Below, one piece after another: positions 1-35,484 of a stretch of DNA of 35,484 nt. Where the stretch lies: assembly GCA_902773135.1 (NCBI GenBank), contig CACYDP010000050.1:1-35484 (forward strand), read 5' to 3'. How positions within the stretch are numbered: position 1 is the stretch's first letter; every line of letters begins with the position of its first letter. This stretch comes from an uncultured Ruminococcus sp. GTDB taxonomy: Bacteria; Bacillota; Clostridia; Oscillospirales; Acutalibacteraceae. The position numbers were made by a program, and so were the translations under genes. Below the pieces are notes generated by a model. The model made no database searches and was not told the DNA's origin. It worked only from the letters and a program-made list of their open reading frames with translations.

Positions 1-120
1 TATGTTGGTTGTGGTAAATTAACTGTAACACAGGTTCTTCCTATTTGCTATTCTTTTTTTCTAACTGTAACATATCAATTGTAAACCAACAACTCATTCA
101 AAAACCCTGAAACAATACGT

Positions 121-149
121 TTGACAATAAGTGTTTTTTTTGATAGAAT
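121..149 (+). promoter_or_regulatory. Promoter of the DEAD-box helicase gene
   Basis: TTGACA at 121-126 and TAGAAT at 144-149 are separated by 17 bp, with a TG at 141-142 giving an extended -10. The TTG inside the -35 box could be misread as a start codon for the helicase; the promoter shows that the coding region must begin further downstream. Confidence 0.8.
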
Positions 150-189
150 TTTAAAGAATAAAAAAGTAAAAAGATTTATGAGGGATAAT

Positions 190-1941
190 ATGGAAACAAA
201 ATTAACAGAAGAAAACAAAATATCGGGATTTGCAGAGCTTGACCTTCCAAAAAATATTGCAAAAGCCATTGACACTATGGGATTTGATTCTCCCACAGAA
301 ATACAATCGAAAGCAATACCGCTTATCCGCCAAGGAAAAGATGTCATCGGCAGATCTCAAACCGGTACAGGAAAAACAATGGCATTCGCCATACCTGCCA
401 TAGAAAAAATCGAATCAAGCCATCACAAACATAATGTGCAGATTCTGATAATGCTGCCTACAAGGGAGCTTGCTATACAGTGCAGCGATGAAATCAAAAA
501 ACTGACAAAGTATACCGATGGCATCAGACCTGTTGAAGTTTATGGCGGTGCTCCTATGGACCGACAAATCGTAAGACTGAAACGTGCCAATATCGTCATA
601 GGAACGCCGGGAAGAATTATGGATCATATGCGTAGAAAAACGCTGAAACTCGATCATATCAAACTGGTTGTACTGGATGAAGCTGACGAAATGCTGAGTA
701 TGGGATTTAAAGAAGATATGGAAACCATTCTTCGTGAAACTCCTGAAACACGTCAGACCGTTTTATTTTCGGCAACGATGCCCCCTTCCATTATGGCTAT
801 CACCAATGAATTTCAGAAAAATCCCTGCGTTGTACAGGTAAATAAAAAACAGGTCACGCTTGATAATATCATTCAAAATTATGTTGATGTGCCTATGGGC
901 AGAAAAACAGATGCATTAAAACTTTTGATACATTATTTTTCACCGTCTTTATCTATGGTATTCTGTAATACCAAAAAAACGGTCGATGAAGTAACCGAAG
1001 CACTCAACAAGGGAGGTTTTAATACAGATGCACTGCACGGAGATCTCAAACAATCGCAGCGAACTGCTGTAATGGATAAATTTCGCTGCGGCTCTACCAA
1101 TATACTGGTTGCCACAGATGTTGCCGCAAGAGGTATTGACGTAAACGACGTGGAATATGTATTTAATTACGATGTTCCTCAGAATAACGAATATTATGTC
1201 CATCGTATAGGCAGAACGGGACGTATCGGCAAAAAAGGCAGCACCGTTACAATATGCAGCGGCAGACGTCAGGTAATGACACTGCTTAACATTGCACATA
1301 ATACCAAATCAAAAATTACAGAAATTGCTGTCCCGACATCAGGCGACATCAATCAAAAACTCAGCAAAGACAATATCGGCAAAGTTGAAGAAAAACTCAG
1401 TGAAACGATTGAAGAACGTTATACCGATATGGTAAATATGCTGCTTGAAAAGGGCTATTCTCTTTTTGACATTGCGGCAGCAGCATTGAAAATGAATTTT
1501 GCCGATAAAGAAATTGCTATTTCGGATATTAAAAAGGAACGCAAACAATATGGTAAAAACGGCGATCAGAATTTCAGCAAAATTATCCTCAACATAGGAC
1601 GTTCCAGTCATGCCGCTCCCAATCATATTGTTGCATCTATTACGGAAAGAAGTATTCTTCACGGTTCGGATATAGGTAAAATTGAAATATATGATGACAG
1701 CACAGTAGTTGCTGTTCCCTCTGAAACCGTCAACGAAGTCATTGACAGTATGTACGGTGCGAAAGTTTGCGGCAAACCTGTCAAAACAATGCTTTTTGGC
1801 AGCGAAAAAAATAATCGCCCGAAAAACAGAAAAACAAATCTGAAAGACAACAGAAAAATATTGCATAATAAGAAAAAATTTGACGGAAAAAAATCTTACG
1901 GCAACAAAAGTCACCGCAGAAGTTCAAAGCGTCAGGGCTGA
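190..1941 (+). CDS. DEAD-box ATP-dependent RNA helicase with DbpA-type RNA-binding domain
   Basis: A cytoplasmic ATP-driven RNA helicase, likely acting in ribosome assembly or in RNA turnover and cold adaptation like the CshA/DeaD group. From the ATG at 190 it has 583 residues. Visible motifs: Q motif near 31-39, motif I SQTGTGKT at 56-63, PTRELA at 90-95, TPGR at 139-142, DEAD at 163-166, SAT at 194-196, ATDVAARGID at 308-317 and HRIGRTGR at 338-345. Residues about 465-540 look like the DbpA RNA-binding domain (PF03880). The last 40 residues are rich in Lys, Arg and Asn, typical of an RNA-anchoring tail. The start at 190 is chosen because GAGGGA lies 4 bases before it and because the in-frame TTG at 121 is part of the promoter; ATG 178 is possible but has no ribosome site. 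Which member of the family (CshA, DeaD or DbpA) it corresponds to cannot be settled from sequence alone. Confidence 0.95.
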   Translation: METKLTEENKISGFAELDLPKNIAKAIDTMGFDSPTEIQSKAIPLIRQGKDVIGRSQTGTGKTMAFAIPAIEKIESSHHKHNVQILIMLPTRELAIQCSDEIKKLTKYTDGIRPVEVYGGAPMDRQIVRLKRANIVIGTPGRIMDHMRRKTLKLDHIKLVVLDEADEMLSMGFKEDMETILRETPETRQTVLFSATMPPSIMAITNEFQKNPCVVQVNKKQVTLDNIIQNYVDVPMGRKTDALKLLIHYFSPSLSMVFCNTKKTVDEVTEALNKGGFNTDALHGDLKQSQRTAVMDKFRCGSTNILVATDVAARGIDVNDVEYVFNYDVPQNNEYYVHRIGRTGRIGKKGSTVTICSGRRQVMTLLNIAHNTKSKITEIAVPTSGDINQKLSKDNIGKVEEKLSETIEERYTDMVNMLLEKGYSLFDIAAAALKMNFADKEIAISDIKKERKQYGKNGDQNFSKIILNIGRSSHAAPNHIVASITERSILHGSDIGKIEIYDDSTVVAVPSETVNEVIDSMYGAKVCGKPVKTMLFGSEKNNRPKNRKTNLKDNRKILHNKKKFDGKKSYGNKSHRRSSKRQG

Positions 1942-1972
1942 TAATGCCGCTTTTTGCGAAAGGGTTTTGTAA

Positions 1973-2617
1973 TTGAAAAAAAATATTTGTATTCTGCTTT
2001 TATGCATTACCGCTGTGTTAGTATTTTCGGGATGCCAAAACCAAAAACAAAACAACGTTTCTGCTGTTTTACAGCCATCGGTAAATCCAAATTTATCATC
2101 GAAAGAGAATCAAGATAATGAATCTTCCGATGAAGAATCATACGAATCTTTGCCTAAAAGGGTTGAACGAAAAGATAAGGATACTTTGAAATATAAAATA
2201 GAAAGCTCTGCATATACCGTATTTTTCCCGGATTTATTTTTTATACAAGATTCCGATTATAAACCCGAAAGAGGAATTTATCTCCAAAACGATGAAGGCA
2301 CCGCCACTCTTATCATTGAAGCCGTAGAGGACAATATTGTTGATAATGAACAACTAAATGCGTACCTCAGGGGAAAATATCCCGAAACGGAAATTTCCAA
2401 TGACGAAAGCTGCGTGGTGCTTACAAAAGAAAGTGAAGACCTTAACGGCAATCATTTTATCTTGATACAAAAAATGCAGACAAATGAAAACGGATATATT
2501 ATTGCTGCTGTCAGCTGCAAAAAAGAAGTGTCTGAAAATTATAAAAAACTAATAGATCATATTTACATAAAGAATGAATCTTTATCATCAAATAACAGCG
2601 GTTCTTCCGATCTTTAA
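1973..2617 (+). CDS. Putative lipoprotein of unknown function
   Basis: A 214-residue exported protein. It starts at a TTG preceded by GAAAGGG at 8 bases. Residues 1-20 form a signal peptide (Lys-Lys, hydrophobic core) ending in a lipobox-like FSGC with Cys21, so it is probably anchored in the outer leaflet of the membrane. A Ser/Glu-rich linker (about 45-65) follows, then a compact domain of about 140 residues with alternating strands and Glu/Asp-rich loops. I do not recognise the domain; the pattern of a PsbP/MOG1-like fold in small Clostridia lipoproteins is one possibility but is weak. It lies 31 bases after the helicase and may be read through from it. Its stop codon lies in the loop of the following terminator hairpin. 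Confidence 0.8.
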   Translation: MKKNICILLLCITAVLVFSGCQNQKQNNVSAVLQPSVNPNLSSKENQDNESSDEESYESLPKRVERKDKDTLKYKIESSAYTVFFPDLFFIQDSDYKPERGIYLQNDEGTATLIIEAVEDNIVDNEQLNAYLRGKYPETEISNDESCVVLTKESEDLNGNHFILIQKMQTNENGYIIAAVSCKKEVSENYKKLIDHIYIKNESLSSNNSGSSDL

Positions 2618-2641
2618 AAATGGGAAGAACCGCTGTTATTT
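2590..2641. terminator. Bidirectional terminator hairpin between convergent genes
   Basis: Perfect 19-bp stem (2590-2608 with 2623-2641) and a 14-base loop that contains the stop codon of the lipoprotein gene. It stands between genes that converge, and AT-rich tails on both sides suit termination in both directions, though neither is a long pure T run. Confidence 0.75.
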
Positions 2642-2645
2642 GATC

Positions 2646-4244
2646 CTATTCAATATTATTAAGAAGATTTTTGCACATCAGAAAAATCATAAAAGAAATA
2701 AAAATATTCCATATAATGACAGGTATACCGATAATAGTTGCAGCAATATAGGTAAATTGCCCGAGAACTGATACCGCATAAAGTCCGCCGATAATTCCCG
2801 GTATCATAAGCAAAACAATAAAAGACATATAAAATGTGATAAATACACCTCTATTTCCGTCCATACCTACGATCCGCTGTGCAAGAATATTGGCGGAAAT
2901 ATATACACTGCCGAAGCTGCCGTAAGTTATCATCGCTGTTATAATATCAATGATATTTCCGCCGCAGACAATTCCTAAAATACCAAACGCAACTATACCG
3001 TCAATATAAGGTTTAATAATACTTGTGGCACCTGCCATTATCAATTTTTTCACGGCACTGTCAGGTATCAAAAAGATATACGGTTTTGACAGTTCTTTTA
3101 CCCAATCCCCCGCAGCACTGAAGAAAAACTGAATATATACACATATGATCACAGCAGCAATATAGGTAACCGTTGATGGTATAGAACTGACGGCTGTTTG
3201 AATAACCAAGCCTGTTATCAATGCAACACAAATCAAAACAACGGAACTGATATTAAAAAACATAAAACGAGAACGTCTGGAACCTTCCCGGAGATGTTTG
3301 AAAAAAATGCTTGATGCACCTTTCCCCTTTTTGATACCTGATTTTTTAATATCGATCGGTTTATCGCCCATCCAGTCGCTGTCTCTGACTTTTCCCGACC
3401 GCATCGAATCACGCCATTCATAGTAGCTTTCAGCTCTGCCTATCACATCTTCGTAGTAATCGAGTCTGGCATTGCTGAAAACGATAATTCCTATCAATAC
3501 CAAAACAGCAAGAAGCAAAGAAAAAACAATAACATTCATTGTATTTCCCTTTATAATGCCAAAAACAAGACCGTGCATCCATCCTGTAATCGGGATATAA
3601 TCCAAAACACCCTGCGTGATTCCCGAGTAAAGATTTTCTAATGTCATTCCCTTTGAAAACATATGTACTGCAAGTATTCCCAGTGCCGATACAGGCATAG
3701 CAAATATCAGTATTTTTAAAAATCCCGCTCTGCCCGGATGTCCGCTGCTGATACAAAAAATTAAAAGCGTGATTATCTGAACCAGCACCAACATCAACAT
3801 AATACCGCCGATAAGCAAGACCGCATTGGAAAGTGTGATATCAAACATCTTCATAGCCATACCGCCGTAGGAACCAAATGTAACGACAAGAAGCAGCATT
3901 GATGCCAACTGGCGTCCTACACCATAAACCAGTATTTTTTTATCCGAAATCGGTGCCGTAAAAATATTATTGACATCACTCATTCCAAAAAAACTGGTAC
4001 CTGTACTAAGTCCTTTCAATAAAATCGGTATACTGATAAAATACAGCAATGCCTGATAGGCACCGCTGAGTATTCTTTCATCAAACGAAGAATCAGGTGC
4101 CCCTCCCGGCATAAAACTGACAACTAATGCATAGATCATACTGATGATCAATAATGAATAAAGTATCAGCCGTAAAGGATGACGTATTGTATCTATAATG
4201 GCATTTTTAACGGTCTTACGCAGCATATAAACAATCGAATCCAT
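2646..4244 (-). CDS. ABC exporter permease (ABC_export family)
   Basis: A 532-residue multi-pass membrane protein. Hydrophobic stretches near residues 25-45, 60-85, 110-190, 220-255 and five or more after residue 330 give roughly ten or more membrane segments, split by a basic cytoplasmic loop (about 270-330, with a Lys/Gly/Ser-rich stretch). This layout and the following ATPase partner fit the large permeases of the putative ABC exporter family (PF16962). The substrate is unknown. An in-frame TTG lies at 4250, but the GGGGGA ribosome site is 6-7 bases before the ATG at 4244, so that start is preferred. It lies 15 bases after the ATPase gene and shares its promoter. It ends against the bidirectional terminator shared with the convergent lipoprotein gene. 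Confidence 0.8.
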   Translation of the reverse strand: MDSIVYMLRKTVKNAIIDTIRHPLRLILYSLLIISMIYALVVSFMPGGAPDSSFDERILSGAYQALLYFISIPILLKGLSTGTSFFGMSDVNNIFTAPISDKKILVYGVGRQLASMLLLVVTFGSYGGMAMKMFDITLSNAVLLIGGIMLMLVLVQIITLLIFCISSGHPGRAGFLKILIFAMPVSALGILAVHMFSKGMTLENLYSGITQGVLDYIPITGWMHGLVFGIIKGNTMNVIVFSLLLAVLVLIGIIVFSNARLDYYEDVIGRAESYYEWRDSMRSGKVRDSDWMGDKPIDIKKSGIKKGKGASSIFFKHLREGSRRSRFMFFNISSVVLICVALITGLVIQTAVSSIPSTVTYIAAVIICVYIQFFFSAAGDWVKELSKPYIFLIPDSAVKKLIMAGATSIIKPYIDGIVAFGILGIVCGGNIIDIITAMITYGSFGSVYISANILAQRIVGMDGNRGVFITFYMSFIVLLMIPGIIGGLYAVSVLGQFTYIAATIIGIPVIIWNIFISFMIFLMCKNLLNNIE

Positions 4245-4259
4245 ATCCAATCCCCCAAA

Positions 4260-4973
4260 TCAAGTTTTGGATTCTTTTTTTTCGGTAATAGAAAAGAAAA
4301 GTTCCTCAAGATTTTCACCGTTTTTCTCAACATAACTTCTTGTACGTTCAGCTTCGATTTTGCCGTTCATCATAATAAATACCTTGTCCCAAAATTCTTC
4401 CACACTGTCAAGCATATGAGTACTGATGATAATGGATATTCCTTGCTCACGCATTTCTAACAGCATTGCTTTCAGTTCCTTAATGGCATGAGGATCAAGC
4501 CCTACAAAAGGTTCATCAAAAAGTACGGTTTTCGGTTCTATCAAAAGAGCACAGCAAATACTGATTTTTTGCTGCATACCTTTTGACAGTCCTTTTCCCA
4601 GCTTATTGCGTTTATCATCAAGCTCCATTCTTTTTATCAATTTTTCTGCTCTTTCTTTCCAACCGTCAGCAAGTCGATACGCTCTCGCTATAAATTCCAT
4701 ATGCTCCCATACAGTAAGCAATTCAAACGGTGCAGGTATTTCGGGAATATAGCCCAGAATTTGTTTTGCTTCAACACTCTTGTTATTAAAACCATTAATC
4801 TCTATTTCGCCTTCAAAACGCAGAAGTCCTGCTATACATTTAATGGCTGTTGATTTTCCTGCTCCGTTCGGTCCTGCAAGAACAGCTATTTCACCGTCAT
4901 TGACTATAAATGACAGATTATCGTTGGCGATAAATCTGTTATATTTTTTTGTTAAATGTGATACATTCAGCAA
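4260..4973 (-). CDS. ABC transporter ATP-binding protein
   Basis: Cytoplasmic ATPase subunit of about 237 residues driving the adjacent permease. Visible are Walker A GPNGAGKST, a signature LSKGMQQK (a common variant of LSGGQ in export-type ATPases), Walker B VLFDEPFVGLD, and the switch His in IISTH. The first in-frame start is a GTG at 4982, but the ribosome site AAGAGGTGA overlaps it. A TTG at 4973 has that site 5-7 bases upstream and is the likelier start; this removes three residues. It is first in a two-gene operon with its own promoter at 5006-5034. The lack of a substrate-binding protein and the permease type point to export or to an ABC-2-like role. Confidence 0.93.
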   Translation of the reverse strand: MLNVSHLTKKYNRFIANDNLSFIVNDGEIAVLAGPNGAGKSTAIKCIAGLLRFEGEIEINGFNNKSVEAKQILGYIPEIPAPFELLTVWEHMEFIARAYRLADGWKERAEKLIKRMELDDKRNKLGKGLSKGMQQKISICCALLIEPKTVLFDEPFVGLDPHAIKELKAMLLEMREQGISIIISTHMLDSVEEFWDKVFIMMNGKIEAERTRSYVEKNGENLEELFFSITEKKESKT

Positions 4974-5005
4974 TTCTTTCACCTCTTACATAAAATCTAT
5001 TGTAT

Positions 5006-5034
5006 ATTTTAACAAATAAATGTATAATTTTCAA
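5006..5034 (-). promoter_or_regulatory. Promoter of the ABC exporter operon
   Basis: On the minus strand TTGAAA (5029-5034) and TAAAAT (5006-5011) are 17 bp apart. Each box has one mismatch to consensus. It lies about 35 bases before the ATPase start. The rest of 5035-5342 holds no gene, only the two hairpins listed separately and AT-rich DNA. Confidence 0.65.
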
Positions 5035-5168
5035 TAACATATGTAAAGATTATTGCTATATAATCAAATACGATTGCAAAAAGCAAATCAATTTCTTTTT
5101 CTTCATAAAATTTACTGAGATGATGAAAAAATATACTTTCTTAATATGATAAAACAATATCGTGTTTT

Positions 5169-5211
5169 AAAATAAAGAACTCTTTCATTTTTTGAAGGAG
5201 TTCTTTATTTT
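5169..5211 (-). terminator. Long hairpin, probable second terminator
   Basis: An 18-bp stem with one G-U pair (5169-5186 with 5194-5211) and a 7-base loop. The outer part of the stem is A/T only, giving a U-rich 3' arm on the minus strand. It lies downstream of the hairpin at 5298-5332 and would stop transcripts that read through the reductase gene. Confidence 0.55.
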
Positions 5212-5297
5212 GAGAATTTAAGTATTCACTTTCGCTTGTATATATGAATCCGAATATTTTTCTTATTTTTTGTTTTGATTGTTTTTTAATATATTTA

Positions 5298-5332
5298 AGA
5301 CTGTCGCATAATGCATTCTTTTGCGACAGCCT
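5298..5332 (-). terminator. Terminator of the flavin reductase fusion gene
   Basis: CTGTCGCA at 5301-5308 pairs with TGCGACAG at 5322-5329, and the stem extends outward as AAG/CTT with one G-U pair, giving about 12 bp. It lies 10-45 bases after the stop of the minus-strand gene. The T tail is weak on the minus strand; on the plus strand the stem is followed by CTTTTTG. Confidence 0.55.
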
Positions 5333-5342
5333 TTTTGAACAA

Positions 5343-6950
5343 TTATTTTCTTTTTGCGAACCAAGCAGGATACCAATTCTGGAACCATTTTGTAAAAATT
5401 CCCATAATAATTGGCAATACATTATTGATAATAGCGGTATAAATAGAGAGGTTATTTTGAATCAGAAAAAACGTCCAGATCGATGTCAGTATGTATAAGA
5501 TTCCCCATAAAATTGTCAGTATCTTATTTGTCTTCATAAACAGCGGATTCTCTAAAGCACTTTCACCATTATAATTATTCATCGAATAATGTGCTGTAAG
5601 CGGTATTTTTGTGATACACGATATACACCATAATAATCCGAAAGACAAATACGAAACCGGAAGCATGATATTGGCACTGCCTAATAAGATCGCTGCTATG
5701 GAAAACAGTATAATCGCTGTACTTGAAATTACATCATAAATAGTCTTTTTATTTTTAAAGAATACAACCGCTGTCAAAGCACATACTGCAATGGAAATAA
5801 TACTGCCGACATAGGCATCAATAGCAGCTCCAACCCAAAATGCAATCCACGGAATCAACAGTATCATCATATTGGTCTTTTTTTCGGGAACTGCTTTACC
5901 GGAATTATTTTTCTTAGGTTTTTTGGAACCAAAATAATCGTCCCAGTGAATCATCAGTCCAAAATCGCCGTCTACCCGATACAATTTTTTCATCATTGCA
6001 TCTTTGCCTGACATTTTCCCCGATGCAATATCATTCCATACACTGAACGGTGTTTCGATTTTTGTGGTGTATTTTTTGAAATTGTCCTTCAATACATCAT
6101 ATCCGTCTTTATGCAGTACGATCTGATATTTTTTATCGATATCCGTATAATCCATTTCCAAAACAATATCTTTGCCTTTGTAAGCTTCCTTATTATACAG
6201 AGCTGCCATCTGCTTCGTAAAGGTATAAGATTTATCGGCTTTTTCACCTGTTTCTTTTTCAATACCCCAGCTGGCATCAGCCATCGCTTCAAAGGTTTCT
6301 TTCGGATACAACATCGTATCAATCAATTCTTTGGTACCTTCCGTAATACCCCCCGACATAAATTCTGCACCCGCCTGTTTTACATAAGACAGATATTCAT
6401 TGGTACGTTTTGACAATTCGGGAACTCTGAACAATTCACCCTGAGAGCAGTATATTTTTTCATATCTGCCCTTGCCCAGAAAATGATCAAACATCAAATC
6501 AACCGAACCGTAATTTCCTTCAGTTGTATAAAAACCACATGTTGAAATGACAATATGCTTTTTAGCGGACATATCATATCTTGTAGGATGACTGCCTGAT
6601 TCCGAATCCTTTACCATAAAGGGCAATACTAAAGGAAGTTGTCTATCGATAACATTTTTCAGTTTGCTGGGAACATTAAAATAATACAGAGGAAATGACC
6701 ATATTACCAGATCTGCCCACAAAATTTTCTCCAGAACATAATCCATCTCATCTTTGATTACACAATGTCCCGGTGTTTTATTCCAACAGGAAAAACATCC
6801 CAGACACGGCTTGATATTTAAATTATTGACCTGTACTTCTTCATATTCAATCTCGTTATTGACTTTGACACCCTCTACAAATGAAACTGAAAGTTTGTAG
6901 GTATTGCTTCTTTTTCCTTTTGGGCTGCCATTAATCATCAGTACTTTCAT
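5343..6950 (-). CDS. Flavodoxin-fold NAD(P)H reductase fused to SCP2-like and membrane domains
   Basis: A 535-residue fusion. Residues 1-210 are an FMN-dependent NAD(P)H oxidoreductase: the start MKVLMINGSPKGKRSNT is the phosphate-binding loop, CLGCFSCW is the Cys motif common in this group, and WSFPLYYFNVPSKLKNVIDR is the flavin-contact region. Residues about 240-345 resemble a small SCP2 sterol-transfer-type domain (IASGKMSGKDAMMKKLYRVDGD). From about 355 to the end there are five or six hydrophobic segments, so the protein is membrane-anchored. The ATG at 6950 has GGAGGA 8 bases upstream and overlaps the end of the PadR gene by 20 bases, which implies translational coupling. A PadR partner suggests induction by a toxic or redox-active small molecule. 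Reduction of a membrane-borne or hydrophobic compound is inference. Confidence 0.85.
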   Translation of the reverse strand: MKVLMINGSPKGKRSNTYKLSVSFVEGVKVNNEIEYEEVQVNNLNIKPCLGCFSCWNKTPGHCVIKDEMDYVLEKILWADLVIWSFPLYYFNVPSKLKNVIDRQLPLVLPFMVKDSESGSHPTRYDMSAKKHIVISTCGFYTTEGNYGSVDLMFDHFLGKGRYEKIYCSQGELFRVPELSKRTNEYLSYVKQAGAEFMSGGITEGTKELIDTMLYPKETFEAMADASWGIEKETGEKADKSYTFTKQMAALYNKEAYKGKDIVLEMDYTDIDKKYQIVLHKDGYDVLKDNFKKYTTKIETPFSVWNDIASGKMSGKDAMMKKLYRVDGDFGLMIHWDDYFGSKKPKKNNSGKAVPEKKTNMMILLIPWIAFWVGAAIDAYVGSIISIAVCALTAVVFFKNKKTIYDVISSTAIILFSIAAILLGSANIMLPVSYLSFGLLWCISCITKIPLTAHYSMNNYNGESALENPLFMKTNKILTILWGILYILTSIWTFFLIQNNLSIYTAIINNVLPIIMGIFTKWFQNWYPAWFAKRK

Positions 6951-7491
6951 TTTTTAAATCCTCCAATTCCTGTATACATTTGTTTGTCCATTCGTTAACC
7001 ATTTTGATGTACATTATGCCGTATTCAATGGTCATTTTCCAATATATCGCATTTTCGGGATTTTTTACCATTTTCTGATATTTAGTGATATTTGGCGGAG
7101 ATGCCTGCATACCGGATATAAATTCTTGACATTCTGCCTGAATACGTTTAAAAAATTCAACGTTTTCTTCTATACTCCTCTCACCTCTAAAAAAAGTTTT
7201 CATTAAAATCGGACTTTTCGTTTCAAAACCGGTATCGTCCTCCAACAGCCATCTGTTTAATTCTTCTTTGCCGCTTGCAGTAATCGAAAACAGCTTTTTG
7301 TCAGGCTTACCATTTTGAGAAATATTCTCGTCCTTGACCCATCCCTTATTTTTCAGAGTTTGAAGTTCCCGGTAAATCTGGCTTGTCTGAGCCGACCAGA
7401 AAAAACGCAATGAATTTTTAAAAGTCAGCATAATATCATAGCCTGTCATTGCTCCGTAATTTAACAAACCCAATATCCCATGTTTGAGCAT
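6931..7491 (-). CDS. PadR-family transcriptional regulator
   Basis: A 186-residue repressor-type regulator. The N-terminal winged helix (about residues 1-85) begins MLKHGILGLLNYGAMTGYDI, a hallmark of PadR, with the wing near KGWVKDENISQNGKPDKKLFSIT. The C-terminal helical half (about 90-186) is the dimerisation part found in PadR/Vir-type proteins. The ATG at 7491 is chosen over upstream in-frame codons because a perfect GGAGGTG lies 5 bases before it. It is the first gene of a two-gene operon and overlaps the reductase by 20 bases. Inverted repeats at its own consensus promoter suggest autoregulation. Confidence 0.93.
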   Translation of the reverse strand: MLKHGILGLLNYGAMTGYDIMLTFKNSLRFFWSAQTSQIYRELQTLKNKGWVKDENISQNGKPDKKLFSITASGKEELNRWLLEDDTGFETKSPILMKTFFRGERSIEENVEFFKRIQAECQEFISGMQASPPNITKYQKMVKNPENAIYWKMTIEYGIMYIKMVNEWTNKCIQELEDLKNESTDD

Positions 7492-7509
7492 AAAGCACCT
7501 CCAAATAAT

Positions 7510-7529
7510 ATATTCCATTTGTTGAATAT
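7510..7529. promoter_or_regulatory. Probable PadR operator
   Basis: ATATTC (7510-7515) and GAATAT (7524-7529) form an inverted repeat with an 8-bp spacer, placed at the expected transcription start of the padR promoter. GAATAT occurs twice more, at 7549-7554 inside the spacer and at 7565-7570 upstream of the -35 box. The 8-bp spacing is like known PadR operators; binding is inference. Confidence 0.55.
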
Positions 7530-7530
7530 A

Positions 7531-7559
7531 ATTATACATCCACAAGTAGAATATGTCAA
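7531..7559 (-). promoter_or_regulatory. Consensus promoter of the padR-reductase operon
   Basis: On the minus strand TTGACA (7554-7559) and TATAAT (7531-7536), both perfect, are separated by 17 bp. A promoter this strong next to inverted repeats fits a repressed, inducible unit. Confidence 0.85.
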
Positions 7560-7624
7560 TAGTGGAATATAAATTTTCTTTTAAATTTTTATCAACAGCT
7601 TGTATTTATGACGATATAAACAAA

Positions 7625-7688
7625 ATTTACGGTAATCAACTTTATGATATGTCAGATTCATCATATCATAAAATCAATCACCGTAAAT
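7625..7688 (-). terminator. Long imperfect hairpin after the lipoprotein gene
   Basis: Two 27-base arms (7625-7651 and 7662-7688) pair over 9 outer and 11 inner base pairs, with a mismatched middle and a 10-base loop. On the minus strand the second arm is followed by TTTTG, so it may end the transcript of the lipoprotein gene, whose stop is 58 bases away. The rest of 7571-7746 is AT-rich with no gene. Confidence 0.5.
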
Positions 7689-7746
7689 AAAAAGCATTAT
7701 ACAGTTACCATTATCATCATAAACACGATATACAATTTGTTTTGCT

Positions 7747-8625
7747 TTATGATAATTTAATTACATCTACTTTGTCATAAACTTCATAAAACCTTTCTGT
7801 ATACACAACATTACCATCATCATTCAAAATGTGATAATATATCGCACCTTCCGTATAACCTGCTACAATCTCTTCTCTTCTTTCCTGCGGGGTATTGGCA
7901 TCAATCCAATATTCCCACCGTGTCGTTCCACTTCCACCTATAAAATCCGGATATGGCTGTATTTTTTCAATTTCTTCTTTAATATATTGCATCAGTTCAT
8001 ATTCTTTTCTGTCACCAACACTATTTAGTATCTCTTTTAATTGCTCCAATGTCAGTTTAGGATCAGTCTCTTTAACAGTACCCACAACTAATTCCTCCTG
8101 ATATGGATAATCTCCAATATGTGCATAAGCATTACTTGCAATTTTAAAAATCTTAGCATATTGTTCATCACTCAGTCCCGGTCTACCCCGAACCAAACCA
8201 GCTAATTCATCAAATGTAAGATTAATATTCGATTCCGGGTATTGTTCTATAACTCTTCTGGCAATTTCTTCCGATTGCTGTATTTCTTCCTCCGTGGGTT
8301 TAGAAAATTCCACCGGTTTCTGACGGCTGCTTTCTTTTTGTGCTGATGATTGAGATGACAGTTCAGATGATATACTTGATCCGGTTTCTGCTTTTTTTGA
8401 TTCCGTTTTCGGCTTTTCTTCTTTACTTTTTTCAACAACAGAAATCTGCGGTACTTCTGATGAGGTGTTTTTATTTTCGTCTGCTGCTGAGGATTCAACA
8501 GCAGACGATTCTGTATCGTTATCGGTCGTTAAGGTGCTGCTTTCCGGTGTTTGTCCTGTACAGCCTGACAAGACAGCAATAATCAATGTGATGAGCAAGA
8601 GTTTGTATGTATTTCTCTTTTTCAT
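7747..8625 (-). CDS. Putative lipoprotein with Ser/Glu-rich linker
   Basis: A 292-residue exported protein. A signal peptide (MKKRNTYK then a hydrophobic core) ends in a classical lipobox LSGC. The next 100 or so residues are Ser, Thr, Glu and Lys rich, a low-complexity spacer of the kind that lifts a domain off the membrane. The C-terminal 170 residues contain several helical stretches (PESNINLTFDELAGLVRGR, LSDEQYAKIFKIASNAYAHI, LTLEQLKEILN) and end in a Tyr/Trp-rich beta region. I do not recognise a named family. The start at 8625 has AGGAGG about 9 bases upstream; an in-frame ATG at 8658 lacks a site. It is a single gene with a palindrome in its leader. Confidence 0.8.
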   Translation of the reverse strand: MKKRNTYKLLLITLIIAVLSGCTGQTPESSTLTTDNDTESSAVESSAADENKNTSSEVPQISVVEKSKEEKPKTESKKAETGSSISSELSSQSSAQKESSRQKPVEFSKPTEEEIQQSEEIARRVIEQYPESNINLTFDELAGLVRGRPGLSDEQYAKIFKIASNAYAHIGDYPYQEELVVGTVKETDPKLTLEQLKEILNSVGDRKEYELMQYIKEEIEKIQPYPDFIGGSGTTRWEYWIDANTPQERREEIVAGYTEGAIYYHILNDDGNVVYTERFYEVYDKVDVIKLS

Positions 8626-8643
8626 ATTACCTATCCTCCTATG

Positions 8644-8657
8644 TGAGATTAATCTCA
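8644..8657. promoter_or_regulatory. 14-bp palindrome in the leader of the lipoprotein gene
   Basis: TGAGATTAATCTCA is a perfect palindrome immediately upstream of the AGGAGG ribosome site. It could be an operator. No clear consensus promoter with 17-bp spacing was found for this gene; a TATAAT-like sequence lies near 8707-8717. Confidence 0.3.
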
Positions 8658-8841
8658 TAAGCTAACAGTTCCTCTACATCGTAGTTTTCTTGACGTTCAT
8701 AAGCATTATATATAAGATTTTTATTATCAATATACTAACACATCGCTTTTTCATAGTTCAAGTGATTTTTATCAATCGTGAAAATTTCGTCAATTTGTCA
8801 AAAAAGTCAATTCACTTTTTATGCGAATTTAAAGCGTAAAA

Positions 8842-8870
8842 TTGACATTTAAAGAATAATGTACTATAAT
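8842..8870 (+). promoter_or_regulatory. Consensus promoter of the glycosyltransferase-like gene
   Basis: TTGACA (8842-8847) and TATAAT (8865-8870) are perfect and 17 bp apart, leaving a leader of about 50 bases before the start at 8928. Confidence 0.9.
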
Positions 8871-8927
8871 TTTAAGAAATGGTTATAGGTTAAATTTATG
8901 ATTTTCAGGGATATGGGAGATATTGAT

Positions 8928-11672
8928 ATGCCTACGAAATATTTTTTTAGCATTAATTTGCTTATCAAAAGTGATTCACACATTGAAAAATCAATCAGTT
9001 CCGTTATTTCTGACGAATCGTTTTTTAAAGAACACGTTCAGCTTCTTTTGATAAATTCGATCGGCAGTGATTTTACATATGATATATGCAGGAAATATTG
9101 TGCTATGTATCCCGAAAATGTTCAATTTATTGATGCGGAGGGAAAAAGCACCGCAGAATGTTATAACGAAACACGCTCCATCTCTTCAGGACAGTATATC
9201 GCCTTTATCGATAACTACGGAGAATATTCCAAAAATGCCCTTTCTTCTTTATATAACATCATTAAAAAGGGAAAAATACCTGTTGTATGTATTCAGCCGC
9301 TTATTTCACCGCCAGGAGAAGATGTTCGTCCTTATACCGATGATATTGACGAAGGTCTGATCAAACTCCGGGATAATCCCGACCGTTTTATTTTGATGCT
9401 CGGCTGTTACTTTTTTCACCGGAAGGTTCTGAACGATGTGTATTTTGATGATAAATTGAAACTTCAGAACGATGTGAAATTTATCACGGATATTCTCCTG
9501 AAAACTTATTCCTATGTGTTTATTCGTAAAATACTGTATACTTCCAATACCGCTACCGAAAAAGAATTTGTCAGATATGAACTCCAGTACAGCAAAAGAT
9601 TTTATATTAAATATGTCAACGAATTTATTATTCCTATGCTGAAAAGCTATATCGGTTCTTCAATTGTTCAGGCTGTAATGATGTATCTGATTAATGTAAA
9701 ATTTTCACTAAATGCTGACGACAAATACAATAATGTCATCGCCGGACGCTATGTTACCGAATTTATTGACTGCATCACTGAGGCACTCACCTACATAGAT
9801 GACTCTATTATTTTAAGCAGAAGGCTGTGCAATATATGCAATCTTGATGAGGAAATGCCGTTTCGTTTTCTGGCTATGAAATATCATAACGAAAAACTCC
9901 ACCCTGATATGACAATTGTGCCTAAAAATGAAACTGCCGAGAAAGTATATACCAAAATGAACGGTCATCTATACAGTGTTCAACTATCAAATGAAATTGC
10001 TTTCAGCATTAATAAATCTCTCATTCAACGTTCCGAACATATCAGAGCGGAAATTTCTGCCATTAATTTTGACAGAGATGGTCTTTATATAGATGCTTAT
10101 CTGGAAGGCTGTGCTTGTATTGATGAAAAATACTTCACATTGAATGCTATTATCAATCGTAAAAAATACAACGTTATCCGATCGGAAGTATATACTACCA
10201 AAAAATTTTTTGATATTCCTTTTTTGAAAAAATACTCTTTTCGTATGTTTATTCCCGTCAGCATGGGCAAAGAAATGGATACAATATATCTGATGATGAA
10301 AATTGCTAATTTTTCTTTTAAAATCAATATCGGATTTAAAAGTACCTATGCACGCCTTTCCGACGGCGTAGAACACAGTTATTGGTGTTTCAATGATCGC
10401 TTGTTGACCTATGACAGAAAATCAAAAACCATCATTATACGACGTGCAACAGACAGTCTGATAGGTCTTTATGAAAATAAATTCATAAATGAAATCAGCA
10501 AAAAACTTACCATTGCGGAATCTTTTCATTATCGCCGCATAAGAAGTGCTGTAAGACGGTTCATATCAGATTCTCAACGTCATAAAACCATTATGTTTTA
10601 TGATAATGAAGAAATCAATCTTAACGGAAATTTGTTGTTTCGATATTTTTCAAAATTTAAAAACAACGAATTAATAGATGTCTATTTTTCAGCACAAAGA
10701 GAGTCTCTTGAACAGGCTTTTCTGATTGATTCAGGATATGCGGGAGTTCTTGAAAAAGGCTCAAACAAAGCTAAGATTATTGCTATGGCAAGCGACATTA
10801 TCATTGCGGTCAATAATGATGTATATCGTTCTCTGCAGTTTGACAAACGGGATATTGATCTTCTGAAAGACCTGTTTCATGCCAATATCATATCCATCAA
10901 AAATTCTTTTGCCACAATTGATACCCCCGAATTTAACAACAGGCTGAATGACAATATTCAAAAAGTCTTTTGTGCATCTGTAAAAGAAAAAGAAAAACTG
11001 TTGCAGACACCATATGATTATGATGAATCAATGATAGAAGTTTTGGGTTATCCTATGCTTGACGCTATCAAAAATAAACAGGAAAAAATAATTATGTTTG
11101 CACCGGGAGAACGAAAACTTTTTTGTATCTTTGAAAATTCTAATTACTATCACTTCTCCAACAGCAGATTTTTTAAAGTGTACAATAGCATTTTTTCAGA
11201 CCCTGAATTTATGGCTTCCCTGAAAGTTCTCGGATACAAGATCGCTGTGATTATGCCTCATTCTATCGAAAAATATATCAAAATGTTTCATATAGACAGT
11301 GATGTAGTCACGCTGTATCATCATACCGAACAAAATGAAACCGAACTGATTGAAAAATCCTCTGTTTTGATTACCGATTATTCCCATACAGAATATAAGT
11401 TTGCCTATCTTAACAAACCTGTTATCTATTACCACCCTCAATCTTTGCCGATACAGAAAGAATACAAAGAACAGCATCTTTCAAAAAATGTGTTCGGGGA
11501 CATTGTATATGATGATAAACAACTGAAAGAAACGGTTATCAAACTTGCCAAACGTGATTTTCCTCAGCCTTTGAGATTTGAACGCAGATGTAAGGATTTT
11601 TTCCGATATACAGATGGCAATAATTGCGAAAGAATTATGGATAATATCATTGACGGAATTTTTCCTAACCGA
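8928..11672 (+). CDS. Glycosyltransferase-2-like and CDP-glycerol glycerophosphotransferase-like fusion
   Basis: About 915 residues. The N-terminal 230 follow the layout of a family 2 glycosyltransferase (strand, helix HIEKSISSVIS, strand, SSGQYIAFID). The C-terminal third resembles TagB/TagF teichoic-acid polymerases (PF04464): KVFCASVKEKEKL, VLGYPMLDAI, and VLITDYSHTEYKFAYLNKP at about 810-835, matching the family's LITDYS...F....KP. Such fusions build or decorate wall polymers at the inner membrane face. Two catalytic signatures are not seen: the DxD after YIAFID is replaced by NYG, and I see no WHGTP-like segment. The middle part (about 360-560) is a beta-rich domain I cannot name. The ATG at 8928 has GGGAGA 7 bases upstream and is preferred to ATG 8898. 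It is a single gene between a consensus promoter and a strong terminator. Confidence 0.75.
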
Positions 11673-11674
11673 TA

Positions 11675-11719
11675 AAAACACCAAAAGCGATGGCCTTACG
11701 CTGTCGCTTTTGGTGTTTT
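11675..11719 (+). terminator. Rho-independent terminator
   Basis: A 16-bp perfect stem (11675-11690 with 11704-11719), extended by four more pairs (two of them G-U) to a 5-base loop, and ending in TTTTG. It starts at the stop codon of the glycosyltransferase-like gene. Confidence 0.85.
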
Positions 11720-11808
11720 GCACAAAAAATTCAGAATTTTTTTGTAATTTTGCAGATTTTTCAAAAATTACTGACAAAAAATCAAAAAATAAATTTATCT
11801 TAAATCTA

Positions 11809-11837
11809 TTTACATTTTTAATAAAAAGTTTTATAAT
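11809..11837 (+). promoter_or_regulatory. Promoter of the alcohol dehydrogenase gene
   Basis: TTTACA (11809-11814) and a perfect TATAAT (11832-11837) are 17 bp apart, about 45 bases before the ATG at 11881. An open frame from 11578 overlaps the terminator and this promoter, so it is not the true start. Confidence 0.75.
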
Positions 11838-11880
11838 ATCTAATATAAATTATATAATATTTCAAAGGAGTCTTTTTATT

Positions 11881-13098
11881 ATGGCAAGATTTACATTACC
11901 AAGAGATTTATATCATGGAAAAGGTGCCCTTGAAGCACTCAAAACTTTCAAAGGCAAAAAAGCAATTGTCTGTCTTGGCGGCGGAAGTATGAAACGTTTC
12001 GGGTTTATTGACAAAGTGGTTTCTTATCTTGAGGAAGCCGGATTTGAAGTGAAACTGTTCGAGGGAATTGAACCTGATCCTTCCGTTGATACAGTAATGA
12101 AGGGTGCTCAGGCTATGTTGGAGTTTGAACCTGACTGGATCGTTGCAATCGGCGGCGGCTCTCCCATCGATGCAGCAAAAGCAATGTGGATTAAATATGA
12201 ATATCCCGATATTACTTTTGAAGAAATGTGTAAAGTTTTCGGAATACCCACTCTCAGAAAAAAAGCTCAGTTCTGTGCTATTTCTTCTACATCAGGTACA
12301 GCTACCGAAGTAACCGCTTTCTCCATTATCACTGATTATAAAAAAGGTATTAAGTATCCCATTGCCGATTTTGAAATTACTCCCGATGTTGCAATTGTAG
12401 ATCCTGAGTTGGCTGAAACAATGCCTAAAAAACTGGTGGCTCATACAGGTATGGATGCTATCACTCATGCGATAGAAGCTTATGTTTCAACAGCAAACTG
12501 CGATTATACCGATCCCTTGGCACTTCACGCAATTAAAATGATTCAGTCCGATCTGGTAGGCTCCTATAACGGCGATATGGAAAAACGTGATTCTATGCAC
12601 AATGCACAGTGCCTTGCAGGTATGGCTTTCTCAAACGCCCTTCTCGGTATTGTTCATTCAATGGCTCATAAAACCGGTGCTGCTTTTGCTGATTATGGTG
12701 CTCATATCATTCACGGTGCTGCCAATGCAATGTATCTGCCGAAAGTTATCGCATTTAACGCCAAAGATCCAACTGCACTGAAAAGATACGGTGAAATTGC
12801 TGACTTTATGAAACTGGGCGGAAACAGCGATGAAGAAAAGGTTGAACTTCTGATTAAATACCTTAGAGGTATGAATGACGATCTTAATATTCCCCACTGC
12901 ATTAAAAATTATGGTGCAGATTCTTATCCAACAGAACAAGGTTTCGTTCCCGAAGAAGTATTCCTTGAAAGACTTCCTGAAATTGCTAAAAATGCAATTG
13001 GCGATGCTTGTACAGGTTCCAATCCCCGTCAACCCAGCCAAGAAGAAATGGAAAAACTTTTGAAATGTTGCTATTATGATACAGAAGTAGACTTCTAA
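11881..13098 (+). CDS. Iron-containing alcohol dehydrogenase
   Basis: A cytoplasmic NAD(P)H-dependent alcohol/aldehyde oxidoreductase of 405 residues (group III; butanol/1,3-propanediol dehydrogenase type), probably used for fermentative redox balance. The nucleotide-binding GGGSPIDAAK lies at 91-100. Metal ligands expected from the family are Asp192 and His196 in GMDAITHAIEAY, His259 in GIVHSMAH and His278 in IIHGAANA; the last pair is spaced wider than in FucO, by about five residues. The ATG has AAAGGAG 10 bases upstream. It is a single-gene unit. The exact substrate cannot be read from sequence. It is slightly longer than the usual 380-390 residues. Confidence 0.95.
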   Translation: MARFTLPRDLYHGKGALEALKTFKGKKAIVCLGGGSMKRFGFIDKVVSYLEEAGFEVKLFEGIEPDPSVDTVMKGAQAMLEFEPDWIVAIGGGSPIDAAKAMWIKYEYPDITFEEMCKVFGIPTLRKKAQFCAISSTSGTATEVTAFSIITDYKKGIKYPIADFEITPDVAIVDPELAETMPKKLVAHTGMDAITHAIEAYVSTANCDYTDPLALHAIKMIQSDLVGSYNGDMEKRDSMHNAQCLAGMAFSNALLGIVHSMAHKTGAAFADYGAHIIHGAANAMYLPKVIAFNAKDPTALKRYGEIADFMKLGGNSDEEKVELLIKYLRGMNDDLNIPHCIKNYGADSYPTEQGFVPEEVFLERLPEIAKNAIGDACTGSNPRQPSQEEMEKLLKCCYYDTEVDF

Positions 13099-13110
13099 AT
13101 AAATTTTTTA

Positions 13111-13189
13111 AATCAAGTAGGAAGCTATCTATTAGTTGAGCAGCCGACCTCTCACACCACCGTGTGTACCGTTCAGTACACGACGGTTC
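13111..13189 (-). mobile_element. 3' end of a group IIC intron (domains V and VI), remnant
   Basis: Read on the minus strand, 13189-13111 has a GAACCGTCGTGTAC / GTACACACGGTGGT hairpin, then GTGAGAGGTCGGCTGCTCAA and a tail with CCTACTTGATTT. This closely matches, from memory, the domain V and VI end of class C bacterial group II introns such as that of Oceanobacillus iheyensis. There are only about 100 bases between it and valS, so no intron body or maturase is present. Class C introns insert just after terminator hairpins, and the valS terminator lies immediately upstream, which supports the call. The sequence 13190-13235 may be more eroded intron. Confidence 0.75.
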
Positions 13190-13235
13190 AGCGGTTTCTG
13201 TTCGTCAGACTGAGAGTTTGCTTTCAGACAAACTT

Positions 13236-13278
13236 AAAACTCCCTGATTTTCAGATTGATTGAAAATCAGGGAGTTTT
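13236..13278 (-). terminator. Terminator of valS
   Basis: An 18-bp perfect stem (13236-13253 with 13261-13278), a 7-base loop and a TTTT end on the minus strand, 9 bases after the valS stop. Confidence 0.85.
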
Positions 13279-13286
13279 TAGTATAA

Positions 13287-15908
13287 TTATTGCAATGCAT
13301 TGATTGCTGCTTTTATCATTTCGATTTTTTCTGCAAATTTAGCTGCATTTGCTCTGACTTCGGCAACCACTTTTTCGGGAGCTTTTGCCATAAATCCTTG
13401 GTTATTAAGTTTCTTTTCATTAAATTGCAAATCTTTTTCTGCTGCTTTCAATTCTTTATCCAGACGCTTTAATTCAGCTTCTTTATCAACAAGTTCGTCC
13501 ATAGGAATATAAATTTTGGTATCCGCCGTAACAACAGTCACAGCACCTTCTATCTCAAATTCCTCTGCAACGTTGACTTCACTTGCACTGGCAAGACGCA
13601 GGAAAAATTTTGCTCCGTTTTTGAAGGTATCAATGTCTTTCGTGGCAATATAAATTTTTGCTTTTCTTGACGGCGGTACATTCATTTCTGCTCTGCGGTT
13701 TCTGATAGCTTTAATGGCATCCATCACAGCATTCATTTGCTTTGATGCTTCAGGGAAATGATATTTTTCACAGTATTGCGGATAACTTTCAAGCATAATC
13801 GTTTTGCCGCTATGAGGCATCGACTGCCATATTTCTTCTGTAATAAAGGGCATAAACGGGTGCAAAAGTTTCAGCGTTTTGTCCATTACCCAAACCAGTA
13901 CCTGCCTTGCATTCTGAGCGGATTCTCCTTCGGACTGAAGTCTGGATTTGGCAAGCTCGATATACCAGTCACACAGACAATCCCATATAAAATCATATAT
14001 TTTTTGTACTGCGACACCGAGTTCAAATTTTTCGAGACTTTCGGTAATTTCTTTTGCTGCGGTATTCAATGTCGAAATAATCCATTTATCCTCTATGGTA
14101 AGCTCATCAGGAAGTTCATTCTTCACATCGTAATCATCAATATTCATATGAATGAATCTTGCGGCATTCCAAAGTTTATTGGCAAAATTTCTGCACGCCT
14201 CCACTTTTTTAGGAACGAATCTCATATCATTTCCGGGACTGTTGCCCATTACAAGGAAGAAGCGGAGAGCATCTGCCCCCATTTCATTGATAACATCCAG
14301 CGGGTCAATACCGTTTCCGAGAGATTTTGACATTTTAACACCGTTTTCATCTCTTACAATACCGTGCATAAATACTGTATCAAATGGCTGCACACCGGTC
14401 TGTTCCACAGCAGAGAAAATCATTCGTGCGACCCAGAAGAAGATAATATCATATCCTGTCACAAGTGTACTGGTCGGATAAAAATATTCCAATTCAGGTG
14501 TTTTTTCGGGCCAGCCGAGTGTTGAAAACGGCCATAACGCAGAACTAAACCATGTATCGAGAGTATCAGGATCTTGCGTGAGGTTATTTTTTCCACATTT
14601 CGGACAGCTGCACGGAGTTTCCTTAGCAACAATCGTTTCTCCGCAGTCGCCGCAGTACCATACCGGAATTCTATGACCCCACCAAAGCTGACGTGAAATA
14701 CACCAGTCTTTGATATTTTCCATCCAGTTATAAAATATTTTGTCAAATCTTTCGGGAACAAATTTTGTTTTTCCGCTCTTGACACATTCTATTGCCGGTT
14801 CTGCAAGAGGTTTCATCTTAACAAACCACTGTTTTGATACTCTCGGTTCAATAATCGTTTTACAGCGATAACATGAACCTACATTATGTTGAATTGGTTC
14901 AACTTTAATAAGATAGCCGCCTTTTTCAAGGTCATCAACGATTGCCTTACGTGCTTCATATCTGTCCATACCACAGTATTTTCCACCGTTCGCGTTAATA
15001 CTGCCATTTTCTTCCATGATATTGATAACAGGCAAATGATGACGAAGTCCTACTTCAAAGTCGTTAGGATCGTGTGCAGGTGTAATTTTAACAACACCCG
15101 TACCGAAATCCTGCTCAACATAACTGTCGGCAACAATCGGAATTTCTTTATTAACGAGAGGAAGAATCACTGTTTTCCCCACCATATCCTTATAGCGTTC
15201 ATCATCGGGATGAACAGCAACCGCTGTATCGCCAAGCATTGTTTCGGGACGTGTTGTGGCAAGTTCTATATATCCGCTTCCGTCACTGAGAGGATACCTC
15301 AGGTGCCAAAAGGAGCCATTATGTTCTTCAAAAACAACTTCTGCATCTGATATGGATGTACAGCAGGTCGGACACCAGTTGATGATCCTCTCACCTCTGT
15401 ATATTAATCCTTTATCATAAAGTCTTACAAAAACATCTTTCACTGCTTTGGAACATCCTTCATCAAGAGTGAATCGCTGACGTTCCCAATCACATGAACT
15501 GCCAAGTTTTTTAAGCTGTTCCACTATGGTGTTGCCGTATTCTCTTTTCCATTCCCAAGCACGTTCCAAAAATTTTTCTCTGCCAATATCTTCTTTTTCT
15601 ATGCCTTCTTTACGCATATTTTCGACAATTTTCGCTTCAGTTGCAATCGATGCGTGATCTGTACCCGGAAGCCAGAGTGCTGAATATCCCTGCATTCTTT
15701 TAAAACGAATGAGAATATCCTGCAATGTTTCATCGAGTGCGTGTCCCATATGAAGTTTGCCTGTAATATTCGGCGGCGGCATCATAATGCTGTACGGTTT
15801 TTTATTTTGATCTACTTCAGCATGAAAAAAACCGTTGCTTTCCCAGAACTGATAGATTCTGTCTTCAAATTCACCGGGATGATAGGCTTTTGCAAGTTCT
15901 TTTGCCAT
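13287..15908 (-). CDS. valS: Valyl-tRNA synthetase
   Basis: Charges tRNA-Val with valine in the cytoplasm; class Ia synthetase of 873 residues, the usual bacterial length. The HIGH-type signature is PNITGKLHMGHAL and the KMSKS signature is GVKMSKSLGNG. The editing domain lies between them, with VHPDDERYKDMVGK and ITPAHDPNDFEVG. Cysteine pairs (CYRCK, CGDCG, CPKCGK) form zinc-binding knuckles. The last 70 residues are a Lys/Glu coiled coil characteristic of ValS, ending near AEKIEMIKAAINALQ. The ATG has GGAGGA 7 bases upstream. The 230-base upstream region has no T-box (no GGTGG specifier-type end or terminator hairpin), so control by uncharged tRNA is not evident. Confidence 0.98.
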   Translation of the reverse strand: MAKELAKAYHPGEFEDRIYQFWESNGFFHAEVDQNKKPYSIMMPPPNITGKLHMGHALDETLQDILIRFKRMQGYSALWLPGTDHASIATEAKIVENMRKEGIEKEDIGREKFLERAWEWKREYGNTIVEQLKKLGSSCDWERQRFTLDEGCSKAVKDVFVRLYDKGLIYRGERIINWCPTCCTSISDAEVVFEEHNGSFWHLRYPLSDGSGYIELATTRPETMLGDTAVAVHPDDERYKDMVGKTVILPLVNKEIPIVADSYVEQDFGTGVVKITPAHDPNDFEVGLRHHLPVINIMEENGSINANGGKYCGMDRYEARKAIVDDLEKGGYLIKVEPIQHNVGSCYRCKTIIEPRVSKQWFVKMKPLAEPAIECVKSGKTKFVPERFDKIFYNWMENIKDWCISRQLWWGHRIPVWYCGDCGETIVAKETPCSCPKCGKNNLTQDPDTLDTWFSSALWPFSTLGWPEKTPELEYFYPTSTLVTGYDIIFFWVARMIFSAVEQTGVQPFDTVFMHGIVRDENGVKMSKSLGNGIDPLDVINEMGADALRFFLVMGNSPGNDMRFVPKKVEACRNFANKLWNAARFIHMNIDDYDVKNELPDELTIEDKWIISTLNTAAKEITESLEKFELGVAVQKIYDFIWDCLCDWYIELAKSRLQSEGESAQNARQVLVWVMDKTLKLLHPFMPFITEEIWQSMPHSGKTIMLESYPQYCEKYHFPEASKQMNAVMDAIKAIRNRRAEMNVPPSRKAKIYIATKDIDTFKNGAKFFLRLASASEVNVAEEFEIEGAVTVVTADTKIYIPMDELVDKEAELKRLDKELKAAEKDLQFNEKKLNNQGFMAKAPEKVVAEVRANAAKFAEKIEMIKAAINALQ

Positions 15909-16003
15909 AAATGTTCCTCCAAATTTTAACTTTTAACATCACAGATTCTGATGTTGATCGTAATATCAATCGTCGCTGAAAAACTGTCAAAACGACAATT
16001 TAT

Positions 16004-16032
16004 ATTATCCCACGAAATGCTTTGTTTGTCAA
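16004..16032 (-). promoter_or_regulatory. Probable promoter of valS
   Basis: On the minus strand TTGACA (16027-16032) and GATAAT (16004-16009) are 17 bp apart. It lies about 95 bases before the valS start, leaving a leader that includes a short hairpin near 15933-15953. Confidence 0.65.
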
Positions 16033-16063
16033 CGAAAATGATAAATCTTTAAAACACATTACA

Positions 16064-16105
16064 TTACAATTGATGATTATTTCGTTGTAACTATTGATTT
16101 TACAA
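16064..16105. promoter_or_regulatory. Inverted repeats at the rrf2 promoter, probable operator
   Basis: TTGTAA (16085-16090) and TTACAA (16100-16105) form an inverted repeat with a 9-bp spacer covering the -35 box; a further TTACAA lies at 16064-16069. The position fits autorepression by the Rrf2-type product. Binding is inference. Confidence 0.5.
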
Positions 16106-16122
16106 CAAAACCATGCTATAAT
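16094..16122 (+). promoter_or_regulatory. Promoter of the rrf2 operon
   Basis: TTGATT (16094-16099) and a perfect TATAAT (16117-16122) are 17 bp apart, 28 bases before the ATG at 16150. Confidence 0.8.
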
Positions 16123-16149
16123 CATAGCAGTTGAAAGGAGTTGTTCCAT

Positions 16150-16608
16150 ATGCAGTTATCAAGCAGATTCACCATAGCAGTGCACGTTTTTGCTTGTATA
16201 GAAATTTTCAAAAATCAGTATAAGATCACCAGCGATTTTTTAGCTTCAAGTATTAATGTCAATCCTGTTATTATCCGCAAATTACTCGGTCAGCTGAAAG
16301 AAGCAGATTTAATTGTTGTGCAGAGAGGCTCTGGCGGTGCAAACCTTGCAAAATCTGCCGAGCAAATCACTTTGCTTGATATTTATAATGCCGTAGAGTG
16401 CGTGGATCACGGAAATTTATTTCATTTTCACGAAAATCCGAATCAAAACTGTCCTGTCGGCAAAAATATTCATTCTGCACTTGATGGACAGCTGTTCAGA
16501 ATACAGTCCGCTATGGAAAACGAAATGAAGCGTATCACCATAGCAGAAATTATCAATGATATAAAATTAAAAATCCGGGAAAATGATCCATCGGAGGACA
16601 GTATATGA
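16150..16608 (+). CDS. Rrf2-family transcriptional regulator
   Basis: A 152-residue DNA-binding regulator. The N-terminal winged helix starts MQLSSRFTIAVHVF, with the recognition part near ITSDFLASSINVNPVIIRKLLGQLKEADLI and the wing VQRGSGGANLAK. The middle LLDIYNAVE is typical of Rrf2. It has no CX5-6CX5-type IscR cluster motif, only Cys near VECVDHG and NQNCPVGK, so it resembles the YwnA/NsrR-like branch without a clear Fe-S site. The ATG at 16150 has AAAGGAG 9 bases upstream; a TTG at 16141 is too close. Its stop overlaps the next gene by four bases (ATGA), so the two are coupled. Inverted repeats on the promoter suggest autoregulation. Confidence 0.93.
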   Translation: MQLSSRFTIAVHVFACIEIFKNQYKITSDFLASSINVNPVIIRKLLGQLKEADLIVVQRGSGGANLAKSAEQITLLDIYNAVECVDHGNLFHFHENPNQNCPVGKNIHSALDGQLFRIQSAMENEMKRITIAEIINDIKLKIRENDPSEDSI

Positions 16609-16985
16609 AAAATCTGAATTCTGCTACCGATAATATTTTTATGCTGTTTTCTTCACGGTTTCCGATGACATTTTTGGCAACAATATTGATCAAATTGATA
16701 ATGGCGGTACTATTTCGGTTGATACGATTCAAAAAAGAAAACCAAAATGTCAAAAATATTATTTTTATTCTTGTCATTCATCTTCTCACTCAAACTCTTT
16801 TTTATTTATCAATTACAGCATTCAGTATCGACGGGTATATCCTCTCCGAAATAATAATGATAATGATAGAGGCGTTTTTATACTATCAATGTTTTAAACC
16901 GATAACTATTCATAAAACTATTTTCTATTCGGTGACTGTTAATATACTCAGCCTTTTCTGTATGATCATCGTTTTATTCATATAA
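16605..16985 (+). CDS. Small membrane protein in operon with Rrf2 regulator
   Basis: A 126-residue protein with four likely membrane segments (about 20-38, 50-70, 75-95 and 105-125) joined by short Lys/Arg loops (RFKKENQNVK). I recognise no family. Translational coupling to the Rrf2 gene (ATGA overlap) suggests that it is either the target of the regulator or works with it. No terminator was seen directly after it; 16986-17096 holds AT-rich DNA and no gene. Confidence 0.65.
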   Translation: MKNLNSATDNIFMLFSSRFPMTFLATILIKLIMAVLFRLIRFKKENQNVKNIIFILVIHLLTQTLFYLSITAFSIDGYILSEIIMIMIEAFLYYQCFKPITIHKTIFYSVTVNILSLFCMIIVLFI

Positions 16986-17096
16986 GGTTACCGCAAGGTC
17001 ATATAATTTATCACGCACTTTTTGTACTATAAATTTAAAATTTGATAAAAAAATATGGAGTCTGCTACAAAAATAAGAAGGTTGATTTTAAATATC

Positions 17097-17125
17097 TTGA
17101 CTTATAAAAAAAAATGATGTATAAT
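17097..17125 (+). promoter_or_regulatory. Promoter of glnN
   Basis: TTGACT (17097-17102) and a perfect TATAAT (17120-17125) are 17 bp apart. Transcription should begin near 17132, just before the leader hairpins. Confidence 0.85.
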
Positions 17126-17135
17126 TTTGGCAACA

Positions 17136-17206
17136 ACAGCAAAGGTGCTGTGGGTTGAATCTTAAATTTTATTTTAATTTTCAAATCCACAGTGCCTTTT
17201 TGTTTT
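17136..17206 (+). promoter_or_regulatory. Leader attenuator of glnN: terminator with a competing hairpin
   Basis: A 13-bp stem (17141-17153 with 17187-17199, two G-U pairs), with further pairing inside, is followed by TTTTTGTTTTT, which is a full terminator upstream of glnN. A short hairpin, ACAGC (17136-17140) with GCTGT (17147-17151), uses the left arm of the terminator, so both cannot form. Its six-base loop AAAGGT has A at position 1 and G at position 4, the feature known for targets of ANTAR antiterminators. A second ANTAR-type loop is not clear. Control of glnN by premature termination is the direct reading; the factor is inferred. Confidence 0.6.
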
Positions 17207-17240
17207 TATCATTAAATATTCAGAATGGGGAGTTCGTATT

Positions 17241-19331
17241 ATGCCAAATGTACCTGAAATTTTCGGACGATATGTCTTTAATGATGCAGCGATGAAAGAA
17301 CGTCTGCCGAAAGATACTTATAAGGCATTAAAAAAGACGATTGAAGAGGGTAAATCACTTGACATTAATGTTGCAAACGTAGTAGCACACTCAATGAAAG
17401 AATGGGCGATTGAAAACGGAGCAACTCATTTTACACACTGGTTTCAGCCTATGACAGGCGTTACCGCAGAAAAACACGACTGCTTTATCTCGCCGACAAA
17501 TGACGGAAAGGTCATTATGTCATTCTCAGGTAAAGAACTGATTAAAGGTGAACCTGATGCATCAAGTTTTCCATCAGGCGGCATTCGTGCAACTTTTGAG
17601 GCAAGAGGATATACGGCATGGGATCCAACCTCTTACGCTTTCATCAAAGACGGATCTCTTTGTATTCCGACAGCATTCTGCTCCTATACGGGCGAAATAC
17701 TGGATAAAAAAACACCGCTTCTTCGCTCAATGGAAGTAATGAATAAGCAGGCAATCCGAATTTTAAGAATATTCGGTGATACAACTACTAAAAGAGTCAA
17801 TACCACCGTTGGTGCGGAGCAGGAATATTTCTTGATCGATAAAGCCGCTTATAAAAAGCGTAAAGATCTGATCTACTGTGGAAGAACACTTTTTGGTGCA
17901 AGACCTCCCAAAGGACAGGAGTTGGAAGACCACTATTTTGGTTCTATCAAACCTCGTGTTTCTGCTTATATGAAAGAACTTGATGAAGAACTCTGGAAAC
18001 ACGGTATTCTTTCAAAAACTAAACATAATGAAGTCGCACCTGCACAGCACGAACTGGCACCGATATTCGATACCTCCAATATTGCAACAGATCATAATCA
18101 GCTTACAATGGAAATTATGAAGAGAATTGCTGAAAAACACGATCTGGTATGCTTGCTCCACGAAAAACCGTTTGCAGGTGTCAACGGTTCTGGTAAACAC
18201 AATAACTGGGCAATTTCTACCAACACAGGAAAAAATCTCCTTGATCCCTCACGAAATCCTCGTGAAAACACTCTTTTCTTGGTATTTCTTGCCGCAGTTG
18301 TCCGTGCCGTTGATGAACATCAGGATCTCCTCAGAATTGCCGTTGCAAGTGCCGGTAACGATCACCGTCTGGGCGGTAATGAGGCACCTCCGGCTATTAT
18401 TTCAATGTACCTCGGTGATGACCTGACAGAAGTTCTGGCATCCATTGTTAACGATGAAGATTATATCAGAAAATCAAGAAGCGTGATGGACACCAATGTT
18501 GACGCAATACCGAATTTTACAAAAGATACGTCTGACCGTAACCGTACATCACCATTTGCTTTCACAGGCAATAAATTTGAATTCAGAATGTTGGGTTCTG
18601 CTGAAAATATCGGCTGCACGAATACAATTCTTAACACCATCGTTGCCGATGTTCTGATGGACTTTGCAGATCAGTTGGAAAAGGCCGATGATGTAAAATC
18701 CGCTGCGGAAGAACTGGTTAAGAAAACAATTACAGAACACAAAAGAATTATTTTTAACGGCGATAACTATTCTGAAGAATGGGTTGCAGAAGCAAAGAAA
18801 AGGGGTCTTCATAACTTCCGTACACTTCCCGATGTTATGCCTCTTTACTGCTCCAAGAAAAATGTAGAACTTTTCGGCAGACACGGTGTCTATTCGGAAG
18901 TTGAACTCCGCTCAAGAAGCGAGATTCTTCTTGAAAATTATTCCAAAATCATCAACATTGAAGCACTTACCGCTCTTGATATGGCAAAGAAAGATATTGT
19001 TCCTGCAGTTGCAGCCTATATCAGAGAGCTTGCAGAAACAGCTAATCTTATTAAATCTGTTGATCCTGAACTTGTGACTGTTCCTGAAGTGGAATTGGTA
19101 AAGAAATTTACAAGTCTTCTCGGCTGCTTTACAAAGAAAATTGATAATCTCGACAAAGCGGTTATGGGTGCTAAAGAAATCACCGATGTTGCAGAAAATG
19201 CGATGTATTATAAAGAAAGTGTTCTTGGAGCAATGCAGGAACTTCGTGCAGTTGCTGATGAAATGGAATCTAATATGTCCTCTAAACTCTGGCCTTATCC
19301 GTCGTATGGAACACTTTTATTCAGCGTTTAA
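17241..19331 (+). CDS. glnN: Glutamine synthetase, type III
   Basis: Makes glutamine from glutamate, ammonia and ATP, the main ammonia-assimilation step, as a cytoplasmic dodecamer. Its 696 residues match the type III family (about 700) rather than type I (about 450). The N-terminus [15 protein letters not shown] and the segments [47 protein letters not shown] and [15 protein letters not shown] are family hallmarks; the last ones carry the metal- and ATP-binding residues. The ATG has GGGGAG 8 bases upstream. It is expressed alone from its own promoter through an attenuating leader. Confidence 0.97.
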
Positions 19332-19348
19332 TCTATTAGCCTGACCGA

Positions 19349-19411
19349 ACTGTGGCTTCTTGTTAATACAGGAGTATAAAGGGAGCTTTTGTAAAGAAGC
19401 CAAATACAGTT
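19349..19411 (+). other. Structured 3' region after glnN
   Basis: AACTGT (19349-19354) pairs with ACAGTT (19406-19411) and GGCTTCTT (19355-19362) pairs with AAGAAGCC (19394-19401), with a 4-base bulge and a 31-base apical region. It lies between the glnN stop and its terminator, has no T tail, and so is probably a folded 3' untranslated part rather than a terminator. Confidence 0.45.
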
Positions 19412-19430
19412 CTTTCATAAAAAGGAAGGG

Positions 19431-19466
19431 AAAATCAGCCGCCAACACAGTTGGCGGCTGATTTTT
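19431..19466 (+). terminator. Terminator of glnN
   Basis: A 15-bp perfect GC-rich stem (19431-19445 with 19451-19465), a 5-base loop and a TTTTT end. Confidence 0.92.
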
Positions 19467-19503
19467 ATTAAAAGAAATTATTCATAAAAATAATATCACA
19501 GTA

Positions 19504-19532
19504 TTGATTCATCTTCCTTTACCTGTTATAAT
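19504..19532 (+). promoter_or_regulatory. Promoter of the HAD hydrolase gene
   Basis: TTGATT (19504-19509) and a perfect TATAAT (19527-19532) are 17 bp apart, about 63 bases before the start at 19596. A second TATAAT at 19554-19559 has no good -35 box. Confidence 0.7.
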
Positions 19533-19595
19533 AAATCCATTCTGCAATCATCGTATAATTAAGTATACGAAAAATAATGAACAAAGGAAAGATGA

Positions 19596-20306
19596 ATGAT
19601 GATAAAAGCAGTTTTATTTGATTTAGACGGAACATTACTGCCAATGGACCAAGATGTGTTTACAAAAGCATATTTTAAGGCTCTTGCAAAAAAGCTTTTA
19701 CCTCTCGGATACGAACCTCAGAAATTAGTCCGATCTATGTGGAACGGTATGAAAGCAATGTCAATGAATGACGGAAATCAAACAAATGAAGCCGTGTTCT
19801 GGAAAAGTTTTAAAGAAGATTACGGAGATGATGTAATAAAAGATAAAGATACTTTCGATGATTTTTATCGATCAGAATTCCAAAATGTTCAATCCGTGTG
19901 CGGAGTAAATGCAGATGTAAAAGATGCTGTTCGTAAAATAAAGTCTATGGGACTTCGCACCATCACTGCAACTTTGCCTGTGTTTCCTCTATATGCCATT
20001 GAAAGCCGTATACGCTGGGCAGGGTTGGTACCGGAAGATTTTGAGTACATTACATCATATGAAAATTCTTACCACACAAAACCAAATATTGCCTATTATC
20101 AAGATATTGCAAAAATCATTAATTGTCGTCCCGAAGAATGTTTAATGGTCGGAAACAATGTAGATGAAGATATGATTGCCGAAAATATCGGTATGAACGT
20201 TTTTCTTGTTCCCGATTGTCTGATCAATGAAAACGGAAAAGACATTTCAATATATCCCCGCGGTGATTTTAAAGATCTTGTAAAATATATTGAAACCATT
20301 CATTAA
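19596..20306 (+). CDS. HAD-family hydrolase (phosphatase-like)
   Basis: A 236-residue cytoplasmic hydrolase of the haloacid dehalogenase superfamily. The nucleophile motif FDLDGTLL has Asp at about residues 9 and 11. The middle is a helical cap; the Lys of motif III is in the HTKPN segment, and motif IV is MVGNNVDEDMIA, where GNN replaces the more usual GDS, as seen in one subgroup. The substrate is unknown. Two start codons, ATG 19596 and 19599, share the AAAGGA site; the first is listed. It is a single gene ending at a bidirectional terminator. Confidence 0.9.
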   Translation: MMIKAVLFDLDGTLLPMDQDVFTKAYFKALAKKLLPLGYEPQKLVRSMWNGMKAMSMNDGNQTNEAVFWKSFKEDYGDDVIKDKDTFDDFYRSEFQNVQSVCGVNADVKDAVRKIKSMGLRTITATLPVFPLYAIESRIRWAGLVPEDFEYITSYENSYHTKPNIAYYQDIAKIINCRPEECLMVGNNVDEDMIAENIGMNVFLVPDCLINENGKDISIYPRGDFKDLVKYIETIH

Positions 20307-20343
20307 GTTTCCATATAGGCATTATAGAACAATCCAATACAAC

Positions 20344-20394
20344 AAAAAGAATGACCAGGCACCCCCTATCGGGCTACCCGGTCATTCTTTTTTT
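20344..20394. terminator. Bidirectional terminator between the HAD gene and pckA
   Basis: A 13-bp stem (20344-20356 with 20380-20392), then one mismatch and two more pairs. A runs on one side and T runs on the other serve both converging genes. A small G/C hairpin (GGGGCT with AGCCCC, about 20397-20418) follows on the pckA side. Confidence 0.85.
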
Positions 20395-20445
20395 GGGGGG
20401 GCTTAATCCGACAGCCCCTTTGATAAAAATAATGATTAAAAAATA

Positions 20446-22140
20446 TTATGAAAGTTCATCAACGAGCTTCTGAAGTGCTGCAAGAGCTTCTTCGGGAAGT
20501 TTGTCATAGCCACCCTTTTTCTCTGCAAAACCATTAACAGCATCTACACGGTTTTCCATCGCACTCTTAAGAGCATTCTTATAATCTTCATCATCAAGAT
20601 TCGGTTCAAAGCCTTCCCATTTGAGAAGTTCGATGTCCTCGAACGGACCCCACTTTTCAAAGTTAGCTCTGCCTTCAACGATTGCCTCAAGAATACCAAG
20701 GGTATCTTCTTTCTGAACCTTTTTGCCCATAAAGTCGCCTGTGTTGACGATATAGCAAGCAACATTCTTTTCTTCAACGAGCTTCTTGAACTTAACATAG
20801 TCATTAACAAGAGGATAGGTTCTGAACGGGTTAGCATACGGAACAATACGGAGTGCATTCATATCCGTACCTGCCTTTACACGTTCAGCAGTTGAAGTTT
20901 TTGTTGCAAGTGTAGCACCCATTACAGATGCAAGAGCTGCACCTTTGAGTTTTACACAAGGCGGAATGGCAGGATCTTTCATAATCCAGATAATAGAATT
21001 AACAGGAGAACTGATCTTATCAACACGGTTCGGTGACCACAGTTTTGACTTGATTGCACGACCGTTGCCGTTTCTTATATCTTCTGTTACCAACTGAATT
21101 TTACCGTCTTCGTCCTTTGTGCAAGAACAGTTCTGAACACTGAGAAGATACTTATTATCAGGGCATCCTGTCGGATAATCGGCTGTTTTATCAAAATAAG
21201 AAGGTTCAAGAGCAATAGAAGCACAAGTATCAGAGTTAATGATAAATGCGTCATCGTGAAGAACCGTAATGCTTGGATACTTTCCGTCGTGCTTAGCGTG
21301 TGTAAGCGTTGACTTACCCGAACCGGAAAGACCAAATACAGAAGCAACATATTTGCTGCCGTCTGAAAGTGTATATTCTTTCTGACCGCCGTGACAGGAA
21401 GCATAACCGTTGCGGTTAGCAATAGCCCACGCAATAGTAAGAGTACCCTTTTTATGTTCACCAAAGTATTTCATACCAAGGATAGCTGCACAGTTGTTGT
21501 CAGTATCGAAATAACAACAGGTCAAATCATCGCTAAGACAGCTGTAATCAACATCAGGCGAAGGTGTAGGTACCCACTGAGGATCAGAGAAGATATAAAT
21601 ATCAGGTTCATTGCCATTGCCTACGGGCTGAGAATCCTTATACATTTTTGAATATGTATCATTAATATACTGGAAGTTCAACAGCCAGTTATACATAATT
21701 ACTTCGTCACCTTCGGGAATGAGAAGATGAGCTTTTACCATAAATTCAGGATCAAGACCGATATATGCAGTTGCGTGATAAAGTTTTTTGAAACGTGTTT
21801 TATAGATAGCATCCATAACAACCTTATCCAACTTTGTATCGTCAACGCCGGGTTCACCCTTGATGCGTCTTGCAGCGGCATATCTGCCCGTAACAGCACC
21901 GTCATTAAAAAGAAGAACCTTTGACTCTGCGGGAAGACCCACTTCTTCTGCCTTATAAATAGGCATATCAGTAATCACTGTGCCGGGTGAGTTTTTAGCG
22001 AGGTTATAAGCCTCAGCAAGAGATGTCACTTCTACAACATTGTTGCCGTAGAAAGCACCTTCAATGATGGAACGTGTTTTTGAAAAACCAACTTTTCCTT
22101 TTCCTATTTCCGATATAGGATAATATGCTTTTGTTGCCAT
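20446..22140 (-). CDS. pckA: Phosphoenolpyruvate carboxykinase (ATP)
   Basis: Interconverts oxaloacetate and phosphoenolpyruvate with ATP/ADP; in fermenting Clostridia it often runs toward oxaloacetate for succinate formation. The protein has 564 residues. The P-loop GLSGSGKSTLTHA is the kinase-1a motif and VLHDDAFIIN the kinase-2 motif, both with residues for ATP and metal. The downstream LATKTSTAERVKAG and PYANPFRTYPL segments belong to the adenine and substrate regions. It is somewhat longer than the usual 530-540. The frame is open upstream to 22218, but the ATG at 22140 has AAAGGG 8 bases before it and MATKAYYPISEIGKGK is a natural start. It is a single gene with its own promoter. Confidence 0.93.
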   Translation of the reverse strand: MATKAYYPISEIGKGKVGFSKTRSIIEGAFYGNNVVEVTSLAEAYNLAKNSPGTVITDMPIYKAEEVGLPAESKVLLFNDGAVTGRYAAARRIKGEPGVDDTKLDKVVMDAIYKTRFKKLYHATAYIGLDPEFMVKAHLLIPEGDEVIMYNWLLNFQYINDTYSKMYKDSQPVGNGNEPDIYIFSDPQWVPTPSPDVDYSCLSDDLTCCYFDTDNNCAAILGMKYFGEHKKGTLTIAWAIANRNGYASCHGGQKEYTLSDGSKYVASVFGLSGSGKSTLTHAKHDGKYPSITVLHDDAFIINSDTCASIALEPSYFDKTADYPTGCPDNKYLLSVQNCSCTKDEDGKIQLVTEDIRNGNGRAIKSKLWSPNRVDKISSPVNSIIWIMKDPAIPPCVKLKGAALASVMGATLATKTSTAERVKAGTDMNALRIVPYANPFRTYPLVNDYVKFKKLVEEKNVACYIVNTGDFMGKKVQKEDTLGILEAIVEGRANFEKWGPFEDIELLKWEGFEPNLDDEDYKNALKSAMENRVDAVNGFAEKKGGYDKLPEEALAALQKLVDELS

Positions 22141-22205
22141 AGTATTAACCCTTTCTGTCGATATATTATGAAAACCCAAATAACTGCGGTTTTCAAGATA
22201 AGTAT

Positions 22206-22234
22206 ATTTTACTTCCAATACGTTATTTTGTCAA
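22206..22234 (-). promoter_or_regulatory. Promoter of pckA
   Basis: On the minus strand TTGACA (22229-22234) and TAAAAT (22206-22211) are 17 bp apart, leaving a leader of about 60 bases before the ATG at 22140. The rest of 22235-22415 is AT-rich; no gene and no clear terminator for the upstream secreted-protein gene was seen. Confidence 0.75.
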
Positions 22235-22415
22235 GAGAATAAAACAATCATTTTATCAAATTTCGAAAAAAATATGAAATTCAAATAATGGATTCATTCA
22301 AAAAATATATTATTTACGGCAATAAAACATATTTGACCATTATTTTTTATTATTTTTTGAATAATCTCTGATTAAAAAATTCATTTCCGTAATGATAATT
22401 TAATTTATCAAACTA

Positions 22416-23735
22416 CTATTCGATTTTTATCTGCGGGAGTCCCGAATTTTCCATATAATATCCATCAACGCTTTCAGTGGTAATGTCCAGATTTTCATCA
22501 ACATAAATATTATAGACGAGATAATAAATAATCACCGTTCCCGATTTAGATTTGCACATAAGGTCGATCGATGCATATCCGGAACGCAATGCATTGAAAT
22601 TATAGGTAATGATACCATCGGCATTTTCACTTGCTTCTGTTTCGATAACATTGGCATCGCTCACTTCACATTGCCATTTGCCGTCAGAAATCGTATCTTC
22701 GACTGTAATAGAAAAATCTTGTTTAACCTGGTTGATTTCAGGAATTTTTTTTACGAAATACTCGCCCTCGGAAGAATTCACTTCCATATTCAGACTTCTG
22801 TCAACGGTTATATCGTATTTCAGATAATAATCTTCTCCGTGATAGGACCGATAGTGAAGGGATAATGTAGAAGAACCCGCACTCAAGGTTTTGATCCGGT
22901 ACACAAGAACGGTTGCCGCATTAGCAAAATCATATTCTTCCAACGCAGTCGGTTTTGATACTGATATAATATCTTCATCTCCCAATTCACAGCTCCATTG
23001 ATATGGTGCAAAAAGAGATGTCTTAACATACAGCAGATATTCCGCTGATGACGGTTTTTCGGAATCAACAATCAGGTCAAAATATTTATCGACAGTTTTT
23101 GATTTTTTATCCGCTGCTTTGATACAGATTTCAAATTCACCTGTTTTCTGCGGCATCCACGAAATGGTTTCTGCCTTGCCAAAACTAGACAAAATCTGCC
23201 ATTTATCCGAATTTTTTTCCTTAAAATAAAATTCATACTGATAGTCCGGCGTTCCTCCGGCAGCATTGCCGACCAACGTAATTATATCGTCTTCTTTAAT
23301 ATGTGACGCACTGATAATTGATTGATTTTCAAGTTTTGGTTTTACTTCCAGATTAAACATCTTTTTGTATACCGCATTTGACGGTGAAAGCACTTTGATA
23401 CAGATTCTGTATTTTCCGACAGATTTCGGTTTCCAGGTATACGATGACGAACTTGTAAAATCCTGCATCGTCGTCCAGGATTGATTCTCGTATTTTGACA
23501 AATAGGAGTATTTACATTTTTTTGTATCCAACAAAGCTGCTTTGCCTGTTAATTTGATACTTTCTCCCAAATAAATTTCTTCCGCACTGATGGCAGATTT
23601 GTTAAAAACATTGGAATTGATCTCAAAAATCGGTTTCACCGCCGCAAAAACATTGGTACTGCCAATACAACTACATATCATTAGTAAAGTGATGAAAACA
23701 GCTGTCATTTTATGAATATAATTTTGTCCTGTCAA
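22416..23735 (-). CDS. Secreted repeat protein with beta-sandwich (Y_Y_Y-like) domains
   Basis: A 439-residue secreted protein. A signal peptide ends near residue 31 (NVFAA). Two repeats at about 45-130 and 140-223 share the pattern W..KS.GKYRICIKV and W.PQ.TGEFEICIKA, like the triple-tyrosine (Y_Y_Y) fold. Two more repeats at about 230-325 and 330-425 share W.CE..D..VI... and may be related to chagasin-type I42 inhibitor folds, a weak guess. No LPXTG or membrane anchor is seen. The start is a TTG with a perfect GGAGGT 6 bases upstream; ATG 23708 would cut the signal peptide. It lies 21 bases after the Crp/Fnr gene and is probably cotranscribed with it. The repeat pattern resembles the protein at the right edge of the window. 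Confidence 0.75.
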   Translation of the reverse strand: MTGQNYIHKMTAVFITLLMICSCIGSTNVFAAVKPIFEINSNVFNKSAISAEEIYLGESIKLTGKAALLDTKKCKYSYLSKYENQSWTTMQDFTSSSSYTWKPKSVGKYRICIKVLSPSNAVYKKMFNLEVKPKLENQSIISASHIKEDDIITLVGNAAGGTPDYQYEFYFKEKNSDKWQILSSFGKAETISWMPQKTGEFEICIKAADKKSKTVDKYFDLIVDSEKPSSAEYLLYVKTSLFAPYQWSCELGDEDIISVSKPTALEEYDFANAATVLVYRIKTLSAGSSTLSLHYRSYHGEDYYLKYDITVDRSLNMEVNSSEGEYFVKKIPEINQVKQDFSITVEDTISDGKWQCEVSDANVIETEASENADGIITYNFNALRSGYASIDLMCKSKSGTVIIYYLVYNIYVDENLDITTESVDGYYMENSGLPQIKIE

Positions 23736-23756
23736 TGTTTTACCTCCGTTTTTCTC

Positions 23757-24455
23757 CTACTTTTCTGCAAGCTGTTTCAGTTTCTGCTTATCCAGTATTT
23801 TCACTTCCCCTCTGAACAGCTCCGTAATGCCCTGTTCGGAAAATAATTTCAGCATTCTTGATACCACTTCTCTTGCCGAACCAATATGCTGTGCGATTTT
23901 TTCGTGAGTAACAGGTATCGTATGATCGTTTGTTTTTTCGCTTTCTTCCAAAAGAAATAATGCGACTCGTTTGTCGATACTCATCATCATTCTTCGTGTG
24001 ATCTGTGCCATATCCGAAAAAAGTTTTATAGATTCTGCAAGAGCAAAATTTTCGGCATATATGTTTTGCTTCGCAGTTTCTGCATATACTTTTCCACATA
24101 TACTAAGAACTTTACATTTGCTTTCTGCATCAATCACCGCATCAATATTGACAGAAGGTATGACACACGATGATGCAAGCATACACCACTCTCCTTGACC
24201 AAAAATACGCAGTGTTACTTCCCGCCCGTTTTCCGTGAGCAGATAAGCTCTGACATACCCCTCCAACACTACCATCGGTCCTGTACAGGTTCCGTCACCC
24301 CCGTGGATATTGACCCCTTTCTGATAGGTAGTGATAAAAGTATTGGCACAGAGTTTCTGCCGTTCATCGCTTGCTGTTTGCTTAAAAAACGGCAGATACT
24401 TCTGCAAAAGTTCAGAACAATCATATTTATCTGTTTTTACAATTTCTCTGTTCAT
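23757..24455 (-). CDS. Crp/Fnr-family transcriptional regulator, cysteine-rich
   Basis: A 232-residue regulator: an N-terminal cNMP-binding-like beta barrel (about 20-130, with GYVRAYLLTENGREVTLRIFGQGEW), a long dimer helix (about 135-165) and a C-terminal winged helix with THEKIAQHIGSAREVVSRMLKLFSEQGI. Cys at 13, 36, 57, 91, 97, 114 and 120 all lie in the sensor half. They do not make the CX2CX2-4C cluster motif of Fnr, so the ligand (redox, thiol, metal or nucleotide) is open. The ATG at 24455 overlaps the cysE stop (ATGA), so the two are translationally coupled; a GTG at 24470 is less likely. The link to cysE suggests a role in sulfur or redox control. Confidence 0.93.
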   Translation of the reverse strand: MNREIVKTDKYDCSELLQKYLPFFKQTASDERQKLCANTFITTYQKGVNIHGGDGTCTGPMVVLEGYVRAYLLTENGREVTLRIFGQGEWCMLASSCVIPSVNIDAVIDAESKCKVLSICGKVYAETAKQNIYAENFALAESIKLFSDMAQITRRMMMSIDKRVALFLLEESEKTNDHTIPVTHEKIAQHIGSAREVVSRMLKLFSEQGITELFRGEVKILDKQKLKQLAEK

Positions 24456-25411
24456 ATGATATAAAACCACGCCTCATCTTTTTGGAAATCTTCACAGCCA
24501 GATGATTTTTTAGGTCCGTAATTATAAATCAGTTCCTGATTTTTAATACTTACTCTGGCACCATCAGGAATGGATGTTGTCAGAAAAACATTACCGCCTA
24601 TGACGACATCTTTTCCTATAACGGTTTCGCCTCCCAGAATGGACGCACCGGAATAAATAGTCACATTGTCACGAATGGTCGGGTGACGTTTTTTATGCCT
24701 GAGCGTCTGCCCTCCTCTTGTTGACAAAGCACCCAGCGTAACACCCTGATATATTTTTACATTATCGCCTATTTCTGTTGTTTCACCAATCACAATACCT
24801 GTTCCGTGATCAATAAAAAAGTATTTTCCTATTTTTGCACCCGGATGTATATCAATTCCGGTACAGCTGTGTGCATGTTCTGTCATCATTCTCGGTATTA
24901 CGGGAACGTTCAGATTAAACAGTTCGTGTGCAATTCGATTAACAAGTATGGCATAAAGTCCGGGATAGGAAAAGATAATTTCGTCCGTATTATATGCCGC
25001 AGGGTCACCGTTATAGGCTGCCTCCACATCCGTTTTGATATACTCTTTGATTACCGGCAGACGTTCCATAAACATAAACGTGATATTCTCGGATTTTTCC
25101 GCTATCTCTTCATCGTTAAGTTTTGCGTTTTTTTCGTCATATTTTAAAACAAAACTAATTTGTTTTTTCAGATTGAAAATAACATCTTCCGCAAGCATAG
25201 AAATGCGATTTTTGATAGTATAGACCCGGTATGAGTTATTCTTGAAATATTCAGGAAAAATAATTTTTCTGAGTTTTGATAATATTTCAACAATTTCTTC
25301 CTTCTCAGGATACTGAAAACACATATTAGCGGAATCCCCAAAATCTTTTTTGTAATCATCAGTCAGTATATCGACCAGTTCACTGATTCGTTTTTCTATT
25401 TTTCTTTCCAT
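24452..25411 (-). CDS. cysE: Serine O-acetyltransferase
   Basis: Transfers acetyl from acetyl-CoA to serine to give O-acetylserine, the precursor of cysteine. The 319 residues fit the EpsC-type enzyme of Firmicutes. The helical N-terminal part runs to about 185, then left-handed beta-helix hexapeptide repeats begin at IDIHPGAKIGKYFFIDHGTGIVIGE, with catalytic His in FFIDHGTG, followed by GVTLGALS, HPTIRDNV and GASILGG. The C-terminal tail (SSGCEDFQKDEAWFYII) is the region that normally docks cysteine synthase. The ATG at 25411 has GAGG 9 bases upstream and is favoured over ATG 25426, which has none. Its stop overlaps the Crp/Fnr gene. Confidence 0.95.
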   Translation of the reverse strand: MERKIEKRISELVDILTDDYKKDFGDSANMCFQYPEKEEIVEILSKLRKIIFPEYFKNNSYRVYTIKNRISMLAEDVIFNLKKQISFVLKYDEKNAKLNDEEIAEKSENITFMFMERLPVIKEYIKTDVEAAYNGDPAAYNTDEIIFSYPGLYAILVNRIAHELFNLNVPVIPRMMTEHAHSCTGIDIHPGAKIGKYFFIDHGTGIVIGETTEIGDNVKIYQGVTLGALSTRGGQTLRHKKRHPTIRDNVTIYSGASILGGETVIGKDVVIGGNVFLTTSIPDGARVSIKNQELIYNYGPKKSSGCEDFQKDEAWFYII

Positions 25412-25447
25412 AAAGCAATGCCTCATTTATTAATTTATATTTTAATG

Positions 25448-25476
25448 ATTATACTACATTTATATGAATTTTGCAA
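25448..25476 (-). promoter_or_regulatory. Promoter of the cysE operon
   Basis: On the minus strand TTGCAA (25471-25476, two mismatches) and a perfect TATAAT (25448-25453) are 17 bp apart, about 40 bases before the cysE start. A weak -35 box suggests that it may need an activator. Confidence 0.65.
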
Positions 25477-25535
25477 TCGGAACACAAAAACATTTTGTCT
25501 TACCCGAAAAATTACTCTCCTGCCAACCAATAATG

Positions 25536-25569
25536 GCATTTCCGCCGACCTGTTCTGCGGCGGAAATGC
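25536..25569. terminator. GC-rich hairpin between the membrane-protein gene and cysE
   Basis: A 12-bp perfect stem (25536-25547 with 25558-25569) and a 10-base loop. TTTT follows on the plus strand only; on the minus strand, where the genes run, there is no T tail, so its role as a terminator is unsure. Confidence 0.4.
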
Positions 25570-25580
25570 TTTTAAACGCT

Positions 25581-26027
25581 CTAATCAACCACACATTTTA
25601 CCAAAAACAATATACTGACAAGTGTGAAGGTAACAAAAAAAGCTACAAAACCAACAATAATCAGCGTGAATATCGGGAAAATGATCGGTGTAGCCGAAAT
25701 CGCAAGAATGCCCGAAAGAAGTGTACCAATGAACCCGAAAAACAGTCCTCCCAAATTTTGTTTGATGCAGCATCTGAGCTTCGGTCTGTTTTCGGAAAAC
25801 AACGCTGCCCCCGCAACAACAAGCAGCAGCAGTCCGGCAATAATCAATGCCGTGACAACTCCGAAACCAATGAGTGCCAATTGCCCGAAAATAAACAGCA
25901 AAACGGTAACAGCGGCAAACACCAGTCCCGAAATAATGCCCACAAGAACCATAATGCCTGTCATACATTTATTACATTCTCTTCGATCATTTCTTTCGGT
26001 ACATACGTTATCATAATTACATAACAT
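25581..26027 (-). CDS. Small membrane protein with N-terminal cysteine cluster
   Basis: A 148-residue protein with four likely membrane segments (about 23-48, 50-78, 92-115 and 118-143). The first 21 residues are hydrophilic and carry Cys at 3, 9, 18 and 21, a spacing that could hold a metal. RPKLRCCIKQ lies in the middle loop. I recognise no family. Longer open frames exist on the other strand, but they are rich in Asn/Gln/Lys and lack ribosome sites, while this frame has the hydrophobic periodicity of a real membrane protein. The ATG at 26027 has GGAG 11 bases upstream, a rather long gap. Confidence 0.6.
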   Translation of the reverse strand: MLCNYDNVCTERNDRRECNKCMTGIMVLVGIISGLVFAAVTVLLFIFGQLALIGFGVVTALIIAGLLLLVVAGAALFSENRPKLRCCIKQNLGGLFFGFIGTLLSGILAISATPIIFPIFTLIIVGFVAFFVTFTLVSILFLVKCVVD

Positions 26028-26133
26028 ATTAAATTCAACTCCAAATCAATTTTTGACATTGAGCATTGCAATCCCCTGCTTACATAATATTCCGATATTT
26101 TTGATTTGTCATTGATTTTTATTAAATTTTGTA

Positions 26134-26162
26134 TTTACATTTTGGTAATCTCAGTATATAAT
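26134..26162 (+). promoter_or_regulatory. Promoter of the methionine aminopeptidase gene
   Basis: TTTACA (26134-26139) and a perfect TATAAT (26157-26162) are 17 bp apart, with a leader of about 40 bases to the ATG at 26208. Confidence 0.8.
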
Positions 26163-26207
26163 AAGAACGATTATTAATTTTATATATAGAAAAGAAGGAT
26201 ACCTAAT

Positions 26208-27083
26208 ATGAGCAAAAAAATAGGACGCAACGACCCCTGCTGGTGTGGCAGCGGAAAAAAATATAAAAAGTGCCACGAAGAGTTTGACAGCAAAATCGTC
26301 CACTATGCAAATATGGGACACGAAGTTCCCGATCACAGTATGATCAAAACTCCCGAACAGATAGAACGCATTAAAGAAAGCTGTAAAATCAATATTGCTG
26401 TTCTTGACTATGTTGCCGAAAATATCAAAGCCGGTATGACCACTGAAGAAATCGACAAGCTCGTTTATGAAAAAACAACCGAAATGGGCGGCATTCCCGC
26501 TCCGCTGAACTATGAAGGATTTCCGAAGAGTGTTTGTACCTCTATTAACGAAGTTGTTTGTCACGGAATTCCGTCCGATGATGTGATTCTGAAAGACGGA
26601 GATATTATTAATGTTGATGCATCGACCATTTATAACGGTTATTTCTCTGATTCCTCCAGAATGTTCTGTATCGGCAATGTCAGCGAAGAAAAAAGAAAAC
26701 TCGTAGAAGTTACCAAAGAATGTGTGGAAAAAGGTCTGGAAATGGTTAAACCCTGGACATTTCTCGGTGATATGGGACAGGCTGTCCACGAGCACGCTGT
26801 AAAAAACGGCTATAAAGTTGTCCGTGAAATAGGCGGTCACGGCGTAGGACTTGAATTCCACGAAGACCCTTGGGTAAGTTACGTTTCAAAGGCAGGAGAA
26901 GAAATGCTTCTTGTACCCGGTATGATATTTACTATTGAACCTATGGTTAATATGGGTACGGATAAAGTCTTTGTGGACGAAAAAGATAACTGGACAATCT
27001 ACACAGCTGACAGACAACCTTCTGCTCAATGGGAAATTATGGTGTTGGTTACGGAAGATGGTCACGAAATTCTTTCTTATTAA
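26208..27083 (+). CDS. map: Methionine aminopeptidase with N-terminal SEC-C zinc knuckle
   Basis: Removes the N-terminal methionine from new proteins at the ribosome. The 291 residues include an SEC-C zinc motif at the start (DPCWCGSGKKYKKCH, Cys/Cys/Cys/His), followed by the type I catalytic domain. Metal ligands are visible: Asp in INVDAST, Asp in YFSDSSRMF, His in GGHGVGLEFHE, Glu in FTIEPM and Glu in SAQWEIMVLV. It is longer than E. coli Map (264) because of the knuckle, which is known in Clostridia forms and probably helps ribosome contact. The ATG has AGAAGGA 7 bases upstream. It is a single-gene unit. Confidence 0.96.
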   Translation: MSKKIGRNDPCWCGSGKKYKKCHEEFDSKIVHYANMGHEVPDHSMIKTPEQIERIKESCKINIAVLDYVAENIKAGMTTEEIDKLVYEKTTEMGGIPAPLNYEGFPKSVCTSINEVVCHGIPSDDVILKDGDIINVDASTIYNGYFSDSSRMFCIGNVSEEKRKLVEVTKECVEKGLEMVKPWTFLGDMGQAVHEHAVKNGYKVVREIGGHGVGLEFHEDPWVSYVSKAGEEMLLVPGMIFTIEPMVNMGTDKVFVDEKDNWTIYTADRQPSAQWEIMVLVTEDGHEILSY

Positions 27084-27125
27084 TCCCCAAACCTCGATTA
27101 TCCTATCACTTCTTTTTGAAAGCAA

Positions 27126-27181
27126 AATAACAACGACAGCGGTATGACATTTTTTAATGTTGTGCCGCTGTCGTTGTTATT
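27126..27181. terminator. Bidirectional terminator
   Basis: A 17-bp perfect stem (27126-27142 with 27165-27181), extended by further inner pairs around a T-rich loop. It sits between the converging map gene and the operon that ends at 27187. Confidence 0.85.
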
Positions 27182-27186
27182 ATTAT

Positions 27187-28971
27187 TTAACGCATATTGC
27201 CGCCGGGACCGCCCTGCATACCTCCCATACCGCCGCTTACGTTACTGTAATACAAGCCTGATGAGAAGTCCATATCAGCGGTAGATGAACCTGCTGTTAT
27301 GGTATAGGAATTTCCTTCTTTCATATCGGGAGAGGAGTACACGGCACTAGAAAAATCTTTCGTTGTCGTAAATGTGAAATCCGAACCGTCATTGACAGAG
27401 ATCGTTGTTCCGCTTGTTCCTGAAATGCTGACAAGTCCTGAACACTGTGTTCCTGTATCAAAATTGACTGCCATTCCCTCTGAACCTAAGGCGAGTACTG
27501 TGCCGCCTGTGATACTTGCAACACAATCCGAACTGTCACCTTTATCCAATGCACCGTTATCATTGGCAGTGGGACCTTCTACAATCACTGTGCCCCCTGT
27601 CACATATATAGAACCGTTGCTGTCAAGACCATCACCCGATGCATTCAAATACACATATCCGCCGTTAATAGTCAATTTCGCATCGGTTGATTGGCTGCCC
27701 CACGGTGTATCATCGGTGGCAGAGGTATCGGAACCTCCTGCGGTATTAATGCCGTCATCGCTTGATACCAATGAAATATTGCCGTCATTGATCGTAATGT
27801 TCTGTGCCTCCAGAGCCTCATAGGACTGTGTTATTTTAATCTCTCCGCCATTAACAGTCAGATCATTCGATGCGGTGATTCCATCGTCACTCGTTGCAAC
27901 TTCTATTGTGCCCGAATTCACCGTAATTGCCGAGTTGCCGTGAATAGCGTCATCGGCACTTGAAATTGTTACAGACGTATCTGATACGGTAATATTTCCG
28001 TCCGATTTAATACCCTTTTGCGATGTTTCGCTGTTTTTGGAATTGGACGAACCTCCGCCTGATGTAACATTGACTGTTCCTCCGGAAAGGGTCAGATTAC
28101 CTGTAAAGTCGCTGCTGTCATCTCCGGCTATAACCGATATGCCGTCATAGCCCGCATTGACATTCAGTTCGGCCTTTTCAAAATAGAAATAGCTGTTATT
28201 ATCATCGTTTGATAATTTAATGCCGTCATGACCTGAATCGATATTAATTTTGCCTCCGCCCATTCTTACGGAATCATCTGCTTTGATCCCTACGGAGCCG
28301 GAAGTAATACTAATTTCTCCGTCTGTTACTTTAAAATCATTTTTGCATACAACACCATGCAGTTTAGAACTGATGTTCAGCTTTCCGCTTCCGTTGACAG
28401 TCACATCGTCTTTAGCGTAAACAGCACCGTCTGTATCAGCTTTTTCATCAGTATTGTTATAAGTAAGCGTGTTTTCTCCTACACACTGTATAATCAGTTT
28501 ATCACAGTTTTCGACATCAATGCAGGCTGCTGATGCATTAGTCATATTGACATTGTCAAGTATCAGATAAATATTTCCTGACTTGGTACTGTCGTCAACT
28601 ACGATTGAAACGTCTTCCGAAGTGCCGCTGACTTTATAGATACCCTTTGAGGTGATTTTTACCTCACTGCCGGAACTTCCCCTGGTTGTATCGGATATAG
28701 TACCCGAACTGCCTGAAAGTGTTATTTCAGCATCAGCTGTTTCCGACGTAACATCTTTATAATCACCGTCGGCAAACATATCTCCTGATGTTGCGGAAGA
28801 ACTTTCAGTGCCTGAAGCGGAAGACGAATTTGTCGATGAATCAGATGTGTCCGACGATTTCTGAGAGGACGCCGACGAACTGTTTTTTTCTGATGTATTG
28901 TCAGAACACGCTGTTATGGTGCAGACGGACAAAATCAATGCCATCAGAATGACTGCTGTTTTTTTCAACAT
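27187..28971 (-). CDS. Carbohydrate-binding lipoprotein (Cthe_2159-type beta-helix)
   Basis: About 594 residues. A signal peptide ends in the lipobox ITAC, so it is anchored at the cell surface. A Ser/Thr/Asp-rich linker of about 60 residues follows, then a long chain of short beta repeats of the kind GxxxISxGxVxIKADD and NDGIxxSNxxxVxGGxIxI, with DDGI repeated many times. This is the Cthe_2159 family (PF14262), a right-handed beta-helix reported to bind polygalacturonate-like sugars and calcium. It ends in Gly/Met-rich residues. An ATG at 28992 overlaps the previous stop by one base, but the ATG at 28971 has AAAGGA 9 bases upstream and is preferred. It is last of a five-gene operon. Confidence 0.88.
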   Translation of the reverse strand: MLKKTAVILMALILSVCTITACSDNTSEKNSSSASSQKSSDTSDSSTNSSSASGTESSSATSGDMFADGDYKDVTSETADAEITLSGSSGTISDTTRGSSGSEVKITSKGIYKVSGTSEDVSIVVDDSTKSGNIYLILDNVNMTNASAACIDVENCDKLIIQCVGENTLTYNNTDEKADTDGAVYAKDDVTVNGSGKLNISSKLHGVVCKNDFKVTDGEISITSGSVGIKADDSVRMGGGKINIDSGHDGIKLSNDDNNSYFYFEKAELNVNAGYDGISVIAGDDSSDFTGNLTLSGGTVNVTSGGGSSNSKNSETSQKGIKSDGNITVSDTSVTISSADDAIHGNSAITVNSGTIEVATSDDGITASNDLTVNGGEIKITQSYEALEAQNITINDGNISLVSSDDGINTAGGSDTSATDDTPWGSQSTDAKLTINGGYVYLNASGDGLDSNGSIYVTGGTVIVEGPTANDNGALDKGDSSDCVASITGGTVLALGSEGMAVNFDTGTQCSGLVSISGTSGTTISVNDGSDFTFTTTKDFSSAVYSSPDMKEGNSYTITAGSSTADMDFSSGLYYSNVSGGMGGMQGGPGGNMR

Positions 28972-28991
28972 AGTAATTTTTCCTTTCTTCA

Positions 28992-29663
28992 TTACAATTG
29001 ATTCTGAGGTTCGGTATAGGGCAATATGGAAATTTCGAGATTGCCATTCTTGGTCCTGAGTTCGTCAATAAAGGCTTTTTCTTCGCTCGGGTCTTTCATC
29101 TGTATTTTAAATGAAAGTCGGAACATTGAACCCATACCTGTTGTCTTTACGCCGGCATTTTCATAGTGTTTCAGATAATGTTCAAAAGTATCGTCAAATG
29201 CTCCTGAATATTCCAGTGATTCGGGAATGGTAATTTTGAGAAGCCGATCCTGTGACATACTCTTATGTTCAAAAATCGGAAGCATAGAAACTACAATAAA
29301 GAAAACTGCCATACAAAGCAAAATTACTATGCCGTAAGCAATATAACCCATACCAAAAGCAATTCCGGAACCCATAGCAATCAGTATAGCTGCAATTTCG
29401 TCTGCACTTCCCTGAGCACTCCTGAAACGAATCAGACTGAAAGCACCGCCGATGGCAACACCCGCTCCGATATTTCCGTTAACAAAGGTGATCACGGAAG
29501 CCACAACAAAAGGTACAATTGCCACAACGATAAAAAACCTCTTTTTTGACCGTACTTTGAACGACATCAGCCATGCATAAATAAAGCCTGTCACAATTGC
29601 CGCAGCAGCCATCATAAAAAACTGACCCGCAGTAACGGTTGAAGTATAAATTGAATCAAACAT
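28992..29663 (-). CDS. DUF4956 membrane protein
   Basis: A 223-residue protein with four membrane segments in the first 125 residues (about 13-33, 42-62, 65-110 with a short loop, 112-130), then a cytoplasmic domain of about 90 residues with strand-rich regions (KITIPESLEYSGAF, MFRLSFKIQMKDPSEEKAFIDELRTK). The segment GGAFSLIRFRSAQGSADEIAAILIAMGSGIA is highly typical of DUF4956. The function is not known. It is regularly found beside VTC-domain proteins, as here, and may help in making or moving a phosphate polymer or a sugar product at the membrane (inference). It lies 42 bases after the VTC gene and touches the next gene. Confidence 0.9.
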   Translation of the reverse strand: MFDSIYTSTVTAGQFFMMAAAAIVTGFIYAWLMSFKVRSKKRFFIVVAIVPFVVASVITFVNGNIGAGVAIGGAFSLIRFRSAQGSADEIAAILIAMGSGIAFGMGYIAYGIVILLCMAVFFIVVSMLPIFEHKSMSQDRLLKITIPESLEYSGAFDDTFEHYLKHYENAGVKTTGMGSMFRLSFKIQMKDPSEEKAFIDELRTKNGNLEISILPYTEPQNQL

Positions 29664-29705
29664 AAAATAATAGTCCTTTCCTATTTGAAATTTCTGATAT
29701 TGCCA

Positions 29706-30417
29706 TTAAGGTCTGACTTTGAGCAATTGCTGTCTGTAAGCCTCACCGTATTTGGAAAAACTGCCCTTATATATTTTTCCTTTCGCAAGGATTTCCGAAA
29801 GCCACAAAGGAACAGCCTGCTGTACCTTTACTTCAAGAATCGTATAGCCTTCTTTCAGTAAAGAAGTACCTTCCATAGATTTTGTAAGGTCAAGATCGTC
29901 ATATCTGTAACGGGGATTATGGTCAATCGTCAGCCGCAAATCACCGTCCGGTTCAAAATATGCAATTCTGTCATATATAATCATACATGCCGGAACAAGC
30001 GTCTGATAATAATCTCTGAACGTGGTAATCTCTTTGTTGATCTGACCGCCGGCACAAATATCACCGTTTCCGTCAAAAAATTTCTTGACCAGCGGAATTG
30101 TTGACTGAACACGCCGTTTATAAACAATGCCGTATGCCTTGCGTTTGAGTTCCAGAAAGACAGGGGAAGTTTCTGTGGCAATCCCGTAGGAACGAAGCCG
30201 TATTTTTTCCTTGAAAAGCGGCTTCTCGGCAGATGTTCTGATCAGTCTGTAATTAGGTGTGTCATAATAAAGCGATGCGATAGAAGTAAGACCGAATTTA
30301 TCTATCTTCATATGTCCTTCAACACTTTTTTTTGAAATAAGCAGTCTGTTCAGGATTGAGAATATATTTCATTTCATATCGTTTCATTACAACAATAGGA
30401 TTAGATACAACCGACAT
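29706..30417 (-). pseudogene. VTC-domain polyphosphate polymerase, frameshifted in an A8 run
   Basis: VTC domains polymerise phosphate from ATP at membranes. The frame from ATG 30417 has a perfect GGAGGT site 6 bases upstream and encodes MSVVSNPIVVMKRYEMKYIL, which contains the ExK strand of the fold. It stops at TGA 30319-30321 after 32 residues. The rest of the domain is in another frame from 30311 to 29706 (201 residues, KEKIRLRSYG, FLELKRKAYGIVYKRR, TILEVKVQ). The break is a run of eight A on the coding strand (30326-30333); seven A would give one open frame of 236 residues, the normal family length. It may be true inactivation, transcriptional or ribosomal slippage, phase variation or a read error. 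Reinitiation at ATG 30311 is possible but would lack the ExK strand. Pseudogene status is therefore provisional. Confidence 0.8.
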
Positions 30418-30430
30418 TATTCCACCTCCG

Positions 30431-31657
30431 TTACAAATCTATCTGAAGTGTAAAAAGTCCATTGTTTACTTTTGCACTTACTCTGCCATTGTGAGCCTTG
30501 ACTATATCCTTGACATAGGATAGTCCAAGCCCTGCTGTGCTTGGTATTCGGGCATTTTCCAGCGTTGTAAAACGGTCAAAAATCTGATCAATGCTGCCAT
30601 TCGGCAAATCTGTATCATTTGTCTGACGAATAATGATACGGTCTTTTTGCTTTTTTAGTTCAAATTCCGCATTAGAAACAGCATATTTCAGCGAATTTTC
30701 CGTAAGCTCGTCAAAGATTTTTTTCATTGCTTTTTCATCGCCCTTGATTTTGATATCCGGTTCAATGGTAAAGCTAAGCTGAATCTTTTTCGCTTCAAAT
30801 TCAGATTTTTTGGTATCTATCATGACATTGAATATAGTTGAAATATCCAAGTTAGCTACGGACATATCCTTTTCTTCAAAAACGGACAGTGCCGAAAGAT
30901 GTTTGACCAGCTTTGTCATCTTACGAACCTGCTTATTGATGGAGTTTGTCTGATCGTTTGAACCGTTTACTTTTTCGATCACCTCTGTATTGGCATTAAT
31001 GATTGTCAGAGGCATTTTGAATTCGCTTTCAATCTTGGCAATAAAGCGTTTTTGTTTTCTGTCAGCTTCTTCAAACTGTTTGAAAAGTCTTTTGCCAACA
31101 AACATCAATATAAGAAAACTCAGCAGTAAAAACGCTGCTTCTCCGCATACCGATATAATGAGAATTCGGTACGACGGCAAAAGTTCTCTTCCCTGATCAA
31201 TTACCGTTACATAAGTTTTATCATTTTTTTCATACACACGGTATCTGTATGTAACATTTGTCCAGCCGATGTCTTCATTTTGCAGACTTTTTGCCCATAA
31301 TTCTGCATCAGATTCACTGACAGCGGAAATTCTGTATTCAATTTTTTCCGCATTGCCGCTGCTGTCAAAAGCATAAGTGAAATATCTCAGCGATGCATTC
31401 ATTTCCGGCGAATCGGGTCCCATAGGACCGATTCTGTCACGATTGCCGAAACGATAAAATCTCGTGTCGTCACTTTTTTCTTTCATATCATCTTTGAAAA
31501 AATTTCCGGACGATTTTGAAATCGCTTCCGTAATCCTGTCAGCATCTTCACCTGCCATTGTAAAGTTGATCATATTAATTACAGCCAACAAAACCGTAAG
31601 AAGCACAAACACGGAAATCTCGGCATACAGCACGAATTTTTTTCTTACTTTATTCAT
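30431..31657 (-). CDS. Sensor histidine kinase-like protein lacking the phospho-accepting His
   Basis: A 408-residue membrane protein. Two membrane segments (about 9-30 and 164-187) flank a 130-residue outer sensor region. The dimerisation helix at 200-230 reads FIAKIESEFKMPLTII, where the normal sequence is S-H-E-L/F-K-T-P-L; Ser211 stands in place of His. The ATPase part keeps an N-box with Asn321 (ELTENSLKYA), IFDRF and a G2 box GLGLS at about 377-380, but the DxGxG is not clear (RQTNDTDLPNGSIDQ). It may bind ATP but should not autophosphorylate in the usual way. The ATG has GGTGA 6 bases upstream and overlaps the regulator's end by 8 bases. It lies 13 bases before the VTC gene. Confidence 0.9.
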   Translation of the reverse strand: MNKVRKKFVLYAEISVFVLLTVLLAVINMINFTMAGEDADRITEAISKSSGNFFKDDMKEKSDDTRFYRFGNRDRIGPMGPDSPEMNASLRYFTYAFDSSGNAEKIEYRISAVSESDAELWAKSLQNEDIGWTNVTYRYRVYEKNDKTYVTVIDQGRELLPSYRILIISVCGEAAFLLLSFLILMFVGKRLFKQFEEADRKQKRFIAKIESEFKMPLTIINANTEVIEKVNGSNDQTNSINKQVRKMTKLVKHLSALSVFEEKDMSVANLDISTIFNVMIDTKKSEFEAKKIQLSFTIEPDIKIKGDEKAMKKIFDELTENSLKYAVSNAEFELKKQKDRIIIRQTNDTDLPNGSIDQIFDRFTTLENARIPSTAGLGLSYVKDIVKAHNGRVSAKVNNGLFTLQIDL

Positions 31658-32255
31658 CGTCGATCACCAACCTGTAACCTTTATTTATCAAATATTTAAT
31701 TCTGAGCTTTTGATTCAGTTTTTCGAACTTATTGTTCAGTGCATTGATATAAGGTCCCGCACGCTGATTATCAATGGTTTGATTTGAAATCAGATGTTTG
31801 AATATGTTCAATTCTTCGTTTGTTACTTTTACCTTTTGACAAAGTGTAAACTTTGAAACATCAAATTCCACATTGGCATAAGACAGTGTTTCATCAGACT
31901 TTCGTTTTTGACAGATGTCATCAATACGCTCAGTGAGTTCATAGGGCAAAAACGGAAGACTGAGATAGGAATTTGCCGTGTATTCACTGCAAAGCATAGA
32001 AACATTGATCTTTTTTTCTGAAATGATAATAACTGGAATATTCTCATCATTCGAATATTTTACAATATCCTTACATCTGATACGAGGAATATTTTCATTC
32101 AATATCACAATATCATATCGGCTTTCAGCGATTCCTGTTATGACCTGCGTGCCGTCAAACACTGTTTTAACGGCATTACCCGACAATTCCAGAAGGCTCT
32201 TGAATGACATCAGAAAATCTCTGTCAGGGTCAGCTATCAATATATTCAAATTCAT
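31650..32255 (-). CDS. Response-regulator-like protein lacking the phospho-accepting Asp
   Basis: A 201-residue OmpR-like protein with a receiver domain at 1-115 and a C-terminal winged-helix-like region at about 125-201, ending KLRIKYLINKGYRLVI as in the OmpR family. The acidic pocket has Asp9 and Asp11. Where the acceptor Asp is expected in DIVIL-D there is Asn53 (DIVILNENIP), and the conserved Lys of K-P-F is Leu100 (YLSLPF). Ser79 keeps the Thr/Ser position. It is therefore not expected to take a phosphoryl group. The DNA-binding part is shorter and more divergent than usual. The ATG at 32255 has GAAAGGG about 2-4 bases upstream, a tight spacing; frames upstream to 32291 lack a better site. 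It is the first gene of the operon. Confidence 0.88.
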   Translation of the reverse strand: MNLNILIADPDRDFLMSFKSLLELSGNAVKTVFDGTQVITGIAESRYDIVILNENIPRIRCKDIVKYSNDENIPVIIISEKKINVSMLCSEYTANSYLSLPFLPYELTERIDDICQKRKSDETLSYANVEFDVSKFTLCQKVKVTNEELNIFKHLISNQTIDNQRAGPYINALNNKFEKLNQKLRIKYLINKGYRLVIDDE

Positions 32256-32281
32256 CACCCTTTCCACAAAATATTTTTTTA

Positions 32282-32310
32282 AATATACCATATTTTTATC
32301 AAGCGGTCAA
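32282..32310 (-). promoter_or_regulatory. Promoter of the five-gene operon
   Basis: On the minus strand TTGACC (32305-32310) and TATATT (32282-32287) are 17 bp apart, about 27 bases before the regulator start. Confidence 0.7.
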
Positions 32311-32343
32311 TCTTTACCATTTTAAATATCGACAAAGAAAAAC

Positions 32344-32387
32344 ACTAACGGTATTCCGGAATGAAAACAAACCGAAATACCGTTAGT
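32344..32387 (-). terminator. Terminator of the isomerase-nrdR-amidohydrolase operon
   Basis: A 12-bp stem (32344-32355 with 32376-32387), then one mismatch and three more pairs. On the minus strand it is followed by GTTTTTCTTTG. It overlaps the stop codon of the amidohydrolase. Confidence 0.8.
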
Positions 32388-33210
32388 TCTCTATATCAGA
32401 TGGGTTAATTTTAAAAATTCTTTCTGCGTTTTGGTGCATTATCAGTTCATAATCCGTTTCGGAAACCATTGTTCTGAATTCGTTGAAATATTCCTGATAC
32501 AATGAACGTTTTCCCTCTTTGTTGCAAAGATAAGTATTTCTGCCGTCAATCGGGTTATCACTGCCAAAAACAATTTTTTCTGCTCCGGCTTTTCGGATAA
32601 GCTCTAACGTACTTTTCACAGGAACCCACGTTGTATCACCGTAAAGATTCGGCAGTTTTGATACCAGTTCGATTGCTTCACTGTTATCTGTTCCCAGACC
32701 CATATGTACCATCACAAAATCAACATCAGGATAACGCTTTGCCATTTTATACACACGTATACAAGATGCGGCATCTGAACCACCCGTGTGTATGACGGCA
32801 GGAAGTCCGCAGTGCCGAGCAAGCTCTATAAACGGAATCGTTTTATCAGAATCGAACGGTTCGTTTGAATGATAAGGATGAAATTTAATTGCTTTAATAT
32901 ATTTTCTGTTCTTATCGACAGCGTTATAAAGTGAAAAATCAGCTTTTTCTCCGTAAGGTTTCACCCATACAGCAGCGGATATTTTCCGAGGATATTGTTT
33001 GGCAAAACGCAGTACATCATCTAAACATTCTATTTGGGAATGCTGATATTTCTTGGGTACAGGTTTCAGATGATGGTCAAATTCCGCAGCATTCAGGCTT
33101 GAAACGATACTATGACTGATACCGCAGCGTTCCATCGAATCAATGACATCTTCTTCACTAAGTTCAAATCCCAGCATACTTCCTATATGAACGTGTGTAT
33201 CAATAATCAT
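32383..33210 (-). CDS. Amidohydrolase-family protein
   Basis: A 275-residue metal-dependent hydrolase or decarboxylase of the amidohydrolase-2 type (PF04909), a TIM barrel. Metal-binding candidates are His-x-His in IIDTHVHIG at the N-terminus, His in AVIHTGG, His in FVMVHMG and Asp in VFGSDNP. KAIKFHPYHS may supply another ligand or a carboxylated Lys-like position. The ATG has a GGGGAGGG site 7 bases upstream. It is the last gene of an operon with a TIM-barrel isomerase-like gene and nrdR. The substrate is not evident. Confidence 0.88.
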   Translation of the reverse strand: MIIDTHVHIGSMLGFELSEEDVIDSMERCGISHSIVSSLNAAEFDHHLKPVPKKYQHSQIECLDDVLRFAKQYPRKISAAVWVKPYGEKADFSLYNAVDKNRKYIKAIKFHPYHSNEPFDSDKTIPFIELARHCGLPAVIHTGGSDAASCIRVYKMAKRYPDVDFVMVHMGLGTDNSEAIELVSKLPNLYGDTTWVPVKSTLELIRKAGAEKIVFGSDNPIDGRNTYLCNKEGKRSLYQEYFNEFRTMVSETDYELIMHQNAERIFKINPSDIEN

Positions 33211-33236
33211 ACTTTTCCCTCCCCGACAATATTATA

Positions 33237-33692
33237 TTATTTTTCGGATATAAGCTTATTGAGTTCTTCCAAAAAACTGTGTATATCTTTAAATTGTCTG
33301 TATACGGACGCAAAACGAACATAGGCAACTTCATCCACATCTTTCAGATATTCCATCGCATATTCTCCTACCGCCATTGAGGACACTTCTCTCTCGATTT
33401 TACTGTGAATATCCGCTTCAACTTTATCAACAACACTATCAATTTCATCAAGAGAAACCGGTCGCTTTTCGCAGGCACGCAGAATACCATTTTTCAGTTT
33501 TTCACGGTCATACGGTTCTCTTGAGTTATCACGTTTTATGATCATCACAGGCGTTGTTTCAACAATCTCATATGTTGTAAATCTCTTTGAACAATTAAAA
33601 CATTCACGTCTGCGTCGTATTCTTTCTCCTTCATCGGTAGGTCTTGAATCGACAACCTTGCTTTCTTCATATCCGCAATAAGGACATTTCAT
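33237..33692 (-). CDS. nrdR: Transcriptional repressor NrdR
   Basis: Represses ribonucleotide reductase genes when dATP is high. The 151 residues match the family. A zinc ribbon opens the protein ([18 protein letters not shown] and CFNCSKRF, four Cys), followed by FTTYE and the ATP-cone (about 48-140) with [22 protein letters not shown]. No NrdR box or nrd gene was recognised in this window, so its targets are elsewhere. It is the middle gene of a three-gene operon, 21 bases after the isomerase-like gene and 26 bases before the amidohydrolase. Confidence 0.97.
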
Positions 33693-33713
33693 ATCGTTCC
33701 CTCCGTTTAACCA

Positions 33714-34502
33714 TCACCATTCACAGAACGGTTTCAAAAAATCATATGCTTGTTTTAATTCGCCTATTTTGTCAAAACTGAATCGGTATACCTCTATAAT
33801 GACATCTCCGTCAAAACCTGTTTCCTTTACCACAGAAAAGAAATCTTCAAAATCAAATATTCCTTTTCCGGGAAGAACACATTTATTTTCAAAAGTAAAA
33901 TCACTGATATGTATATGCCTGAGTCTGCTTCCCATTGTTCTTACCATATCCGCCGGTCTGATACCTCCGAGATTGGATTGCTTGGTATCACATACAAAGG
34001 CACTGCTGTCGGGAATTGCTTCTTTCATTTGTCTGATAAATACCTGATCGTTGGCAACGAATTGATTGACATTTTCCTGCAATAAAGTTACACCGTAATC
34101 ACCGGCACATTTCTGCAATATATCGAAGCGGCGGAAATACTCATCGTTTTTCATAGAATAACTAAAATCTTTTCTCAAACCGTGCAGAACCACCTTATCC
34201 GCCCCGAGATAATGTGCTGTACGGTAATACTTTTCATATAATCTGACACCGTCAATAAAACGCCTTTCATAAGCTGAGAACAATAAAAAAGATTCGTATG
34301 ACGACGTAAATGGGTGAATCGATGTTACTTTTGCATGAAATCGATGCAGAATTGATTTTAATTGATCGAGATAGTCATTTTCCAGTTCAGAAAAAGTATT
34401 GAAAAAAATTTCAAAGCGGTCAAATCCAAGCTCACAAAGGGTACGTATACCGTCTTCGGTAAGCATAGGATAAAGACAGCCGGTAGATACTCCGATTTTC
34501 AT
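33714..34502 (-). CDS. Sugar phosphate isomerase/epimerase-like TIM-barrel protein
   Basis: A 262-residue protein of the xylose-isomerase-like TIM-barrel group (AP endonuclease 2 family, PF01261). It begins MKIGVSTGCLYPML, and has conserved HIHISDF and VIIEVYRFS strands, with Glu/His/Asp residues at barrel ends (LLQENVNQFV, AFVCDTKQSNLGG) that would bind a divalent metal. Such enzymes act on sugars, inosose or hydroxypyruvate, and the substrate cannot be told. The ATG at 34502 has GGAGGCG 5 bases upstream. It is the first gene of an operon with nrdR and the amidohydrolase. Confidence 0.88.
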   Translation of the reverse strand: MKIGVSTGCLYPMLTEDGIRTLCELGFDRFEIFFNTFSELENDYLDQLKSILHRFHAKVTSIHPFTSSYESFLLFSAYERRFIDGVRLYEKYYRTAHYLGADKVVLHGLRKDFSYSMKNDEYFRRFDILQKCAGDYGVTLLQENVNQFVANDQVFIRQMKEAIPDSSAFVCDTKQSNLGGIRPADMVRTMGSRLRHIHISDFTFENKCVLPGKGIFDFEDFFSVVKETGFDGDVIIEVYRFSFDKIGELKQAYDFLKPFCEW

Positions 34503-34567
34503 AGTCGCCTCCGATTGAGTATATTTTGAAACTTTACTTATTGATACACGGCATAAATTATATATTG

Positions 34568-34596
34568 ATTATACAACTTTCAGCAAATCAAGTCAA
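34568..34596 (-). promoter_or_regulatory. Promoter of the isomerase-nrdR-amidohydrolase operon
   Basis: On the minus strand TTGACT (34591-34596) and a perfect TATAAT (34568-34573) are 17 bp apart, about 65 bases before the start at 34502. Confidence 0.85.
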
Positions 34597-34724
34597 ATAT
34601 TTTTTTACACTTTGAATATAATCTTATTTTAGTCCGAATCCCGTATTATCTTTTTGTACCATAATAGACTTTGCTCCATACAAAAAAATTTCCCGAAATC
34701 ATATAAATTTTTAATAAAAAACAC

Positions 34725-34753
34725 TTGACAATATAATAATTTTAGTGTATTAT
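34725..34753 (+). promoter_or_regulatory. Promoter of an apparent non-coding transcript
   Basis: A perfect TTGACA (34725-34730) and TATTAT (34748-34753) are 17 bp apart. No gene follows before the terminator at 34875-34915. Confidence 0.75.
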
Positions 34754-34759
34754 ATAGAT

Positions 34760-34915
34760 AGTTCAAAGAACATTCCAATATGCTTTTTGATACAATGTTT
34801 GTAGTTAATAGCAAAGATTGTTAATTTTGATTATTCCTTTTCTTTCCTTTTTCCTTTTTTCTTTTTATTCCTTTAAACAAAAACGCAGAGAGTTTTTCTC
34901 TCTGCGTTTTTGTTT
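34760..34915 (+). ncRNA. Candidate small RNA of about 155 bases
   Basis: Lies between a strong promoter and an 18-bp terminator stem. It has no convincing reading frame: a 14-codon frame begins at an ATG near 34780, without a ribosome site, and a longer plus-strand frame would run through the terminator. A pyrimidine-rich tract (about 34835-34874, mostly T and C) precedes the stem. The gap 34503-35012 is otherwise AT-rich. Whether it acts as an antisense or trans-acting RNA is unknown. Confidence 0.5.
34875..34915 (+). terminator. Terminator of the candidate small RNA
   Basis: A perfect 18-bp stem (34875-34892 with 34898-34915) and a 5-base T loop, with a T-rich 3' arm. It could also act on the opposite strand. 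Confidence 0.85.
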
Positions 34916-34929
34916 TCTGTACATAAAAA

Positions 34930-34975
34930 ACTATTTCTACCCCCAGACATCCACTGCCTTGAGGATAGAAATAGT
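34930..34975 (-). terminator. Terminator of the right-edge surface protein gene
   Basis: A 10-bp stem (34930-34939 with 34966-34975), then one mismatch and two more pairs. On the minus strand it is followed by TTTTTTATG. It lies about 40 bases after the stop at 35013. Confidence 0.8.
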
Positions 34976-35012
34976 GTACCGGGATCAGCGTTTATTTTCC
35001 CGCCTATCAGAC

Positions 35013-35484
35013 TTATTCCGTTTCAGATAATTGACTGACATTCAATTTTTCGGTGATAGTTGATACCGTTCCCGAACTGTCTTTCACCTTATATCTCAGA
35101 ACATATTTTCCTGTCTGTGACGGCTTGAATGTAATCGTTTGATTGGTGCTGTAATCACTGATCAGTGTCAGATCGGATTCCGTAGACTTACGGGCATACA
35201 GGGCATATTGATACGAACCTGTTCCATTTTTGGCAGAACATTGTATCGTTACGCTGTCCCCAAGCATTATCTCTGTGTTGGAAAGCACCGATGTATTTTC
35301 CACTGCTTTATCTCCCACCGTTATTTTTTCCGTGATGGTCGATACCGTTCCCGAACTGTCTTTTACCTTATATCTCAGAACATATTTTCCTGTCTGTAAC
35401 GGCTTGAATGTAATTGTTTGATTCGTACTGTAATCGCTGATCAGTGTCAGATCGGATTCCGTAGACTTACGGGCATACAGAGCA
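35013..35484 (-). CDS. Partial surface protein with near-identical 93-residue repeats (C-terminus)
   Basis: Only the C-terminal 156 residues are in the window; the frame is open to the right edge. It contains nearly two copies of a 93-residue unit, beginning ALYARKSTESDLTLISDYST, with W/Y-rich beta strands (ITFKPSQTGKYVLRYKVKD) like the Y_Y_Y fold of extracellular proteins. The two DNA copies (about 35043-35203 and 35322-35482) differ at only about ten positions in 155. No LPXTG or membrane anchor follows the last repeat. The full protein is probably a large secreted or surface repeat protein. It resembles the secreted protein at 22416-23735. A GTG at 35318 could look like a start, but it lies within the repeat. 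Confidence 0.8.
   Translation of the reverse strand, partial: ALYARKSTESDLTLISDYSTNQTITFKPLQTGKYVLRYKVKDSSGTVSTITEKITVGDKAVENTSVLSNTEIMLGDSVTIQCSAKNGTGSYQYALYARKSTESDLTLISDYSTNQTITFKPSQTGKYVLRYKVKDSSGTVSTITEKLNVSQLSETE
35043..35482 (-). repeat. Tandem DNA repeat, period 279 bp
   Basis: The same sequence recurs at a spacing of 279 bp (93 codons), for example CGTAGACTTA at 35181 and 35460. The repeat unit probably continues beyond the window edge. High identity implies recent duplication or gene conversion. Confidence 0.85.

Follow-up and report, generated by a model that had tools for sequence, protein, structure and literature searches.

We find that a sensor histidine kinase and the response regulator encoded beside it have both lost residues on which phosphotransfer depends, and that this doubly degenerate pair is conserved in five bacterial families. 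Judged from the residues at the two sites, phosphotransfer inside the pair looks impossible in all 59 loci that are readable at both. The pair may well be a two-component system turned into a phospho-independent signalling complex, which would act by contact and most likely on the VTC/DUF4956 proteins encoded after it. The window, by which we mean the whole stretch of DNA analysed, is 35,484 nucleotides long (uncultured Ruminococcus sp., assembly GCA_902773135.1, contig CACYDP010000050.1, positions 1 to 35,484), and all features described below lie on its minus strand.

Results

Phosphotransfer residues are missing from both partners

The kinase gene (30431..31657, minus strand) encodes two membrane segments, an extracytoplasmic region, and DHp and ATP-binding domains; by eye, about 130 residues lie between the two hydrophobic segments. 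Its Pfam matches are HATPase_c at 2.1e-11 and HisKA at 0.002, the latter being sub-threshold. The H-box His site is occupied by Ser211 (codon AGC, 31025..31027); His is present there in 22 of 22 canonical kinases and in only 3 of 61 homologous pseudo kinases. At the H+4 Thr site, which we take to be the HisKA phosphatase residue, the window has Met215 (31013..31015). All 22 canonical kinases have Thr at this site and none of the 61 pseudo kinases does, making a phosphatase-only kinase unlikely. The window's H-box motif is ESEFKMP, and its canonical relatives mostly carry GHELKTP or similar. The ATP-site residues of a canonical HisKA kinase are kept: the N-box Asn321 (ATP/Mg site, 30695..30697) is Asn in 60 of 60 readable pseudo kinases, and both Gly of the G2 box Gly376-Leu-Gly378 (30524..30532) are found in 59 of 59. 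By sequence, then, this is a pseudo-histidine kinase, that is, a histidine kinase fold from which at least one kinase function is gone, here with His and the H+4 Thr lost.

The adjacent regulator gene (31650..32255, minus strand) encodes a receiver domain and a shortened winged helix. Its start is likely the Met at 32255, with a Met at the matching place in many homologues; an upstream ATG at 32291 is also possible. The phospho-acceptor Asp is replaced by Asn (codon AAT, 32097..32099; Asn53, or residue 65 if the protein starts at the upstream ATG), the conserved Lys by Leu (codon CTT, 31956..31958; Leu100, or residue 112 with that earlier start), and the second metal-binding acid, DD2, by Pro (32226..32228), while the first metal-binding acid is retained. 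Each of these sites is canonical in 17 of 17 canonical regulators; among the pseudo regulators, 23 of 60 have Asp, none of 62 has Lys and 2 of 59 have an acidic residue at DD2. Pfam detects Response_reg (2e-10) in a domain with Asn, Leu and Pro in place of a canonical receiver's residues, as in a pseudo-receiver (PsR). The regulator stop and the kinase start overlap by 8 bases (31650..31657), and the same overlap is seen in 50 of 60 homologous loci when the Met nearest to the window's is taken as the start codon.

A preliminary description of this DNA had placed Ser211 in the H-box and Asn53 and Leu100 in the regulator, and had credited the kinase with an N-box, a G2 box, two membrane segments and an outer region. 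All of this is correct. To its list of losses we add DD2, the H+4 Thr, a winged-helix piece of about 18 residues and two winged-helix arginines.

The losses are shared by homologues from other genomes

Of 64 genomes in the window's genus, 45, the window's among them, have a close homologue of the regulator at E 1.6e-28 or better, and the other 44 loci were used; many of the 19 genomes that gave no close match are incomplete. One further locus, L037, came from a scan of the genome collection. From 102 genomes of the family with DUF4956, the loci of 40 were taken, and 5 of these 40 carry the pair. A further search, scoring up to 8 candidates per genome, yielded 28 genomes: 11 were used, 3 were already included and 14 were left out (E 6.1e-27 to 7.2e-23, frames of 230-263 aa). 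The 11 loci come from four other families of the order, so that the pair is present in five. Counts, window included, are for 61 kinases and 62 regulators, L081 showing the regulator only. One fragment of the split L079 kinase was excluded from the residue counts and the 61-row tree, both fragments were excluded from the 49-row tree and the conservation ranking, and the broken L105 regulator was counted as two pieces.

The residues at the lost sites vary. At the His site, the 61 pseudo kinases have N (19), K (15), S (11), Q (9), R (3), H (3) and T (1); at the acceptor site, 60 pseudo regulators have D (23), N (19), S (11), G (3), E (3) and Q (1); at the Lys site, all 62 have Leu (32), Phe (21) or Tyr (9). 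The preliminary description had proposed looking for Ser, Asn and Leu at these sites in homologues. The sites are indeed non-canonical across the clade, but these three residues are no fixed signature, because Asp is still present in many loci and the His site varies. Among the 59 loci readable at both sites, 3 have His only, 23 have Asp only, 33 have neither and 0 have both, a zero that is not significant alone since only ~1.2 such loci are expected by chance (hand calculation, p ~0.22). The three bearers of His (L051, L055 and L080) are without Asp, Lys and the H+4 Thr. When the 214 positions of the 49-row set are ordered by conservation, the most conserved first, the His site comes 171st. 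No other conserved His was found in the DHp; the commonest His column, 389, lies in the catalytic domain (38 of 60).

The loss is not general to the kinases of the window's own genome, as His is kept in 5 of the 5 others that match at E 0.001 or better. Because these keep His while the same sites are non-canonical in homologues from other genomes, misassembly or sequencing error at the His and Asp codons is unlikely. Split frames were seen at two other loci, each in a single assembly: the kinase and VTC genes are each split into two frames in L079:743-2552, and the regulator gene is split into two in L105:4860-5554.

Selection and history of the pair

Two quick trees, one with 49 pseudo and 18 canonical rows and one with 61 and 8, both set the pseudo kinases apart from the canonical ones at a branch with SH-aLRT 100; long branches meet in the 61-row tree. 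In the three closest pairs, whole-gene dN/dS lies between 0.060 and 0.079 for the kinase and between 0.097 and 0.130 for the less conserved regulator. The remaining five pairs had dS above 1 or undefined, and their dN/dS was set aside.

Outside the window's genus, 13 of 16 loci still have the acceptor Asp; within the genus, 10 of the 43 that are readable do. Parsimony on the tree gives at least 7 changes in Asp presence and 4 changes in absence of the C-terminal domain, with Asp and the full domain assumed for two of the eight outgroup rows (the canonical kinases of L147 and L156, whose regulators are outside view). His, DD2, Lys and the H+4 Thr have disappeared from nearly every locus whereas many still have Asp, from which we infer a shared and stepwise change and not a single event. 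Of the coordinated change, as opposed to random decay, that the preliminary description had suggested, the second half stands: one clade, purifying selection and fixed gene order argue that the pair is not decaying at random. The change itself appears to have come in steps.

The output domain is degenerate or absent

Pfam matched no winged-helix family in the regulator. With hhalign, however, its C-terminus (31653..31892, minus strand) proves to be a homologue of canonical winged helices (96.5%, E 8e-10), with about 18 residues missing between the first helix and the recognition-helix equivalent. This gap is present in 52 of 52 copies bearing the domain, and the spacing between its flanking columns is 20-21 residues versus 39 in canonical regulators. 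The recognition-helix and wing segments are still there, and the domain is conserved where present. Two arginines, each found in 16 of 17 canonical regulators and presumably contacting DNA, are lost in all 52 pseudo copies: Arg186 is Asn in every one, and wing position 202 is never Arg. In 9 loci (L073, L075, L076, L078, L079, L080, L155, L156 and L157) there is no winged helix. The regulator and kinase genes of L076, L078, L079, L080 and L156 still overlap by exactly 8 bases; the remaining four loci have spacings of -14, -4, 2 and 29. The intact winged helix of a DNA-binding regulator is thus not predicted here.

A docking surface may be retained

Seven receiver positions are at least 90% conserved in pseudo regulators and below 50% in canonical ones: D23, R24, D25, Q49, V50, R70 and L100. 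With loops assigned by hand, 6 of the 7 are on the former active-site face (Fisher p 0.003), which falls to 4 of 7 (p 0.06) when the beta2-alpha2 loop is taken out of the face. We take this face to be where the receiver meets the kinase DHp in complexes of the HK853-RR468 type. The best PDB matches of the kinase profile include 4jas and 3dge, which we believe to be such complexes. On the kinase side, H+2 is Phe in 60 of 61 pseudo kinases versus Leu or Ile in canonical ones. These patterns suggest that a docking surface has been kept without phosphotransfer. The case for docking comes from sequence because AlphaFold modelling of the regulator, by itself or together with L037, gave models too poor to use (mean pLDDT 50 and 36).

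The pair precedes VTC and DUF4956 genes

The pair is followed in the window by a VTC-domain, polyphosphate-polymerase-like ORF (29706..30311; Pfam VTC 2.2e-35), a DUF4956 membrane protein (28992..29663; Pfam 3.6e-10) and a Cthe_2159-type carbohydrate-binding protein (27187..28992; Pfam 5.6e-65), all on the minus strand. Regulator, kinase, VTC and DUF4956 genes are unbroken and in one direction in 57 of 61 loci, DUF4956 coming after VTC in these same 57; the four loci that do not give the full view (L047, L066, L081 and L149) all run off their contigs. Cthe_2159-type genes are downstream in 24 of 61 loci and upstream in 10. The N-terminus of the window's Cthe_2159-type protein weakly matches an SP_0198 lipoprotein model (3.6e-06, below the curated cut-off). 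A defence system was considered and set aside, the four operon proteins giving no PADLOC match at 0.001.

In this assembly a run of eight A puts the N-terminus of the window's VTC ORF (30311-30417) out of frame. VTC ORFs are in frame at that place in 56 of 57 cases, the exception being the window's own, and the A-runs of the 56 are at most 7 long. Phase variation, a mutation and an assembly error are all candidate causes of the break.

The pseudo pair is probably not obligatory for VTC-DUF4956, because four loci (L093-L096) have VTC-DUF4956, with DUF4956 66-72% identical, and no pseudo pair in the flanks fetched. Of the 40 family loci fetched, 16 have a canonical two-component system beside VTC/DUF4956 and no pseudo pair in the stretch covered. 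The pseudo pair shares its cluster with a canonical kinase at 9 of the 16 loci from outside the window's genus (L087, L091, L147, L148, L150, L151, L153, L155 and L156, of which L150 shows only an end of that kinase), and 7 of these 9 are among the 11 loci of other families. At such loci the pseudo pair is therefore an addition to a real system. The in-cluster canonical kinase is often upstream of the Cthe_2159-type gene. A different canonical kinase, with the motif DISHDLKTP, lies directly upstream of the pseudo pair in L047, L050 and L057, and its regulator is visible in 2 of the three.

Discussion

A contact-signalling complex could be built from these parts as follows. By sequence, the kinase has lost the residues for autophosphorylation and for HisKA-type phosphatase activity, its ATP site looks intact and its outer region is conserved; the regulator is without metal-binding, Lys and often Asp residues, its DNA-binding domain shortened or absent. 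The pseudo-receiver would dock on the DHp of a pseudo-kinase dimer via the former phosphotransfer face, and the complex would change shape with an outside signal and ATP occupancy. Its output would be protein contact, most likely controlling the VTC/DUF4956 membrane machinery and not transcription. Among the options raised in the preliminary description, direct contact and ATP binding fit these features best. We tentatively extend this to a pair that has left phosphorelay and gene control altogether: it could be an ATP-binding, permanently docked membrane switch, its two members being subunits that regulate the VTC/DUF4956 machinery. On this view the regulator has shed its DNA-binding domain more than once with the gene pairing kept.

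The leading alternative resembles RocA: the pseudo kinase would modulate a real system by joining that system's kinase in mixed dimers or complexes, in the way that RocA acts on CovS, and the pseudo regulator would be a decoy. The RocA precedent (the available part of PMC7028121) makes this conceivable, as do the canonical kinases that share the cluster at the nine outside-genus loci, the other-type kinase beside 3 of 44 genus loci, and two canonical kinases in the window's own genome that are 29-31% identical to the pseudo kinase. However, 41 of the 44 genus loci have no canonical system in the fetched stretch (many being cut by contig ends), VTC-DUF4956 follows wherever the contig reaches, and the H+4 phosphatase residue is lost too; we judge this reading unlikely, if worth keeping in mind. 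DNA binding by the unphosphorylated regulator was another of the preliminary suggestions; the regulator would then control the operon in the manner of known atypical response regulators. This reading could draw on the homology of the C-terminal domain to winged helices, on its conservation where present and on the remaining recognition-helix and wing segments, but it becomes improbable because the domain is shortened, lacks the two arginines in every copy and is absent in 9 loci.

It is very doubtful that phosphorylation persists in residual form, through another His or through the Asp retained in some species. Asp does survive in 23 of 60 regulators and His in 3 of 61 kinases, but DD2 and Lys are lost almost everywhere, the DHp offers no conserved His, and no locus combines His with Asp, even if that zero carries little weight by itself. 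Pseudogenes in decay would account for the loss of both catalytic sites, for a regulator less conserved than the kinase and for the split kinase frame in one assembly (L079). We give this reading hardly any credence, as the selection and synteny data speak strongly against it: whole-gene dN/dS is 0.06-0.13 in the three closest pairs, the pair is spread over five families, and order and overlap are fixed.

A phospho-independent contact complex, the reading we favour, would give a lead on the control of bacterial VTC/DUF4956 systems. Our literature search on VTC with DUF4956, mostly outside subscription journals, found no report. Gram-positive pel loci resemble the window in having a polyphosphate-polymerase gene beside DUF4956: in the available parts of two accounts, sets of VTC, DUF4956 and CotH genes accompany pel loci in streptococci and clostridia, and deletion in S. 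intermedius of SIR_1592, a four-TM gene adjoining a polyphosphate-polymerase-domain gene, or of the CotH-like gene altered Pel level and aggregation (PMC7112168, PMC12345266). The same parts report no effect of the polymerase-domain gene SIR_1593 and mention no pseudo kinase/regulator pair (PMC7112168, PMC12345266). SIR_1592 is probably a DUF4956 protein, and a surface-polymer role for the window's operon is only a lead.

Degenerate members of two-component systems are known. His is lacking from 0.9% of HisKA domains and Asp from 2.0% of receivers, and the mechanisms that activate pseudo-receivers are still a mystery according to the available portion of a 2025 review (PMC12632262). Searched by title and abstract start, the literature, mostly outside subscription journals, gave no adjacent pair degenerate on both sides. 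In the present case the two halves are degenerate, adjacent and mostly overlapped in five families, so that a partner and a probable target are in hand and phospho-independent signalling between kinase and regulator is directly testable.

The canonical OmpR-type systems beside VTC-DUF4956 in the same family have a homologous kinase and regulator at a similar locus; unlike the pair, they keep His, the H+4 Thr, Asp, Lys and a full-length winged helix. Going by the source texts available, RocA, DivL and the pseudokinase version of ChrS share with the window's kinase a histidine-kinase architecture without kinase function and signalling by contact. RocA acts on an otherwise active system (PMC7028121), whereas here the adjacent partner regulator is degenerate as well. 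FrzS, NblR, GlnR and CmrT likewise have, as described in the portion available, a receiver fold without the full phosphorylation quintet (PMC12632262); they differ from the present regulator, which has a degenerate DNA-binding domain or none and whose adjacent kinase is also dead. Each kind, pseudo-receiver and pseudo-histidine kinase, is known singly, and what seems new here is their occurrence side by side as a conserved pair with both members degenerate.
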